DNA from: Neobacillus sp. YX16
GTDB lineage: Bacteria > Bacillota > Bacilli > Bacillales > Cytobacillaceae
Reading direction: 5' to 3'
Length of the DNA stretch: 64,000 nt
Assembly: GCF_030123505.1 (NCBI RefSeq)
Contig: NZ_CP126115.1
Location: 4,354,001 to 4,418,000, forward strand
The position numbers and the translations under genes are program-made. Shown piece after piece: positions 1 to 64,000 of this stretch. Position 1 is the stretch's first letter. Each line of letters opens with the position of its first letter. Below the pieces are notes generated by a model, which saw only the letters and a list, made by a program, of their open reading frames with translations, made no database searches and was not told the DNA's origin.

Positions 1-421
1 AAGGACCATGTTTATCTTTGACATAGGAGTGATTGGGTTATCTGTTCTTACCTATCTCAATTATAAAGAAGCAATGTACACTCTAGTAGCTGTATTTATT
101 GGAGCTAGGGTTATTGATTTTATTCAAGAAGGTGCCTATACGGCCAGAGGTGCAATGATTGTTTCTGATAGAAATGATGATATTGCGAAAAAAATTATGG
201 AAGAAATGGATAGAGGCGTTACTGTTCTGAAAGGGTATGGTTCTTTTACTAAAATAGAGAGAGAAGTTTTATACTGTGTTGTGGCTAAAAACGAAATCGT
301 TCGTTTAAAAAACTTGATTACCTCAGTTGATCCACATGCGTTTGTTTCTGTCACTGTTGTCCATGATGTCCATGGAGAAGGATTTACACTAGATGAAAAT
401 AAAAAGCCTATTGAAATCTAG
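1..421 (+). CDS. YitT-family membrane protein, C-terminal part (5' end outside window)
   Basis: The reading frame is open to the window edge, so the ATG at 8 may be internal and the gene is treated as partial. What remains is about 137 residues: one or two hydrophobic segments (residues 1-35 of the visible part) followed by a soluble C-terminal domain typical of YitT proteins (DUF2179), with the conserved stretch GVTVLKGYGSFT and a final strand ending VHGEGF. YitT proteins are multi-pass membrane proteins of unknown transport or regulatory role. In B. subtilis a member (ypjC) lies next to ypjB, so position supports a ypjC-like assignment, but the strand here is opposite to ypjB. The family call is confident; function is unknown. 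Confidence 0.8.
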   Translation, partial: RTMFIFDIGVIGLSVLTYLNYKEAMYTLVAVFIGARVIDFIQEGAYTARGAMIVSDRNDDIAKKIMEEMDRGVTVLKGYGSFTKIEREVLYCVVAKNEIVRLKNLITSVDPHAFVSVTVVHDVHGEGFTLDENKKPIEI

Positions 422-456
422 AAAAGCAATGTCCATTTTCCGGACATTGCTTTTTA
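422..456. terminator. Bidirectional intrinsic terminator
   Basis: Perfect inverted repeat AAAAGCAATGTCC / GGACATTGCTTTT with a 7-base loop, flanked by A and T tracts. It lies between the plus-strand YitT gene and the convergent minus-strand protease gene and touches the latter's stop codon, so it can end transcription from both sides. Confidence 0.85.
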
Positions 457-1134
457 TTCATTACTTCTATTCATACCTGTAAATATAAGAACCAGCCTAA
501 ATAATTCCAAAACAGCAACTGCTGCTGCAGCAACGTATGTCAAAGCCGCTGCATTCAATACCTTACGTGCGCTACGCTCTTCCATATTGCGTATTAGACC
601 TAGAGAAACTACTTGGTCCATCGCTCGGTTGGAGGCATTAAATTCAACTGGTAATGTGATAACCTGAAACAGAACTGCCGCTGCCATAAAAACGATTCCT
701 ATTAACAACAGTCCACTCATTTGAAAAAAGATACCAATTAACACAAGTACCCACGAAAAGTTTGAGCCAATATTCGCTACTGGAACTAAAGCATGACGAA
801 AACGTAAAAAGGCGTATCGTTGTGCATCCTGTATTGCATGTCCACATTCATGGGCAGCGATAGCAGTAGCGGCTATTGAATGACCACGATAGTTTTCCGG
901 TGATAACCTTACTGTTTTTGTCCTTGGATCGTAATGGTCACTTAAAAATCCCCTTCCCTCTTCAACGCCAACATTAAAAAGGCCGTTTGCATTTAAAACT
1001 TCCCTAGCAATTTCTGCCCCTGTACGATAGGTTGAATTTGGTACACGAGAATATTTAACAAAAGTACCCTTAACTCTAAATTGGGCCCATAGGGGTACTA
1101 ACATAATGATAAGAAAATAAACTAAGAATCCCAT
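454..1134 (-). CDS. YugP-type membrane zinc metallopeptidase
   Basis: A 226-residue protein with an N-terminal membrane segment (residues 2-17), a zinc-binding HECGH motif (residues 95-99) and two or more C-terminal membrane segments (about 120-165 and 195-220). This matches the neutral zinc metallopeptidase family typified by B. subtilis YugP (Zn_peptidase_2). The substrate is not known. The start ATG at 1134 is chosen because GGAGG lies 6 bases upstream; the frame stays open a further 10 codons without a better site. It faces the YitT gene across a shared terminator and follows ypjB on the same strand. Confidence 0.85.
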   Translation of the reverse strand: MGFLVYFLIIMLVPLWAQFRVKGTFVKYSRVPNSTYRTGAEIAREVLNANGLFNVGVEEGRGFLSDHYDPRTKTVRLSPENYRGHSIAATAIAAHECGHAIQDAQRYAFLRFRHALVPVANIGSNFSWVLVLIGIFFQMSGLLLIGIVFMAAAVLFQVITLPVEFNASNRAMDQVVSLGLIRNMEERSARKVLNAAALTYVAAAAVAVLELFRLVLIFTGMNRSNE

Positions 1135-1193
1135 GTTGAACCTCCAGTTTTCTAGCGATGACATTATTCTTGGTGAAAGTTCATAGAATAAGT

Positions 1194-1988
1194 TTAATCC
1201 TTATGAACTCTGGAACGGTTCTTCTTTACTTCTTTTTCACCCTGATATTTTCTCCAGCCAACATAAGATAAATTTAGAATGATAATACTGCCTGTTGAAA
1301 TGATAACCCACCATAAAGATGGATCTGCCTCATCCTCATCCATATTATCAAATAGATTCTTTAAATCCATTTCAAGACCTTCTAATTCTTCTTGGCTTTT
1401 TACATTACTAACAACCTCTGAACGGTATTCATCAATGAAATTGATACGAGCATCTATCTTTTGAATATTTTCTGCAGAGACATCAATTTTCATACTTGGA
1501 TAAATAACATTGTATAAGGACATAAACGTATTAAAATTAGAGTGGAAATGTTCAGTATCACCGGTGCTGGCAGCAATTCTAGCTTCCTGGAAGGCGGTCA
1601 TAATCTGATTCTTCATCTCTGTCCATAGCGGTTGATGACTTGAAGCAATCGCGTCCACAACGAGACGAAACTTCGTAAGCTTTTGGACCCTTTCCTCATA
1701 ATCCATATTTGAGCTGGCTGCAGCTTCCATTGCCTCATCATGGGATACGGTAATAATTCTTAATTCATCCATCGAAAAAGAATGTTCTTTATTGGAGATA
1801 TCCGTGAATTGCTCAGAAAAGTAACTTAGCAGCTTCTTGCCATCTTCATATCTCTGAAATTTAATCATTTGCAATGCTTCATCAGAGATACTATCTAACT
1901 TCTCTATCGGTGTGTGCTGATGAGCACTTACCGTCATGGGAGTGAGCATAATGAAAATAACAAATATTAGCAACCATTTATACTTCAA
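1194..1988 (-). CDS. ypjB: Sporulation protein YpjB
   Basis: A 264-residue protein with an N-terminal signal-like hydrophobic segment (residues 3-22), a long, mostly helical extracytoplasmic region and a single C-terminal transmembrane helix (about 226-245) followed by a basic tail. The topology and the position next to ypjA and qcrC match B. subtilis YpjB, a sporulation-associated protein of unknown biochemistry. The start is TTG (1986-1988), preceded by a run of six G and ACAAGG. It is separated from ypjA by about 80 bases. Identification rests mainly on synteny plus topology. Confidence 0.8.
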   Translation of the reverse strand: MKYKWLLIFVIFIMLTPMTVSAHQHTPIEKLDSISDEALQMIKFQRYEDGKKLLSYFSEQFTDISNKEHSFSMDELRIITVSHDEAMEAAASSNMDYEERVQKLTKFRLVVDAIASSHQPLWTEMKNQIMTAFQEARIAASTGDTEHFHSNFNTFMSLYNVIYPSMKIDVSAENIQKIDARINFIDEYRSEVVSNVKSQEELEGLEMDLKNLFDNMDEDEADPSLWWVIISTGSIIILNLSYVGWRKYQGEKEVKKNRSRVHKD

Positions 1989-2067
1989 ACCTTGTCCCCC
2001 CTATCATTACTAATAAAATGTATGAAAGGGTGGACAAGGTTAGACCATCTTTTATCCTATCAATTAA

Positions 2068-2661
2068 CTATTTTAGTTCTAGTTTAAATCGATTAGGGCG
2101 TATAACAAAATAATAGCCAATACCTACTGATACAATCGAAAGCCAAAAAGTAAAGTAACCAATTTCTGGTGTAACCTCATTTAACATGTGATATCGAGGG
2201 AGCATAAAAAATACGTAGTCAATAACATCATTATGTAGTGTCCAAATCGCTGTGACTATTAGGTGCCACCATTTAAAACGATAAAAGGGAGAATACAAAA
2301 TTGCTTGAACTGCCATGGCAAAATGAGAGAAAATTAACATTACGCCAATCCAATCTAGCTCTCCCTGTGCGAAAAAGACTAGAAGATTCATTACTACAGC
2401 CCATATTCCATACTTAAATAAAGTAACGATAGCAAGTGCTTCCATAAGTGGCCAATTCTTTTTTAACAGGAAAGCAGCGACTACAAAAACAAAAAATAGA
2501 CTAGCAGTCGGGCTGTCAGGAACAAATATAAGAAAAATAGCTGGAGTTTCTTTTAATTGCCAGCCATACCACACATACCCGTAGACTGTTCCGGCAATAT
2601 TGATAATCAACAACAATAGTAAAAATGATCTATTGGCTAAGAGGGGATAAATCCATTTCAC
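2068..2661 (-). CDS. ypjA: YpjA-like membrane protein (DUF1405)
   Basis: About 197 residues, almost entirely hydrophobic, with five or six predicted membrane helices and short charged loops. This is the DUF1405 family represented by B. subtilis YpjA, which lies in the same place beside qcrC; no function is established. The GTG at 2661 is preferred because GAGG lies 7 bases upstream; an in-frame ATG at 2679 would add six basic residues. The N-terminal motif with NRSFLLLLLIINIAGT is typical of the family. A structured repeat lies immediately upstream, between this gene and qcrC. Confidence 0.8.
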   Translation of the reverse strand: MKWIYPLLANRSFLLLLLIINIAGTVYGYVWYGWQLKETPAIFLIFVPDSPTASLFFVFVVAAFLLKKNWPLMEALAIVTLFKYGIWAVVMNLLVFFAQGELDWIGVMLIFSHFAMAVQAILYSPFYRFKWWHLIVTAIWTLHNDVIDYVFFMLPRYHMLNEVTPEIGYFTFWLSIVSVGIGYYFVIRPNRFKLELK

Positions 2662-2693
2662 TTTTCTTCCTCTTTTCATCTAATTTAAGATTA

Positions 2694-2878
2694 GGCTGTG
2701 TTAGTTTTTCTGTTGATTTGCGCTCCAGGCACTTCGCGCACCTTAGAGCGGTACGAGGAGCCTCCTCGACGCTAAAGCGCCTGCGGGGTCTCCCCCTGCC
2801 CCGTCCTCCCGCAGGAGTCTCGTGCCTTCCGCGCTAATCAACAGAGTGCCAAAATGAACATTTGCCTTTAACACAGCC
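2694..2878 (+). repeat. Dispersed structured repeat, short form (copy 1 of family A)
   Basis: A 185-bp GC-rich element bounded by the inverted repeats GGCTGTGTTA (2694-2703) and TAACACAGCC (2869-2878). Inner ends are CTGTTGATTTGCGCTCCAGGC and the near-complement CCTTCCGCGCTAATCAACAG; the centre has self-complementary stretches such as GAGGAGCCTCCTCG and GCGGGG...CCCCGTCC. Closely related copies occur at 20066-20248 and 36710-36892, and longer mosaic relatives at 23064, 31224 and 63601. It lies between ypjA and the qcrC terminator. Open frames inside it are not credible genes. Confidence 0.9.
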
Positions 2879-2885
2879 ATTAATA

Positions 2886-2917
2886 ATAAAAGCTGACGAG
2901 ATTCCGTCAGCTTTTAA
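2886..2917 (-). terminator. Terminator of the qcrABC operon
   Basis: On the minus strand AAAAGCTGACG-GAATCT-CGTCAGCTTTT, a perfect 11-bp stem ending in a T-rich tract, just after the qcrC stop codon. Confidence 0.9.
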
Positions 2918-2928
2918 CTAATCATTTA

Positions 2929-3702
2929 TTATTTTCCTAAGTTTGCGATGTATTCAGAAAGCTTTTTAAGCTGTTCGTCGTCACCTTTGAAAACTCCAGG
3001 AGGCATACTTCCTTTACCTTCTTTTGCAATTTTTGCAATTTCATCAGCAGATAATCCAATATCAACTAAAGATGGTGCAGCTGCTCCACCCTGGAAGGCA
3101 TCACCGTGACAAGATAAACAAGTATTATCTGAAGCAATTTTGTATTCTTCAGATGTCTTGTCAATGTCAGCGGTTGCTACGATTTTTCCATATTCTTTCG
3201 CTGCTTCCCAATCATGGGTAGAAGCAGACTGCCAAGTTAAAAATGTAATAGCTGCTATTGCCAACAACATAAATCCAGTTGCTAATGGGCGTTTGCTTGG
3301 ACGGCGTTCTGGTCCGCGATCTAAGAATGGAGCTAATAATAATGCTCCAAAAGCTAGTCCAGGGATAACCATTGCACCAACTACTGTATAAGGTCCAGCT
3401 GCATATTCATACTTTAGCAATTGGTATAAGAATAAGAAATACCAGTCTGGCATTGGAACATATCCTGTATCTGATGGATCCGCAATCCTTTCAAGTGGAC
3501 TAGGATGTGCAACTGTTAAACATAAAATCCCAACAAGAAATACTGCACCTACTAACCATTCTTTCAAAAGGAAGTTAGGCCAAAATGCCTCTGTTTTACC
3601 AGGGTATTCTGAGTAATCTTTTGGAATATTCTTTTTCGTACGGGCCTCAGGTGCCAATACACGTGAGTCACCAACGAATTTCATTCCTTTACCGCGATGC
3701 AT
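2929..3702 (-). CDS. qcrC: Menaquinol:cytochrome c reductase, cytochrome b/c subunit
   Basis: A 257-residue fusion typical of Bacillus: an N-terminal subunit IV-like part with membrane helices (about 49-66, 103-126 and 140-157), then a C-terminal cytochrome c domain. The haem-binding CLSCH is at residues 195-199 and the likely axial Met at 233 in GSMPPG. It carries electrons from the bc complex toward cytochrome c and the terminal oxidases, with the haem domain on the outer face of the membrane. It is the last gene of qcrABC and is followed by a strong terminator. Length and sequence agree with the B. subtilis protein (about 255 residues). Haem attachment would depend on the ResABC system encoded at 54.7-58 kb. 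Confidence 0.97.
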   Translation of the reverse strand: MHRGKGMKFVGDSRVLAPEARTKKNIPKDYSEYPGKTEAFWPNFLLKEWLVGAVFLVGILCLTVAHPSPLERIADPSDTGYVPMPDWYFLFLYQLLKYEYAAGPYTVVGAMVIPGLAFGALLLAPFLDRGPERRPSKRPLATGFMLLAIAAITFLTWQSASTHDWEAAKEYGKIVATADIDKTSEEYKIASDNTCLSCHGDAFQGGAAAPSLVDIGLSADEIAKIAKEGKGSMPPGVFKGDDEQLKKLSEYIANLGK

Positions 3703-3767
3703 CGAACAATCCCCCTCCTTTATTCGTAAATTAAGATTATTAAAAGATCAAAATCACTTTATGAGTA

Positions 3768-4442
3768 TTATAGTGGTCCAGAAATACCCTGTTTACGAAT
3801 CATCATGAAATGAGCTGCTAATAAGCCAAATAAAGCAGCAGGTAAGAAGAACACGTGAATCGCAAAGAAACGAGTTAAGGTTTGAGCACCGACAATCGTC
3901 TCATGACCCGACAGTAACGTTTTCAGGTGAACACCTATAAACGGCACTGCTTCAATAATTTGAAGTGTAACTTTTGTAGCAAACAACGCTTTCATATCCC
4001 AAGGTAATAAATAACCTGTTAAACCTAAAGCTAGCATGATGAAGAAAATAAGAACCCCAACAATCCAGTTTAGTTCACGAGGTTTTTTGTAAGCGCCTTG
4101 GAAGAAAACGCGTAATGTATGTAAGAACATCATTACAATAACTAAACTAGCACCCCAGTGGTGCATACCGCGAACGATTTGTCCAAAAGCTACCTGGTTT
4201 TGAAGGTAGAATACAGACTCCCACGCGTTTTTAATATCCGGTACATAATACATCGTTAAGAACATACCAGATAAAATTTGAATAACAGTAACAAAGAATG
4301 TCATACCGCCAAAGCAGTATACAAACGCAGAAAAGTGATGCGCTGGATTGACATGCTCAGGTACCTCATGATCTGCGATATCGCGCCACAAAGGCGTAAT
4401 ATCTAAACGTTCATCTACCCAATCGTAAATTTTGTTTAACAA
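3768..4442 (-). CDS. qcrB: Menaquinol:cytochrome c reductase, cytochrome b6 subunit
   Basis: A 224-residue integral membrane protein of the short cytochrome b6 type, with four helices. Histidines expected to bind the two b haems are visible in the MHHWGAS segment (second helix) and in the FFAIHVFFLP segment (fourth helix). It oxidises menaquinol and passes electrons to the Rieske protein and haems. The gene starts 3 bases after the qcrA stop codon, and a 65-base spacer separates it from qcrC. The length is normal for the b6-type subunit; the rest of a classical cytochrome b is provided by QcrC, so this is not a truncated gene. Confidence 0.97.
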   Translation of the reverse strand: MLNKIYDWVDERLDITPLWRDIADHEVPEHVNPAHHFSAFVYCFGGMTFFVTVIQILSGMFLTMYYVPDIKNAWESVFYLQNQVAFGQIVRGMHHWGASLVIVMMFLHTLRVFFQGAYKKPRELNWIVGVLIFFIMLALGLTGYLLPWDMKALFATKVTLQIIEAVPFIGVHLKTLLSGHETIVGAQTLTRFFAIHVFFLPAALFGLLAAHFMMIRKQGISGPL

Positions 4443-4445
4443 TGA

Positions 4446-4955
4446 TTACGCCTCCTTTGTACGTGGTTCAGCTTTACCTAAATAAAGTAAACCGTCTTTT
4501 TCTTGCAATGGATATACATCCAGCGGTGCAATTGGTGGAGTACCCTTAACGTTTGTACCATCCTTTGTATATCGTCCAAAGTGACAAGGACAGAAGAATT
4601 GTTCTGGATGTGCTTTATCCGTACCCCATGCCACTGTACAGCCTAAGTGTTTACATACTGGAGATAGGGCAACTATGTTATCCTGTTCATCCTTATAAAC
4701 CCAGGCTGTATTTGTAACGTCTGAAGTATACCAAGCATCCTTTTGCTCAAACGTGAAATCAACTCGTTGTGGTTCTGCAGTGATGTCTTTAATTTTCAAT
4801 GGAGTTGCAATAAAATCTCCACCAGCTTCCGCCGTTAATACTGGATCAATTGCAAAACGAACCATTGGCATTAACATTCCTGCTGCCATAAATCCCCCAA
4901 CACCAGTCAAAGTGTAGGTTAAAAATTGTCTTCTTGATACGCGATGCTTACTCAT
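4446..4955 (-). CDS. qcrA: Menaquinol:cytochrome c reductase, Rieske iron-sulfur subunit
   Basis: A 169-residue protein with a twin-arginine-like signal/anchor (SRRQFL at residues 7-12, then a hydrophobic stretch to about 32) and a C-terminal Rieske domain. Both cluster boxes are complete: box 1 CKHLGC (101-106) and box 2 CPCH (122-125). By family knowledge C101, H103, C122 and H125 hold the [2Fe-2S] cluster and C106-C124 form a disulfide. The start at 4955 follows a strong GAGGGGGG site; a longer frame to 4976 has no such site. It is the first gene of the qcrABC operon, with a good sigma-A-type promoter about 75-100 bases upstream. Confidence 0.97.
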   Translation of the reverse strand: MSKHRVSRRQFLTYTLTGVGGFMAAGMLMPMVRFAIDPVLTAEAGGDFIATPLKIKDITAEPQRVDFTFEQKDAWYTSDVTNTAWVYKDEQDNIVALSPVCKHLGCTVAWGTDKAHPEQFFCPCHFGRYTKDGTNVKGTPPIAPLDVYPLQEKDGLLYLGKAEPRTKEA

Positions 4956-5028
4956 GCTTATCCCCCCTCTATTCACAAGTTAAGTCCATCGGACATAAAT
5001 TAAACACATATAAAACTAGGACATAACA

Positions 5029-5057
5029 ATGATATATCAAACTTTTTCCTAGGTCAA
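5029..5057 (-). promoter_or_regulatory. Candidate sigma-A promoter for qcrABC
   Basis: On the minus strand TTGACC (5052-5057), a 17-base spacer and TATCAT (5029-5034), about 75 bases upstream of the qcrA start. The match to the housekeeping consensus is good; activity is inferred. Confidence 0.6.
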
Positions 5058-5098
5058 TATCATACTATTTTAAAAACATGTTATTCAGAAAAGAATTA

Positions 5099-5560
5099 TT
5101 AATTTTCCTGCCATTTTTGAGTAAAAAGACTTAACAGCTGCTTCACTTGACTCTCAATCATTGAAATCTTTTGTTGATCGTTCAAATGCTCAAGCGGCAG
5201 AGACGGAAGCCAAATTAATGAACCGATAAGCTCCTTCTCATATATTTTCCAATCACTCTCTGAAGTTATGTAGAAAATATGCTTAAATTCATTCTTCTCA
5301 ATATTTTCTTCCCATTTCTTCATCTGCTGAATTATGTCTTCTGGATGATCACTCTTCAAGTATGTAAAAGGTGGAAGTAACAATAGTCTTCCAGTAAATT
5401 GTCTTTCTAAGTAACTCGTAAGTAACGTAATAAATTCAGCACTTGAGGCTGATTGCATCATTTCATCCCCAAATGAAACCGAGATTACGGGAATGACAGC
5501 TGTATCCACGTATTCTTTTGCAGTTAAATATGTTTCTATATCCTTTGAAACCCACTTCAT
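5099..5560 (-). CDS. ypiF: YpiF family protein (DUF2487)
   Basis: A 153-residue soluble protein without signal or membrane segment. The N-terminus (MKWVSKDIETYL...) and the position directly upstream of qcrA match B. subtilis YpiF, a family of unknown function often found beside the qcr genes. Residues 18-60 contain a phosphate-loop-like VISVSFGDEM segment but no classical nucleotide-binding motif. It is separated from ypiB by a strong terminator, so it probably has its own promoter, and about 140 bases lie between it and qcrA. Identification is by synteny and overall sequence. Confidence 0.8.
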   Translation of the reverse strand: MKWVSKDIETYLTAKEYVDTAVIPVISVSFGDEMMQSASSAEFITLLTSYLERQFTGRLLLLPPFTYLKSDHPEDIIQQMKKWEENIEKNEFKHIFYITSESDWKIYEKELIGSLIWLPSLPLEHLNDQQKISMIESQVKQLLSLFTQKWQEN

Positions 5561-5654
5561 TTATGACACCAGCCCTTTTCACATCATTACTTCTATCATA
5601 TCACTTTTTCCAAAAAAACATAAAACGAAAATCGGGAAAAGATTCTGTAATATC

Positions 5655-5693
5655 AAAAACGGAAGCCTGCTTATCGCAGGCTTCCGTTTTTCT
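5655..5693 (-). terminator. Terminator overlapping the ypiB stop codon
   Basis: On the minus strand a long stem AAAACGGAAGCCTGC / GCAGGCTTCCGTTTT with loop GATAA, followed by Ts. The TAA stop codon of ypiB (5671-5673) is inside the loop, so the upstream arm is also coding sequence. Confidence 0.88.
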
Positions 5694-6237
5694 CAGTTTC
5701 TTTTAGTTGATTTAGCTTTTCAGTTAATGCACTAAAAGCTGTTTTATCCTGCTTATCAAGTGCTTCATCAATTAATTGAAGCAACTTCTCCCGTTGAAAC
5801 CGCTCAATGCTGTTTTGTAAAAATTGTTCTGCTACGATACCGTCTTTTTCATTAACTTGCAGGTGCTTTGGTACAAATGGGTTTTCTTCTAACACGGCTG
5901 CATATTGATGCGCTTGATTAGAAGCATGAAAGTTTAATTGAATAAAAATATCTTCGTCACGATTTAACCGAATATCATGAAAGGATTTTTCAGCATCAGT
6001 GGTCATAACATTTTCTTTATAAAAGCGAAATGGTACTTTATCAACGCAGTGGGTTGACATGATTAAACCGCGAGGACAATACTGTGCTTGCTCTACAAAA
6101 TGAACCTTCTCCATTAATTGGTCGTGACTCATTAAATAATTAAGAATCCAAACACACTCTCTTCTTTTTAATTGATAATGATTTAAAAACCAACGAATAA
6201 AGTCCTTTTTCTCGTTGACAGAAACAGGGGTTGCCAT
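5671..6237 (-). CDS. ypiB: YpiB family protein (UPF0302)
   Basis: A 188-residue cytoplasmic protein with the UPF0302 pattern: an N-terminal helical region ([25 protein letters not shown]) followed by a CPRGL-containing segment and a charged helical C-terminus. In B. subtilis ypiB follows ypiA directly, as here (35-base gap). No biochemical role is firmly known to me. The start ATG at 6237 is preceded by GAGGAGGGAA. The 3' end is unusual in that the stop codon lies in the loop of the transcription terminator. Confidence 0.85.
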
Positions 6238-6272
6238 ATATAGTTTCCCTCCTCTGTATATTCAGCTTTTTA

Positions 6273-7538
6273 TTAATTCTCTCTACTTAATAGACGGTCA
6301 AGCAAATCAGCATATTCTCCATTTGTAGGATCACCTTTTTGTAACTGTTTAAAAATTTCGGCAGCAAGGTCGGTTTTTCCTTCCTCAATTAGAAAATAAC
6401 CGTAATCGTTCAAAAAAGCTTCATTATTCTTAAAAAAAGTATATGCACTTTCATATTTGTCTAATGCATTGGAATATTCCTCTAACTTATCATATGCAAG
6501 GGCTGAGTCCCAAAGAAGCTGGGGTTCCTCATCATCTACAAAATCCAGCTGTGAGATTAAATCAATTACCGCTCCATACCTTTCCTGCTGAAAAAAGAGC
6601 TTATTTAGAGTTAGAGCTGCTTCTGTGAATCCTGGATCTAATGCAAGTGCCTCACGGAAATACTGTTCAGCTAACTCTGGTTTTGCAAGTTTAATGGCAA
6701 TTTTACCACCAAAGAAATATAAATCTTTATTAAATTCATCCTGCTTAATGCCTTCTTGAATCGCCGTTAGACTATTTTCAAGTTCTTCTTCCCGTTCGTA
6801 CGCCTTCGCTAGATGTAAGTACAGGGAATGGTATTCTGGGTCAAGCCCTTTTAATTCTTGAAATTTCTCAATTGAAGTACGATTATATCCTGCTTGAAGT
6901 GCTGTAAAGGCATATCCAAATAGCGTATTAATCTCTAATTTTTCATCAATTGCTTTGTCATAATAGGCTAGCGCTTCTTCAAATTCCCCTGAGGCACTGA
7001 GAAGCTCTGCCATTCTTTGAAAAATGCTTACACCTGCAATTTCGTGATACTCCTTCAAAACTGTTTCATAGGATTTCAATGCCTTCGTTACTTCTCCTTG
7101 TTCACTGTAGAGTTCACCTAATGCGAAATCAATGATAACCTCATCTGGCAAGATATCTTTAGCTTTCTGCAATTTTCTTTCACATACCTCAAATAATCCT
7201 TGAACTTGATATAAGTCTGCTAAAAGCAAGAGAGATTGTCCAAAGCTGGGGTCGTGTTCGGAGATTTTTTCTAATTCTAGAATTGCTTGTTCCTCATCCC
7301 CAGACTCCACTAATATTTCACCTAGCAAGACGAGGAGTTCTCCCTCTTCTGGATAGATTGCCAAAAGATTTTCGACTAGCGCCTTTGATTCATCTAAGAA
7401 CCCAAACTGGAACATTTCTTCTGCAAGGATGAATTTTTCATCGGGCTGACCTTTGGTTAATACAACATTATATTCATTTATAGCTTCAATATGTTGACCG
7501 CTTTCCAACATTGAGATAATTTTATTTATTCTGTCCAT
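6273..7538 (-). CDS. ypiA: Tetratricopeptide-repeat protein YpiA
   Basis: A 421-residue soluble protein made of about ten to twelve consecutive TPR units, recognisable by repeated patterns such as GELLVLLGEILVESGDEEQA, AYYDKAIDEKLEI and YLHLAKAYEREEELENS. TPR arrays bind protein partners; the partner of YpiA is unknown to me. It is upstream of ypiB and probably co-transcribed with it. In B. subtilis aroE (here called aroA) is the next gene upstream, whereas here an extra gene (7569-8468) lies between. The start ATG at 7538 follows a GAGG-containing sequence. Confidence 0.88.
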   Translation of the reverse strand: MDRINKIISMLESGQHIEAINEYNVVLTKGQPDEKFILAEEMFQFGFLDESKALVENLLAIYPEEGELLVLLGEILVESGDEEQAILELEKISEHDPSFGQSLLLLADLYQVQGLFEVCERKLQKAKDILPDEVIIDFALGELYSEQGEVTKALKSYETVLKEYHEIAGVSIFQRMAELLSASGEFEEALAYYDKAIDEKLEINTLFGYAFTALQAGYNRTSIEKFQELKGLDPEYHSLYLHLAKAYEREEELENSLTAIQEGIKQDEFNKDLYFFGGKIAIKLAKPELAEQYFREALALDPGFTEAALTLNKLFFQQERYGAVIDLISQLDFVDDEEPQLLWDSALAYDKLEEYSNALDKYESAYTFFKNNEAFLNDYGYFLIEEGKTDLAAEIFKQLQKGDPTNGEYADLLDRLLSREN

Positions 7539-7568
7539 GATCTCTATCCTCTCGGTTCCCTTGATTGA

Positions 7569-8468
7569 CTATAATGCAAAATATGACGGGGTACGCACCC
7601 TAACATATTCTCCATATCCTGGTTTAAATAAAACCTCTTCCCCAGCTCGTATTACTATTCCCTTGTTTACTGTCACTACAAGTCTATTACTATGATAAAG
7701 AAATAAAGCCGCTTCATCAACATTCATGATTTCTCTAGCTTTAATATATAAATTATAGCTTACTTCTGCTCCATGCAGTAAGCTTGCCTTTAGTGGATAC
7801 AAACCCATTTTGTTTAATATTTGAAGTGATAATGGTTGCTTCTCTTTTAATTCCTCATATATTGCAGGAATTTTTTCATTTTCCATTATTCCTTTCCATT
7901 TCGACACAGCACCTCTTGCTTCCTTCTTTCCTTCATTAGAAATTATTGGAACAAGCGGGCAATTATACGGGAAGAGAGCCTCCCTAATCCAGCCCCAAGG
8001 AATATTAATTAATTCACTGAGATTATCAACTTCTAAAAAAATCGCAGGTACTCTTTCTCTCTTACACTTCCTAATGAAGGAGGGAGTTAAAAGGCGAAGA
8101 GGAATTTTCACACTAATAAGGAAATCAATTGGACTGCTCATAAGTGCCGTTTTGGCTTCATTTATTTTTTTTGTTAATTCACTTTCGTAAGAAATCGTAA
8201 TATAGGTAAGTAAGGTGGTACACCCTTTCAAAAGGAAATTCTCAATCATATATTTCCGAAATTCCTGAAAGGAAGCATTTAGAGGGATACTTGGATCTAA
8301 AAGTACGTAAGATGGGGTCATAATAAAAGGTTCTGCATTCATTTTCATTAATTTCTTATAATGAATTTCAGCAAATTTTGCAGCTATGTGGTTTCCTTTT
8401 ATCAACAGCGATGATTTTGTAATTTCCGTTTCCTTAAGAATATTGGCATTTTCAATAATATACTCCAT
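7569..8468 (-). CDS. Unrecognised protein, resembles a degenerate amidohydrolase
   Basis: A 299-residue protein I do not recognise by name. The N-terminus (YIIENANILKE...SLLIKGNHIA) resembles the beta-sandwich that opens metal-dependent amidohydrolases. It is followed by a segment (TPSYVLLDPSIPLNASF) where those enzymes usually have the PGxIDxHxH metal site, and by FLLKGCTTLLTY, which resembles their GVTT motif. The HxH pair is absent, and the C-terminus (NKGIVIRAGEEVLFKPGYGEYV) again resembles the closing sandwich. So it may be a catalytically dead amidohydrolase-fold protein; this is inference. It lies downstream of the terminator behind aroA and 30 bases upstream of ypiA, so it may be co-transcribed with ypiAB. 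Confidence 0.6.
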   Translation of the reverse strand: MEYIIENANILKETEITKSSLLIKGNHIAAKFAEIHYKKLMKMNAEPFIMTPSYVLLDPSIPLNASFQEFRKYMIENFLLKGCTTLLTYITISYESELTKKINEAKTALMSSPIDFLISVKIPLRLLTPSFIRKCKRERVPAIFLEVDNLSELINIPWGWIREALFPYNCPLVPIISNEGKKEARGAVSKWKGIMENEKIPAIYEELKEKQPLSLQILNKMGLYPLKASLLHGAEVSYNLYIKAREIMNVDEAALFLYHSNRLVVTVNKGIVIRAGEEVLFKPGYGEYVRVRTPSYFAL

Positions 8469-8531
8469 CCTACCACCCCTTCCTAGCTTTAAAGTTCTTA
8501 AGACAAGCTATGAGCCAATCTTAAAAACTAT

Positions 8532-8569
8532 GACAGAAAAAAAGCCGCACAAACGGCAGCTTTATTTTT
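8532..8569 (-). terminator. Terminator at the end of the aro operon
   Basis: On the minus strand AAAGCTGC-CGTTTGT-GCGGCTTT (one G-T pair) followed by a T run, overlapping the aroA stop codon. It separates the aro block from the unrecognised gene and ypiAB. Confidence 0.75.
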
Positions 8570-9851
8570 TTAAGCTATTTAGATGATTGAAAAAGTTAGG
8601 GTAAGAAACCGAAATGGCCTCTGGGTTTTCAAGCTGAACTTCGTCCTTACATAGCAGTGAAGCAATCGCAAGCATCATTCCGATTCTATGGTCACCATGA
8701 CTTGATACGGTTCCGCCTCTAAGAGAGGTTCCGCCATGAATAATCATTCCATCGTCAGTAGCTTCTATTGAAGCACCCATTTTCGATAATTCTTGCACAA
8801 CTGTATCAATTCGATTCGTTTCTTTAACTTTAAGCTCAGATGCATCTTTAATAATTGTGGTACCTTCCGCTTGTGTTGCTAATAAGGCAATGATTGGGAT
8901 TTCATCAATTAGTCTTGGGATTACATCACCTTCAATGACTGTTCCTTTTAGACTTGATGTTTTAATCGTAATATTTCCAACCGGTTCAAAGGCATCTTCA
9001 TCATGGTTATGAATTTCTAAATTTGCACCCATTTGATTCATGATCTCGATGATACCCGTTCTAGTAGGATTTAATCCTACATTCTTTAGGACAATTTCAC
9101 TATCAGGAACAATCGCACCGGCAACTAGGAAAAACGCTGCCGAAGAAATATCTCCAGGAACCAGAATATCAGAAGCAATCAACTTTTGACACCCTTTTAC
9201 CGTAATTGTACGGTTATCCTTCCCGACTTCACCACCAAATTTCCGAATCATTCTTTCCGTATGATCGCGCGATTCAGTTTTTTCGATTATGATTGTTTCT
9301 CCCCCGGCTTGAAGACCAGCAAGTATTAACGCAGATTTCACCTGAGCACTAGCAACAGGCATATTATAGTGAATCGGATTTAAATCCCCACCTCGAATAC
9401 TAAGAGGAGTAAATTCTCCATTCTTACGGCCATCAATTTGCGCACCCATTGTTCTAAGCGGCTCCGTTACTCTTGTCATAGGTCTTTTGCCAATTGAGGC
9501 ATCTCCAATGAGTGAAGAGTAGAATGGTCTTCCTGCTAAAATTCCTAATAATAATCGTATGGTTGTTCCAGAATTTCCAACATCCAATATCTCATTAGGT
9601 TCCTTTAAACCGTCAAATCCGTTTCCATGAATGGTTAATTCATTTTCATTTTCTTCAATTACGACTCCTAACTTTCGGAAGCAGGAGATGGTACTTAAAC
9701 AGTCATCGCCGGGCAGAAAATTCGTCACCCTTGTTACACCATGTGCAATTGAACCAAACATAACAGAACGATGTGAAATTGATTTATCTCCAGGTATTTC
9801 AATAACTCCCTTTAAACCATTCCTAGTTGACTGCAATGCTATTAATTCCAT
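8562..9851 (-). CDS. aroA: 3-phosphoshikimate 1-carboxyvinyltransferase (EPSP synthase)
   Basis: A 429-residue enzyme that joins shikimate-3-phosphate and phosphoenolpyruvate, the sixth step of the shikimate pathway (called aroE in B. subtilis). The N-terminal GDKSISHRS motif (21-29), the GNSGTTIRL motif near 90-98 and the RPM motif in [16 protein letters not shown] are intact. The start ATG at 9851 is preferred, with AGGTGAT immediately upstream; a TTG 18 bases further upstream is possible. It is the last gene of the aro operon: the stop is within a terminator, and tyrA ends 25 bases upstream. Confidence 0.97.
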
Positions 9852-9875
9852 TTCATCACCTATATTCAAATCAAA

Positions 9876-10985
9876 TTATGTTCCAATTGAGGTAGCGTAG
9901 CTTGAGCAGCTATGAATACACTTTTCCGCCCGCGCACGGTCCTCTTCTGTTTGAAAACTAATAACTAGTACTCCGTATATTTCATCTTCTCGAGTTTCCA
10001 AAATACGAATGTTTGTAATACTAATATTTTCTTTTGCTAAGTATCCAGTAACTTCAGAAACAACACCAGGATAATCCGGAACGTCAACAAATAGATCATA
10101 AAATGAAGGAATCGCTCCCTTTTCTCTTACCGGCAGGCCGTCCCGGTATTGCTTAGCCTGCTGAAAATAGCGAAATATCTCCTCACCATTTTCTTCCTCA
10201 AGTAAGTCCTTCACCCAATTCATTTCTTCTTTCCACTGTTCTATCAACCCTATCAGGACTTCACGATTATGCAGTAAAATATCCTTCCACATTGCTGGGC
10301 TGCTTGATGCAATCCTAGTAATATCTCTAAATCCTCCTGCTGCTAAACGAGGAATAAGACTCTCTCCACCAGCTAACCTCTCCGTTTGACGAACGATAGA
10401 GGCTGCAATGATATGAGGGAAATGGCTGACGATTCCTGTTAAATAATCATGGGTTTCCGGTGTGACACTTAAAAATTTCGCATTTGTGCCATTCAGCCAT
10501 GCCATCAACATTTCCACTTTTGAGTTTTCAATATTTTCCTCTGGTGTTAGTAGATAAAAGGCATTCTCAAAAAGAATTTCTTTTGCAGCCGACACACCAC
10601 TTTTATGTGAGCCAGCCATCGGATGACCACCAATAAAGGTGTATCCTTTTTTCATTAGGCTTGCAGCATTAGCAACAATTTTACTTTTTGTACTTCCGGT
10701 GTCAGTAATGATTACTTCTGGATTTAACGATTGCTCTGACAATACGTGAATAATCGCTTCCGTTTCGATTACTGGTGCGGAAATAATAATTAAATCTGCA
10801 GATGCGGCACCTTCTGCTATATGATCAGCCACTTCATCAACAACACCCAGCATTTTAGCTAGCCTTGCTTGTTCTTGATTAATATCATATCCGATTATGA
10901 TAGCATCTTTATGTTCTTTCTTAATACATAAAGCTAAAGAACCGCCAATTAACCCAAGCCCAATAACAAAAACTCGGCCTTTCAT
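9876..10985 (-). CDS. tyrA: Prephenate dehydrogenase with ACT domain
   Basis: A 369-residue NAD-dependent enzyme converting prephenate to 4-hydroxyphenylpyruvate for tyrosine synthesis. It has a Rossmann nucleotide site GLGLIGGS (9-16), the catalytic-region GGHPMAGSHKSG segment (about 119-130) and a C-terminal ACT domain (from about 297, YDLFVDVPDYPGVVSEV) expected to sense an amino acid, probably tyrosine. hisC ends 11 bases upstream and aroA follows, the order seen in B. subtilis. The domain layout and length are normal. Confidence 0.96.
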   Translation of the reverse strand: MKGRVFVIGLGLIGGSLALCIKKEHKDAIIIGYDINQEQARLAKMLGVVDEVADHIAEGAASADLIIISAPVIETEAIIHVLSEQSLNPEVIITDTGSTKSKIVANAASLMKKGYTFIGGHPMAGSHKSGVSAAKEILFENAFYLLTPEENIENSKVEMLMAWLNGTNAKFLSVTPETHDYLTGIVSHFPHIIAASIVRQTERLAGGESLIPRLAAGGFRDITRIASSSPAMWKDILLHNREVLIGLIEQWKEEMNWVKDLLEEENGEEIFRYFQQAKQYRDGLPVREKGAIPSFYDLFVDVPDYPGVVSEVTGYLAKENISITNIRILETREDEIYGVLVISFQTEEDRARAEKCIHSCSSYATSIGT

Positions 10986-10996
10986 TGGTAGTCCCC

Positions 10997-12109
10997 CTAT
11001 TTTCCACTGAGCTTAGCTGTATTTTGTTGTGTTAAAAATTCACCTAGTGCTTTTAATACACCTTCATTTTGTTCTGAAGAACCAACAGTAATTCTTAATG
11101 AAGAAGGGAATCCTAATGCTTTCCCAGATCTGACGATATAGCCTTTTTCTAATAAAAATTGAAACCCTTGATTGGCATCGGCATTTATATCTATTAAAAC
11201 AAAATTAGTTTGAGAAGGATAATAATCAAGTTCGTGTTTTTTGCAGAAATCATAAAATTTAGTCAAACCTTGTCTATTTTTCTCTTTGCAATCTTCGACA
11301 AACTCTTGATCCAAAAGAGCAGCTTGTGCCGCCACTTGTCCAAATGAATTAACATTGAACGGTTCTCTTGCAGGTTCGAGTGCTTGAATAATAGACCTGT
11401 TGGCAATACCATAGCCAACTCTCAATGAAGCAAGCCCGTATATTTTAGAAAATGTTCGTAACACAATTAAATTTGGATAATTTCGTGTTAATTCAATTGA
11501 ATTATAGTAATCATCAGCAACTACGTATTCATAATAAGCCTCATCCAACACCACTAAAACATGAGATGGAACTTGATCTAAAAAGGCAATTAATTTATTT
11601 TTTGATACATATGTACCAGTTGGATTATTAGGGCTGCAAACCCAGACAACATTGGTATTTCCATCAATGGCAGCATACATTTGCTCTAAGTCATGCTCTC
11701 CATTGAGTAATGGGATTTCCCTAATCTCTGCTCCTTCAATCACAGCATTATGCTTGTATTGAGAAAAAGAGGGGGTCGCCATTACCGTATTGGCTCCTGG
11801 ATGTAATAATGACCTTGAAATAATTTGGATAATGTTATCCGAACCATTCCCAAATATTAGTTCATCTTGACTTACATTTAAAAAAGAAGCTACGGATTCC
11901 CTTAAAGTGGTCATGTAGCCATCGGGGTAAATAGCAAAGTCTGGTTGATTGTTTTTTAATGCAGAAAGTACTTTATTTGAACACCCAAATGGATTTTCAT
12001 TTGAGGCTAGCTTTACAATCCGTTCTAAATTATATTGTTTTTTAACTGACTCAATTGATTTGCCTGGCTGATATGGAGTCAGTGTTAATAACTGCTTTTT
12101 CCATCTCAT
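10997..12109 (-). CDS. hisC: Histidinol-phosphate / aromatic aminotransferase
   Basis: A 370-residue class I/II PLP aminotransferase. The N-terminal LTPYQPGK motif, the SPNNPTG motif (159-165) and the PLP-binding lysine K222 in RTFSKIYGLASLRVGY are present. In Bacillus this enzyme serves both histidine synthesis and the last transamination of phenylalanine and tyrosine, which explains its position between aroH and tyrA. In B. subtilis the trpEDCFBA genes lie between aroH and hisC; here only 42 bases separate them. The start follows GGGGTGGAG. Confidence 0.95.
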   Translation of the reverse strand: MRWKKQLLTLTPYQPGKSIESVKKQYNLERIVKLASNENPFGCSNKVLSALKNNQPDFAIYPDGYMTTLRESVASFLNVSQDELIFGNGSDNIIQIISRSLLHPGANTVMATPSFSQYKHNAVIEGAEIREIPLLNGEHDLEQMYAAIDGNTNVVWVCSPNNPTGTYVSKNKLIAFLDQVPSHVLVVLDEAYYEYVVADDYYNSIELTRNYPNLIVLRTFSKIYGLASLRVGYGIANRSIIQALEPAREPFNVNSFGQVAAQAALLDQEFVEDCKEKNRQGLTKFYDFCKKHELDYYPSQTNFVLIDINADANQGFQFLLEKGYIVRSGKALGFPSSLRITVGSSEQNEGVLKALGEFLTQQNTAKLSGK

Positions 12110-12151
12110 TTATCTCCACCCCATCCTTAAGATGATATATTATAATGCTGT

Positions 12152-12526
12152 CTATTTAGCTATGGTATTACCTAAATCAGGTCTTAATACCTTTGCCCCC
12201 CCTAAATAAACATGCACAATTTCTTCCTGTGTTACTGCCGTATTTACATGCATCATAACTCTAACGCACATTTCCAAAGAATTTGGCACAGGCAATTCTC
12301 TCATGCACATAACAGGGACGTAGGTCCAGCCAGCAAATTTACGCAGTGCTCTTGCTGGAAAAACTGCATCTAAGTCCTCTGTTGTTGAAATAAAAACAGA
12401 AGCTACTTGCTCAGGAAGAATATTATTTCCCTCAATCAACTGTTTCACAAGCTCTTCTGTTGCAGATACGATTACTTCCTCGGTATTGCAATCAACGGTG
12501 ATTGCTCCCCTCACCCCTCTAATCAT
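12152..12526 (-). CDS. aroH: Chorismate mutase, AroH type
   Basis: A 124-residue monofunctional chorismate mutase of the trimeric pseudo-alpha/beta-barrel class. Residues matching the known B. subtilis active site are R6 (GVRGAITV), C74 and E77 (VMCMREL) and R89 (CVRVMMHV). It rearranges chorismate to prephenate, feeding TyrA. It starts 18 bases after aroB and leads directly into hisC. The length is normal. Confidence 0.96.
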   Translation of the reverse strand: MIRGVRGAITVDCNTEEVIVSATEELVKQLIEGNNILPEQVASVFISTTEDLDAVFPARALRKFAGWTYVPVMCMRELPVPNSLEMCVRVMMHVNTAVTQEEIVHVYLGGAKVLRPDLGNTIAK

Positions 12527-12544
12527 GAAAAGCCCCCCTAGTTA

Positions 12545-13615
12545 TTAAAAGTTCTTGAGCTGACCTAATAGAAAATCATCTGAAAGCTCCTGAAGTTTTG
12601 GTTCCCCTATTTGCTCTAACAATACAAACTTTACTGAACCGCCTGCAGACTTTTTATCCTGCTTCATTTTTGACAGCAACCGCTCAACGGATAAATGAGC
12701 TGGTATTTCTGTTTGGTACCCTAGTCCTTTAACCCAAGTAATAAACTCTTCTGAATTAAAGGATAGCCCTGAAACCTCTTTACTTATCTTTAACGCAAAA
12801 ATCATACCAATCATTACAGCTTCACCATGTGTGAAATTACCGTAGCCCATCTCTGATTCAATTGCATGACCTAGTGTATGGCCAAAATTTAAGTAAGCTC
12901 GAATACCCGTCTCTTTTTCATCCTTTGACACAAATTCATTTTTTATTTGAATCCCTTTTGTAAGAGATTTAAATAATTGTTCAGAGGTTAAAGAATTAAG
13001 ATTATGGATATCTGATTTCAACCATTGATAAAAGCTAGCATCGTATATAAGTGCATGCTTAATAACCTCTGCAAAACCAGAACGAATTTCCTGCTCAGGC
13101 AGTGTATGGAGTAATTCCAAATCATAAAAAACAGCCTCAGGCTGATGAAAAGCCCCAATCATATTTTTTCCTAGAGGATGATTAATAGCTACCTTTCCAC
13201 CAACTGCACTATCATGAGCAAGGATGGTAGTTGGAACTTGGATAAATGGTATTCCTCTCATAAACGCTGAAGCAACAAAACCAGATAAGTCACCTACTGC
13301 ACCACCGCCAAAAGCGAGGATGGCCGATTTACGATCTAGTCTGTTTTCTAAAGCCACGGATAATGCGTCATAAAAGACTTCAAACGTTTTTGCCTTTTCC
13401 CCACTGGGAGCAGTAAAAACAACAGGATTCCATTCAGTCAAGAACGGTAATACTTTATCAAGATGAATCCTGCCAACTGTTTCATCTGTAATAATTAATA
13501 TTCTAGTCAGATTTGTAAAATGATTCTTAAAAAAGGTACTTATTTCACTTATTACGCCTTCGCCCACAAACACATTATAGCTTTTGGAACTCGTTTGAAT
13601 TTCAATGGTCTCCAT
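12545..13615 (-). CDS. aroB: 3-dehydroquinate synthase
   Basis: A 356-residue NAD- and zinc-dependent enzyme, second step of the shikimate pathway. Visible features are the NAD-binding GGGAVGD (103-109), the following GFVASAFMRGIPFIQVPTT stretch, the metal-site glutamate in GFAEVIKHALI and the NFGHTLGHAIE histidine motif. Its ATG overlaps the aroC stop codon by one base (TAATG), which indicates translational coupling in the aroC-aroB-aroH-hisC-tyrA-aroA operon. Confidence 0.97.
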   Translation of the reverse strand: METIEIQTSSKSYNVFVGEGVISEISTFFKNHFTNLTRILIITDETVGRIHLDKVLPFLTEWNPVVFTAPSGEKAKTFEVFYDALSVALENRLDRKSAILAFGGGAVGDLSGFVASAFMRGIPFIQVPTTILAHDSAVGGKVAINHPLGKNMIGAFHQPEAVFYDLELLHTLPEQEIRSGFAEVIKHALIYDASFYQWLKSDIHNLNSLTSEQLFKSLTKGIQIKNEFVSKDEKETGIRAYLNFGHTLGHAIESEMGYGNFTHGEAVMIGMIFALKISKEVSGLSFNSEEFITWVKGLGYQTEIPAHLSVERLLSKMKQDKKSAGGSVKFVLLEQIGEPKLQELSDDFLLGQLKNF

Positions 13616-14793
13616 TAAAATTCCCTCGCATATTCACGCTGAGTGTTAATTTCAGCAGCAAATGTCTCGAATCGATCACTATAAAATTGTTCAATAAGAG
13701 AATTAGCAAGCTCCCATGCTACCACATTTTCTGCCACTACTGCTGCCGCAGGAACAGCACAGCTGTCAGAACGCTCTACACTTGCAGAAAATGGCTCCTT
13801 TGTATCGATGTCCACACTCATGAGCGGCTTATATAGCGTTGGAATTGGCTTCATTACTCCGCGGACAACAATTGGCATCCCTGTGGTCATACCGCCTTCA
13901 AAACCACCTAAACGGTTCGTCTTTCGCGTATAACCATTTTCTTGATCCCAAACAATCTCATCATGCACTTCGCTTCCAGGCTTTCTTGCAGCTTCAAAGC
14001 CAATTCCAAACTCTACTCCTTTAAACGCATTTATACTTATTATCGCTGCTGCGAGCTTTGCATCTAATTTTCTATCATATTGCACATAGCTTCCTATTCC
14101 TGCAGGCATACCCGAAGCAATGACTTCAACAACTCCGCCAATGGAATCACCATTCTTCTTAGCATTGTCAATTGCATCCATCATTTCCTGTTCTACACTA
14201 GGGTCTGCACAGCGTACAGATGAAAGCTCAGTTCTTTCCTTTATCTCTTCAATTGATAATTCTGTAATCGGTTTGGCCTTAATCCCGCCAATTTCAACTA
14301 CATGGGAAACAAGTGTAACACCAACTAGCGATAAAAGTTTCTTAGCAACTGCACCAGCTGCTACCCTAACAGTGGTTTCTCTTGCTGAAGACCGCTCAAG
14401 GACATTTCTCATATCTCGATGCCCGTATTTTATTGCTCCATTTAAATCTGCATGCCCAGGTCTTGGACGAGTTATTTTTCGTTTTACTTCATCCTCTTGT
14501 CCATCTAATAATGGGTCTGCTCCCATAATTTTCGTCCAATGCTTCCAGTCATTATTCTTTACTACTAGAGCAACTGGAGATCCAAGTGTTTCACCATGTC
14601 GTACTCCAGATGTGATTTCAACGGTATCCTTTTCTATTTGCATTCGTCTACCGCGCCCGTATCCCTGCTGCCGCCTTGCAAGCTCTGTATTAATATCCTC
14701 AGCTAATAATGGCATTCCAGCAGGCAGTCCTTCTATAATTGTTGTTAATTGCGGACCGTGTGATTCTCCAGCTGTTATATATCTCATTCCCAT
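13615..14793 (-). CDS. aroC: Chorismate synthase
   Basis: A 392-residue FMN-dependent enzyme that makes chorismate from EPSP (called aroF in B. subtilis). Signature motifs are [12 protein letters not shown] near the start, [28 protein letters not shown] and the C-terminal [16 protein letters not shown]. The ATG at 14793 is preferred because GGGGGA lies about 8 bases upstream; an ATG two codons later would also give a normal protein. It is the first gene of the aro operon. In B. subtilis cheR precedes it; here a gene-free stretch and the ndk terminator do. Confidence 0.97.
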
Positions 14794-14981
14794 TTCACTT
14801 TCCCCCTTCAACTCATTAAAGGATTTTTATCAATATACCATAATTAGAATAATAAACCTAGTATAATTATCTGAAAATAGCATAAATAGATAGATGATTA
14901 TTTACTTAATGATAATGACAGTTAACCTTTTTGTACACTATTGTTTCTGATTTATTTTAATCTTTTTTTGTATGCGCATAC
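14794..14981. other. Gene-free upstream region of the aro operon
   Basis: AT-rich stretch between aroC and the ndk terminator with no credible ORF; this is where B. subtilis has cheR. It must hold the aro operon promoter, but I see no strong -35/-10 pair. It ends in a perfect 12-base palindrome GTATGCGCATAC (14970-14981). Confidence 0.5.
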
Positions 14982-15018
14982 AAAAAAGGCACCTGTATAT
15001 GCATACAAGTGCCTTTTA
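14982..15018 (-). terminator. Terminator of ndk
   Basis: On the minus strand AAAAGGCAC...GTGCCTTTTTT with an internal near-palindrome (GTATGCATATAC), just after the ndk stop. Confidence 0.85.
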
Positions 15019-15026
15019 TATCTAAA

Positions 15027-15473
15027 TTAGTAAATCCATTCGTTAACTAGTTTAGAGTACTCTACAACGCCGCCATCTTTAAAAAACAACCCAATTTCAC
15101 GCTCTGCACTTGCAGGTGAATCTGAACCGTGAATAACATTTTTTCCAACTGTTAATCCAAATTCGCCACGGATTGTACCTGGAGCTGCATCTTTCGGATT
15201 TGTTGACCCCATCATTTGACGTGCAGTAGCAATAACATTTTCACCTTGCCAAACCATAGCAAATACTGGTCCAGATGTAATGAAGTCTACTAATTCACCA
15301 AAGAATGGACGTTCTTTATGCTCACCATAGTGCTCTTGTGCAAGTTCAGTCGGAATGCTCATTAATTTAGCGCCAACTAATTGGAAACCCTTTTTTTCAA
15401 AACGAGCAACGATTTCTCCGATTAAATTACGTTGTACACCATCAGGCTTCACCATTAAAAATGTTTTTTCCAT
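15027..15473 (-). CDS. ndk: Nucleoside diphosphate kinase
   Basis: A 148-residue enzyme that moves the gamma phosphate from ATP to nucleoside diphosphates. It has the KPDGVQR motif near residue 9 and the catalytic histidine in [16 protein letters not shown]. The start ATG at 15473 follows AGGAGTG; the longer frame to 15566 adds 31 residues without family similarity. It is a monocistronic unit here: its own terminator lies downstream and a 330-base gap separates it from hepT upstream. In B. subtilis it lies between the hep/men genes and cheR. Confidence 0.97.
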
Positions 15474-15620
15474 GAATTCCACTCCTAAAATAGTATGTAT
15501 AAAATAATAATTGTCATAGTGGGACAATCCATTGAAAATGTTATCATTTTTTTGAATATTTCGCAAGTCAGAAAAGCAGAAGCGTTGCGATGAGAACGCG
15601 TAATCTCCTAAAAAGGGATG

Positions 15621-15692
15621 ACGCGGTCACTCTTAAGAGCATTGAGAGACTGTCAACTGATAATAAGAGCGAACGCGGTCACTCTTAAGAGC
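15621..15692. repeat. Pair of 20-bp direct repeats in the ndk-hepT gap
   Basis: The 20-base string ACGCGGTCACTCTTAAGAGC occurs at 15621-15640 and 15673-15692, exactly 52 bases apart, in the 333-base gene-free gap between hepT and ndk (15474-15806). The unit contains the palindromic core CTCTTAAGAG. The rest of the gap shows no ORF; a stretch at about 15572-15586 (AAAAGCAGAAGCG) weakly resembles the end of the B-type repeats. Confidence 0.85.
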
Positions 15693-15764
15693 AATAGTGA
15701 CTCTGACACCAACTTTTTTTGGGGAGGTCACGAATAAAAAGGCGAAAATACGTAGAATTAGGCA

Positions 15765-15800
15765 TTAAAAACTATGGAGCTAATCACAGATTAGCTCCTT
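15765..15800 (-). terminator. Terminator of the hepS-menG-hepT operon
   Basis: Perfect 9-bp stem GGAGCTAAT / ATTAGCTCC with a 5-base loop just past the hepT stop, followed on the minus strand by ATAGTTTTT. Confidence 0.8.
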
Positions 15801-15806
15801 TTGTTT

Positions 15807-16769
15807 TTAATATTTTCGGCGACCGATGAATTTTGCGATATCACGCAGTGTTTTTTTGGCTCGATTAGCTGGCAGCTCTTCAAGTACTGCTAATGCTTTA
15901 TCTAAGTACAAATCGCTTAATGCAATCGACTTTTCAATTGCACCGGACTCTTTAATAAGTGTGATGATTTTTTGAATTTGAGCAGGCTCCATATCCTCGT
16001 GAACCTTTTCAATCTCCCTGCGAATGTTCTCATTCTCCATTGCATAGAGAGCGGGAGCTGTAATATTCCCTTGAAGCAGGTCACTGCCTGCAGGTTTTCC
16101 CAGCTCCTCTTCTGAGGAAGTAAAATCCAAGATATCGTCTGTAATTTGAAATGCCATTCCAACGTAATAACCAAATAGGTACAGTTTTTTATGAGTGGAC
16201 TCTTCAACATCCGCAGCAATAGCACCAAGCTGACAACTTGCAGAAATGAGCAGAGCTGTCTTCCTTTTGATCCGGCGCAAATAGTCCCTGAGATTTTGAT
16301 TAAAACGGTACTTATCCTTTATTTGTTGAATTTCACCTATTGTTACCTCAACAATGGTATTGGCTAATATTTTATGAGCTAAGGGCTTGTTTATTTCACT
16401 CATCAATTCAAGTGAAAGTGCAAAAATAAAATCACCCGTATACATGGCAGTCTTGTTGTCCCATTTTGCCTTTACTGTTGGCTGACCTCTTCGCAAATCC
16501 GCATCGTCAATGACGTCATCATGTACCAATGAAGCCATGTGTATAAGCTCTAGAGCAACAGCAACGTTTTTCATAATATTAATATCATACTGACCGAACT
16601 TACCAGCCAATAAAACAAAAACAGGCCGAATTCTTTTACCTCCTGCCTGAAGGGTATGCAAAGAAGCCCGTTTCAAAAGAAGAGAATCCGCCTGAATGGT
16701 CTCTTCTAATTTTCTTTCGATTGTATTTATATCTGAATTCAAAAATGAATACATCATCTTTAATTTCAT
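15807..16769 (-). CDS. hepT: Heptaprenyl diphosphate synthase, catalytic subunit (component II)
   Basis: A 320-residue trans-isoprenyl diphosphate synthase with both aspartate-rich motifs: DDVID (84-88) and DDILD (211-215). With HepS it builds the C35 side chain of menaquinone-7. It is the third gene of hepS-menG-hepT; menG ends 46 bases upstream. The start ATG at 16769 follows GGTGAAT. The length is as expected for the family. Confidence 0.96.
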   Translation of the reverse strand: MKLKMMYSFLNSDINTIERKLEETIQADSLLLKRASLHTLQAGGKRIRPVFVLLAGKFGQYDINIMKNVAVALELIHMASLVHDDVIDDADLRRGQPTVKAKWDNKTAMYTGDFIFALSLELMSEINKPLAHKILANTIVEVTIGEIQQIKDKYRFNQNLRDYLRRIKRKTALLISASCQLGAIAADVEESTHKKLYLFGYYVGMAFQITDDILDFTSSEEELGKPAGSDLLQGNITAPALYAMENENIRREIEKVHEDMEPAQIQKIITLIKESGAIEKSIALSDLYLDKALAVLEELPANRAKKTLRDIAKFIGRRKY

Positions 16770-16815
16770 TTGTATTCACCAGCTTTTCGTCCTGTTTGCA
16801 TGTCTATTAAAAAAT

Positions 16816-17520
16816 TTACTTTTTATATCCGAAATGAACGGCTGCAGCTCCACCACTATACGGCTTATAATATACATCTTTAAAGCCAGCTGTCTCAAAC
16901 ATTCTAGCCAATTCTTTCATTCCCGGAAAATTGCGGGCCGATTCTTGGAGCCAGGAATATTCTTTATAGCTCTTTGCAAATAACTTGCCAAACATAGGCA
17001 TGATAAATTTAAAATAAAAATAATATAGCTGTTTATACCCTACTAAAGTAGGCTGGGAGGTTTCAAGACAAACCGCAATTCCTCCTGGTTTTAAAACACG
17101 ATTCATTTCCTTTAACACTTGAAGGTAATCAGGAACATTTCGTAACCCAAATCCTATCGTTACATAATGAAAGCTATTATCAGGGAAAGGCAATTCCATT
17201 GCATTACCATGAATTAAGTTAACCTGCTTTAGACCGAGTCTTTTTACCTTTTCAACCCCAACATTTAACATATTTTGACTAAAGTCCAATCCAGTCACTT
17301 CACCGGAAGGACCAACAGCTTCAGCTAAAGCAATCGTCCAGTCCCCTGTTCCACAACATACATCCAGCGCTTTCGAACCTGGTTTGACATTCATCCTTCT
17401 CATGGTATCCTTACGCCATTTGATGTGCTGCTGAAAACTAATAACCGAGTTCATTTTATCATAGTTATCAGATATTTTCTCAAAGACCTTATGAACTCGT
17501 TGTTCCTTAGATTGCTGCAT
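16816..17520 (-). CDS. menG: Demethylmenaquinone methyltransferase
   Basis: A 234-residue SAM-dependent methyltransferase of the UbiE/MenG family, last step of menaquinone synthesis. Motifs are the SAM-binding [10 protein letters not shown] (about 53-62), GLDFSQNML, and the C-terminal [13 protein letters not shown]. It lies between hepS and hepT, so the prenyl chain synthase and the ring methylase are co-expressed. It begins 4 bases after the hepS stop. Confidence 0.96.
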
Positions 17521-17524
17521 TTGC

Positions 17525-18337
17525 TTACCCTTCTTCCACTAAAGTTTTCGCAATTGGTTGATGTTCATTAATGATCGAAGTAATTCTAGCTTCAAGCATA
17601 TCATTTAAATATGGCAGCTGACTTATCCCTTTTAGTAGGAATTGTTTTGAAGAATCAAGATATCGATCACAAATTACAAGCAAATCACTTTGCTGTTTAT
17701 CTGAGAGATTTTTTATTTTAAGGTGTTTATTTGGAATGGTAATATCTTTCATATATTCAAACACATAGCTGCTTCTAGCTTCCATAAAAAGGTTCTTCTC
17801 TTCAAGCAAGCGTTTGAAAAAAAATAAGTTCGCTATAAATTCATTCCATAAGTCTAATTTAAAACATTCAGAGAATTTCACAAGTAAAGAGCTTTCAATT
17901 TTCTTTATACTTGTCATTAAGTTGTCAATTCCGTTAAGTTCCTTCTGATAGACGGAAACTTTATGTTCATTAACCTCTTTTATCCCTTTGGAGAGTTCTT
18001 TTATCATGATAATATTTTCAGAATCTGCCAATAGTTTATAATATAAACCACTATAATAATCCCCAGCTAGGACCGTTAATTGTCTGTTTTTTTCATCCAC
18101 ATTTGCATTAGATATATGCTCATGGGTATCAAGGGCAATCTGGATAAGCATAGTTGTCATCGTATAATTTTTTAACTCATTGTAAGACAATTCGAGTCGA
18201 TCCATAATGGACACAAGAATAAGCAGTTTATCTTCATCAATTACAGGCTTCTCAATATATTTTAGCAAGTAAGGATGAAATACTTTTTGCTCAACTTGCT
18301 CCTTAATGTCTGTAAAATTTTGTCGAATGTCTGGCAA
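17525..18337 (-). CDS. hepS: Heptaprenyl diphosphate synthase, regulatory subunit (component I)
   Basis: About 270 residues, all helical, with the family segments [19 protein letters not shown] and [19 protein letters not shown]. It has no catalytic aspartate motif; it partners HepT to fix the chain length. The start is uncertain: TTG at 18337 has a well-spaced GGTGAT, while a GTG three codons upstream (18346) is also possible. Position (upstream of menG) and sequence agree with B. subtilis hepS. About 160 bases separate it from mtrB, with no clear terminator seen there. Confidence 0.92.
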
Positions 18338-18497
18338 ATTAATCACCCTTGCTTCCCCGAATTAATATATTTATTACGATCCTTTTATGTAAACAAGGCA
18401 GTGACAATTATATCATAAAAGCTTATGTATGGGCAGAAATTCTCAAAATAAATACATTTCTACCGATATGAATTTAGAATGAAAAACGAATGAGTGA

Positions 18498-18734
18498 TTA
18501 TTTTTTCATTTCGCTTTCAATTTCGCCAAATTGCGTCATTATTTTTGCATTTCCCCTAATCTTTATTGCTGATGTATGTTCGGTGAATTGAGCAATAAGT
18601 ACTTCGCCTTTATCCAGCTTTTCAGAATGATGAAATTTCGTGTCACTGCCTCTCGTTAATCCAATAACATTGACACCATCATCAACTGCTTTGATAACAA
18701 CAAACTCGCTGCTTTGTGGTTGTCGTTTTTCCAT
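18498..18734 (-). CDS. mtrB: trp RNA-binding attenuation protein (TRAP)
   Basis: A 78-residue protein very close to B. subtilis MtrB, an 11-subunit ring that binds tryptophan and then wraps RNA carrying multiple GAG/TAG triplets. That terminates or blocks translation of trp genes. Family segments are [20 protein letters not shown] and [13 protein letters not shown]. It is 12 bases downstream of folE, as in the B. subtilis mtrAB operon. The trp operon is not in its usual place in this window, so TRAP targets must be elsewhere. Confidence 0.97.
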
Positions 18735-18746
18735 AGTATCACCCCA

Positions 18747-19313
18747 CTAACTCTTAATTAAAGATAAAATTTCAGAACGAGCAATAGTATCATTTGCAAG
18801 ATTGCCACGTACTGCAGTTGTTACTGTTTTTGATCCTGGTTTTTTCACCCCGCGCATTGTCATACACATATGTTCTGCCTCAACAACAACCATTACTCCA
18901 TGTGGAGCTAATTTCTCCATCAAACTATTAGCAATGGTAGAAGTGATTCTCTCTTGCAGCTGAGGTCTTTTAGCGACTGCCTCTACTGCCCTTGCCAATT
19001 TGCTTAACCCTGTCACACGTCCATCTTTTGGAATATAGGCAACATGTGCTTTTCCAAAGAAAGGTACTAGATGGTGTTCACACATAGAATAGAACGGGAT
19101 ATCCTTCACTAGAACTAATTCTTCATGGTCTTCACTAAATACGGTCTCGAAATGTTTTTTCGGATCTTCATTAAGACCACTAAAAACCTCTTCGTACATT
19201 TTTGCTACTCGTTTCGGAGTATCAAGCAAGCCTTCCCTGCTCGGATCTTCACCAATCGCTGTTAATATTAAACGTACTGCCTCTTCAATTTGGGTACGAT
19301 TCACTTCAGACAT
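18747..19313 (-). CDS. folE: GTP cyclohydrolase I
   Basis: A 188-residue enzyme (mtrA in B. subtilis) that opens GTP to dihydroneopterin triphosphate, the entry to folate synthesis. Zinc ligands C78 and H81 (CEHHLVPF) and C150 (HMCMTMRGV) are present. It is the first gene of folE-mtrB. The start ATG at 19313 is preceded by a GGGGGAA site. The length matches the family. Confidence 0.97.
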
Positions 19314-19402
19314 GCATATTCCCCCTACTATATATCAACCAAGTATATATGACAAATACATATTAGCACAACAAAATTGATGTTCAAAGTAAGAATACCA
19401 CA

Positions 19403-19437
19403 GAAAAAAGGTCATGGTGGTTACCATGACCTTTTTG
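19403..19437 (-). terminator. Terminator of hbs
   Basis: Perfect stem AAAAAGGTCATGGT / ACCATGACCTTTTT with a 5-base loop, located just after the HU gene on the minus strand. Confidence 0.9.
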
Positions 19438-19459
19438 CCGAGGCAATAAATTTATGTAA

Positions 19460-19732
19460 TTATTTTACTGCATCTTTAAGCGCTTTACCTGGTTTGAAAG
19501 CAGGAACTTTGCTTGCACCAATTTCGATTTCCTCACCAGTTTGAGGATTACGTCCTTTACGTGCTGCGCGTTCGCGTACTTCAAAGTTTCCAAAACCGAT
19601 TAGTTGGACTTTATCACCATTTTTCAAAGCATCTAGAATTGCATCAAAAACAGCATCAACTGCTTTTGTAGCGTCTTTTTTAGAAAGCTCGCTTGCTTCT
19701 GCAACTGCGTTAATTAGTTCTGTCTTGTTCAT
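19460..19732 (-). CDS. hbs: DNA-binding protein HU
   Basis: A 90-residue histone-like protein, nearly identical to B. subtilis HBsu: [19 protein letters not shown] at the start and the DNA-arm signature [19 protein letters not shown]. It bends and compacts DNA as a dimer. The ATG at 19732 is used: AGGAGGTGA precedes it at the right distance, whereas the GTG at 19741 lies inside that ribosome binding site. It is a single-gene unit with a strong terminator and a long upstream leader. Confidence 0.97.
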
Positions 19733-19943
19733 GCTATTCACCTCCTCCCAATAATTATAAGTTAAGAATCATAAATAAGATTACTTATCTACATTTCTAA
19801 ACAATTTTTCTTATTTCTATACGTCATAGCGCGGTTTTATTGGAAAAGTAATCAAAAATTACTGCTTTTGATATTTTAATCTACTTTTTTAATAAAAACC
19901 CTATTATATAAAGGTTTTAAGCACCAAACGTAAGTCTGATAAA

Positions 19944-19972
19944 AGATTATCACAATCATTTACGCTTATCAA
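19944..19972 (-). promoter_or_regulatory. Candidate sigma-A promoter for hbs
   Basis: On the minus strand TTGATA (19967-19972), a 17-base spacer and TAATCT (19944-19949). It would give a leader of about 200 bases before the hbs start. The 19742-20065 region otherwise contains no ORF. Confidence 0.5.
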
Positions 19973-20065
19973 GAATAATTCATGAAATAATGGTAATCTT
20001 TTCTTCATTTCTACAAATTTCTACTAAATTTTGTAATTTTGGGTGTAGATTTTTGTAAAAAAGAA

Positions 20066-20248
20066 GGCTGTGTTAAACTTGGCTGTTGATTTGCGCTCCA
20101 GGCGCTATGCTTTCCGCGGGCTCGCCCGTGAGCCTCCTTACAGCTTCGCTCCTGCAGGGTCTCACTCAGCTCGTTTATCCCGTAGGAGTCAAGCTCCTTC
20201 CGCTCCAATCAACAGGTTCCAAAATCAACAGTCTCCTTTAACACAGCC
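20066..20248 (+). repeat. Dispersed structured repeat, short form (copy 2 of family A)
   Basis: A 183-bp element with the same terminal inverted repeats GGCTGTGTTA / TAACACAGCC and the same inner ends (CTGTTGATTTGCGCTCCAGG ... CCTTCCGCTCCAATCAACAG) as copies 1 and 4, but a diverged centre with its own palindrome (GCGGGCTCGCCCGTGAGCC). It lies between the spoIVA terminator and the hbs promoter region. Confidence 0.9.
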
Positions 20249-20249
20249 A

Positions 20250-20282
20250 AAAAGAAAAAAGACTCCAATTGGAGTCTTCAAG
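20250..20282 (-). terminator. Terminator of spoIVA
   Basis: On the minus strand AAGACTCC-AATT-GGAGTCTT followed by TTTTCTTTTT, directly after the spoIVA stop codon. The family A repeat begins 2 bases beyond. Confidence 0.88.
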
Positions 20283-20283
20283 C

Positions 20284-21762
20284 CTAAAGGATTATTGCAA
20301 TCAAACCGCCTGATCCTTCGTTAATAATTCTCTCTAACGTCTCTTTTAGTTTATATCTTGCATTCTCTGGCATTAAGGAAAGCTTGGCTTGGATACCCTC
20401 CCTAACGATAGAGCTTAACGAACGTCCAAATATATCAGAGTTCCAGATGGATAATGGATCATCCTCGAAGTCCTGCATTAGGTAGCGAACTAACTCTTCA
20501 CTTTGCTTTTCTGTCCCAATAATCGGAGCGAACTCAGATTCAACATCGACCTTTATCATATGGATCGATGGGGCCACCGCTCGCAGCCTAACTCCAAACC
20601 TTGCACCCTGGCGGATAATTTCAGGTTCTTCCAGGCTCATATCTGAAAGTGACGGCGACGCAATACCGTAGCCAGTTTGTTTGACCATTCTTAATGCGTC
20701 AGAAATATGGTCATACTCTGCTTTTGCATATGCAAAATCCTGCATGAGCTCAAGAAGATGATCTTTACCCCTGATTTCAACCCCTACAATTTCTTTTAAA
20801 ATATCATCGTAAAGTTCGTCTGGAGCAAATAAATCAATTTCTGCCACACCTTGACCCATTTCAATCCCGGCTAACCCAGCTCTCTCAATATAATCAAAAT
20901 CGCTAAACTGCTGCACGACACGATCAACATCTCTTAATCTCTTGATATCTTTAACTGTTTCTTTAACAGCTTCTTGATAACTTTCACGCAGCCAGTGATT
21001 TTCTCTCAATACCATGACCCAGCTAGGCAGATTAACATTAACCTCAAGGACTGGAAACTCATATAGAGCCTCTCTGAGAACATTGAGTACATCACTGTCA
21101 CGCATGCTTTCAACACTCATTGCGAGGACAGGAATGTCATACTTTTCCGCTAAGCTAGACCTAAGCGTCTCAGTGCTAGGATGATATGGCTGGGCGCTAT
21201 TGACAACCATAATAAACGGTTTGCCAACTTCCTTCAGTTCGTTAATGACTCTTTCCTCAGCTTCAATGTAATTGCTTCTTGGAATTTCACCAATTGTCCC
21301 ATCAGTAGTAACCACTACGCCAATTGTAGAATGCTCTTGAATCACTTTTCGTGTTCCAATTTCAGCAGCTTCATGGAACGGAATAGGTTCCTCGTACCAT
21401 GGGGTAGTAATCATTCTAGGGCCATTTTCATCCTCATATCCTTTTGCACCCGGAACAGTGTAGCCAACACAATCAACTAATCTAATATTTACATTAAGAC
21501 CCTCATCAACATGAACAGTTGCCGCTTGATTCGGAACGAACTTTGGCTCTGTTGTCATAATTGTTTTCCCTGCTGCACTCTGAGGAAGTTCATCGACAGT
21601 TCTTGATCTTTCTGCCTCATTGTCTATATTCGGTAAAACCACAAGCTCCATAAATTTTTTAATAAATGTGGATTTTCCTGTTCGAACAGCACCTACTACT
21701 CCTAAATAAATATCACCGCCAGTTCTTTCGGCAATATCTTTGAAAATATCAACCTTTTCCAA
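20284..21762 (-). CDS. spoIVA: Spore coat morphogenesis ATPase SpoIVA
   Basis: A 492-residue protein, the same length as B. subtilis SpoIVA. The N-terminal NTPase domain has the Walker A GAVRTGKS (24-31) and VDCVGYTVPGA; the C-terminus ends GGLIAIIL, matching the conserved membrane-surface-targeting tail. In the mother cell it polymerises with ATP hydrolysis to form the coat basement layer on the forespore. The start is TTG (21762) with GGGAGGGGAT upstream. A sigma-E-like promoter sequence lies about 70 bases upstream. Confidence 0.98.
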   Translation of the reverse strand: MEKVDIFKDIAERTGGDIYLGVVGAVRTGKSTFIKKFMELVVLPNIDNEAERSRTVDELPQSAAGKTIMTTEPKFVPNQAATVHVDEGLNVNIRLVDCVGYTVPGAKGYEDENGPRMITTPWYEEPIPFHEAAEIGTRKVIQEHSTIGVVVTTDGTIGEIPRSNYIEAEERVINELKEVGKPFIMVVNSAQPYHPSTETLRSSLAEKYDIPVLAMSVESMRDSDVLNVLREALYEFPVLEVNVNLPSWVMVLRENHWLRESYQEAVKETVKDIKRLRDVDRVVQQFSDFDYIERAGLAGIEMGQGVAEIDLFAPDELYDDILKEIVGVEIRGKDHLLELMQDFAYAKAEYDHISDALRMVKQTGYGIASPSLSDMSLEEPEIIRQGARFGVRLRAVAPSIHMIKVDVESEFAPIIGTEKQSEELVRYLMQDFEDDPLSIWNSDIFGRSLSSIVREGIQAKLSLMPENARYKLKETLERIINEGSGGLIAIIL

Positions 21763-21829
21763 GTGATCCCCTCCCGATCATAGAGTAAAGTGGGATAATA
21801 TTATCCATCAAGATATTTTTGGACAATAT

Positions 21830-21860
21830 ATACTTATGACGTTGTCCTATATTGTTATGA
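21830..21860 (-). promoter_or_regulatory. Candidate sigma-E promoter for spoIVA
   Basis: On the minus strand TCATAA (21855-21860), a 16-base spacer and CATAAGTAT (21830-21838), resembling the sigma-E pattern (-35 ATA, -10 CATA...T). It fits the mother-cell expression known for spoIVA; inferred only. Confidence 0.45.
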
Positions 21861-21983
21861 CACTTTTTTATAAATTTTTTACCCCCTTAAATAAATATTC
21901 CATGAATATGCCCGTATCTGTTGTGTCTGAACAGTTGAACGAATGAGGGTTTCCGAGGCAACGTACAAGAGATCCTTTTTTGT

Positions 21984-22032
21984 CAAAAAAAAAACCCTAC
22001 TCCTACAATATATTTCGCAGGTGAAGGGTTAT
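21984..22032 (-). terminator. Terminator of the yphF unit
   Basis: On the minus strand AACCCTTCACCTGCGAA...TAGGAGTAGGGTT followed by ten Ts; the stem is imperfect but G/C-rich at its base. It lies just after yphF. Confidence 0.75.
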
Positions 22033-22047
22033 GACTATTTGACATTC

Positions 22048-22755
22048 TTATTGCTTTAAAAAAACCGGCTCATTATTCTCATCAATTGTGTAAGGCAAAG
22101 AATAGGCAGGAACAAACATGGAATCTTCCACAAGAATATTCCGTATATCCTCACCTGGTTTTACCGGCTTTACCGCTTTTTTTAGCTGCTGGAATAAATC
22201 CTGCCGGTAATCGACATAGACTTCAGCATCTGTTGTGACCACAAGTGGGAGATTTTGATTAGAAAATGGGCTAATAGCATATGGCTCCTGCTTATAACCT
22301 AATTCATTAAAATCAATCGTATACACATTTTCAGCAAGTTTGTCTTTATATGGCGGATATCCATTGGATTTAATCCTCAGTTTTATATCACGAATCGTAT
22401 CAACCATCCTTAAGTCTAACAGTTTTACAGTTGGATTGGTTTCAACATCTACAAGCACATATTGAAAGATCCCGCCACTTTCAAAGGCATTCCCTGGGGG
22501 CTCTGCAAGGTACTTGGGAGCGATTTTTTTAAAATCTATCGGATATTTTTGATAGATTGGAGTCACTGCATCTCTTGTTTTTATCGGCAGAATCCCCCCA
22601 TTATCCTCCTTAAAGGAGTTCACAGCTTGTTGAACTGCTTGGATTTGGTCGGTATAAGGGATTTGATTCTCCGCTAACTTCTCAGTGGGATACATGCATC
22701 CTGATAACATCAAAGTGGTAAAGATTAGTAACGTGCAAATGACTTTCCAATTCAT
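22048..22755 (-). CDS. yphF: YphF-like lipoprotein
   Basis: A 235-residue protein with a lipoprotein signal: hydrophobic residues 7-18 then the lipobox LSGC (cysteine about 20). The mature part is predicted to sit on the outer face of the membrane. Sequence and position (between spoIVA and yphE) match B. subtilis YphF, of unknown function. The internal stretch QAVQQAVNSFKEDNGGILP is typical of the family. It is followed by a terminator, and yphE ends 21 bases upstream. Confidence 0.85.
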   Translation of the reverse strand: MNWKVICTLLIFTTLMLSGCMYPTEKLAENQIPYTDQIQAVQQAVNSFKEDNGGILPIKTRDAVTPIYQKYPIDFKKIAPKYLAEPPGNAFESGGIFQYVLVDVETNPTVKLLDLRMVDTIRDIKLRIKSNGYPPYKDKLAENVYTIDFNELGYKQEPYAISPFSNQNLPLVVTTDAEVYVDYRQDLFQQLKKAVKPVKPGEDIRNILVEDSMFVPAYSLPYTIDENNEPVFLKQ

Positions 22756-22776
22756 ACAATCACCTGTTTTTTTGAA

Positions 22777-22962
22777 TTATGTAAAAAGGACAACAAATAA
22801 TGTAATACCTGAAATTAATAAAAAAATGTAAGCTAAGACGGCAGTTAAAACCTTTAGAATACCTTTTAACTTATAACGACTTAGATATATTGTTAAAATC
22901 GCCAGGAACATAAGACCCATCCCCGCAATTGATATCCACATTTTCAGCATACCTAGTGACAT
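22777..22962 (-). CDS. yphE: Small membrane protein YphE (DUF2768)
   Basis: A 61-residue protein with two hydrophobic helices (about 5-27 and 35-59) joined by a short basic loop (SRYKLKG). Size, topology and place between yphF and gpsA match B. subtilis YphE (DUF2768). Function unknown. The start ATG at 22962 follows GGGGGTGT. It is probably co-transcribed with yphF. Confidence 0.85.
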   Translation of the reverse strand: MSLGMLKMWISIAGMGLMFLAILTIYLSRYKLKGILKVLTAVLAYIFLLISGITLFVVLFT

Positions 22963-23063
22963 TAGGACACCCCCTTATTCCGAAAGCTATTATACCATAA
23001 GGAAGATGTTTTCATGAAAATTTTTGATTTTTTTGCTGTGAAGAAAGAATTTGTTCATATAGC

Positions 23064-23426
23064 GTGTTGATTTGTGCGGAAGGCACGAGACTCCTCGAAA
23101 ATGCTATCGCATTTTCTTCGTGCGTGGGCAGATTCGAGGAAGTAAATCAATGTCCTGCAGGAGGACGGGGCAGGGGAGACCCCGCAGACGCTTTAGCGTC
23201 GAGGAGTAGGAAAAGCGGAAGCGCCTTGTACAGCCCCGACAAGCGCTGGAGAGCCTGACGATGAAGTCATTCTTTGACTTCAACGTTGGGACCGAAGCGA
23301 CTCGAGGGGCTAGACAGGCTCCCCGTACCGCCTGCGGAAAGCGAAGTGCCTCGTGACAGGCAAAGACCGCCTGTCTCTGCGGTGATTTTTCAAAGAAGCT
23401 TTCCTTAGTGGAGCACAAATCAACAC
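23064..23426 (-). repeat. Dispersed mosaic repeat, long form (copy 3 of family A, inverted)
   Basis: A 363-bp element with ends GTGTTGATTTGTGC (23064-23077) and the exact complement GCACAAATCAACAC (23413-23426). It contains the three extra modules seen in long forms: Y (about 23091-23160, with hairpin AAAATGC-TATC-GCATTTT), X (23209-23314, 106 bp) and Z (about 23340-23412). X lacks 13 bp relative to the other copies, consistent with loss between two CTAG tetramers. ORFs inside are not credible. The gene-free gap 22963-23606 is otherwise empty apart from a terminator. Confidence 0.88.
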
Positions 23427-23440
23427 AACCATATCAAAAA

Positions 23441-23484
23441 CAAAAAAACTGAAGTAAAGAGGGGCGAATTCCTTACTTCAGTCT
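23441..23484 (-). terminator. Hairpin terminator beyond gpsA
   Basis: Perfect 10-bp stem ACTGAAGTAA / TTACTTCAGT with a 14-base loop, followed on the minus strand by a run of Ts. It is about 125 bases past the gpsA stop and 22 bases before the family A repeat. Confidence 0.78.
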
Positions 23485-23606
23485 TAGTGACTAAACAACC
23501 CATTAATTCGGTTCATACTACACGTGTGCTTCGCTTGCATTGTATGCAACCATGAGGGGAAACGCACTCAATGAATGCCTATTTTTCAGTGAAAATTGCA
23601 CAATTT

Positions 23607-24662
23607 TTATTCTTCAAGGTCTCTTTCCTCGAGAATATTCACCAGGTCTTCCATTTCATGGGTTTTACCACGGGCCATTAATACATCCACCGCATCTTTT
23701 GCGTTTTTACCATTAAATAATACATCGTAAAGGGCACAAGTAATCGGCATACTGACGTTATACTTTTGGGCAAGCTGATAGGCAGCTTTCGTTGTTCTTA
23801 CACCCTCTACAACCATTCCCATGTTATCTAGAACCTCTTCAAGGTTATTCCCTTTACCAAGTAGGTTTCCAGCTCTCCAGTTCCTTGAATGGACGCTTGT
23901 ACAGGTTACAATTAAATCACCTATTCCTGCTAATCCAGAAAACGTCAATGGGTTAGCCCCCATTTTGGTTCCCAAGCGAGCTATTTCCGCTAAACCTCTT
24001 GTAATTAATGCAGCTTTTGCATTATCACCATACCCCAGCCCGTCCGTTATTCCGGCAGCCAAGGCAATGATATTCTTTAATGCGCCGCCGATTTCAACTC
24101 CAATAACATCTGGATTCGTATAAACCCGAAAATTATGGTTTATAAACAAATCTTGTACCTCTTCTGCGGCACTCATATCCTCAGATGAAACCGTTACAGT
24201 GGTTGGGTGCCTCCTGCTGACTTCCTCGGCATGGCTTGGACCCGAGAGGACAACAACAGCTTTTAAAAGCTCCCTTGGCATCTCTTCTTTAATCAGTTCT
24301 GATATTCTCAAAAGGGAATCAGGCTCAATCCCCTTACTAACATGTGCAATGGTCAAAGGTGAGTTTTGAACAGTGCGTACTTTCCCAAGTACTTCGCGGA
24401 TTGCTTTCGTCGGGACCGCTAAAATAACTGTTTTTATTCCAGCCAATGCATCGCATAATGACGCATAACCGACAATTAATTCTGGCAGTTGTATTTCTGG
24501 CAAGTATTTATTATTCATATGGTATTGATTTATTTCTTTAACTTGGGAATCATTATGGCTCCACAGTCGGACTTCATGTCCATTGTCTGCAAGGACCATC
24601 GCAAGAGCCGTTCCCCAGCTGCCAGCACCAATAACAGCTATAGCTTCCTTATTTTCCTGCAT
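23607..24662 (-). CDS. gpsA: Glycerol-3-phosphate dehydrogenase [NAD(P)+]
   Basis: A 351-residue enzyme that reduces dihydroxyacetone phosphate to sn-glycerol-3-phosphate for phospholipid synthesis. It has a Rossmann site GAGSWGTA (12-19), the [11 protein letters not shown] segment and the substrate-binding motif [16 protein letters not shown]. der lies 22 bases upstream, as in B. subtilis. The length is normal, with about 10 extra N-terminal residues compared with the shortest family members. Confidence 0.97.
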
Positions 24663-24684
24663 TTAAATCACTCCCACCGTAAAA

Positions 24685-25995
24685 TTATTTTCTTTCTCTG
24701 GCATAAATTTTTATCGGGGTTCCCTCGAATCCAAAAGCTTCACGAATTCGATTTTCTAAGAAGCGCTCATAAGAGAAATGCATTAATTCTGGTTCGTTAA
24801 CAAAAACAACAAAGGTTGGCGGTTTAACAGCTACTTGTGTGGTGTAATAAATCTTTAATCGACGACCTTTATCCGTTGGTGTTGGATTCATGGCTACCGC
24901 ATCCATAATTATATCATTTAATACACTTGTTTCGACACGCATTGAATGGTTTTCACTAGCTGTATTAATCATTGGTAAAAGTGTATGAATACGTTTTTTC
25001 GTCTTTGCAGACAAGAAAACAATCGGAGCATAACTTAAGTAGAGAAAATGCTCTCTAATTTTCTGTTCAAGTTCCTTCATTGTTTTTTCATCTTTTTCAA
25101 CAGCATCCCATTTGTTGACCACAATAACTATTGCCCTTCCAGCTTCATGTGCATATCCGGCAATTTTCTTATCCTGTTCGATGATTCCTTCTTCTGCATT
25201 AATGACAACTAGAACAACATCAGACCGTTCTATTGCCCTTAAGGCACGGAGTACACTATATTTTTCGGTACTCTCATAGACTTTTCCTTTTTTCCTCATT
25301 CCAGCCGTATCAATAATGACATACTTATCGCCATTATACGTATAAGGTGAATCCACAGCATCTCTGGTTGTTCCCGCAATATCACTTACAATAACACGGT
25401 CTTCTCCCAGAATTGCATTCACTAATGATGACTTCCCAACATTTGGCCGGCCAATTAGTGAAAATTTAATGACATCTGCATCATAATCCTGACCCTTATC
25501 CTTTGGAAAATGTTTGGCAGCCTCATCGAGAAGGTCTCCCAATCCAAGTCCATGAGAACCTGATACTGGTATAGGTTCTCCAAAACCTAATGAATAAAAA
25601 TCATAGATTTGTTCACGCATTTCAGGATTATCAATTTTGTTAACGGCTAATACGATAGGTTTTTTGGATTTATATAAAATCTTTGCTACCTCTTCGTCTG
25701 CAGCTGTAACTCCTTCTCTGCCATTTGTTAGAAAAATGATAACATCTGCTTCGTCAATAGCTACTTCAGCCTGCTGGCGAATTTGCTCGAGAAAAGGTTC
25801 ATCCCCGATATCAATCCCACCCGTATCAATTACATTAAAATCATGTGTCAACCATTCCCCAGAGCTATAAATTCGATCACGCGTTACTCCAGGGATATCC
25901 TCAACGATAGAAATCCTCTCTCCAACAATTCTGTTGAAAATGGTCGATTTCCCTACATTCGGTCGCCCTACAATGGCTATAACAGGTTTTACCAT
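24685..25995 (-). CDS. der: Ribosome biogenesis GTPase Der (EngA)
   Basis: A 436-residue protein with two tandem GTPase domains: G1 motifs GRPNVGKST (10-18) and GRPNVGKSS (about 182-190), each followed by its DTGG/DTAG and NKxD motifs, then a KH-like C-terminal domain ending [16 protein letters not shown]. Essential for 50S ribosome assembly. The ATG at 25995 gives the standard 436 residues; the frame is open 12 codons further upstream, but that extension is not family-like. Confidence 0.97.
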
Positions 25996-26102
25996 TATAA
26001 TCGCCATCCTTTCTATCCATATATTTATCAATATTTTGTTATTTTATCGTTAAAGCAGAGAAACTCAATTATATAATTAAGCAATTGCGTACTAATGATA
26101 AA

Positions 26103-26131
26103 GAAACCCTTCTATCCAAAAGAAGGGTCTA
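26103..26131 (-). terminator. Terminator downstream of yphA
   Basis: Stem ACCCTTCT / AGAAGGGT with a 7-base loop, then TTTCTTTA on the minus strand; it separates yphA from der. Confidence 0.65.
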
Positions 26132-26179
26132 ACCATATTATTTTAGCAATGTGAATCCTTTCCTGCAATGGTAAAGTTT

Positions 26180-26300
26180 AAAAGCGTAAGGCGCCTGCCC
26201 TTCGGCGACAAGCGTAAGACGAGCCCGAAGGAAGGTTGCCCTTTAACCTTCTTGACGGATTGGCTGTAGACCATCGAGCCGATGGCGCCTGAAACTGGAC
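26180..26300 (+). repeat. Stand-alone structured repeat (family B, copy 1)
   Basis: About 121 bp beginning AAAAGCGTAAGGCGCC and ending GATGGCGCCTGAAACTGG, so the ends form a GGCGCC-based inverted repeat. Internal complementary pair GCCCTTCGG / CCCGAAGG. It shares GCGACA-AGCGTAAGACGAGCC and AGGAAGGTTG with the element at 42461-42606. It lies in the der-yphA gap. Confidence 0.8.
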
Positions 26301-26321
26301 AACTCTTAAAGACAAAAATTA

Positions 26322-26930
26322 TTAAGATGATTTTTGCTTTCCCTTTTCCAAAAAATGAAAATGATTTTGAAAGAATGTACCGGCATTTTCTAGAGCGCTC
26401 CAGCTTACCAACAGCAAAATGGTTAAAGCAGAGACATCTAGGTAAGCGATTGCCCCAATTGGGTAGGTAAATTCAAATTTACTTAGGTAAAAAGCATAGA
26501 GTATCTCTCCTTGCATGGTGCCGCTAACAATAATCAACAATCTGTCTTTTAATGACTTTTGCAAAATAATCGCCAGGCAGCTTAAGCAAAATCCCATCAT
26601 CCATTCCTTTTGAAACACCACCCAGACTGGGTCAAAAATGACAAATAAGTTAAAGGTAACGTATGAAATGGTTACAATAAATGAACAAATATAGGCATAT
26701 AGCAATGAACCCAACTTTTTCTTACTTAAAATAATATAAGATAATAGCAACAAAAATAATCCACTTGCAAAAAACTGAAAACGCTCAACCGTAAAATGCA
26801 CATTTGAAAGAATAATGATTACTAAAATACAAGCGGCTAATTTTGCACGAACAGGATTTTGCTTGTTCATAAAAAATGTTACGGAAACCCAAAACAACCA
26901 AAGTATCCAATAAAACAATGAACCTTCCAT
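26322..26930 (-). CDS. yphA: YphA-like membrane protein
   Basis: About 202 residues with six or seven hydrophobic helices and a short basic C-terminus. It lies between der and fni, the place of B. subtilis yphA, a membrane protein of unknown function, and the length agrees. The ATG at 26930 follows AGGAGG at 9 bases; an in-frame GTG at 26936 is too close to that site. It is divergent from ypzI, with the two ribosome binding sites about 85 bases apart. Confidence 0.75.
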   Translation of the reverse strand: MEGSLFYWILWLFWVSVTFFMNKQNPVRAKLAACILVIIILSNVHFTVERFQFFASGLFLLLLSYIILSKKKLGSLLYAYICSFIVTISYVTFNLFVIFDPVWVVFQKEWMMGFCLSCLAIILQKSLKDRLLIIVSGTMQGEILYAFYLSKFEFTYPIGAIAYLDVSALTILLLVSWSALENAGTFFQNHFHFLEKGKQKSS

Positions 26931-27041
26931 TATCACACACCTCCTACTATTTCCATTATCGGTATTCTTTATGTAGTTTCATACTTCCAATGAATAATCT
27001 TTAGGCAAGAAAATCATGTTAATAGTAGGAGGTGTGGAGAA

Positions 27042-27185
27042 ATGGGAAAGGATCGACAAGAAAAAAAGTTAAAAGCAAGTGGAAAAGTTGAATCAGACCG
27101 TGACCAGGCGTTACATTACCCTGGGGCAACTAAGCTTCAAAGCCCTGAAGAAGCAAGAGGATTAAACGATAATAAGTATAGTTAA
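27042..27185 (+). CDS. ypzI: Small protein YpzI
   Basis: A 47-residue, highly charged protein starting MGKDRQEKKLKASGKVESDR. It is preceded by a perfect GGAGGTG site (27028-27034) and followed by a strong terminator, so it is a real short gene. The N-terminus and location next to yphA/fni match the YpzI family of small Bacillus proteins; function unknown. It is on the plus strand, against the trend of the region. Confidence 0.85.
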   Translation: MGKDRQEKKLKASGKVESDRDQALHYPGATKLQSPEEARGLNDNKYS

Positions 27186-27186
27186 A

Positions 27187-27224
27187 AAAAAAATAAGCTC
27201 CCGCGTGTCTCGGGAGCTTATTTT
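27187..27224. terminator. Terminator shared by ypzI and fni
   Basis: Stem ATAAGCTCCCG / CGGGAGCTTAT with a 7-base loop, A-rich on the left and T-rich on the right. It lies between the convergent ypzI and fni genes and overlaps the fni stop codon. Confidence 0.88.
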
Positions 27225-28276
27225 ATAGTACGCTGGCTGTATGTTTTAGTATCGATTCCCCGCTGAGTTAACCAATGATGCATTTGACCAGATATCATTA
27301 ATGGAGCACTTTGTAAATCTAAAATAGATTTGGCTCCTAACGCAGTCATAATTATTTTTAATCCAAGATGAAGGGCTGAAATTTCTTCTTCTAAAGAATC
27401 AATTCCCTCTTCAACAAGAATCCTCAAGAAATTACCCGCAAAGCCAACGGCACTCGCACCTAATGCTATTCCTTTTGCAATATCAATGCTAGAGGAAAAT
27501 CCACCAGAACCAATGATCGTTAGGGGCTTGGATGCATGCGAGGCTTCAGAAATAGAGATTGCTGTAGGAATTCCCCATTGATTAAAAAAAGCTTTAGATT
27601 CATCACTACGCTTGTTTTCTATTTCGGCAAAGTTGGTTCCTCCAAATCCACCAACATCTACAACAGAAACCCCCACAGACGAAAGAGATTCAACTGTTTC
27701 TTTGCACATACCAAATCCAACTTCTTTAACAATAACAGGAACGTTAACTTCTTTTACAATTTTTTCTATTCTCCTTAAAGCACCAGAAAATTCCCGGTCT
27801 CCTTCAGGCATTGCAAGCTCCTGGATTACATTTAAATGTATCTGTAAGGCATTTGCCTCAATCATTTCAATAGCTGCTTTTGCTAAATCAGGAGTTGCCT
27901 CACTTCCTAAGTTAGCAATAAGAATTCCAGAAGGGTTTTCTTTTCGAACAACCTCATATGTATATCTCTCAGATTTATCCTTCAATGCAGACATTTGTGA
28001 TCCTACTGCGATAGCAAGACCTGCTTCCCTTGCTACCATTGCTAGCTGCTTGTTAAGAGAGTAGGTTTTCTCGCCTCCGCCACCTGTCATAGCATTGATA
28101 AAAATTGGCGAACTTAAAGAAAGTTCGCCAATTTTTTGGTGAATAGAAACATCTGATACATTAATGTTTGGTAAACTTTGATGAATAAATTGAATATCAT
28201 CAAATGCTGTTAATCGTTTTTGCCCTGTTTCTAAGGCATAGCGAATATGGTCCCATTTCCGTTCAGATCTAGACAC
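27218..28276 (-). CDS. fni: Isopentenyl-diphosphate delta-isomerase, type 2
   Basis: A 352-residue FMN-dependent enzyme that interconverts isopentenyl and dimethylallyl diphosphate, precursors for the heptaprenyl chain made by HepST. Motifs include [24 protein letters not shown] and the C-terminal [22 protein letters not shown] flavin-binding barrel segment. The start is GTG (28276) with GGTGAT upstream; ypfD ends 12 bases before it. Confidence 0.95.
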
Positions 28277-28288
28277 TAATTATCACCA

Positions 28289-29428
28289 TTATTTTCCTAG
28301 ATTCTTTAATTTATCGCCAATCATTTCACCAAGCTGAAAACCTTTAGATTCTTCGGGAAGTTCGTAATCAAAGTTCTCGTCTGCATCTTTTTCGAGAAGG
28401 TCCTTGATGCTAAGAGACAGTCTCTGCTCTTGCTCGCTCGCATCTAGCACTTTTACTTGTACTTCTTGTCCTTCCTTCAGTACCTCATGAGGTGTACCAA
28501 TATGCTTGTGTGCAATTTGTGAGATATGAACAAGTCCTTCAACCCCTGGGAAAACTTCCACAAAAGCACCATATGATACTAATCGTTTAACGGTCCCAGT
28601 TAATGTGCTGCCCTTAGGTGCTTTTTCAGCTACATCAGACCATGGTCCTGGCTGTGTTTCTTTGATCGATAAAGAAATTCTTTCATTATCACGATCCACA
28701 TTCAAAACCTTAACTTTTACTTTTTGACCTTCTTGAACTACATCTGATGGTTTATCAATATGTTGATACGACAATTGGGATATATGAACTAGTCCATCAA
28801 TACCACCTATATCAACGAATGCACCAAAATCTGTAATTCTTTGTACGGTACCCTCAATCACTTGTCCAGGCGTAATACTATTTAATATGTTTTTCTTGTG
28901 TTTTCCCTTCTCTTCTTCCACTACTGCACGGTGAGAAAGGATTAAACGATTTTTTTCCTTATCAAGTTCAACAATTTTAAAAGTAAGATTCTTACCTTTA
29001 TAATCAGAAAAGTCTTCAACAAAATGTGCTTCTACTAAAGAAGCAGGAACAAAGCCGCGTACGCCAAGATCAACGACAAGACCGCCTTTTACTACATCTT
29101 TTACTTCTGTTTCAAATACTTCGCCGCTATTGAATAGTTCCTCAAGATTAACCCATGCTTTTTGGGCATCGATTTTTCTTTTTGATAAAATGATAGCATC
29201 TTCTTCTACTTTTAGTACTTCAAGATCTAATTCATCACCTTCGGAAACTACATCAGAGGCTTTTTCAACATGAAGGCTGGAAAGCTCACTTATAGGGATA
29301 ATACCGTCATGTTTACTATCCTGAATATTAACTATTACCTGTTTTTCTTCTACCTTGGTAACTTGTCCAGAGACTCTATCTCCAATGGTATAATTTTTTA
29401 CTTCTACTTGATTCATATCTTCCGACAT
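28289..29428 (-). CDS. ypfD: S1-domain RNA-binding protein (ribosomal protein S1 homologue)
   Basis: A 379-residue protein with four S1 repeats (about 15-85, 100-170, 185-255 and 270-340), the last two with the GAFVDIGGIDGLVHISQ and GAFVEVFPGVEGLVHISQ signatures. Bacillus S1 homologues have four repeats rather than the six of E. coli and are not firmly bound to ribosomes. It is co-oriented with fni, cmk and plsC. The start ATG at 29428 follows AAGGAGGAATAC. Confidence 0.95.
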   Translation of the reverse strand: MSEDMNQVEVKNYTIGDRVSGQVTKVEEKQVIVNIQDSKHDGIIPISELSSLHVEKASDVVSEGDELDLEVLKVEEDAIILSKRKIDAQKAWVNLEELFNSGEVFETEVKDVVKGGLVVDLGVRGFVPASLVEAHFVEDFSDYKGKNLTFKIVELDKEKNRLILSHRAVVEEEKGKHKKNILNSITPGQVIEGTVQRITDFGAFVDIGGIDGLVHISQLSYQHIDKPSDVVQEGQKVKVKVLNVDRDNERISLSIKETQPGPWSDVAEKAPKGSTLTGTVKRLVSYGAFVEVFPGVEGLVHISQIAHKHIGTPHEVLKEGQEVQVKVLDASEQEQRLSLSIKDLLEKDADENFDYELPEESKGFQLGEMIGDKLKNLGK

Positions 29429-29559
29429 ATGTATTCCTCCTTAATCCATTTACTGCATGTTACATATATATTTTCTAATTACATGAAAAACGAGTGAATA
29501 TTCTAATAAGATCTCTTTTTATTAACTTCTTACAAATAGCGTATTTTGTCAAGCAGAAC

Positions 29560-30141
29560 CTATCGGTACTCTTTAATAAGTTTATGGATTTCTGACATAA
29601 TTAATTCAGTTACCTCTTCTACAGAAGCTTTCCTGCTCCTCATATCTTCCATTGCAATCGGCTTTCCATAAACCACTTTTAATTTACCGAAACTTTTGTA
29701 TGGTCCAATAATAGCGCAAGGCACCACATCGGCTTCTGTTCTTAGCGCAAAAAAGCCCGCTCCTGATAGTCCTTTTCCGATTTCACCTGTTTTGCTTCTG
29801 GTCCCTTCGGGAAAGAGCCCGAAAACATTGCCGTCTTTTAATACCTTTAATCCCGCTCTTAATGCTTCTCGGTCCCCCATCCCTCGCTTTACCGGGAAAG
29901 CATTACACTTTCTAACGATATTACCCAATACAGGGACCTTGAAAATTTCTTCCTTAGCCATAAAATGAACTGGTCTAGGAGCAGTAGTACCCACTACTAA
30001 AGGGTCAAAATTATGAATATGGTTCGTGCAAAGCAACACTCCTCCATCTTTAGGGAAATGCTCTAATCCAATTACTTCAGTACGATACAATGGTTTCAAA
30101 ACCCCAGCAACAACCGATCTTGCAAACGAATAAAACGTCAC
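29560..30141 (-). CDS. plsC: 1-acyl-sn-glycerol-3-phosphate acyltransferase
   Basis: A 193-residue membrane-associated acyltransferase making phosphatidic acid. The catalytic HxxxxD motif (H41, D46 in NHIHNFD) and substrate motif FPEGTR (110-115) are present. The GTG start (30141) is 2 bases after the cmk stop, so the two are translationally linked. It follows the B. subtilis order cmk-plsC(ypfC)-ypfD. Confidence 0.94.
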   Translation of the reverse strand: MTFYSFARSVVAGVLKPLYRTEVIGLEHFPKDGGVLLCTNHIHNFDPLVVGTTAPRPVHFMAKEEIFKVPVLGNIVRKCNAFPVKRGMGDREALRAGLKVLKDGNVFGLFPEGTRSKTGEIGKGLSGAGFFALRTEADVVPCAIIGPYKSFGKLKVVYGKPIAMEDMRSRKASVEEVTELIMSEIHKLIKEYR

Positions 30142-30143
30142 AC

Positions 30144-30818
30144 TTATCCAACCCTTTCATACACGAGAACCATTACTTTTTCAGCCACTTCAGGGATAGA
30201 CAAAGATGTGGTGTCAATTTCAATAGCATCTTCCGCTTTTTTTAAAGGTGCAAATTCTCGTTCGGAATCAATTTTATCACGACGGGCAATGTCTTCCTTT
30301 AATTGTTCTATATTAGAAGTATAGCCTTTTTGGAGATTTTCTGTATGACGTCTAATTGCTCTTTCTTCTACGCTTGCAAGTAAGAAAACCTTTACCTCCG
30401 CATTTGGCAGTACATGGGTCCCGATATCTCTACCATCCATTACAACCCCTCCATTCACTGCAAAGGATTGCTGCATTCTCACCATTTCTTCACGAACCTT
30501 TTGGTGCGTAGCTACTAGCGAAACAGAATTTGTTACTTCTGAAGATCGAATAGCTTCTGTTACTTCTTGCCCATCAAGAAACACCAATTGTCCATTTGGG
30601 GATGGATAAAGTTCTAGCTTTGTTTCTAGTAAAGTGTTGAATAAACTGTTTTCATCTTCTAAATTAATGTTATTAGCCAATGCTTTGTATGTCAAAGCGC
30701 GATACATTGCACCTGTATCGATATATATGTAGGATAACTTTTCTGCAACAACTTTTGCTACTGTACTCTTACCGGCTGCAGCAGGACCGTCAATGGCAAT
30801 TGATATTTTGTTTTCCAT
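30144..30818 (-). CDS. cmk: Cytidylate kinase
   Basis: A 224-residue kinase phosphorylating CMP and dCMP. P-loop GPAAAGKST (11-19), [14 protein letters not shown] and the [19 protein letters not shown] segment are present. The ATG at 30818 with AGGAGG upstream is chosen. The frame runs open for another 68 codons, but that extension crosses the preceding intergenic region and the end of ypfB and is not family-like. Confidence 0.96.
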
Positions 30819-30975
30819 AAATCCTCCTAAGTCATTCATGATTGTCTCGTAGACCCATATTTTTATTTTACCATAAGAAAGGTGGAAGCCTCTTTTTTTT
30901 AACATTTTTATATTTGTATTTCTTATTACTTTCCCCATTTTAGGAATTAAAAAAAAAAGCAGGAATTCTGCTTTT

Positions 30976-31155
30976 TTAATCACCGTTAAAGGTTTGTAAT
31001 ATCTCAGTAAATGTATTTTCATTTACTCCTTCATATTTTGTTAACTGTTCTAACTGTGGAAAAATATCTAACTGATGTAAGAATAGCTGCGCGAGAAAAA
31101 GAAAGATAAATTGGATAATAACTACCTTTATTAATATTCTTTCTACTATTTTCAT
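30976..31155 (-). CDS. ypfB: Small membrane-anchored protein YpfB (DUF5359)
   Basis: A 59-residue protein: [20 protein letters not shown] at the start, giving one N-terminal membrane helix, then a short acidic tail. Size, topology and location upstream of cmk match B. subtilis YpfB. In B. subtilis the PilZ-domain gene ypfA lies next to it before ypeB; here that place is taken by a repeat. The gene is easy to miss because it overlaps an upstream extension of the cmk frame. Confidence 0.75.
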
Positions 31156-31223
31156 ACCATCACTCCAATTACCAATTACTACTATTATTGGAGTGATGGT
31201 ATGGCTTTATACTTAATCCTAAT

Positions 31224-31574
31224 GCTGTGTTAACTTGGTCTGTTAATTTGTGCTCCAGGCGGTTCGGGAAGCCTGTCTAGCTGCAGCGCCTAGCCCCTCG
31301 AGTCGCTTCGGTCCCAACGATGAAGGCAAAGAACGACTTCATCGTCAGGCCCTCCAGCGCTTGTCGGGGCTGTACAAGGCGCTTCCGCTTTTCCTACTCC
31401 TCGGCGCTAAGAGATAAGCGGGGTCTCCCCTGTCCCGTCCTCCTTCAGGACATTGATTTACTTCCTCGAATCTGCCCACGCACGAAGAAATTGCGATAGC
31501 ATTTTCGGAGGAGTCTCGCGCCTTCCGCACAAATCAACAGAGTTCTAAAATTATTATTTTCCTTTAACACAGCC
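31224..31574 (+). repeat. Dispersed mosaic repeat, long form (copy 4 of family A)
   Basis: A 351-bp element with ends GCTGTGTTAA (31224) and TTAACACAGC (to 31573). Relative to the short copies it contains module X (31276-31394, 119 bp) and module Y (about 31444-31513) but not Z. It fills the gap between ypfB and ypeB, ending 6 bases before the ypeB stop codon, and no separate ypeB terminator is visible. Confidence 0.9.
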
Positions 31575-31579
31575 AAACA

Positions 31580-32929
31580 TTAAATAACTTCGTCGTAAAC
31601 TTCCTCGGCGTTCTTTAACTTTTCTACTTCCTCTTCGGTACCATCTACTGCATTAATAAAAATCCTGTAGGTGTCATCATCTATGGTTCCTAGGAATTCA
31701 TAACACAATACTTCTTTGTTTAGATCATTAACGATAATCGCTTGTCTCTCTTCCATGATTTTAAAGTTAGGATTTACTTTGGCACGAGCTTGCTCACTTG
31801 TTAGAACTGGTTTTTCTACTTCCCTAGTTTGGAAGGATTTTAGATATTCCTCTGCAGTGAAACCTATAATATTTCCATTATCAAGCGCTACCTCAACCTT
31901 AACAGCCTCAGGATAAATCCTTATATTGTTCTCACTAGTGACAAAATTAAAGACACCTGTGTTATCATATTGCATACTCTCAAACAATTCTAGATTTTTA
32001 TAACCATTTTCCTTTAGAAAAGCTGCTGCCTTAAGATTTGCATCATTTAAGCTAATCTTCTGCTTGTCAACTTCTCGGTGATTAATAAACCATATTGGAT
32101 ACCCTGCTTTTTTCGTGATATCCATACTTCCTTCTTGTCCAGTTTTCTTGTTTTTTATTGATACACTATAAAAACCATAATCTGAACCTTTACCACTCTC
32201 TGTGACTTTTACTTCGGAATTCCCATCAAATTTCATATATTTTTTCGCAATACTGATTGCTTCCTTTTCAGAAATGTTTTTTCCTTTAATTTTCTTAAAA
32301 TTTTCATCTTTCTTTTGCATGTTCGTAAAGGTAGGTCCAAAATCACTTTCATCGAAGCCCGAAACCGTTTTTTCGACTGTTTTAAATCCATCAATTATCG
32401 TATTGTCGGTTTTTTCTTTTCCTGAAGCTAACGCTAATTCTACATCCATCCAGCGCAGATTGTTTTCCAATACCATATGTTGTACTTTACGAAGCTCACT
32501 CTGAATATCACCAGATTGCTTGTATAAAACCTTTAACGTTTCATACTCCTCTTCTGATAATGGTTCTTTATCTAAATCCCTCACAGCCGTTTGATAACTA
32601 AACTTTCCAATTTGAGCCAAAAATTCCTCCGTTTTATTGAACGGGAGCAAGGTTAACGGAAGTTGACCGACATCACTATGAGCTTCCGAGGTTAATCGCC
32701 AAACCTCTACTAATGAAGGTGACAAGGAATATCTTGAATTCATTGCAAGAGTTGTTCCAATCTTATCGTGAAGTAAATCCATCTCATAGGTAAGATCGTG
32801 AAAGGCACGTTGATAATTATTTTCAGCATTGATTAATATTGCGTTTTTCTCTCGATGTTCTTGGTAACCCCAGTAGGCAGTACCCGCAACACCTACTGCG
32901 AGAACACCTATGATTATTCCTCTTATCAT
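31580..32929 (-). CDS. ypeB: Germination protein YpeB
   Basis: A 449-residue protein with an N-terminal membrane anchor/signal (residues 2-20, MIRGIIIGVLAVGVAGTAYW), an N-terminal helical domain, and C-terminal PepSY-type repeats (about 230-430). In spores YpeB and SleB depend on each other for stability and placement near the cortex. The start ATG at 32929 follows GAGGGGTG and gives the usual N-terminus; the frame is open 44 codons upstream inside sleB. It is the second gene of sleB-ypeB (13-base gap). Confidence 0.95.
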   Translation of the reverse strand: MIRGIIIGVLAVGVAGTAYWGYQEHREKNAILINAENNYQRAFHDLTYEMDLLHDKIGTTLAMNSRYSLSPSLVEVWRLTSEAHSDVGQLPLTLLPFNKTEEFLAQIGKFSYQTAVRDLDKEPLSEEEYETLKVLYKQSGDIQSELRKVQHMVLENNLRWMDVELALASGKEKTDNTIIDGFKTVEKTVSGFDESDFGPTFTNMQKKDENFKKIKGKNISEKEAISIAKKYMKFDGNSEVKVTESGKGSDYGFYSVSIKNKKTGQEGSMDITKKAGYPIWFINHREVDKQKISLNDANLKAAAFLKENGYKNLELFESMQYDNTGVFNFVTSENNIRIYPEAVKVEVALDNGNIIGFTAEEYLKSFQTREVEKPVLTSEQARAKVNPNFKIMEERQAIIVNDLNKEVLCYEFLGTIDDDTYRIFINAVDGTEEEVEKLKNAEEVYDEVI

Positions 32930-32942
32930 CCTATTCACCCCT

Positions 32943-33854
32943 CTATTCGCAAAAAATATGTTTTCCGATTCGTTTAATTTGTGGTCTTGACCAAATCCAC
33001 TTACTTGTAGCAGTAGCCGGATTAAAATAATAAAGGGCTTCCCCTGTTGGATCAATGCCATTTATTGCATCTAGTACTGCTTTTTTAGCTTGTTCGTTTG
33101 GAGTAAGCCAAATTTGTCCATCCGCAACGGCTGTAAATGCACCCGGTTCAAAAATAACCCCTGAGACAGTGTTTGGAAAGGATGCGCTATTAACACGATT
33201 TAGGATGACGGCAGCAACTGCAACTTGCCCTGTATATGGTTCACCTCTGGATTCTCCATACACAGCATTCGCCATTAATTGGATATCGTTACTTGAGAAA
33301 CCACCTGGCGTATTTGCAGCCGTTGGTTTTTTTGGTGGTGCTTTTGGGGCTGCAGGTTTTGGTGCAGCCTGCTTAGGATTCGCCGTATTAGCTGGTGTTT
33401 TTGGTTGAGCATTTGGTTGTGCCTTTGGTTGTGCTTTTGGTTGTGCTTTTGGGTTGGGTGCACTCTGCTTTTTTTGGTCCACTCCACCATAATGGGTAAA
33501 TTTATTCCCTTTATTGATTTGTTCCTTTACAAATTGCTTATTATATTTGCTTGCTTTAGCTAATTTTGCCTTTGTCTCTGTACCTGCAAGGCCATCGATT
33601 GGTAATCCAAACTCATATTGAAAATTTCTTAGTGCCCAATAGGTGCTCCACCCGAACACACCATCAATTTTCCTGTTGTAAAATCCCAAATACTGAAGTC
33701 TAGATTGAAGCTCGATGACATCATCTCCAACAGCACCTTGTTGAATAACCTGGTTAGAGAATGCATAAGCCCTGTCGTTCTCTAGAAACGTAAATGGCAC
33801 CATACAAAGGGAGATTAAGAGTGGAAATAAAAATTTAACAATTTTCTTCTTCAT
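32943..33854 (-). CDS. sleB: Spore cortex-lytic enzyme SleB
   Basis: A 303-residue lytic transglycosylase that degrades muramic-lactam-containing cortex during germination. It has a signal peptide (1-31), a peptidoglycan-binding domain (about 40-100, DDVIELQSRLQYLGFYNRKIDG), a Pro/Ala/Lys linker (about 129-184, with several AQPK-type units) and a C-terminal hydrolase domain with the catalytic glutamate E201 in VYGESRGE. The start ATG at 33854 is preceded by TGGGGGTT. The linker is longer and more repetitive than I would expect for the family. Confidence 0.96.
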   Translation of the reverse strand: MKKKIVKFLFPLLISLCMVPFTFLENDRAYAFSNQVIQQGAVGDDVIELQSRLQYLGFYNRKIDGVFGWSTYWALRNFQYEFGLPIDGLAGTETKAKLAKASKYNKQFVKEQINKGNKFTHYGGVDQKKQSAPNPKAQPKAQPKAQPNAQPKTPANTANPKQAAPKPAAPKAPPKKPTAANTPGGFSSNDIQLMANAVYGESRGEPYTGQVAVAAVILNRVNSASFPNTVSGVIFEPGAFTAVADGQIWLTPNEQAKKAVLDAINGIDPTGEALYYFNPATATSKWIWSRPQIKRIGKHIFCE

Positions 33855-33927
33855 GGTAAAGTAACCCCCAGTTGTAAATCTTTTTAGATGTAAGCCTATT
33901 TTTTGTTTTAATGGCAAATTTATTCAA

Positions 33928-33962
33928 AAAAAATCCCCTTCATTTAAAATGAAGGGAATTTC
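33928..33962 (-). terminator. Terminator of prsW
   Basis: On the minus strand ATTCCCTTCATTTTAAATGAAGGGGAT followed by eight Ts; it separates prsW from sleB. Confidence 0.85.
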
Positions 33963-33965
33963 TCT

Positions 33966-34655
33966 TTAAGAATGAAAGGAATTTTGAGCTGAATATTGTT
34001 TTTTCTTATGATTTGTCGTTAAGATTCTCGCCATTTTAACCTTCCTTAAGCCAAACCACCAAAGAAAAATCATAAAAGGTAAAATAATATATAGCCAGTT
34101 TTCTTGTGAAATTAAAATATAATCATAAGACCCATGCAGGAGGAACGGCAAAAGTAATGATATGAATACCCATTTTATTATTTTGCCTTCGGAGAATTTT
34201 GCTTTACCAAGGTAAAATCCCATAATGACTCCGAATAAAGCATGACTTGAGACAGGGAGCAATGCTCTTGCCATTGCATGTTCAATCCCATTGGCAAATA
34301 AATAAAATATATTTTCAACAGTGGCAAAACCAAGAGAAACAGCCACCCCGTATACAATTCCATCAAATGGTTCATCTAACTCAACATGTTGGTATATCGC
34401 ATAGAACAGGATAAACCATTTAAAAAACTCTTCGAGCAGACTCGAGGAAAGGAATGCATCAATAAATCCAGATTTAATGATATTCTCTGTATGAAGCACA
34501 TGCTGAATAAACATGATTGGAAACACCAGAAGAGCACCGTACATGAAGGTCCTCAAAACTACAGATATTGGCTCTGACTCATATTCATCTTTTAAATAAA
34601 AATAACTCAGCAAGGCCAAACCTGGGGCGATGCCGGCTGATAATATTCCCAGCAT
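33966..34655 (-). CDS. prsW: Intramembrane protease PrsW
   Basis: A 229-residue multi-pass membrane protease with the conserved EEFFKW motif (75-80) and a further conserved segment with E and N in [12 protein letters not shown]. In B. subtilis PrsW makes the first cut in the anti-sigma factor RsiW, releasing sigma-W under envelope stress. Position between sleB and ypdA is conserved. The C-terminus is basic. It has its own terminator. Confidence 0.93.
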
Positions 34656-34750
34656 GGATAATCCTCATTTCAAATAATTCGTATACTTAATCCTAACATG
34701 ATATTGTCATTAATTAAATCAAAGATTATATCCATTTTTCGATTTGTCTA

Positions 34751-35707
34751 TTAAAAATTAATTTTCTTTAGTCCGCTAGCAAGTGCTACCGCTAATTTAA
34801 TTCTTGCTTTTTTGGAGTCATTATCACTGCCAAGGATTACACCCTTATTGAATAAATCATAGGCACTGCCTTTATAATCATAAGTGGTATACACAGAACC
34901 CTCTTCAGCACTCGTTGTAATCACCAAGACAATTCCTTCTGAAAGTGATTTTTCAATTTCCTCCATCATTTGAGGAGCTACCTGCCCGCGTCCAACACCT
35001 TCAAGTATAATCCCTCTGACTCCAGATTCCCTTGCAGCCTTAATAAATTTCCCATCCGCTCCAATATAACATTTTATAATATCTACTTGAGGAACCGGTG
35101 ATTGAATGGCAAAATACTCCCGTTTGATTGGTTTTTGAAAAATATGAACCACATCATTATCAATAATTCCAAGGTAGCCAAATCCAAATACGTTAAAACC
35201 CTGGATGTTGGAGGCATGTTCCTTCTTTACATACCTAGCTGCAAATATCCGTTCATTGAACACAACAACAGCTCCTGCATATTTTAAATCCTCTGAACAA
35301 GCTGAATAGATCGCATGTCTCAGGTTTATGTATACATCGCTGCCTAAGTCTTCTGGAGACCGCTGGGATCCTGTTATTACGACTGGACGGGGGTCCTTAA
35401 TGGTTAAATCCAGAAAGTAGGCTGTTTCCTCAAGTGTATCCGTACCATGCGTTACCACCACTCCGGAAACCATATCATCCTCATAATATTTTTCAATTTT
35501 ATTTTTTAATACTACTAAATCTTCAAAGGTAATATGAATGCTTGCTTTTTGAAATACTGATTCAGTGATTACTTCGATATCCTTAGGTAAATTGCACATA
35601 GCTGCCAGTTCTTCTCCCGTTAATTCTCCCGAAGCTAATTTCCCTGAATCCTTATTGGTTTTACTGGCAATCGTTCCTCCAGTTGTTAATAATACAACTT
35701 TTTTCAT
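34751..35707 (-). CDS. ansA: L-asparaginase (type I-like)
   Basis: A 318-residue asparaginase hydrolysing asparagine to aspartate and ammonia. Both catalytic boxes are intact: TTGGTIAS (8-15, nucleophile T12) and HGTDT (87-91). It has no signal peptide, so it is cytoplasmic. Its start overlaps the end of ypdA by 47 bases and has a GGGGTGAAAA site. B. subtilis has no asparaginase at this position, so it is an insertion in the conserved order; paralogue assignment (ansA versus ansB/ansZ) is not certain. Confidence 0.9.
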   Translation of the reverse strand: MKKVVLLTTGGTIASKTNKDSGKLASGELTGEELAAMCNLPKDIEVITESVFQKASIHITFEDLVVLKNKIEKYYEDDMVSGVVVTHGTDTLEETAYFLDLTIKDPRPVVITGSQRSPEDLGSDVYINLRHAIYSACSEDLKYAGAVVVFNERIFAARYVKKEHASNIQGFNVFGFGYLGIIDNDVVHIFQKPIKREYFAIQSPVPQVDIIKCYIGADGKFIKAARESGVRGIILEGVGRGQVAPQMMEEIEKSLSEGIVLVITTSAEEGSVYTTYDYKGSAYDLFNKGVILGSDNDSKKARIKLAVALASGLKKINF

Positions 35708-36680
35708 AAAAATTTTTCACCCCTTTTTTTTTGATTGATTGAGCAATAAGCCCTCCATGAAACCTGCCATTTTCAATAAATATCTCGTTAGCATTATTAC
35801 CTGCAGCAATTACTCCTGCAATATAAATGCCCTCAATATCCGTCTCCATGGTTTCAGGATCAAATAGCGGCCTTCCGGTCTCTTCGTCAATATTAATCCC
35901 TATATTCTTTAAGAATTGGTGATCGGGTCGATAACCTGTCATCGCAAAAACGAAATCATTGTATATGGTCTTTTCTTCTCCATCCTTTTTATATCTTACC
36001 TGGTCATTCGTAATCTCAATAATATCAGAATTAAATTCCATTGTTATGGTATCGTTACGCACTAATGCCTCAAATTCCGGGAGAATCCATGGTTTTATGC
36101 TCGAGGAATATTCTTTCCCACGGTATAAAACAGATACTCTAGCACCTGCTTTAACCAGTTCAAGGGCTGCATCTACACTGGAGTTCTTGCCGCCAATTAC
36201 ACAAACATCCTTATCAAAATACGGGTGTGCTTCTTTAAAGTAATGAGACACTTTTGGCAAATCTTCTCCAGGCACTCTCATATAGTTTGGGTGATCATAG
36301 TATCCTGTAGCAATGACAACAAACTGTGTTTGATATGTCTGTTTATTGGTAACTATTTGAAAACCATTTTCTTCTTCCAATACCTTTGATACTTTTTCAA
36401 AAGAATTAATACGCAGTTGTTTTCGCTTAACAACATCCCGATAATAAACAAGCGCTTGATTTCGTTTCGGTTTATAGCTTTCTGTAATAAATGGAACATC
36501 ACCGATTTCTAGCTTTTCACTTGTACTAAAAAATGTTTGATGTGTTGGGTAATGATAGATGGCATTTACCACATTCCCTTTTTCAATAATAAGAGGGTTA
36601 AGCCCAATTTCTTTGAAGGCAATAGCAGCAGCTAAACCGCATGGTCCCCCTCCGACAATAATAATATCTTCTAATTGCAA
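35661..36680 (-). CDS. ypdA: Bacillithiol disulfide reductase-like flavoprotein YpdA
   Basis: A 339-residue FAD/NADPH protein of the thioredoxin-reductase fold without a CxxC. The FAD motif GGGPCG (10-15) includes the conserved Cys14 known as the active residue of YpdA, and the NADPH motif is GGKNSSVDAA (about 168-177). It recycles oxidised bacillithiol in Firmicutes. The C-terminus is odd: an A9 run (35724-35732) sets the frame so that translation continues about 19 residues beyond the conserved QSIKKKG, through the asparaginase start. With one A fewer the protein would stop there at about 320 residues. Confidence 0.93.
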   Translation of the reverse strand: MQLEDIIIVGGGPCGLAAAIAFKEIGLNPLIIEKGNVVNAIYHYPTHQTFFSTSEKLEIGDVPFITESYKPKRNQALVYYRDVVKRKQLRINSFEKVSKVLEEENGFQIVTNKQTYQTQFVVIATGYYDHPNYMRVPGEDLPKVSHYFKEAHPYFDKDVCVIGGKNSSVDAALELVKAGARVSVLYRGKEYSSSIKPWILPEFEALVRNDTITMEFNSDIIEITNDQVRYKKDGEEKTIYNDFVFAMTGYRPDHQFLKNIGINIDEETGRPLFDPETMETDIEGIYIAGVIAAGNNANEIFIENGRFHGGLIAQSIKKKGVKNFYEKSCIINNWRNDCQ

Positions 36681-36709
36681 AATTGATCACCTCAATTTAT
36701 TATTCCAAA

Positions 36710-36892
36710 GGCTGTGTTAAATTTGTCTGTTGATTTGCGCTCCAGGCACTTCGCTTTCCGCGGGCGGTACGGGGAGCCTCCTCGGCGCTTAAGCGCCTGC
36801 GGGGTCTCCCCTGCCCCGTCCTCCCGCAGGAGTCTTCGTGCCTTCCGCTCCAACCAACGAATGCCAAAATAAATATCGGCTTTAACACAGCC
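36710..36892 (+). repeat. Dispersed structured repeat, short form (copy 5 of family A)
   Basis: A 183-bp element with GGCTGTGTTA / TAACACAGCC ends, very close to copy 1. Inside are complementary pairs such as GGCGCTTAAGCGCC and CTGCGGGG...CCTCCCGCAG. It lies between ypdA and the gudB terminator, 8 bases from the terminator stem. Confidence 0.9.
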
Positions 36893-36897
36893 ATTCA

Positions 36898-36932
36898 AAA
36901 AAACTCCTACCGTCATATGATAGGAGTTTTTC
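36898..36932 (-). terminator. Terminator of gudB
   Basis: Perfect stem AAACTCCTA / TAGGAGTTT with flanking A and T tracts, just after the gudB stop. Confidence 0.87.
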
Positions 36933-36956
36933 CAATATGTTTCAATAGTAAAGCTT

Positions 36957-38234
36957 TTAAATCCAACCTCTGAATCGGCTGGCTTCTGCCATTTTTCTTA
37001 CTCCAACCATATAGGCGGATAGGCGCATATCGACACGGCGAGTTTGTGCAGTATCATAAATATTATTAAATGATTTTACCATTACTTTTTCAAGTTTTTC
37101 CTCTACTTCTTCTTCTGACCAGTAATAACCTTGGTTATTTTGAACCCATTCAAAGTAGGAAACAGTTACTCCGCCAGCAGATGCAAGTACATCTGGTACA
37201 AGTAAAATACCACGCTCTGTTAATATTTCAGTTGCCTCAAGTGTTGTAGGTCCGTTAGCAGCCTCTACCACTATGCTTGCACGAATATTATGTGCATTTT
37301 CAGCTGTAATTTGATTTTCAATTGCAGCCGGTACAAGGATGTCACACTCAAGTTCTAGTAATTCTTTATTCGTAATCGTGTTATTGAATAATTTCGTTAC
37401 CGTACCAAAGCTATCTCGACGGTCTAGCAGGTAATCAATATCAAGTCCATTCGGATCGTATAATGCGCCATAAGCATCAGAAATACCAACAACCTTTGCT
37501 CCTGCATCATGCATGAATTTCGATAAGAAGCTTCCTGCATTCCCAAAGCCTTGAATGACGACCCTGGCACCCTCTATTTGAATCCCTTTTTTCTTAGCTG
37601 CTTCACGTATACATATCGTTACACCCTTAGCAGTAGCAGATTCACGACCATGTGAGCCCCCAAGAACAAGAGGCTTTCCAGTAATAAATCCTGGAGAGTT
37701 AAATTCATCTATTCGACTATATTCATCCATCATCCAAGCCATAATTTGAGAATTTGTAAAAACATCCGGTGCCGGAATATCCTTTGTTGGACCAACAATT
37801 TGACTGATTGCTCGTACATATCCACGGCTTAATCTTTCTAGCTCTCTAAATGACATATCCCGCGGATCACAAATGATTCCGCCTTTTCCACCGCCGTACG
37901 GAAGATCAACAATTCCACACTTCAAGCTCATCCAAATAGAAAGTGCCTTAACTTCAGTTTCTGATACATTGGGATGAAACCTGATTCCGCCCTTAGTTGG
38001 ACCGACTGCGTCGTTATGCTGTGCACGATAGCCGGTAAATATCTTTATTGAACCGTCATCCATTCTAATTGGAATTTTCACTGTCATCATACGTAATGGC
38101 TCTTTTAAGAGCTCATATACTTCTTCAGGATAACCTAACTTTTCAAGAGCTTTATGTATAACTGTCTGTGTTGAAGTTAACACATTATTCTCTTCCTCTT
38201 GATTAGTTTTCTCATTACCTTTTTCGGCTACCAT
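36957..38234 (-). CDS. gudB: NAD-dependent glutamate dehydrogenase
   Basis: A 425-residue catabolic glutamate dehydrogenase of the RocG/GudB type. Features are KGGIRFHPNV (81-90), the catalytic lysine K117 in GGGKGG, and a Rossmann motif GFGNAGSF. The VKA at residues 95-97 occurs once: the tandem VKA duplication that inactivates GudB in B. subtilis 168 is absent, so the enzyme should be active. It converts glutamate to 2-oxoglutarate and ammonium. It stands beside ypdA as in B. subtilis, with its own terminator and about 210 bases of upstream region. Confidence 0.96.
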   Translation of the reverse strand: MVAEKGNEKTNQEEENNVLTSTQTVIHKALEKLGYPEEVYELLKEPLRMMTVKIPIRMDDGSIKIFTGYRAQHNDAVGPTKGGIRFHPNVSETEVKALSIWMSLKCGIVDLPYGGGKGGIICDPRDMSFRELERLSRGYVRAISQIVGPTKDIPAPDVFTNSQIMAWMMDEYSRIDEFNSPGFITGKPLVLGGSHGRESATAKGVTICIREAAKKKGIQIEGARVVIQGFGNAGSFLSKFMHDAGAKVVGISDAYGALYDPNGLDIDYLLDRRDSFGTVTKLFNNTITNKELLELECDILVPAAIENQITAENAHNIRASIVVEAANGPTTLEATEILTERGILLVPDVLASAGGVTVSYFEWVQNNQGYYWSEEEVEEKLEKVMVKSFNNIYDTAQTRRVDMRLSAYMVGVRKMAEASRFRGWI

Positions 38235-38401
38235 CTGTAAACCTCCTAGAAAATCACTCTAAATAATGTTGTCGCTTTCAGACACAAGTATACACGACTA
38301 ATGGATTTATGCAAGATGAAAAATACACTTTTCATTACTTTTCCAGTAATTTTTGTAAACGCTGCCATTTAAAATAAAAAGGGGTTGTTTTTGTGTTCAA
38401 A

Positions 38402-38427
38402 CAAAAAAGGAGCGGCGGACTCCTTAC
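38402..38427 (-). terminator. Terminator of mecB
   Basis: On the minus strand AAGGAG-TCCGCCG-CTCCTT followed by TTTTG, 22 bases past the mecB stop. Confidence 0.7.
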
Positions 38428-38448
38428 ATTGTCTTGGGATATAAAAAG

Positions 38449-39033
38449 CTATTTGAAATATTTTAGTATCGTTTCCACCGCATTGTCCTTAATAATTTGA
38501 TTGCCATATTCGGCAAGTACATGCGTACTAATTATGGAAGGATTTCCGTATTCAGATAAATAAGCTGCAATTTTTTCTACTAACGAAGGATCTAGATTAT
38601 TTATTAGTAAGTAATATCGATTATTATAGGAAAATAAACTGCCGCCGCTAACTTGCAGTGGTGTCAGCCTGTGAGAAAGATCGATAATATCTTCGATACT
38701 ATCGAATTGATATAGCAGGTTTTCACACCCTTCAACTCTAACCTGCATTTCTACAAAGCCATCAAATAATACTTCTTCTTCTTCTTCAATATTTTCATCA
38801 ACCGTTATAATCATTATCATTCCTTGAGTCTGCAATGCGAATATTTCAACTGCTACAGACCCTTGAATCTCAACATCAAATTCCTCGCTTGCCTCTTCCA
38901 GCATGTCATGGAAAAGTTGATGCCATTTTATTGAATCCTTCCAAATATCGTCTTTGGAAAGTCCCCTTTCCATTAAATCATCAGAGGTTAAAAAAATCTT
39001 TATCTTATTGACTGTTAAGCGTTCTAAGCGCAT
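38449..39033 (-). CDS. mecB: MecA-family adaptor protein (YpbH/MecB)
   Basis: A 194-residue adaptor of the MecA family, which delivers substrates to the ClpC protease. N-terminal region MRLERLTVNKIKIFLTSDDL and the following WHQLFHDMLEEA helix are typical; the C-terminal half (about 105-190) is the ClpC-binding domain. Location next to gudB and ypbG points to the second paralogue YpbH/MecB rather than MecA itself. The middle is strongly acidic (NIEEEEEV). Confidence 0.88.
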   Translation of the reverse strand: MRLERLTVNKIKIFLTSDDLMERGLSKDDIWKDSIKWHQLFHDMLEEASEEFDVEIQGSVAVEIFALQTQGMIMIITVDENIEEEEEVLFDGFVEMQVRVEGCENLLYQFDSIEDIIDLSHRLTPLQVSGGSLFSYNNRYYLLINNLDPSLVEKIAAYLSEYGNPSIISTHVLAEYGNQIIKDNAVETILKYFK

Positions 39034-39104
39034 GCTCTTTTGCCCCCTGCCGTGACATAACTCTTATCCCTAGTGTATGTCAATGGCTTTGGTTGGTGCT
39101 TTGT

Positions 39105-40022
39105 CTAAAATACCATCCGTTCCATTAGCCATATTTCCCAATCATTTACGGTTTGTCCAAGAATAAAGGTTGAAAACTGTTTCTTATCAGAGGGTTTCAT
39201 TGATGTAATTGCTTCACCACAAATACCAATGGAAAAATCTTGATGATTTTTGGATAGCAGTTCAACAAGTGAAAGTGCTTCATCTAAGTCTTTCTGCTCT
39301 TCACATGAGACGATAAATAAATCAGGATGGATAATTTCTAATGTTTCACATATATCTTCTTCAGAATGAAACGCACCTATATTTATTACTTCTACCCCGC
39401 GTTTTCTTAGATAAAAGCTGAACATTAGCAGTCCTAGTCCTATATCATCCCCTATTTGGGAGTATGTAAGACATACAGATTTGGTAAGATGAGCATTAGT
39501 TGGAAAGCTATGAATAACGGTTTTAATTCGTGCTTGTAAGAATAATGCTGAGTAATTCCTTTGAGCTTTGGTTATCTTTCCTCCATTAAGGGACTCCTCA
39601 ATTTTCTTAAAGATTTGACTAAAAATCTCTATGATTACTTTTTCCATCGTGAAAATACTAAACATTGAATTGATTACTTCGTTTATCTTTTCCTCTTCAA
39701 AGTGGATTAAGGCATCATAAAGGCCTTCCGTTAAACTGATTAATGGATTACCAAGATTTAGGTTTAATGCTTCTGAATCGATTTGTATCTGACTATGTCC
39801 CATTAAGGAAATCGCCTGACTGATGGTAAATCCTTGATTCACCTTCTTTATTAACCACTTTAGAATCTTTATATGGTCTTCTGTATATAGTCGATGTCCT
39901 GCTTCATTTCTTACTGGTGCTATTAATTGATAACGCCTTTCCCATGCTCTTAGCGTTCCAGGCTGAACCCCCAGCATTAATGCAGCAGCTTTAATATTAT
40001 ATTTACCTTCTTGGTCACCCAT
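39105..40022 (-). CDS. MerR-type regulator with a cobalamin-domain-like C-terminus
   Basis: A 305-residue protein with an N-terminal MerR helix-turn-helix (about 8-75: NIKAAALMLGVQPGTLRAWERRY, then RLYTEDH), a helical linker (about 95-180) and a C-terminal Rossmann-like domain (182-300) similar to B12-binding domains of CarH/LitR. The usual ExHxxG cobalamin motif reads GDDIGLG (191-197), so isoleucine replaces the histidine ligand. It probably senses something other than B12, or uses the domain structurally; that is inference. The start ATG at 40022 follows GGGGGAATTG. It lies between mecB and ypbG. Confidence 0.82.
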   Translation of the reverse strand: MGDQEGKYNIKAAALMLGVQPGTLRAWERRYQLIAPVRNEAGHRLYTEDHIKILKWLIKKVNQGFTISQAISLMGHSQIQIDSEALNLNLGNPLISLTEGLYDALIHFEEEKINEVINSMFSIFTMEKVIIEIFSQIFKKIEESLNGGKITKAQRNYSALFLQARIKTVIHSFPTNAHLTKSVCLTYSQIGDDIGLGLLMFSFYLRKRGVEVINIGAFHSEEDICETLEIIHPDLFIVSCEEQKDLDEALSLVELLSKNHQDFSIGICGEAITSMKPSDKKQFSTFILGQTVNDWEIWLMERMVF

Positions 40023-40063
40023 CTCAATTCCCCCGATATTACTAAACCATTGATAAATGAATA

Positions 40064-40834
40064 TTACTGCCCATTCTTTATTGTGATCAAATGACATTGT
40101 GCAGGAGCACCTAATCTTAGAGGCACTCCTGTCGTGCCATAACCATTACTAATTAACTGCGTAGTGTTTTCTAATTTTTCAACTTCGCCTTTTTTATATG
40201 GACTGTAACCTAGAATATGTATTTGTCCTCCATGGGTGTGACCGCTTAACACAAGGCTGATTTTATGTTCTGGCATTATTTTGTCTGTTATGTCAGGGTA
40301 ATGACTCGCCAATATCTTAAAGCTATTATCCTCAGCATCCAATAATGCCAAGTCAAGTCTGTCTCTTTCTATATTTAAGGCATCTACACCCAGTAAAGAT
40401 AATTTATCACCATTTGCCGATTCAAAAATAGCAGCAGTATTATCCAATACTTTTACTCCATAATCCAAAAGAATAGCATCTAATTTACGAAAATCCGTTT
40501 CATAATCATTATTTCCCCAAACAAAATATACGGGTCCTAATTGTTTTAATTTCTCAAGGTTCTTTCTAACTTTTTCAAAGGGAACCTTCTTTTCCATTAA
40601 ATCTCCGCCAATTACCACGATATCTGTTTTCCCAATCGCAGCTGTGATAATTTCATCGGAAATAAGACGCTTATGAATATCTGAGATAAAGAATATTGAT
40701 ACCGATCCAAAGGACCTTGGAAAATCTTCGAAAGTCATCTCATGATATACCACACGATTAAGGAACGCTTCTTTTAGCATAAACAAGATAAGACCTGCTC
40801 CCATAATCAGAAGCAAAACGATAATATAAACCAT
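40064..40834 (-). CDS. ypbG: Metallophosphoesterase YpbG
   Basis: A 256-residue calcineurin-like phosphoesterase with an N-terminal membrane anchor (residues 2-19). The metal-site motifs appear in order: DIHK, GGDL, GNND and the C-terminal SGHTHGGQ. This resembles B. subtilis YpbG, found in the same region. The substrate is unknown; relatives hydrolyse phosphodiesters or lipid-linked pyrophosphates. The start ATG at 40834 follows AAGGGGAAAA. Confidence 0.9.
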   Translation of the reverse strand: MVYIIVLLLIMGAGLILFMLKEAFLNRVVYHEMTFEDFPRSFGSVSIFFISDIHKRLISDEIITAAIGKTDIVVIGGDLMEKKVPFEKVRKNLEKLKQLGPVYFVWGNNDYETDFRKLDAILLDYGVKVLDNTAAIFESANGDKLSLLGVDALNIERDRLDLALLDAEDNSFKILASHYPDITDKIMPEHKISLVLSGHTHGGQIHILGYSPYKKGEVEKLENTTQLISNGYGTTGVPLRLGAPAQCHLITIKNGQ

Positions 40835-40903
40835 ATTTTCCCCTTTTCCACTCTTAATGTTCTAGTTAAAATCATACCATAAAGGAACCTAAAACCAAAC
40901 AGA

Positions 40904-41146
40904 CTAACGTTTGCTCCGTTTTTGCTTCACTATTTTAAATGTTATTTGGAGAAGCAGTCGAAATAGTTGTAGACTAATGACTAATCCAAAGAAAAAAGCT
41001 ATTGAGGCTGCAAAAAATTCTAATGGATAAATAATCGGTCCGACCAAAATATCAGCAAAATGAAATGGGTATGTAATTGGAGCCCATTCAATAAATAAAT
41101 ATCCACACACAAGAATAACTAATACACGCCATATGATCCTCAACAC
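40904..41146 (-). CDS. Small two-helix membrane protein, unrecognised
   Basis: About 80 residues from a GTG start (41146) that has GGGAGG 7 bases upstream; an upstream ATG at 41194 would add 16 residues but lacks a good site. There are two hydrophobic helices (about 2-24 and 38-62) and a very basic C-terminus (KIVKQKRSKR), which suggests the tail is cytoplasmic. I do not recognise a family. It lies between the CBS protein gene and ypbG, co-oriented with both. Confidence 0.65.
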   Translation of the reverse strand: MLRIIWRVLVILVCGYLFIEWAPITYPFHFADILVGPIIYPLEFFAASIAFFFGLVISLQLFRLLLQITFKIVKQKRSKR

Positions 41147-41203
41147 AAAAATCCCTCCCATACATTGTATGAGAAGGAATTGGATTCTTTCCATTCAGAT
41201 TTA

Positions 41204-41836
41204 TTAGTCTTCTTGAATGCTTAAAATACGGAAACCCTGCTCTTCAAGTTTTTTTGTAAACCGATCAATATTATCTTTCTTTTCTACCTTCATGACAATT
41301 CTCCGAACTAATTTATCAGTCTCATCAAACGTTACGAGGGAAATAATATGTTCATGGAAGTGATGCGCAATTTCAGAAAGTCGTGCGATACGTCCTTCTG
41401 TTTCTACTGATGTAAAAGCAATCCTTACCCCTGGGCGATTTACTCCGAAAGCACTCTGAAAAGTGGAAAGGACATCAGATCGTGTTACAACACCTAGAAA
41501 TTTACGATTTGAGTCAACTACAGCTAAAAGCGGGAAGTCTTTTAAGTCAAGTAGCGTCTTTTCAAAAACTTCTTCACCGAGTAAGTACTTCTCTTTATGT
41601 GTAGCAATATCTTTAACTGTAACGTTGCTTAAATATTCATCCTTCTGTTTTCCGGACAAAAAGTAGTTCTCATAAATTTTGTAGCGTGTAACTACCCCTT
41701 GATACTTTTCACCCTTTAGTACTGGCAATCCATCAATTTGATGGGTTTCCAATTGTTCTAAAGCATCCGCCATTGATGTGTTTTCCTGCACGGTCACACA
41801 GGCATGATTTGGAATCATCATATTTTTTACAAACAC
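41204..41836 (-). CDS. CBS-pair plus ACT-like domain protein
   Basis: About 210 residues: two CBS motifs (about 3-60 and 73-135, the second with FPLLAVVDSNRKFLGVVTRSDVL) and a C-terminal ACT-like domain (about 138-208). CBS pairs sense adenine nucleotides and ACT domains sense small molecules; the layout resembles AcuB of B. subtilis, but I would not assign that name. GTG at 41836 is best spaced from AGAGG; ATG at 41842 and GTG at 41845 are alternatives. It is divergent from the cotJ genes. Confidence 0.8.
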   Translation of the reverse strand: MFVKNMMIPNHACVTVQENTSMADALEQLETHQIDGLPVLKGEKYQGVVTRYKIYENYFLSGKQKDEYLSNVTVKDIATHKEKYLLGEEVFEKTLLDLKDFPLLAVVDSNRKFLGVVTRSDVLSTFQSAFGVNRPGVRIAFTSVETEGRIARLSEIAHHFHEHIISLVTFDETDKLVRRIVMKVEKKDNIDRFTKKLEEQGFRILSIQED

Positions 41837-41918
41837 TTCCATCACCTCTACGTAATTATCCTACCTTCCTATTATACTTCAACGAAACATGGATTTATCC
41901 TTTTTTTCAAGAATCATG

Positions 41919-41947
41919 TCATGAATTTTGAAAATATTCATATTTAT
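41919..41947 (+). promoter_or_regulatory. Candidate sigma-E promoter for cotJABC
   Basis: TCATGAA (41919-41925), a 13-base spacer and CATATTTAT (41939-41947), about 29 bases before the cotJA start. It fits the mother-cell expression known for cotJ in B. subtilis. Confidence 0.5.
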
Positions 41948-41975
41948 TAATGATGTTTACTAAGGGAGGGAGACA

Positions 41976-42221
41976 ATGTTTACTCTTTATAAAACATATT
42001 GTCCGATTGCTGGTCCATTTGACCCGTGTAAGCCGATTCTAGAAAAAACGTATTCTACTCCGCCGAATCTATATATCGGTTTTCAACCACCTAACCTTCC
42101 ACAATTCTCACCACAGGAAGCACTGAGAGCAGGAACACTTTGGAAACCATTTTACGACCCCTATTTTAATTCATTTGAGAAAGCTAAAGGGGGGTTCCGA
42201 GATGAAACAAATCCCGCCTGA
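41976..42221 (+). CDS. cotJA: Spore coat-associated protein CotJA
   Basis: An 81-residue, proline- and aromatic-rich protein. The core from PFDPCKPILEKTYSTPP through PPNLPQFSPQEALRAGTLW is the CotJA family signature. It is assembled with CotJC in the spore coat. It is the first gene of cotJABC, preceded by GGGAGGGAGA. The last 20 bases overlap cotJB. The C-terminal tail after PFYDPYFNSF is longer than in the B. subtilis protein as I recall it. Confidence 0.92.
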   Translation: MFTLYKTYCPIAGPFDPCKPILEKTYSTPPNLYIGFQPPNLPQFSPQEALRAGTLWKPFYDPYFNSFEKAKGGFRDETNPA

Positions 42222-42462
42222 ATATTATCAAATAATGGAACAGCTTCAAGCTGTTGATTTTGTCTTAGTCGAATTAACACTGTATTTAGACACACACCCT
42301 GACGACCTAGAAGCAATTAAGCAATTCAATCATTATGCAAAAGAAAGAAAAACGATAAAAAAGGTATTTGAGAGTCAATTTGGTCCTCTTCAGCAGTTTG
42401 GCAACAGCTATTCTGGACACCCTTGGAACTGGAACGAGCCGCCTTGGCCATGGCAAGTTTAA
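42202..42462 (+). CDS. cotJB: Spore coat protein CotJB
   Basis: An 86-residue protein with family segments PPEYYQIMEQLQAVDFVLVE and YLDTHPDD, and the tryptophan-rich end (HPWNWNEPPWPWQV). The start ATG at 42202 lies within cotJA and follows AGGGGGG, so translation is coupled. The stop codon TAA (42460-42462) overlaps the first bases of a B-type repeat that separates it from cotJC. Confidence 0.94.
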   Translation: MKQIPPEYYQIMEQLQAVDFVLVELTLYLDTHPDDLEAIKQFNHYAKERKTIKKVFESQFGPLQQFGNSYSGHPWNWNEPPWPWQV

Positions 42463-42606
42463 AAGCGGAAGCGCCTAGTATAGAGGCGACAGGCATAAGA
42501 CGAGCCGGCAGGAAGGTTGTTCTTTACATTTATGACAGAATGGCTTATGACCGAGGAAAAAGTGTTTTCCTTTTTCCACCGAGCCTCTAGGCGCTGCAGC
42601 TAGATA
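42461..42606 (+). repeat. Structured repeat inside the cotJ operon (family B, copy 2)
   Basis: About 146 bp, beginning AAAAGCGGAAGCGCCTAG and ending CTAGGCGCTGCAGCTAGATA, so the ends pair over AGCGCCTAG/CTAGGCGCT. It has an internal hairpin GGAAAAAGTG...TTTTTCC near 42553-42577. The two ends are the same as those of module X in the long family A elements, while the interior matches the repeat at 26180-26300. It occupies nearly all of the cotJB-cotJC gap. Confidence 0.88.
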
Positions 42607-42641
42607 TTAATAAAATTATAAACAGGGAGGGAAATTTGTAC

Positions 42642-43211
42642 ATGTGGATATACGAAAAGAAGCTTCAATATCCGGTCCGTGTAAGTACTTGTAATCCAAC
42701 TTTAGCTAGATATTTAGTGGAGCAATATGGCGGTGCTGATGGTGAGCTTTCAGCTGCTTTACGATATTTAAACCAAAGATATTCCATACCTGATAAAGTA
42801 ATTGGATTATTAACGGATATCGGAACGGAGGAATTCGCACATCTGGAAATGATTGCCACTATGATATATAAACTTACAAAGGATGCCACCCCAGAAATGA
42901 TGAAAGCAGCCGGATTAGGAGATCACTACGCTATACATGATAATGCTCTATATTACGAAAATTCATCTGGGGTGCCTTGGACTGCATCTTATATACAAGC
43001 TAAAGGTGACCCCATTGCTGACCTTTACGAAGATATTGCAGCAGAAGAAAAGGCAAGGGCTACTTACCAATGGATTATTAATCTAAGCGATGACCCAGAT
43101 TTAAATGATGGTTTAAGGTTCCTTCGCGAAAGAGAAATCATTCATTCACAGCGCTTCCGTGAAGCAGTAGAAATATTAAAGGATGAACAAGGAAAGAAAA
43201 TATTTTTTTAA
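42642..43211 (+). CDS. cotJC: Manganese-catalase-like spore coat protein CotJC
   Basis: A 189-residue ferritin-like protein with manganese-catalase features: metal-site glutamates in DGELSAALRY, TEEFAHLEMIA, DIAAEEKARATY and REREIIHSQRF. It is very similar to B. subtilis CotJC. The ATG at 42642 gives the family N-terminus (MWIYEKKLQYPVRV); a TTG at 42636 is also in frame near GGGAGG. It is the last gene of the operon, separated from cotJB by a repeat. Confidence 0.95.
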   Translation: MWIYEKKLQYPVRVSTCNPTLARYLVEQYGGADGELSAALRYLNQRYSIPDKVIGLLTDIGTEEFAHLEMIATMIYKLTKDATPEMMKAAGLGDHYAIHDNALYYENSSGVPWTASYIQAKGDPIADLYEDIAAEEKARATYQWIINLSDDPDLNDGLRFLREREIIHSQRFREAVEILKDEQGKKIFF

Positions 43212-43217
43212 TGTCCG

Positions 43218-43252
43218 TAAGAAGCAGACCAATGCTGCTTCTTATTTTTTTT
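43218..43252. terminator. Terminator of cotJABC
   Basis: Stem TAAGAAGCAG / CTGCTTCTTA with a 7-base loop and a T run; it overlaps the end of the convergent ypbF gene. Confidence 0.85.
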
Positions 43253-43697
43253 CGTGATACAGATTAATATCATAGGTTTTCTTTATTACATCAAAATCAA
43301 CATGGCGATTTTTCCAATGTTCTTCCTTTTTCCATAAATCCTTACTGCGATTAACTATTTCACATCTTAATTCCTGATATTCTTTCTCCTTTTTATCCTT
43401 CTGCTGTTTCAATACATTCATCGCACCATACAATATGGCTGTAACAGCCATCAAACTGATATTAATGACGTCACTTACAGAAGCAGAAAACATTGCAAAA
43501 AAAGAATAAGAGTATTGTTTGGCAATCATAAAATAGAAGTAACTAAAAAATAGGAAAGCGAACAGCAGCATAGAATAAATAGATAAATAGTGCCATCTTT
43601 TAGCGGTATCAAACTTAACCTTTCTTTTTCGGACATTTTCTAACATTTGTTTCGTTGCTTCATCCGTATGCTCAAGTGAAAGAATTGGTTTATCCAT
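43242..43697 (-). CDS. ypbF: Membrane protein YpbF (DUF2663)
   Basis: A 151-residue protein with two hydrophobic helices (about 37-60 and 72-97) between charged cytoplasmic ends; the C-terminal third is strongly helical and charged. Sequence pattern and place near ypbE match B. subtilis YpbF. Function unknown. Its 3' end lies within the cotJC terminator, so the two genes overlap at the RNA level. Confidence 0.83.
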   Translation of the reverse strand: MDKPILSLEHTDEATKQMLENVRKRKVKFDTAKRWHYLSIYSMLLFAFLFFSYFYFMIAKQYSYSFFAMFSASVSDVINISLMAVTAILYGAMNVLKQQKDKKEKEYQELRCEIVNRSKDLWKKEEHWKNRHVDFDVIKKTYDINLYHEKK

Positions 43698-43757
43698 ACT
43701 ATCAACACCTCATTAACATAAATATGAACTTGTCCGATAAATTATGAAAAATTCAAA

Positions 43758-43785
43758 TAAAAAAACCGATCAAAAATGATCGGCT
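43758..43785 (-). terminator. Terminator of the ypbB-recQ-ypbD-ypbE operon
   Basis: On the minus strand CCGATCA-TTTT-TGATCGG followed by seven Ts, directly at the ypbE stop. Confidence 0.87.
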
Positions 43786-44437
43786 ACTTTTTTACAGGGA
43801 TTTTTAAAACTTGTCCAACATAGATTTCATTTCCCTTTAATTTATTTGCTTTTCGGATGATTTCCTCTCCAGCTTTTGAATGGTAATACTTCAAAGAAAT
43901 TCGATAGAGATTTTCTCCCGTTTTGACCGTATGGGTAATCGTTGTTTCTGTAGAAACGCTGCTATTTTTATCCGTGTTCGGTATATTATTATTGCCTTGT
44001 TCTGAAACGGGATCCTGAACCGGAGTCTCTGGGCTGACTGGCAGTTGGACTTCAATTGTATCTTCCTCAATTTCCACAGTCGATTTATCTTCTTCCTCAA
44101 CAACTTTGTTAACACTGCTGCTTTCTGTTTCAGATTTTTCAAAATTAATAACTTCATATCCGGAAGAATCACCAGTGACTTTTTCTGTTTTATTGCTTTT
44201 TCCCTCCTCAAGATAGGAGTAAGCACTAAAAATAACAATAGGTAGAAGAATAAAAAATAATACCAATATCCGAATAATCGGATATTTCACTTTCAATTTC
44301 GTTTTCTTTCTCTTTTCCCTATGAATCTGTTCTCTTGGGGGTAATTTATCACGACCTTCGGATGTTTCTTCGTTTATTTTTTCAATACGCTGTTTAAGCC
44401 TTTCCGCCTGGGTTCTGAAAGGTTCTTCTTTATTCAT
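43784..44437 (-). CDS. ypbE: LysM-domain membrane protein YpbE
   Basis: A 217-residue protein: charged cytoplasmic N-terminus (about 1-58), one membrane helix (about 62-78), an acidic low-complexity spacer (about 85-165) and a C-terminal LysM domain (about 170-215, HTVKTGENLYRISLKYY ... VGQVLKIP) that binds peptidoglycan. The start ATG at 44437 has AGGAGGGAC upstream and overlaps the ypbD stop by 8 bases (ATGAATAA), so translation is coupled. Confidence 0.9.
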   Translation of the reverse strand: MNKEEPFRTQAERLKQRIEKINEETSEGRDKLPPREQIHREKRKKTKLKVKYPIIRILVLFFILLPIVIFSAYSYLEEGKSNKTEKVTGDSSGYEVINFEKSETESSSVNKVVEEEDKSTVEIEEDTIEVQLPVSPETPVQDPVSEQGNNNIPNTDKNSSVSTETTITHTVKTGENLYRISLKYYHSKAGEEIIRKANKLKGNEIYVGQVLKIPVKK

Positions 44438-45038
44438 GAAACAGTCCCTCCTGTTCATCTATCTCTTTGGAGTGTCTATATTTAATATAAAGACCTAATA
44501 AAAAATCAATTGTAAAATGCATGACTATTGTAAGAGCTAAATTGTTACTCCATTCATACATGTAACCTATGAAAAAACTAAGAATTACAATATTAGTAAA
44601 TAAAAACCAATTAAAAAGATATCGATAATGGATGATAGCAAAAATAAGGCTACCTAGTATAAGGCCAATCTTTGTTTGGATGACGCCTCGAAAAAGTAAT
44701 TCTTCACTGAGAGCTACAAATGCAGCAATCCAAGCTATGTGGAGGACACTTCTATTTCTAAAAATTCTTTTGTTCAAACCACCGTCATCGTAATATGATG
44801 ACGGCAGCCATTTCATTAATAGAATATCTAAAATGACCACCGCAACCCCTGCAGGTACGCCAATCAACAAAATCTTCATGTCAGAAAAATCAATAGCCTT
44901 CATAAATGAAAATTGATCAAACAATAGAATACCTAAAACTATAGTTATAACAAGGAGTATGATTTGGGTCATATATAAATGAAAGAGTAGCTCTCTATCG
45001 GTTAATCCTTTGATTAATTCGTTATATTTATTTTTCAT
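44430..45038 (-). CDS. ypbD: CAAX-type (CPBP) membrane protease YpbD
   Basis: A 202-residue multi-pass membrane protein of the CPBP/Abi family. The motifs are [10 protein letters not shown] (EExxxR) and the later FAIIHYRY histidine, with a second histidine in [11 protein letters not shown]. The substrate is unknown. Its start overlaps the recQ stop by ATGA. Third gene of the ypbB-recQ-ypbD-ypbE set. Confidence 0.9.
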
Positions 45039-46543
45039 TTACTCAACTCACTATTTAATAGAATATTGGTTAGATAATCTTTCCACATTCCTTCAATCAA
45101 ATGATTCGTTTGTTCGCCCTCAGTTGCTTGATATTGATCAAAATGGATTCCGCAAATATCGCAGCAATTCCTTACACTTTCCTTAACAGCACCTTCTTCA
45201 AAGTACTCTAGAATTAATTCTCTTCTGCATGATTTTGACTTAATCCATTTTTTCATAAATTTAATACTTTCTTTCTTTACCTTTAATCTTTCATTTACAA
45301 ATTCTTTTATTTTATGCTTTACCTGTTCATGATTGGAAGAGCCTTGAGTATTTTTGATTAGGTCCTGGATAATACGCCATTGAACCTCAGAAAAGCCACC
45401 TTGCTCTCGTAAATACTGGTTATCTTCTAAGAAAGAATCATTCGGTATTTTACTGTTTACTAAATGTGAGAACAGCCAATCAATTTGCAGCTCAGAGGGT
45501 AGTTCTCCTTCCGCAAGCTGAATAGGGAGTTGTTCATCACCAGGTGAGTATAACAATATCGCAATACTCTCTTCGCCATCACGTCCAGCTCTGCCAATCT
45601 CTTGCAGATATGATTCGATTTGCATTGGCATATGATAATGAATGATAAATCGTATGTTTTCCTTATTAACACCCATACCAAAAGCACTTGTTGCACAAAT
45701 TACATCGAGTTGTCCGTGAATAAATTGCTGCTGTATTAAGATTCTTTGTTCCTGATCTAAGCCTCCATGATAAGCCATTGTTCTCTTAATCCCCTTCTCT
45801 ATTAATAGAGAAGCCATTTGTTCTGCAACCTTTTTACTTGAAAAATAAATAATACCCGGCTTTTGAAACTGCAGAACTATTTCTAACAAACGGGATTGCT
45901 TATCATGATAATTAGGTACCTCTTCAACATAAAAGGAAATATTAGGCCGGTCAATTGTCGAATCAATCTTGTTATATTCCTCTAAATCAAGAGATTGGAT
46001 AATATCCTCTCTTACTTTTTTAGTTGCGGTTGCTGTTAAAGCTAGGGTTAGTGGATTCCCAAGTTTCTTTCGAAAATCTCCCAGCTTTGAATAATCTGGG
46101 CGAAAATCGTAGCCCCATTGTGAAATACAATGTGCCTCATCCACTACAAATAAAGAGATCGTAAGAGCTTGCAGCTTTTTCATAATAGCAGGCAGGCTTA
46201 ACATTTCTGGCGAAACAAAAATATATTTAAATTTTGATAAATTGCGTAATACATATCCTCGCTTATCCGAATCAAGAAATGAGTTTAAAGCAATTACCCG
46301 TTTTTCTCCAAATTTCATTAATTGCTCCACCTGATCCTGCATAAGTGATAAAAGAGGAGATATGATTAATATCTGCCCATCAAGACAATACCCTGGAAGT
46401 TGGTAACATAAAGATTTACCTGTGCCTGTAGGAAGCATTGCAATCGTATGGTTCCCTCCGAGTAAAGACGAAATTACTTCCTTTTGCCCTGTTTTAAATG
46501 TCTGATAACCAAAATACGTAAATAAAATTTTTTCTAATTCCAT
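45035..46543 (-). CDS. recQ: ATP-dependent DNA helicase RecQ (RecS-type)
   Basis: A 502-residue short RecQ helicase: Walker A TGTGKS (39-44), DEAH box (135-138), [12 protein letters not shown] motif III and the [10 protein letters not shown] motif VI, then a C-terminal zinc-binding region with CRRELIL ... CCDICG. The HRDC domain of longer RecQ proteins is missing, as in B. subtilis RecS (YpbC). It overlaps ypbB by 10 bases and ypbD by 4, indicating coupled translation. Confidence 0.94.
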
Positions 46544-47580
46544 TGTCTATCACCATACTTTGCTAGAACGAGTCTTATTTGAAAGTAGGAAGTCTCTTTT
46601 AAAATGTTCCTGATTACTTTAAGCTGCCTAGTAGCTTCTTGCCGTGAAATTTCTAAAATCTTCTGTTGGGTTCCTTCTTCCACATAGGAATTAATGGAAA
46701 AGTCTTTTATATTTAAAGCAAATTCTACAAGATGATCTTCAATTGTACTTATTTTTAAATGACGAATACCTGCGATCTCCTCCAGAGAAAAACCTTGATT
46801 TAATAATTCCCAGGTTTTACGAGAAGAAAGAGTTAAGGAATCTTTTTGTTCAAAATTTACAAGCAGTGATGATAACACCTGATAACGGGCAGGATTTTTT
46901 TCAATGAATTGGATCAAGCAATGGAGGTTATTAGTAAATGCAAGATGATATTGCAGTGAATCAATATTCAGCATTTTCGCCGTTTGCATAGAGGTCAATC
47001 CAATTTGTTGATATCCCGTTAACCTAAAAACCAATACAGAAGGATTGATATCTTTTGCCTGTTCAAAAATATCCACTAATTCAGAATAGAGAATCTCTCC
47101 TAGATTCTGCTTTGGTATCGTGGTAGATTTTAATAAGTCCTTCAACCAGTTATGAACCTCAGTATTTTTTTGAATGGGGATGTATTTCGTTTCTTTAGAT
47201 ATAATATTAGAAGCTACTTGAACGAGCAGTGACAGTCTTTCCCAAACTAACAATGTATTGAGTTGATACTTCCATCCATTTATATAGGATGGCTGTGGAT
47301 GCTGCAGTAAGTAAGCTTGTCCTCTTGGGGTGAGTTTAAATCTTTGATCCCCAAAGGCTTCCACCATATTTTTATCAAGTAAACTGTTGAAAATTTGATC
47401 AAAAGATTCACGCGTTAATGGTTCAAGAATCCGAAAGTACCTTTTAAGTGAATATAAATGCGCATCCTGAAGTGTTTGTGATGATTTTTTTCCATTTAAA
47501 AGGTGATAGATGGAATAAATTGTTCTTTCACCGTTCAGTTGTTTCAAACAATATAATAAAATGTTTTCTATTTCACACAT
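46534..47580 (-). CDS. ypbB: Helix-turn-helix protein YpbB
   Basis: A 348-residue protein with an N-terminal winged-helix-like region (about 60-115) and a C-terminal HTH ([35 protein letters not shown], quoted here only as landmarks near residues 255-290) resembling the helix-turn-helix found with RecQ-type helicases. It matches B. subtilis YpbB, always upstream of recS. It probably works with the helicase; that is inference from gene pairing. It is divergent from fer. Confidence 0.83.
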
Positions 47581-47715
47581 TCCATTTCACCACTTTTTGC
47601 TTAAAATCGACAAAATCGCCTATTTTTCTATCCCTATTCTATCATGAATGTGATGGTCATGTTGCTAAAAAATGTGGAAGATTAGGGAATCCAAATCCTA
47701 TAGAGTATTTTTCTA

Positions 47716-47744
47716 TTGAAAAGTTACTCATACAGTTTTACAAT
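47716..47744 (+). promoter_or_regulatory. Sigma-A promoter for fer
   Basis: TTGAAA (47716-47721), a 17-base spacer and TACAAT (47739-47744), about 70 bases before the fer start. A near-consensus housekeeping promoter. Confidence 0.75.
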
Positions 47745-47785
47745 AGGAATGAGTAATGCGTTTCCATTTAATATGGAATGAGTAA

Positions 47786-48061
<276 letters not shown>

Positions 48062-48091
48062 TATTTTGTCATTAAAATATTGTTAAGCTGC

Positions 48092-48125
48092 TACCCTCGT
48101 CATTCTTTGATGGGGGTTTTTTATT
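48092..48125 (+). terminator. Terminator of fer
   Basis: ACCCTCGTCA-TTCT-TTGATGGGGGT followed by six Ts. Confidence 0.8.
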
Positions 48126-48130
48126 CTTTG

Positions 48131-48166
48131 CAAAAAAAAAGAAACCAAGCAGACGACCTGGTTTCT
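48131..48166 (-). terminator. Terminator of ribU
   Basis: On the minus strand GAAACCAGGTCGTCTGC-TTGGTTTC with flanking T run (nine Ts), just after the ribU stop. Confidence 0.83.
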
Positions 48167-48172
48167 TTTCTT

Positions 48173-48742
48173 TTAAGCATTTTTTACAATTGTTAATTTA
48201 TTAATCCATGACTGCATTCTAATGAATAGCAGCATAAATATAGAAGACATGATTATGCCTTTAATGATATTAAATGGTAAAATCGCCGGTACCACTAAAT
48301 TCCGCATGTCAGGAAACTTCAACAGCGAGGTATATGCCGGCAAAATAAATAAGTAGTTTAAAACGCTCATCATTACCGCCATAATAAGGGTCCCTACAAT
48401 CAGTGCGATTGTCATTCCTTTTTTGGTTCTCATCTTGTTGTATACAAAGTAGGTTGGCAATACAAATAGAATCCCCGCAAGGAAATTAGCAATATGGCCA
48501 ACTGGAATTCCAGTTGCACTCCCAGTTGCAATATAATTGAGTGCATTTTTGAAAAACTCAACTAATATTCCTGCAACAGGTCCAAAAATTAAAGCTGCGA
48601 TTAATGCTGGGATATCGCTAAAATCAATAAATAAGAAATTTGGAAATGGCGGTAGCGGGAAGTTAATCAGCATTAAAAGATATGCGATACTGCTCAGCAT
48701 TCCAATTGAAACAATTGCTTTGACACTCATTTTTTTCTTCAT
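48173..48742 (-). CDS. ribU: Riboflavin ECF transporter substrate-binding subunit RibU
   Basis: A 189-residue integral membrane protein of the ECF S-component class (YpaA in B. subtilis), with five or six helices. It takes up riboflavin with the shared EcfA/A'/T module encoded elsewhere. Typical segments are FPNFLFIDFSDIPALIAALIFG (quoted in parts: FPNFLFIDFSD, IPALIAALIFG) and GHIANFLAG. The start ATG at 48742 follows GGAGAGAGG. It is controlled by the FMN riboswitch about 170-300 bases upstream. Confidence 0.95.
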   Translation of the reverse strand: MKKKMSVKAIVSIGMLSSIAYLLMLINFPLPPFPNFLFIDFSDIPALIAALIFGPVAGILVEFFKNALNYIATGSATGIPVGHIANFLAGILFVLPTYFVYNKMRTKKGMTIALIVGTLIMAVMMSVLNYLFILPAYTSLLKFPDMRNLVVPAILPFNIIKGIIMSSIFMLLFIRMQSWINKLTIVKNA

Positions 48743-48814
48743 TCTTTTCCTCTCTCCTTTTTGATCCATCAAGTTAGGAAGAGAGGTTCAACAGCTTTTA
48801 AGGTGTCCTAGTAA

Positions 48815-48848
48815 AATAAAAAACCTCAAGAAAATAATCTTGAGGGAG
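48815..48848 (-). terminator. Riboswitch expression-platform terminator
   Basis: On the minus strand CCTCAAG-ATTATTTT-CTTGAGG followed by TTTTTTATTTTA, between the FMN aptamer and ribU. It would form when FMN is bound. Confidence 0.82.
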
Positions 48849-48908
48849 TTTACAAAGGCACTCTTAATAAACGTTCAGTATAACAGCATTTTTCGAACGT
48901 CGCAAGAA

Positions 48909-49040
48909 CCTCCATCTTCTCCCATCCAGACTATACTGTCGGCTTTGGAATCACACCAAATCCTGCCATAAAGGCTCGCGGGCTCAAGAGATTAACTCTA
49001 ATACCGCCGATCGGGAATTTCACCCTGCCCCGAAGATAGA
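48909..49040 (-). ncRNA. FMN riboswitch (RFN element)
   Basis: The minus strand carries the conserved RFN pattern in order: ATCTTCGGGGCAGGGTGAAA, TTCCCGATCGGCGGTA, GAGCCCGCGAGC, GGCAGGATTTGGTGTGATTC, CAAAGCCGACAGTATAGTCT and GGATGGGAGAAGATGG. The first and last segments form the closing stem. It binds flavin mononucleotide and, through the downstream terminator, shuts off riboflavin uptake when flavin is plentiful. Confidence 0.96.
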
Positions 49041-49089
49041 TCGATATTTAATTACAGCTTTATTATACTAGTAAGTATTTGTTTTGAAA

Positions 49090-49125
49090 AGAAAAAAGCA
49101 CTAACCGTTTTTGACGGTTAGTGCA
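49090..49125 (-). terminator. Terminator of the M23/LysM gene
   Basis: On the minus strand GCACTAACCG-TCAAAAA-CGGTTAGTGC followed by six Ts. Confidence 0.9.
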
Positions 49126-49132
49126 ATATTAA

Positions 49133-49855
49133 TTATTTTTGGATTACTAAAACTTGTTCAGGCAGGATAAGATCTGACGTTAACTGGTTGACTTCTTTTA
49201 GTTGTGCAACTGATACATTGCTTTTCTGTGCAATGGAGGTTAGTGTATCTCCTTCTTGAACAATATAATGTGCTTTATCGCCCTTTACATACGTACTTGC
49301 TGTAAGACTATCAGTATTACTCGCCATTCCACCTTTTACTGCCACGCCTACCTCCGTATGTCCAAGCAGCGTTTCTGGATCAATGGCATTTTTCTTATCA
49401 AATGTCCATTCTACCTGATGACTCTCAAAGTGAAGATGAACACCTGTTGATTCACCCGTTCTCCCCATCATCCCAATTCTATCACCTTGTTTAATCTCAT
49501 GACCTGTATTTACAAGTCGCTTATTTAAGTGGGCATAAACGGTAACATAGTTATTTGGGTGCTTAAGAAATATCACATTCCCATATGTATTTGAATAATA
49601 GGATTTGCCCACAACCCCTTCCTCCACAGCGATTATTGGAGAATTTAACCTGCCAGCTATATCGATTCCCTTATGTGTTCCATGCCTTGTCCCATATGTA
49701 TCAGATATGACACCATCTGCGGGCCATATCCATCCAGCTTTTATTTCTTTTGAATCCTGCATACTCGCTTCAGTCTGCTTTCCACCTAAGAATAATAAGC
49801 TGACACAAAGCGCCATAATTGCGGCAATTAAAAGCCGCCTTATGTAGTCTCGCAT
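49133..49855 (-). CDS. Secreted M23-family peptidase with C-terminal LysM
   Basis: A 240-residue protein with a signal peptide (about 1-31), an M23 (lysostaphin-type) peptidase domain (about 45-165) with zinc-site residues H61, D65, H140 and H142 (HKGID, HLHFE), and a LysM domain (196-239). It likely cuts or remodels peptidoglycan cross-links outside the membrane. Relatives act in sporulation or cell separation; which applies here is unknown. The start ATG at 49855 has AGGAGG 10 bases upstream. Monocistronic. Confidence 0.9.
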   Translation of the reverse strand: MRDYIRRLLIAAIMALCVSLLFLGGKQTEASMQDSKEIKAGWIWPADGVISDTYGTRHGTHKGIDIAGRLNSPIIAVEEGVVGKSYYSNTYGNVIFLKHPNNYVTVYAHLNKRLVNTGHEIKQGDRIGMMGRTGESTGVHLHFESHQVEWTFDKKNAIDPETLLGHTEVGVAVKGGMASNTDSLTASTYVKGDKAHYIVQEGDTLTSIAQKSNVSVAQLKEVNQLTSDLILPEQVLVIQK

Positions 49856-49999
49856 TTGATTGTTTTCCTCCTTAATCTTGTCCTCTCCTCCACACACCAT
49901 ATGTTTACCTTATGTCATTTAGAACATATAGTTGGTCAGAGCGGTTAAGCATACTTGTTATAATTTGGAGAGAAATGGTTTTTTATTCATAAACGTAAA

Positions 50000-50070
50000 G
50001 AAAAGTGGAAGGCGCCTCCTCGAAAAAGCTAACGCTTTTCCTTCGTGTGAGGCATTGCTTTCGAAGCTTA
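50000..50070 (+). repeat. Chimeric repeat fragment (family B end joined to module Y)
   Basis: Starts AAAAGTGGAAGGCGCC, like the B-type repeats, and continues directly into CTCGAAAAAGC-TAAC-GCTTTTCCTTCG and GTGTGAGGCATTGC, matching module Y of the long family A elements. Compared with module Y its hairpin stem has a compensatory base-pair change (T-A to A-T). Confidence 0.7.
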
Positions 50071-50087
50071 CTCTTGTGTAATTAGGC

Positions 50088-50122
50088 AAAAAAAGATTAA
50101 CCTTTTAGTGGTCAATCTTTTT
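50088..50122 (-). terminator. Terminator of sigX-rsiX
   Basis: On the minus strand AGATTGACC-ACTAAAA-GGTTAATCT (one mismatch-type G-T pair) followed by seven Ts. Confidence 0.8.
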
Positions 50123-50131
50123 CTTCTTGTA

Positions 50132-51298
50132 TTATTCAATTGGGCGGTGATTAGGTGCCAATGGAACCTTCACTTCCTTTGATAAATCAAATGGTCCTAA
50201 AAGCTTAATAGGAGCGTTTACTACCATTATCGTCTCTATCCCAAAATCCTTTGCAGTTAATAAAATGGCTTCAAAAGAATAAACTGTTGCTGGAGTATTC
50301 TCCATTAGTGTGCTTCCATCCATATTAATGATTAATTTGTTATCTTGAATTGAAAATTCCTTTATCTGAAAGGATGGACCTATTGAGGCTGCTAATCTAC
50401 CTTCTGCTTGGTCTGTCTTCATCGCTTCGAAGGCAGCATTTATATCTTGAAATGTATTAGTCGAAGGGACCAGATAGGTGGTTTCCAATCCATCAGGTGT
50501 ATAAAAGAAATAGCCATGTTTACCTTCTCGATTAACATCTAATTTATCCATTTCACCATAATTACCAAATTCTATTCCAGGCTGTCCATTTGTTCTAAGA
50601 ATAATATTATTTATTTGACTATTCGATGCTATTGTTTTCTGCAATATATCTAAAAAAGTCATTTCACCTGCAGACCCATCCCCATATTTATGGTCACTAG
50701 GTACATCAACAATCACAGTATTATTTAATTCATCTAATTCAAACGTGGCGTTTAGGGGATAATAGTCTGTCAATCCCCATTCCTCTTCCTTTAATAGTCC
50801 CATTGATTCAGTAAAAATAGTCAGCCAATTCTTGTTATCATCTGGAGGGACAACAATGGATACGGGGACTAAAATTTGTGCCTGCGAATCAGGGATCCAA
50901 TAAGTGATGACTTTTCCGTTCTCTATTTCATCATCGTATATAGCAGTTTTATTCATTTCGCTCATCATCATTTTAGCTTCTGAACCTGATAAACCATCTT
51001 CTTCTTTATTCAGTATTGATGATTTGTCGTCCGCGATGCTTTTCTTTTCCTGACTTGAAGATTCTTCTTGTTTTGCGCTATCAAAAGATTGTGTTCCCTC
51101 TAAAAACCTAGGAATCAATATGAAAAAAAGGAGTAATGCTGCTGTTGCTGCAAAACCTGGAATTAGCCATGCTGATTTTTTTCTCTTTTTTATAGAAAGA
51201 TTTTGGTAAATGTCACGAGGATTGCGATGATCTTCTATTTTTGGCATTTGCCTAAGTAATTCTTCGAGCTGTTTATCGCTCCACTCTGACTTCTTCAC
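50132..51298 (-). CDS. rsiX: Anti-sigma factor RsiX
   Basis: A 388-residue single-pass membrane protein: a cytoplasmic N-terminal sigma-binding part (1-42, with LLRQMPKIEDHRNPRDIYQN), a membrane helix (about 43-64) and a large outer domain with repeated GerMN-like segments (about 150-380). It holds sigma-X inactive at the membrane. The GTG start (51298) overlaps sigX by 26 bases and has AGGAGG upstream. The assignment as RsiX follows from pairing with sigX and location beside resDE, as in B. subtilis. Confidence 0.9.
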   Translation of the reverse strand: MKKSEWSDKQLEELLRQMPKIEDHRNPRDIYQNLSIKKRKKSAWLIPGFAATAALLLFFILIPRFLEGTQSFDSAKQEESSSQEKKSIADDKSSILNKEEDGLSGSEAKMMMSEMNKTAIYDDEIENGKVITYWIPDSQAQILVPVSIVVPPDDNKNWLTIFTESMGLLKEEEWGLTDYYPLNATFELDELNNTVIVDVPSDHKYGDGSAGEMTFLDILQKTIASNSQINNIILRTNGQPGIEFGNYGEMDKLDVNREGKHGYFFYTPDGLETTYLVPSTNTFQDINAAFEAMKTDQAEGRLAASIGPSFQIKEFSIQDNKLIINMDGSTLMENTPATVYSFEAILLTAKDFGIETIMVVNAPIKLLGPFDLSKEVKVPLAPNHRPIE

Positions 51299-51824
51299 TC
51301 TCTAATCCCTCCTTATCATGAAATATTTCCATATGCTTCTTCAATACTTTCAATGCACGATGTTGTGTTGTTTTCACTTTACTTTCCGTCCAATCCAGAG
51401 CTTGAGCCGTTTCGGTAATCGACAAATCGTTTAAAAAACGCAATATGACAACAGACCGTTGATCCACAGTGCAATGGTCCAAACATTGATAAATCCATTT
51501 GATTTCTTCCTTTTGAATCGTAATTTCTTCTGGAATTGGATACTCATCCTTTATCTGACTTTGAGACCAATCAAATTTTTCAAGCAGTCTTCCCTTCCAT
51601 CCCTTTTGCTTACGAAATGAATCAATGGCAACATTTCGTGCGATAGAAAATAGCCATGTTTTTTCACTGCTTTTACCTTCAAAGCGATGATAAGATTTAA
51701 ACACTCTTATATATACTTCCTGGACTAGATCCTCTGCCTGTTCTTTGTTTCTTACCATATAAAATAGAAATTGAAAAACGTCATGATGATATTTTTGGTA
51801 TAGCTCATCGAAAACGGAGTCCAT
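51273..51824 (-). CDS. sigX: ECF RNA polymerase sigma factor SigX
   Basis: A 183-residue ECF sigma factor with region 2 (about 8-78, including NKEQAEDLVQEVYIRVFK and TWLFSIARNVAIDSFR) and region 4 (about 115-165, RSVVILRFLNDLSITETAQAL). In B. subtilis sigma-X controls genes that change the surface charge of the envelope. It is co-transcribed with its anti-sigma factor rsiX and sits next to resE as in B. subtilis. The start ATG follows GGGGAGGGGAA. Confidence 0.93.
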   Translation of the reverse strand: MDSVFDELYQKYHHDVFQFLFYMVRNKEQAEDLVQEVYIRVFKSYHRFEGKSSEKTWLFSIARNVAIDSFRKQKGWKGRLLEKFDWSQSQIKDEYPIPEEITIQKEEIKWIYQCLDHCTVDQRSVVILRFLNDLSITETAQALDWTESKVKTTQHRALKVLKKHMEIFHDKEGLESEEVRVER

Positions 51825-51920
51825 CCATTCCCCTCCCCGTTCATAGAATTAGTCGATACTTATGTACAAAAAGTTTCACATTATAAATATAGACTTTTTA
51901 TCATTAAAAGTGAAGGCAAA

Positions 51921-51948
51921 ACAAAAAACCCACCCTTTAGATGAGTTC
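51921..51948 (-). terminator. Terminator of the res operon
   Basis: On the minus strand AACTCATC-TAAA-GGGTGGGTT (eight pairs, two of them G-T) followed by TTTTT, about 55 bases past the resE stop. Confidence 0.65.
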
Positions 51949-52000
51949 TTGTATCAATATAATTGTTTCCCGTGAATCAAGAGAAATCGCCAATTTCTTC

Positions 52001-53782
52001 TCATTTTCGTGGAAGTAAGAAGGCAAATGTCGTTCCTTGTCCTATTTTACTTTGTACTGAGATATGACCGTGATGTGCATCAATAATATTTTTCGCGATA
52101 GCTAGTCCTAATCCTGTACCAGCTCTGCCTCTAGTTCTTGCTTTATCTGCTTTATAGAAACGTTCAAATACAAATGGCAAATCTTCTTCTGGAATACCAG
52201 ACCCTGAATCAGACACATCCACTTTTATACCGAAATCATCATCCCTTACATGTAACCTAACTGAACCACCTTGTGGTGTATGTCTGATAGCATTATCAAT
52301 CAAGTTAGTTAATACTTGTTCAATCCGATCTGGATCAAAAATGATGTTTGGAATATCATTCTCTAAATCAGCACTTAAATGGATCTCATTGTCTCTAGCA
52401 AGCCCTTGAAACTTATGAACAATTCTATTCATAAACACAGGCAGATTCACATCATCCAGCGTTAGTTGAATATGCCCGGCTTCCATTCTCGCAAGATCCA
52501 GCAACTCATTAACAAGTCGCCCCATCCTCAATGATTCATCGTAAATTACTTTTGCCATTTCCTTTTTCTCTTCCTGAGATTCAGCAATGTCATCTACAAT
52601 GGCTTCACTGTAGCCCTGTAACATTGAAATTGGTGTTCTTAGCTCATGAGAAACGTTTGCAATAAAATCTTTTCTCATTTTTTCTAATACTCGTTCTTCT
52701 GTCATATCTCTTAGTACTGCTACAGCCCCACGTATAAATCGGTTACTATATAGCGGACTAACCAGAATAACCCAATGTCGGCCTTGAAGCGAAATTTCCC
52801 CTGCTTGCTCTGTCTCTGTATCAACAGCCTGTTGAAAAAGCTCCATTACTTGTGTTGGAATTTCCTCAGAAGAAGACCCAGATCTCCCTTTTTCATAGTA
52901 CCAATATTGTAAAAAACGGTCAGCGGGCGGATTGGAAATTAGGATTGTTCCGTCTCGATTAAAAGTAATAACTCCATCCGCCATACTGCTCAGGATGCTT
53001 GCAAGCTGTTCTTTTTCCTGACTCAGTGCATTCATATTAAACTTCAACTGCCTGCCCATCTGGTTAAAGGCTGTGGCAAGTTCACCAATTTCATCATGAG
53101 TCAGGATTGGAACCTTTGTATCAAATTTCCCTCTTGCCACTTCGAAGGCAGCTTCCCTCATTTTAATTAAAGGAGCTGTAATCCTGCTAGATAAAAAGAA
53201 GGCAAAAATAGTTGTCAGAATAATAGCTACACCCGCAACAAGTAAGATAAAATTAGTGGTCGAATGTGTGGTTTCTTGAATGATTTCCAAGGATTGATAG
53301 ATAAATACTGCACCATTTTGCTCATCATCCATGTGCAGAGGTACACCAATAATCGAATATTTAGCAGTATCTTTCCCTGAATTATTCGATGAAAGCTTCG
53401 CCACTTTTTCAACCGTTATATCCTCTTCAAAGACTTTTGACATCTCGACATCATTACGTATATCGGGTAAAGATAATTTCACCGACTTTTCAGAGTTGGG
53501 AGAGAAGTATACCTCATGGTTATTTTTAATGATAACCACCTTTGTGAATTCATCAATAATTTCCCAAGAGATTTCTAAACCTAAGGGAAATTGCTCATCC
53601 GGATGACTTTCCAGCACTTTTGCTATTTTCTCAGCCTGATGAGTTAAATCATTTTTGGTTTCCGTAATATTGTTATTCTCAAAAAATTCTAGGAGCATTA
53701 CAGTTAAGATGAAAAGTATGAAGGCAACCAAAAATATGATAGTTAGCCAAAGCTTTCCAACTACACTTCGTAAAAAGGTCAT
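52001..53782 (-). CDS. resE: Sensor histidine kinase ResE
   Basis: A 593-residue membrane kinase: two membrane helices (about 11-30 and 175-200) enclosing an outer sensor domain, then HAMP (about 200-252), PAS (about 265-370), HisKA with the phospho-acceptor histidine in SHELRTPISM, and HATPase with NLIDNAIRHTPQGG and GTGLGLAIAKNI. With ResD it controls respiration genes in response to oxygen limitation and nitric oxide. The start overlaps the resD stop by ATGA. Confidence 0.96.
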   Translation of the reverse strand: MTFLRSVVGKLWLTIIFLVAFILFILTVMLLEFFENNNITETKNDLTHQAEKIAKVLESHPDEQFPLGLEISWEIIDEFTKVVIIKNNHEVYFSPNSEKSVKLSLPDIRNDVEMSKVFEEDITVEKVAKLSSNNSGKDTAKYSIIGVPLHMDDEQNGAVFIYQSLEIIQETTHSTTNFILLVAGVAIILTTIFAFFLSSRITAPLIKMREAAFEVARGKFDTKVPILTHDEIGELATAFNQMGRQLKFNMNALSQEKEQLASILSSMADGVITFNRDGTILISNPPADRFLQYWYYEKGRSGSSSEEIPTQVMELFQQAVDTETEQAGEISLQGRHWVILVSPLYSNRFIRGAVAVLRDMTEERVLEKMRKDFIANVSHELRTPISMLQGYSEAIVDDIAESQEEKKEMAKVIYDESLRMGRLVNELLDLARMEAGHIQLTLDDVNLPVFMNRIVHKFQGLARDNEIHLSADLENDIPNIIFDPDRIEQVLTNLIDNAIRHTPQGGSVRLHVRDDDFGIKVDVSDSGSGIPEEDLPFVFERFYKADKARTRGRAGTGLGLAIAKNIIDAHHGHISVQSKIGQGTTFAFLLPRK

Positions 53783-54495
53783 TCATTAACTACCTCAAAT
53801 TTGTAGCCTACTCCCCAAACGGTAACAATCATTCTTGCTGCCTGCTCGGAGACTTTATTTAATTTTTCACGAAGACGCTTAACGTGTGTGTCCACCGTAC
53901 GCAAATCTCCAAAAAATTCATAATGCCATACTTCTTTCAGTAATTGCTCCCGGTCAAAAACCTTGTCAGGTGCTTTTGCAAGGAAATATAGTAATTCATA
54001 TTCTTTTGGAGTTAAACTTACTTCCTTACCGTCAGCCAAAACTCTATGTGCGTCATTGTCGATTGTTAAATGTGGGAACACAATAACATCCTTCGTTGTT
54101 GTATCTGTTTGTAGATAACTAGTTTGAGATGACCTTCTTAATAGAGCCTTAACCCGTAATACTACTTCTCTTGGGCTGAATGGTTTTACAATATAGTCGT
54201 CTGTACCCACTTCAAATCCCTGTACACGGTTAACCTCTTCACCTTTAGCTGTCAACATAATAACAGGCGTAGCCTTCTTTTCTCTTAATTCACGGCAAAC
54301 CTCTAACCCGTCCTTGCCAGGCATCATTAAATCTAAAAGAATGACATCATAATCATTTGCGATTGCCTTCGTTAACGCTTCGTTACCATCCTCTGCTTCA
54401 TCAATTGTATATTCCTCACGCTCTAAATACATCTTTAATAATCGACGAATTCTTTCTTCATCATCTACCACTAAAATCTTTACTTCTTTATCCAT
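53779..54495 (-). CDS. resD: Response regulator ResD
   Basis: A 238-residue OmpR-family regulator: receiver domain with D11/D12 and phospho-acceptor D55 (VILLDLMMPG), and a C-terminal winged helix (about 135-235, LTPKEYELLYFLA, RTVDTHVKRLREKL). It activates resABC, qcr, cta and anaerobic respiration genes in B. subtilis. ATG at 54495 is used: GGGGGG precedes it, while the ATG at 54510 lies across that site. About 170 bases and a terminator separate it from resC, so it has its own promoter. Confidence 0.97.
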   Translation of the reverse strand: MDKEVKILVVDDEERIRRLLKMYLEREEYTIDEAEDGNEALTKAIANDYDVILLDLMMPGKDGLEVCRELREKKATPVIMLTAKGEEVNRVQGFEVGTDDYIVKPFSPREVVLRVKALLRRSSQTSYLQTDTTTKDVIVFPHLTIDNDAHRVLADGKEVSLTPKEYELLYFLAKAPDKVFDREQLLKEVWHYEFFGDLRTVDTHVKRLREKLNKVSEQAARMIVTVWGVGYKFEVVNE

Positions 54496-54619
54496 TAATA
54501 ATCCCCCCATGCTGTTATTTTACAAAATGTGATAATTATTATCTATAATTTACCGTAATTGTCTTTACAAAAGTGTCGAATTTTTGACAAAAGACCTTTT
54601 TCCTATATAAATATTTGCA

Positions 54620-54656
54620 AAATAGCCTTTACTTGGAAAAAGTAAAGGCTATTGGC
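54620..54656 (-). terminator. Terminator between resC and resD
   Basis: Perfect 12-bp stem ATAGCCTTTACT / AGTAAAGGCTAT with a 7-base loop, then a short T tract on the minus strand. It may be partial, allowing some read-through into resDE. Confidence 0.78.
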
Positions 54657-54666
54657 TAATAAATTA

Positions 54667-55851
54667 TTATCCAGCGTAGGAATGAAGTCCTGCAATAACT
54701 AGGTTTACAGCGACCAAATTAAACATAATTATGACAAAACCAATAACGGCGAGCCAGGCTGATTTCTCACCATGCCATCCCTTTGAAAGACGAAGGTGTA
54801 AGAAGGCTGCGTAGAATAACCATGTTACCAGTGCCCAAACCTCTTTAGGATCCCAGCCCCAGAATCTTGTCCAGGCAATTTGTGCCCAAATCATCGCAAA
54901 AATCAAAGCACCTAAGGTAAAAACAGGGAACCCGATTAAAACTGATCGATAGCTTATTTCATCTACAAAATCCAAATTGATGTTTTTAACTAAAGGCTTC
55001 AATGCGGCGGAAATACGTTTTCTTAAAATTAATCTAATTAACCCATAAAGGATAAACCCGCCAATAAACGACCAAATAACAGAATTCATTTTCTTCGCAT
55101 TTATCAATGCAGGCATTTCTACAAGTGGTTCAAATTTTCCACTGGTTAGGAGTTCACCCTCATGAGGACCAGTAATCGCTGGCATGGTATACTCAATTTT
55201 TGCCTCACTGCCACTCTTATCAATCCAATTAAATTCTGCTTTATAATCCATAGCAGAGAATAAACTGGATACAAGAACAAATCCCAATGTTGTTACTAAC
55301 CCAAACATTACGGCTTCAAGCCAAAAGGTTCTCTTCGAAGCTTTAGATTGATCAATTACCTTGACCAGATATATCAATCCGGCAGCAAAGCTTATTGCTA
55401 AAATGGCTTCACCTAAAGCAGCAGTCGTGACATGAATATGAAGCCAGTCACTTTGCAATGCTGGTATTAATGGTGAGATATCCCTAGGAAACATGCTTGC
55501 ATAGGCGATAACAAGAATTGCAACAGGCATGGTGAACAATCCAAGAAGCGGTGTTCGATAAATAAAATAAATAACGATGAATGCTCCCACAAGACACATT
55601 CCAAAAAAGGTTGTAAATTCAAATAAATTACTAACAGGTGCATGTCCTGCTGCAATCCACCTAGTAATAAAGTAACCAACCTGAGAAGCAAAGCCAACAA
55701 TTGTTACCACGACGGCAATTTTCCCCCATCGATTCGTATCTTTCTTTTCTCCGATATCCTTCTTGGCCTTAATGGCCCCGCCAAAGAAGAGGGTCGCTAC
55801 TAAATAAAGGATAAATGCAATATAAAGTAAATTACTACTTAATGTTACCAA
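54667..55851 (-). CDS. resC: Cytochrome c maturation protein ResC (CcsA)
   Basis: A 394-residue membrane protein with about eight helices and the haem-handling tryptophan-rich motif [14 protein letters not shown] (about 330-343). With ResB it moves haem across the membrane and attaches it to apocytochromes such as QcrC. The start is TTG (55851) with AAGGAGGGTG upstream. About 30 bases follow the resB stop. The loop around 210-260 is on the outer face. Confidence 0.95.
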
Positions 55852-55881
55852 CTAGACACCCTCCTTATCATTTCTTTCCTT

Positions 55882-57483
55882 TTAAATTTGATCATCAGGA
55901 ATAATTAGTTTCGTTTCCAAAAGTGTCGACTCAATTTCTCTTTTTAAACCGTACCAGTTCTTATTAGTATGTGCGGCGATCCAAATTTCCCCATTTTTGT
56001 TTTGTACCCATATTCTGCGATGATTCCAATAGGCACCTTGGATTACACCAATCATAAATAGAATTCCACCCAAAATAATAATCCATATCGTTAAATCTTT
56101 ACGAACGGTTAAGGCAGTAACATTTTTAGTTTCAATTCCTTTGAACGCCATTTTGTATTGGTTATCCCCTAATGGCTCAATGGTTTGCTGTATTGCAACA
56201 AAACTCGTTTCCCCTTTTGGGACTTCTGGTGATATCATTTTGAATACAAAAGCAGGATTATTAGGTATCCTGGACTTTGTTGTCGGTTCCCCGTTTTCAG
56301 CAAATTCAAAATCTGGAAAGAAACTCAAAACTTCAACAGCATATCCATTTCCAAGGTCATATTTTGACTTTGGGTCATAGAGATTTACTTTTATGTCACC
56401 AAACGTTTTGCCGGTATCTTTATTTGTTAAAGAGAACGACATTGTATTTAATTCATCAAGCTTGTAATCTACTTGATATAAAGCAAACCTTTCAAATTTC
56501 AAAGGCTGATTCACTCTAATTTTGTGTTCTTTCACTTTTTCTAATTCAGGCTTTTCCCCTGGAATTGCTGGTCCTACTCTTTTATAAAGTACGGCATTTG
56601 TCTGATAATTTTTAACAACCATCCCAGCGCGGTCAATCGCTGCTTCAAAGGTTTTATCCTTTTCTTTATCGTAATTTTCAAGAATAAACTGCTCGTTTTT
56701 CACATAATATTGTCCATCTGTCTCAGGGACAATCTTTGTTTCACCTTCACGCAGCCATAAGACACTATCAATATACATCCCTGGAACAAATCGCAGCATG
56801 CCGCCAATTAAGAAGATGATTAATCCTACATGGTTCACATATGGACCCCAGCGCGAAAAACGATTTTTTTCTGCGAGCAAATCTCCGTTTTCTTCCCGTA
56901 CATGATATCGTTTAGCCATTAAGCGTTGCTTAACGACTGCTATGTCATCTTGATCCCCATTCTCGCTTATGCCAAACAGACGCTGACGTTTTAAAAATCC
57001 TTCATGTCTTGTTACTCTTTGAGCCTTTAATGCCTTATACAATGGGACAACCCTATCAAGACTACAAATAACAAGGGAAATTCCTATCATCGCGATTAAT
57101 ATTAAATACCACCATGAACTATACAAATTATTAAAGTCTAGTTCATAGTATAATTTTCCAAACCAGCCATACTGGTCCTCATAATATTCCTCTGCTGGCA
57201 TTGTAGGGGGTATGTACATTTCCTGTGGAAGAATCGTCCCTGCTGCAGAAGCAACTAGCGTGATGACGATAAGCCATACACCTACCTTGACGGAAGAAAA
57301 GAAGTTCCATATTTTATCAACTATGGTCTTATTATATGTTTGTGAGCGGCGGGCACTGCCTTCATAGCGCATATCCAGCAATGATTTATCTGTTGATTGT
57401 TCATCTAGAACTTTTCCGCATGCCTCACACAATACGGTTCCGTGTGGATTAACATGTCCGCATTCACATTTAACATCTTTCAT
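55882..57483 (-). CDS. resB: Cytochrome c maturation protein ResB
   Basis: A 533-residue membrane protein with an N-terminal zinc-ribbon-like CxC...CxxC (C6, C8, C19, C22), three helices near 68-86, 127-143 and 218-233, a large outer domain and a final helix (about 470-490). It forms the System II haem delivery complex with ResC. It lies between resA and resC as in B. subtilis. The zinc ribbon is an N-terminal addition found in Bacillus members. Confidence 0.95.
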   Translation of the reverse strand: MKDVKCECGHVNPHGTVLCEACGKVLDEQSTDKSLLDMRYEGSARRSQTYNKTIVDKIWNFFSSVKVGVWLIVITLVASAAGTILPQEMYIPPTMPAEEYYEDQYGWFGKLYYELDFNNLYSSWWYLILIAMIGISLVICSLDRVVPLYKALKAQRVTRHEGFLKRQRLFGISENGDQDDIAVVKQRLMAKRYHVREENGDLLAEKNRFSRWGPYVNHVGLIIFLIGGMLRFVPGMYIDSVLWLREGETKIVPETDGQYYVKNEQFILENYDKEKDKTFEAAIDRAGMVVKNYQTNAVLYKRVGPAIPGEKPELEKVKEHKIRVNQPLKFERFALYQVDYKLDELNTMSFSLTNKDTGKTFGDIKVNLYDPKSKYDLGNGYAVEVLSFFPDFEFAENGEPTTKSRIPNNPAFVFKMISPEVPKGETSFVAIQQTIEPLGDNQYKMAFKGIETKNVTALTVRKDLTIWIIILGGILFMIGVIQGAYWNHRRIWVQNKNGEIWIAAHTNKNWYGLKREIESTLLETKLIIPDDQI

Positions 57484-57506
57484 TGCAAAAAACTCCCTAC
57501 AACCTC

Positions 57507-58031
57507 TTAAGGTTTAATTTTCTCCATAAACTCCCTAACCATTGCTTCCGTTAACGTTCCTGTATGATATTTAACCACTTTCCCATCTTTGTCGATTAAG
57601 AATGTTGCTGGAAGCGGGTTAATTCCATATGCGGCTTGAACCTGTCCGTCTTTATCAATAACATTAGGAAAATCAAGCTTTTTCCGTTCTATAAAATGAT
57701 TAACGGCTAATTCTGATTCGCTAACATTAACAGCCAGCACTTGTACACCTTTATCCTTATAATGATTATATTGATTATTTATATAAGGCATTTCTGCTTC
57801 ACATGGCTTACACCAGGTTCCCCAAAAATTTAAAAATACTCCCTGTCCTTTATAGTCAGAAAGCTTATGCTTTTCACCTTCCATATCAACCAACACAAAA
57901 TCAGGAGCTTGTTTACCAACTTCGACCTTCATTCTATTGTCTTTTGTCAGGTTGGCATAAAGAGTGTAGGCAACGGCAGCAGCTAAAATGAACAAAATCA
58001 CAGTTCTCATTATTAATCGCCGTTTTTTCAT
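57507..58031 (-). CDS. resA: Membrane-anchored thiol-disulfide oxidoreductase ResA
   Basis: A 174-residue thioredoxin-fold protein with an N-terminal anchor (about 8-26) and the active site CKPC (74-77). It keeps apocytochrome c cysteines reduced outside the cell before haem attachment. The E of the B. subtilis CEPC is K here, while the catalytic residues and the GTWC context are conserved. The start ATG at 58031 follows GGAGGGAGAA. First gene of resABC; rluB ends about 105 bases upstream. Confidence 0.96.
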   Translation of the reverse strand: MKKRRLIMRTVILFILAAAVAYTLYANLTKDNRMKVEVGKQAPDFVLVDMEGEKHKLSDYKGQGVFLNFWGTWCKPCEAEMPYINNQYNHYKDKGVQVLAVNVSESELAVNHFIERKKLDFPNVIDKDGQVQAAYGINPLPATFLIDKDGKVVKYHTGTLTEAMVREFMEKIKP

Positions 58032-58136
58032 AATTCTCCCTCCCTGAAAGTCACAATTAAGAGACACAGTTTGTATAGATTATATCATTTTACACTGTGT
58101 CTATAGTAAATTCTCCCTACTGAATTTGTGACATCT

Positions 58137-58874
58137 TTATGAATTTTTTTTAGTAGACTCCAAAGATTGTCCTCTTAATAACTTCACTTCATGGTGTGTC
58201 AATTCTCTAGCATCCCCAGCTGATAATCCATGTAAAGTTAAAAAGCCATAACGTTCACGTTTTAATTTTAAAACGTCATGTCCAATTGCTTCAAACATTC
58301 TCCGAACTTGGCGATTACGTCCTTCATGGATGATTATTTCAATGATAGAAGTTTGCTTTTGCTTATCTGCTGACAGCATTTTGACTTTAGCCGGAGCCGT
58401 TTTTCCATCTTCAAGATGAATTCCCTTTTCTAACTTTCTAAGATTCTCCTTTGATGGAATACCTTTCGTTTTAACGACATACGCTTTTTCAATCTCATTA
58501 CGAGGGTGCATTAGTAAATTTGCAAACTCCCCATCATTAGTCAGGAGCAATAATCCGGAAGTATCATAATCTAAACGTCCCACCGGGAAAATTCTTTCTT
58601 GTTGATAAGGAAAGAAATCCGTTACTACTTTTCTTCCTTTATCATCACTTACACTCGAAATAACACCGCGCGGTTTATATAAAAGAAAATAAACGGGTTC
58701 CTCCTTTTCAATCTGGACTCCATTGACTTCAACCTTGTCTGATGGTGTAACTTTTACACCTAGCTCTGTCACTACTTTCCCATTGACCTTTACTTTTCCT
58801 TCTTTAATTAATTCTTCAGATTTTCTTCTTGAAGCTATCCCTGCTCGAGCAATTACCTTTTGCAATCTTTCCAA
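58137..58874 (-). CDS. rluB: 23S rRNA pseudouridine synthase RluB
   Basis: A 245-residue enzyme: S4 RNA-binding domain (about 1-60, MERLQKVIARAGIASRRKSEELI read in two parts) and the catalytic domain with aspartate in GRLDYDTSGLLLLTNDG and the EGRNRQVRRMFEAIGH motif. It makes pseudouridine at a conserved site of helix 93/ 2605-type position in E. coli terms. The start is TTG (58874) with GAGGTGGAT upstream; longer in-frame extension to 58946 is not family-like. Matches B. subtilis YpuL, upstream of resA. Confidence 0.95.
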   Translation of the reverse strand: MERLQKVIARAGIASRRKSEELIKEGKVKVNGKVVTELGVKVTPSDKVEVNGVQIEKEEPVYFLLYKPRGVISSVSDDKGRKVVTDFFPYQQERIFPVGRLDYDTSGLLLLTNDGEFANLLMHPRNEIEKAYVVKTKGIPSKENLRKLEKGIHLEDGKTAPAKVKMLSADKQKQTSIIEIIIHEGRNRQVRRMFEAIGHDVLKLKRERYGFLTLHGLSAGDARELTHHEVKLLRGQSLESTKKNS

Positions 58875-59024
58875 TATGATCCACCTCAGCTGTTTACCTT
58901 TATTTTGAATACTGGGTGCTGGGCACCACAGTTTTTTAGGAAACAAATTTGTTATTCTTCCCTAATGAATTATGACACAAAATTGCCCTTTTTCAAAGTA
59001 ACGGCTTTTTTAATGGATGAAATA

Positions 59025-59078
59025 CAAAAAAGCAGGCTCCTTTTAATGTTTAACACACTTAGGAGCCTGCTTATTTTT
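59025..59078 (-). terminator. Terminator of the dacB-spmA-spmB operon
   Basis: On the minus strand AAGCAGGCTCCT ... AGGAGCCTGCTT followed by TTTTG, a long stem with a 16-base loop, past the spmB stop. Confidence 0.87.
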
Positions 59079-59103
59079 TATGACCCTGCTCTTTCCCATC
59101 AGT

Positions 59104-59640
59104 TTACTGTGCACCGAATACTAGTACCACTACGACAATTGCTGCAATAATTCCTACTACATCTGCTAGAAGGCCAACCTTTAGGGCATCGCCCATTTTT
59201 TTGATCCCGACAGCTCCGAAATAAACGGTTAACACGTAAAAAGTCGTATCTGTACTTCCCTGCAGAACAGAAGCTAGTCTGCCAATAAAAGAATCTGGAC
59301 CGTAAACAGCGATTAGGTCACTTGTCATACCAAGTGCAGCTGTTCCAGAAATTGGCCTAATGATAATGAGGGGAATAATTTCTGCCGGGACTCCGATTGC
59401 TTCCATTGCTGGTCTAATCCAATTCATTAATGCTTCTAAAGCTCCTGAGGCCCGAAAGACAGAAATCGCTACAAGCATGCCTACAAGGAACGGAATAATG
59501 GAGACGGCAATTTTGATTCCTTCTTTTCCTCCTTCTACAAAGCTTTCATAAGTTGGAACTTGTTTTATGGTTCCATAAAGGAGGATAAAACCTATTAAGA
59601 CAGGAATAAAACCTAGGGAAATAAGTGAAAGAAATTCCAT
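59104..59640 (-). CDS. spmB: Spore maturation protein SpmB
   Basis: A 178-residue membrane protein of the nucleoside-recognition (Gate) family with about five helices. Segments IPFLVGMLVAISVFRASG and IIRPISGTAALGMTSDLI are typical. With SpmA it is needed for spore core dehydration and heat resistance. It follows spmA by 7 bases; the operon order is dacB-spmA-spmB. Confidence 0.95.
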   Translation of the reverse strand: MEFLSLISLGFIPVLIGFILLYGTIKQVPTYESFVEGGKEGIKIAVSIIPFLVGMLVAISVFRASGALEALMNWIRPAMEAIGVPAEIIPLIIIRPISGTAALGMTSDLIAVYGPDSFIGRLASVLQGSTDTTFYVLTVYFGAVGIKKMGDALKVGLLADVVGIIAAIVVVVLVFGAQ

Positions 59641-59647
59641 ATGGCAT

Positions 59648-60235
59648 TCATCCTTTACGACTTCGTCGATTATAAAAATAACGATCTATCATAACTGCTC
59701 CAAGCATTGAGATGATGGTGGCAATTAAGGTTGGTACAACAATTTCAGTCGGAGAGGCAGAATTGTAGTTCATCCTGATTGCAATGACTGTTGTAGGAAT
59801 GATGGTAATGCTTGCAGTATTTATTGCTAAAAAGGTGACCATAGACCTGCTGGCTGAATTCTTGCCGCCATTTAATTGTTTTAATTCCTCCATCGCTTTG
59901 ATTCCAAGCGGTGTAGCAGCATTACCTAACCCAAACATGTTCGCAATCATATTAGACAATATATACCCCATGGCAGGGTGATTGGTTGGCACATCAGGAA
60001 ATATTCTTTTAACGAACGGGCGAAATAACTTAGACAACAAATCTAGTAATCCCGATTCTTGTGCAATCCGCATCATCCCTAACCAAAATACAAGAATGCT
60101 GATTAACCCAATACAGAGTGTCACAGCTTCCTTTGCCCCATCAAATATTGCCTTATTTACTTCTGCCATTGTTCCGTTTATCATGGCAAATACAAAGCCA
60201 ACAATTGTCATAAATACCCAAATGTAATTAACCAT
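59648..60235 (-). CDS. spmA: Spore maturation protein SpmA
   Basis: A 195-residue membrane protein of the same Gate family, with landmarks FWLGMMRIAQESGLLD and NMFGLGNAATPLGIKAMEEL. It acts with SpmB in core dehydration during sporulation. Its ATG overlaps the dacB stop by 8 bases, indicating translational coupling in the dacB-spmAB operon. Confidence 0.95.
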   Translation of the reverse strand: MVNYIWVFMTIVGFVFAMINGTMAEVNKAIFDGAKEAVTLCIGLISILVFWLGMMRIAQESGLLDLLSKLFRPFVKRIFPDVPTNHPAMGYILSNMIANMFGLGNAATPLGIKAMEELKQLNGGKNSASRSMVTFLAINTASITIIPTTVIAIRMNYNSASPTEIVVPTLIATIISMLGAVMIDRYFYNRRSRKG

Positions 60236-61373
60236 TTAATTTCACGCCAATTACTGATAGAAATAAATCTTTTAAGGAATCGAATAGACCCTTTTTCTTC
60301 TCAGGACCACTTTGATAATAAATAGGTGTTTCTTTGACCACTTTGCCATCAAGGAAAACTTGGGCTTTACCAACTGCTTCTCCGTTATGATTTGATTCGT
60401 CCCAGTCTTCTCCCGGCTTATTTAATTTATACTTTATGGAGAACATGTCCATTTCCTCTTCTGTTGCAGGATAAACAATCGACTTTTTTACATATAGATG
60501 TTTTTGATAATATTTATTCGTTTTAATATCTATTTTTCCTTTTGTTAACACTTCTGCCATATCATAGGTTTTAAAGCTATTTTCATACATGGCTATGTGA
60601 TCATTCCAATCATCTGAAGCGTTCAAGGTAACAGCTATTAACCTCATTTCCCCTTTTGCTGCGGTTGTAACAAGTGTCCTTTTCGCACGCTTTGTATAAC
60701 CGGTTTTTCCGCCTGTCGTATATTTATATTTTGTAAGTAAGCGGTTTTTATTTTTCCACTCGCGATCCCAATTTTCAGTTGGATTGGGCGCTTTGTAATT
60801 CTTTGTTCCAGCTATTTTTTGGTATTTTTTGTTATGCATTGCATACCGAGTCAATAGTGCCATGTCATAGGCAGTGGAATAGTGGTCTTCATGATCGTCT
60901 AAACCATGTGGATTGGAAAAATGAGTATTCAACATGCCGATTTCTTTGGCTTTTTGATTCATCAAATAAACAAACCCATCTAAACTTCCTCCTACATGTT
61001 CAGCAATGGCAACCGCAGTGTCATTGCCAGACCTAAGCATCAGACCATATACTAAATGCTCAAGCTTAATCTTTTCCCCAGGCTTTAAGTACACAGACGA
61101 CCCCTCGGCTCGGGTAGCTTGTTCACTTACTTTCACTATTTCATTCATTTTTCCCGATTCAATAGCAAGAATCGCCGTCATAATTTTCGTAATACTAGCG
61201 ATTCTCCTCTTTGTGTGGGCATCTTTCTCAAATAGGACACGCCCTGATTCTTGCTCCATTAGTACTGCACCTCGTGCACTTACGGAAACGGAAGCATCCA
61301 CCTTTTGAGGAATGTTTGCAATGAATAGCGAGACCATGAGGGCAAAAATGACTAGCTTCCAAATCATTCTCAT
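60228..61373 (-). CDS. dacB: Sporulation D-alanyl-D-alanine carboxypeptidase DacB (PBP5*)
   Basis: A 381-residue penicillin-binding carboxypeptidase with a signal peptide (about 1-27) and the three active-site motifs: SITK (60-63), SGN (in LRSGNDTAV) and KTG (in GGKTGYTKRAKR). It trims stem peptides in the spore cortex, lowering cross-linking. First gene of dacB-spmA-spmB. A C-terminal basic region (from about 360) may contact the membrane. Confidence 0.96.
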   Translation of the reverse strand: MRMIWKLVIFALMVSLFIANIPQKVDASVSVSARGAVLMEQESGRVLFEKDAHTKRRIASITKIMTAILAIESGKMNEIVKVSEQATRAEGSSVYLKPGEKIKLEHLVYGLMLRSGNDTAVAIAEHVGGSLDGFVYLMNQKAKEIGMLNTHFSNPHGLDDHEDHYSTAYDMALLTRYAMHNKKYQKIAGTKNYKAPNPTENWDREWKNKNRLLTKYKYTTGGKTGYTKRAKRTLVTTAAKGEMRLIAVTLNASDDWNDHIAMYENSFKTYDMAEVLTKGKIDIKTNKYYQKHLYVKKSIVYPATEEEMDMFSIKYKLNKPGEDWDESNHNGEAVGKAQVFLDGKVVKETPIYYQSGPEKKKGLFDSLKDLFLSVIGVKLNG

Positions 61374-61474
61374 AAGTTTACCTCGTCCCCTTCGTTAACA
61401 TTTCTAGCATCAATACTAGCTTTCTAAAATTTTATGCAGGACAAGGCTTGATATGACAATTTGTCCTGAAAAAT

Positions 61475-61506
61475 GAAAAAGACAATCGACTATTCGCCGA
61501 TTGCCC
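61475..61506 (-). terminator. Terminator of the superoxide dismutase gene
   Basis: On the minus strand GGCAATCG-GCGAATAGT-CGATTGTC followed by TTTTTC. Confidence 0.8.
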
Positions 61507-61511
61507 TACAA

Positions 61512-62402
61512 TTAAAATGCTGGCCATTTTATTTCAGAGGCTTTATCAAACCTCATTTCAACATCATTCCAATTAACCAGATTCCACCAATTGTCAACGT
61601 ATTCAGCCCTCTTGTTCTTATACTGCAAGTAATAAGCATGCTCCCAAACATCCAGAACGAGCAGTGGAATGGTGTCCCATTGCGTTAGCAGCATATGTCG
61701 TTCTGATTGTAAAATCTCAAGATGCCTTGCCCGTGGTGACCATACAAGAATAGCCCACCCCACACCTTCAACCTGTTTTGCTGCTTCAGAGAACTGTTTT
61801 TTAAATTTATCAAAACTGCCAAAATAATTTTCAATTTCCCTTTTGAGGAGTCCTTGAGGGCTTCCCCCTCCTTTAGGTATCATGTTCTTCCAGAAAATCG
61901 TATGCAGATAATGTCCAGAGCCATGAAACGCTAATTCTCTAGACCAATGTTTGATTAGTGAAAAATCATTGTTATCTCTAGCTTTCTTTAAGTTCATCTC
62001 CGCTTTGTTTAATCCATCTACATATGATCGATGGTGCTTATCATGGTGCAGTCTCATGATTTCTTCCAAGATATAGGGTTCCAGCGCATTGTAGGCGTAA
62101 GGTAGCTCAGGGAGAGTATGACCTCCAGGCGGGACAGTTTTTTTCTCAACCCAGATACTCCCTACTCCTTGTTTACGAGAAAAATATTCTTCCATTTGTT
62201 CATGAATTTCCTCTGCTGATGCCTGTAGACTGAGCATTTCATTATCCGATAATGATTGTCCTGTATTTTCAATTAGCTCTGTAAACTGTTCCAACTGTTC
62301 CCATAACTCTAAATTATCTTTCACATCTTCTGTTTCTAAGAAACTTTTCATTTCTTCATTCCATTCAAATAATTCACGAACATACTGACTAAATCGATTC
62401 AT
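61512..62402 (-). CDS. Fe/Mn superoxide dismutase with N-terminal extension
   Basis: A 296-residue protein. Residues 1-88 form a charged helical extension; residues about 95-290 are an Fe/Mn superoxide dismutase with the four metal ligands H119, H167, D251 and H255 and the motifs LPYAYNALEPY and LDVWEHAYYLQY. The layout resembles the B. subtilis SodF group rather than SodA (about 200 residues). No signal peptide is seen. It lies between dacB and ypuI, where B. subtilis has no such gene. The role of the extension is unknown. Confidence 0.9.
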   Translation of the reverse strand: MNRFSQYVRELFEWNEEMKSFLETEDVKDNLELWEQLEQFTELIENTGQSLSDNEMLSLQASAEEIHEQMEEYFSRKQGVGSIWVEKKTVPPGGHTLPELPYAYNALEPYILEEIMRLHHDKHHRSYVDGLNKAEMNLKKARDNNDFSLIKHWSRELAFHGSGHYLHTIFWKNMIPKGGGSPQGLLKREIENYFGSFDKFKKQFSEAAKQVEGVGWAILVWSPRARHLEILQSERHMLLTQWDTIPLLVLDVWEHAYYLQYKNKRAEYVDNWWNLVNWNDVEMRFDKASEIKWPAF

Positions 62403-62495
62403 ATTATCCCACCCTTTATTTCGAATCTACCTAAAAGGTATGAAATATATCTGTGATTATGAACAATTATGCAAATGAGACGGACCTATAACACA

Positions 62496-62525
62496 GAAAA
62501 AACTGCCCTTGCAAAAGGACAGTAT
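62496..62525 (-). terminator. Terminator of ypuI
   Basis: On the minus strand ACTGTCCTT-TTGC-AAGGGCAGT followed by TTTTTT. Confidence 0.83.
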
Positions 62526-62536
62526 CAGATAATCAT

Positions 62537-63025
62537 TTATTTCGATTGTATCATTTTCGTACGGTAATCTGTTTCATAATATTCAAGTTCTTCTCTGACT
62601 CTTTGAAATTCTCCCTCGAGTCCTTTCACTAATTCTTGTACACTTTCAGGTACGCTTTTATAAAATTTAATTGAATTTCTTCCTGTATATGCGGAACGAC
62701 TATCCTCAAACCAAGCATCATTTTTTGGAGAAAAAAACTCTTCAATACATTGATGAAAAATTCGATAAAGGGTTTTTTCTGCTGTTGCTTTCTGGAACGG
62801 TTCACTTAGCAAAATAACTGAGCACGCATCCAAGCCTTCTTCACAATAAACAAGCAATTTTCTCAAGTTTGACAGGACTATTTTATAATAAACACAATCT
62901 CCGGATAACTGTTGCTCCATCTGCGAAATGGTTGTTTCATTTAAATAATTTTCTAGAGTACTAATCGTAGTAGTTAAAAACCCTCCTACATCTTTAAGCT
63001 GCGATTTAACCAATGAATTTCCCAT
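62537..63025 (-). CDS. ypuI: YpuI-like protein (DUF3907)
   Basis: A 162-residue cytoplasmic protein, mostly helical, with landmarks KDVGGFLTTTISTLENYL, CEEGLDACS and the YTGRNSIKF segment. This agrees with the DUF3907 family and with B. subtilis ypuI, which lies beside dacB. Function unknown. It begins about 30 bases after the following gene's stop, so the two are probably co-transcribed. Confidence 0.75.
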   Translation of the reverse strand: MGNSLVKSQLKDVGGFLTTTISTLENYLNETTISQMEQQLSGDCVYYKIVLSNLRKLLVYCEEGLDACSVILLSEPFQKATAEKTLYRIFHQCIEEFFSPKNDAWFEDSRSAYTGRNSIKFYKSVPESVQELVKGLEGEFQRVREELEYYETDYRTKMIQSK

Positions 63026-63057
63026 CGAAACACCCCTTTGAATTCTTTATTAAACAA

Positions 63058-63477
63058 CTATCTTGGCTGCTTAATGTAATCGAGCGGAGAACGCAGCTCG
63101 AATTTATTCGTTTGCTTAACAGCAAGTACAATTTCAGGTAATTTTTCAAAGTCAATATCTTGAAAATATGAGGCAAATTCCTGTTTAGAATTAATGTATA
63201 AACGTTTACGATTGCGCAATCCTGGATTTTTGATTAAACACACTAAGGCAACAATGTCCTTAAATGTTACTTGAATATTGTCTTTCGTGATAATTGGATT
63301 TTGCTGATAAGGAGTGAATTCCGGGAAAAATTCTTCAAAGTATCTAACATACAATACATGCAGGGTCTTTTCCTCAGAATCCTCGATAAATGTAACTTCA
63401 CTTCTATTAAAGAAGTCTTCTGAAGTATTTGATTTTTCCTTTTCCAATTCGTATCCGATGCATTCTTTAATTAACAA
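63058..63477 (-). CDS. Hypothetical protein, unrecognised
   Basis: A 139-residue acidic soluble protein without signal, membrane helix or motif I recognise. It has a strand-rich centre (EKTLHVLYVRYFEEFFPEF) and a positively charged stretch (NPGLRNRKRLYINSKQEF). It lies directly upstream of ypuI on the same strand with a 32-base gap, so a shared transcript is likely. In B. subtilis the scp genes come next to ypuI; here this gene and a long repeat occupy the space. Confidence 0.6.
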   Translation of the reverse strand: MLIKECIGYELEKEKSNTSEDFFNRSEVTFIEDSEEKTLHVLYVRYFEEFFPEFTPYQQNPIITKDNIQVTFKDIVALVCLIKNPGLRNRKRLYINSKQEFASYFQDIDFEKLPEIVLAVKQTNKFELRSPLDYIKQPR

Positions 63478-63600
63478 TTAAATCAATCCCCTTTGGTCAT
63501 TAACAATAAGTTGAATCTTCGGAATTTCATTTAAATCGTATTTCTATTTTAACACATCTAAAATGAATTGTTTTATTTTTAAGCGATTTTAAAATAGTCT

Positions 63601-63971
63601 GTTGATTTCCGCTCCACTAAGGAAAGCTTCTTTGAACAATCACCGCAGGGACAGGCGGTCTTTGCCGGTCACGAGGCTCTTCGCTTTCCGCAGGCGGTCC
63701 GGGAAGCCTGTCTAGCTACAGCGCCTAGCCCCTCGAGTCGCTTCGGTCCCAACGTTGAAGTCAAAGAACGACTTCATCGTCAGGCCCTCCAGCGCTTGTC
63801 GGGGCTGTACAAGGCGCTTCCGCTTTTCCTACTCCTCGGCGCTTAGAGATGAGCGGGGTCTCCCCTGCCCTGTCCTCCTGCAGGACATTGATTTACATCT
63901 TCGAATCTGCCCACGCACGAAGAAAATGCGATAGCATTTTCGAGGAGTCTCGCGCCTTCCGCGGAAATCAA
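63601..63971 (+). repeat. Dispersed mosaic repeat, long form (copy 6 of family A)
   Basis: About 371 bp from GTTGATTTCCGCTCC (63601-63615) to GCGGAAATCAA (63961-63971), its complement. It contains all three extra modules: Z (about 63615-63675), X (63711-63829, 119 bp) and Y (about 63879-63947). It lacks the outer GGCTGTGTTA ends of the short copies. No gene is visible between 63478 and the window end. Confidence 0.88.
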
Positions 63972-64000
63972 TTTATGAGCTTTAAATATCTATCCTTAAG

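Follow-up and report, generated by a model that had tools for sequence, protein, structure and literature searches.

The intergenic repeats of Neobacillus sp. YX16 described here are MITE-type elements of a new family, characterised by IS1595-type ends and by a hairpin core that is conserved. Their mobility is evident from 8-bp target-site duplications and from empty sites in related genomes, and in all likelihood they are non-autonomous DNA transposons moved in trans by a transposase of the IS1595 family. A frequent Bacillaceae repeat of unassigned origin can thus be given defined ends, a duplication of fixed length, a probable mover and a set of relatives. Six copies lie in the window, the 64-kb stretch of DNA that was analysed as a whole:

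2694..2878, plus strand: short element of 185 bp with outer ends GGCTGTGTTA/TAACACAGCC; 183.5 bits with the covariance model R1, which was built from 20 copies, this one among them
20066..20248, plus strand: short element of 183 bp whose core belongs to a diverged subtype; flanked by AAAAAGAA at 20058-20065 and 20249-20256, a perfect 8-bp duplication
23034..23440, minus strand: long element with decayed outer ends and with inner ends at 23064 and near 23425; its limits are deduced from the copies that genomes G008 and G016 have at the matching site
31223..31574, plus strand: long element of 352 bp with an extra nested module, TCTAGCTGCAGCGCC...GGCGCTTCCGCTTTT, in its core
36710..36892, plus strand: short element of 183 bp, flanked by an imperfect 8-bp duplication, ATTCCAAA / ATTCAAAA (one mismatch)
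63582..63995, plus strand: long element whose outer ends have decayed and whose inner ends lie at about 63600-63971; limits set by eye

A sequence-only reading of the window had already placed the three short units, and both their coordinates and their ends proved exact. The same reading gave the long form at 31224 nearly identical ends, which holds, although its start was misplaced: the element spans 31223-31574, and its left end, TGCTGTGTTA, has one mismatch. The copies at 23064 and 63601 had been credited with inner ends only; these ends are present, but both copies are apparently full elements whose outer ends have decayed. As for the claim that the repeats carry no credible protein, two open reading frames of at least 80 aa do overlap copies (84 aa at 20070-20324 and 104 aa at 23104-23418), but neither has a match in Pfam. 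The 10-mer end occurs nine times in the window within one mismatch, against 2.38 expected, a count reached by none of 100 shuffles. A literal pattern, GGCTGTGTTA-N8-CTGTTGATTTG, found nothing because its spacing was wrong, and the 63582 copy was not reported by R1 in the window at an E-value of 0.01. The flanks of the 2694 copy (TAAGATTA / ATTAATAA) hold no convincing 8-bp duplication, and by eye none is clear at the 31223 copy.

Searching the whole genome (G000, 6.23 Mb) with the covariance model revealed many further copies, at least 102 at E-values up to 0.001; the figure is a lower bound, as 150 of 2168 first-look candidates were scored. The window, with six copies in 64 kb as first read, is therefore denser in repeats than the genome on average. 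The 11-mer GGCTGTGTTAA occurs 46 times on the forward and 46 times on the reverse strand of this genome, whereas its reversed control occurs 0 and 1 times. Examples from the same genome range from 98 to 427 bp in length, varying by nested modules.

Target-site duplications were counted in the 51 of the 102 copies that gave full model matches in the fetched loci and had limits reaching recognisable ends, the others having been dropped by hand beforehand. Fourteen of these copies are flanked by perfect 8-bp duplications, 23 by duplications with at most one mismatch and 33 by duplications with at most two; after random re-pairing of the flanks, the same three classes had means of 0.3, 1.0 and 3.4 and maxima of 5, 5 and 9. 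In G012, from which 20 copies were fetched and one was incomplete at the edge of its region, the 19 complete copies include 7 with perfect duplications and 18 with at most two mismatches. The duplicated sequence varied among copies.

Empty sites tell the same story. The 20066 copy is missing from five genomes, among them the same-species G033, where both flanks are 99% identical to those in the window, and the flanks overlap at the empty site by 7, 8, 8, 8 and 4 bp in G033, G008, G015, G016 and G056, respectively. At the 23034 site, no element is found in G015 and G056, while G008 and G016 hold a copy. The 31223 site is without an element in G008, G015, G016 and G056, as is the 36710 site in G015, G016 and G056, the junctions at both being less exact than at 20066. 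The 36710 copy has orthologous copies in G033 and G008. Repeat sites thus differ between species. Being short, free of a transposase gene, bounded by terminal inverted repeats, flanked by 8-bp duplications and matched by empty sites in relatives, the repeats have the features of MITEs.

Elements with a transposase and the same ends do exist in the genus, and they belong to the IS1595 family. The ends of the repeats consist of a bipartite motif of 25 bp, GGCTnTGTTAAA-N6-TGTTGAT. Within two mismatches, this motif fits 19 of 20 left ends and 13 of 20 right ends in the own genome, where right ends thus conform less well than left ends, and 19 of 19 left ends and 17 of 19 right ends in G012; as background, 4 of the 127,950 positions in the whole window give as good a fit. 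Both ends were found for 14 IS1595 elements among 30 fetched loci, some of them closely related to one another (L102, L111 and L114), and 26 of their 28 ends fit the motif within one mismatch when the first base may be A or G and T is permitted for the last A. Perfect 8-bp duplications flank 12 of the 14. For two of the transposases, those of L138 and L114, the scores are 206.9 and 193.3 bits with the NCBIfam model NF033547 (IS1595 family, cut-off 75) and 58.5 and 53.9 with PF12762.

The interior of the repeats is another matter. A string search found the GC-rich core in none of the 14 IS1595 elements, and the best match of the covariance model to the IS1595 loci (23 bits) lies at an element end. 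The repeats therefore share ends, but not their interior, with their presumed mover, and an origin by simple internal deletion of IS1595 elements was rejected, since the core is absent from all 14 examined. Ends held in common with elements that lack the core point to MITE-type elements, probably moved in trans, and on the strength of these shared ends the mover is very probably an IS1595-family transposase. The suggestion made from the sequence that the repeats are non-autonomous mobile elements accordingly gains support from the further copies, the duplications, the empty sites and a transposase family with matching ends.

The distribution of the two partners is uneven. Matches to IS1595 (PF12762) were found in 25 of 61 genomes of the genus, whereas relatives of the repeat were found in 57 of 60, and hence no mover was found in many genomes, although the two counts rest on different thresholds. 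In the sole IS1595 match of the own genome, L114 at 2.068 Mb, the transposase gene is interrupted by an in-frame stop codon (L114 1360-1362). In the copy-rich G012, the one IS1595 match (L109) also has an internal stop, and its surroundings yielded no pair of repeat-type ends. L114 carries a glyoxalase-superfamily gene.

The GC-rich core of the repeats, about 130 bp in length, forms one extended hairpin, and its base pairs show covariation among Bacillaceae genera. For 25 copies drawn from several genera, folding energies calculated with RNA parameters on either strand lie between about -54 and -96 kcal/mol, and the 36710 copy, the single one scored, has an RNA fold z-score of -6.75 against 200 shuffles. 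In a MAFFT alignment, 25 of 58 core pairs show double changes and 89.2% of cells are paired, as compared with 41-46% for slid partners and with 0 of 500 shuffles as high; these values are somewhat favourable in that the structure was derived from the alignment with RIBOSUM scoring, even though the alignment itself was not fitted to structure, and related copies are not independent in the covariation count. Default scoring gives a smaller core structure than RIBOSUM scoring. For the 20 copies of the own genome taken by themselves, double changes affect 9 of 48 pairs.

Orthologous copies are not always alike: the core has been lost in one case, and a module gained in another. The G008 ortholog of the 36710 copy (L050) keeps both outer ends and has no hairpin core, apparently a natural deletion of the palindrome. 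The 31223 ortholog in the same-species G033 is without the module of the window copy, as far as the end of its contig. At 42461-42610 the window also contains a different GC-rich repeat, bounded by ends similar to AAAAGCGGAAGCGCC ... GGCGCTGCAGCTAGA, and a similar start occurs at 26180; a module like this repeat is nested in 31223-31574 and was unseen in the assembled part of the G033 ortholog.

In three of four genomes, the repeats show a preferred orientation with respect to replication. On the first replichore of the own genome the minus strand carries 43 of 47 copies, and on the second the plus strand carries 41 of 55, so that 84 of 102 are concordant with replication (p 2e-11), with 52 of 63 concordant at 80 bits or more and 23 of 30 at 150 bits or more. 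The boundary used, at about 3.25-3.28 Mb, was set after the copy strands had been seen, and it agrees with the interval, 3.14 to 3.43 Mb, in which GC skew switches and gene strand does too. Among the matches listed for three other genomes, 30 of 40 are concordant in G019 (p 0.002; 40 of 93 matches covered), 17 of 23 in G020 (p 0.03; 23 of 110), where skew and strands are both inverted, and 36 of 71 in G012 (71 of at least 150), which shows no bias; the boundaries in these three genomes come from 20 skew samples each and were chosen after the copies had been located. The comparison does not include G056, for which 16 copies are listed.

The genes around 71 copies of the own genome were taken as the longest ORFs rather than from annotation. 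Where tandem genes lie on the leading strand, 38 of 40 copies follow replication; where the neighbours on both sides are oriented opposite to replication, 6 of 7 still do, a number too small to tell whether gene strand causes the bias. Between convergent genes 8 of 10 copies are concordant and between divergent genes 7 of 12, and 2 of 71 have no flanking ORF on one side. None of the 71 copies lies inside an ORF of more than 200 codons that extends 150 bp past both sides.

Because the copies of G012 are more alike and lack a bias found in three other genomes, the pattern suggests unbiased insertion followed by loss of wrong-way copies. Mean identity among copies is 93% in G012 versus 83.5% in the own genome, and divergence from the consensus is 4.5% versus 10.3% (20 copies from each genome in both comparisons). 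A difference between species may, as an alternative, account for the contrast between G012 and the other three. It is also possible, though rather unlikely, that the bias is set at insertion, for example if the transposase tracks the replication fork. Replication-linked insertion orientation has precedents in Tn7, IS200/IS605 and other IS families, according to the accessible part of one source (PMC5371812), and the copies that keep to replication against both of their neighbouring genes fit this idea as well. Against it, the less diverged G012 copies are evenly split among the matches listed, and the best-scoring copies of the own genome are somewhat less biased than its copies overall. This argument sets one genome against three, and the transposase may differ by species. 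With 102 or more copies whose ages can be estimated from divergence, a single genome offers a dense natural data set on the tolerance of hairpins on each replication strand.

Taken together with the shared ends, presumed loss after insertion completes the mechanism that we propose. A resident IS1595-family DDE transposase would bind and cut the two outer ends, GGCTnTGTTAAA-N6-TGTTGAT, in trans, and insertion into A/T-rich intergenic DNA would generate the 8-bp duplication. The palindromic core between the ends would pair over nearly its full length to give a single hairpin, presumably kept for the benefit of the element (for instance, by holding the ends together) rather than for that of the host. 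Copies in one orientation relative to replication would then be lost more often. A further proposal is speculative and, as a whole, quite unlikely: the core could be a portable, selected and replication-polar hairpin, whose wrong-way copies are harmful or unstable and are purged, leaving strand-marked hairpins along each Bacillaceae replichore, while the core itself behaves as a modular unit that gains nested modules and is lost whole.

Other accounts of the repeats have to be weighed against transposition by an IS1595-family enzyme. That the copies serve the host as structured RNA or DNA (a terminator, an RNA stabiliser, or a mark for replication or segregation), having spread long ago by transposition and now being kept, is improbable, even though several observations would suit it: the conserved core pairing, the strong fold of the one copy scored, the agreement of strand with replication in the own genome and the placement of copies outside long ORFs. 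Conserved pairing could, however, also arise in an element kept purely as a transposon, and a host role sits poorly with repeat sites that differ between species, a G008 ortholog that lacks the core, and a strand bias that is absent among the copies listed for G012. In Rfam, no family matches the window copies at the gathering score; the only hit in the window is an FMN riboswitch. Remnants of vertical segmental duplications are barely conceivable as a source. Some copies are indeed common to orthologous loci, the 36710 copy in G033 and G008 being one, but vertical descent, which the sequence-only reading had named as an outcome that would overturn it, does not fit because the copies have 8-bp duplications and because the 20066 copy has a precise empty site in a genome of the same species.

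Movement by an ISL3- or IS1182-family transposase is highly improbable as well. The search of the 61 genus genomes covered two transposase families, ISL3 and IS1595; other families with 8-bp duplications are IS6, IS256 and IS66. ISL3 elements also make 8-bp duplications, and in G053 a 1735-bp ISL3-family IS lies inside three repeat copies (L069, L078 and L087), so that the same outer ends stand about 1.93 kb apart. This IS has ends of its own (GGTTCTTACG), and repeat sequence on either side of it is duplicated over 8 bp (AAGGCCAT, AAGTTTAT and AAGTTTAG); the IS is therefore an insertion into the repeat, and ISL3 was rejected as the mover. Nor do the repeats share the GGTTCTTACG ends of this element. 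The family (PF01610) has matches in 9 of the 61 genomes, and among 30 ISL3 loci fetched, the outer ends of the repeat occur within one mismatch only at those of G053. Each of the three insertions occupies the identical position, directly behind the outer end, and the IS seems to target the repeat; a fourth ISL3-family IS in G053 (L083) lies, as judged by eye, beside a repeat-like stretch. For IS1182, the case is built on G031, in which ten near-identical IS1182-family elements (L031-L040) each contain one repeat copy between the element end and the transposase gene. These elements have their own ends and the repeat has spread within them as a passenger, so the ten equal-scoring copies do not represent a burst of the repeat, an explanation that was considered and rejected.

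The family extends well beyond the genome in which it was noticed. In a DNA search, the 57 genomes of the genus with relatives of the repeat include the own genome, and in the bacteria counted, copies number from dozens to more than 100 per chromosome. The motif pattern was found in at least 120 stretches of named genomes, and the hosts of the 80 stretches listed are all Bacillota by name, mostly of Bacillaceae genera. The covariance model gave 57 matches, some overlapping on both strands, in the 64 motif loci searched. Partner ends in the 80 loci were chosen to minimise mismatches in ends and duplications, so the counts favour the reading, and 24 of the 80 gave no partner end. Fifteen plasmid records match the 36710 copy, none over 80% of the query, and no phage record matches it. 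Three relatives (L132, L202 and L185) have IS1595-type ends, other ORFs and no transposase; the 8-bp duplication is perfect in L132 and has one mismatch in L202 and L185, the partner having been picked for best fit. Such transposase-less relatives comprise elements of 760 bp with a 154-aa protein, of 1109 bp with a 210-aa membrane-like protein and of 2397 bp with three ORFs.

These three relatives resemble mobile insertion cassettes such as MIC231, which likewise hold other genes, and no transposase, between the ends of a family. MIC231 is a relative of IS231, an IS4-family element, and unlike it, the short repeats carry no gene with a Pfam match among the two ORFs tested. REP/BIME sequences are also intergenic palindromes, and the fixed position at which the G053 IS enters the repeat adds to the likeness; to our knowledge, REPs have neither inverted ends nor 8-bp duplications, both of which are present here. 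Closest in their ends are members of the IS1595 family (IS1016 and related groups, and ISApl4), the transposase family of the elements that share the repeat ends. In the part of its description that is accessible, the ends of ISApl4 start with GGGGCTGTACTAGA, compared with GGCTnTGTTAAA in the repeats, and its 8-bp direct repeats are A/T-rich (PMC12561309). The repeats differ from this family in encoding no transposase and in carrying the GC-rich hairpin core missing from the 14 elements.

Among repeats of Bacillus, bcr1-bcr18 of the Bacillus cereus group are similarly short, repeated and mobile-looking. The accessible part of one study gives bcr1 an average of 39 and up to 130 copies per strain, ties bcr mobility to a TTTAT motif and limits the group to B. 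cereus s.l. (PMC6542083). The present repeats fall outside it, having IS1595-type ends, 8-bp duplications of varied sequence and, in the 80 stretches listed, hosts mainly from other Bacillaceae genera. Bhal-1 and Bant-1 are repeated stem-loop sequences in Bacillus as well, of 72 and 74 bp in the accessible part of their description (PMC2267715), and the comparison with them is one of length. In the literature on IS1595, MITEs, bcr1, mobile insertion cassettes and Neobacillus repeats, no title or abstract seen describes the family; an earlier description, for example in ISfinder, may exist, since the search missed most subscription papers.

The window holds other features besides the repeats. 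The FMN riboswitch (RF00050) lies at 48910-49041 on the minus strand, and a 51-bp repeat forms a tandem pair, 75% identical, at 15591-15693.
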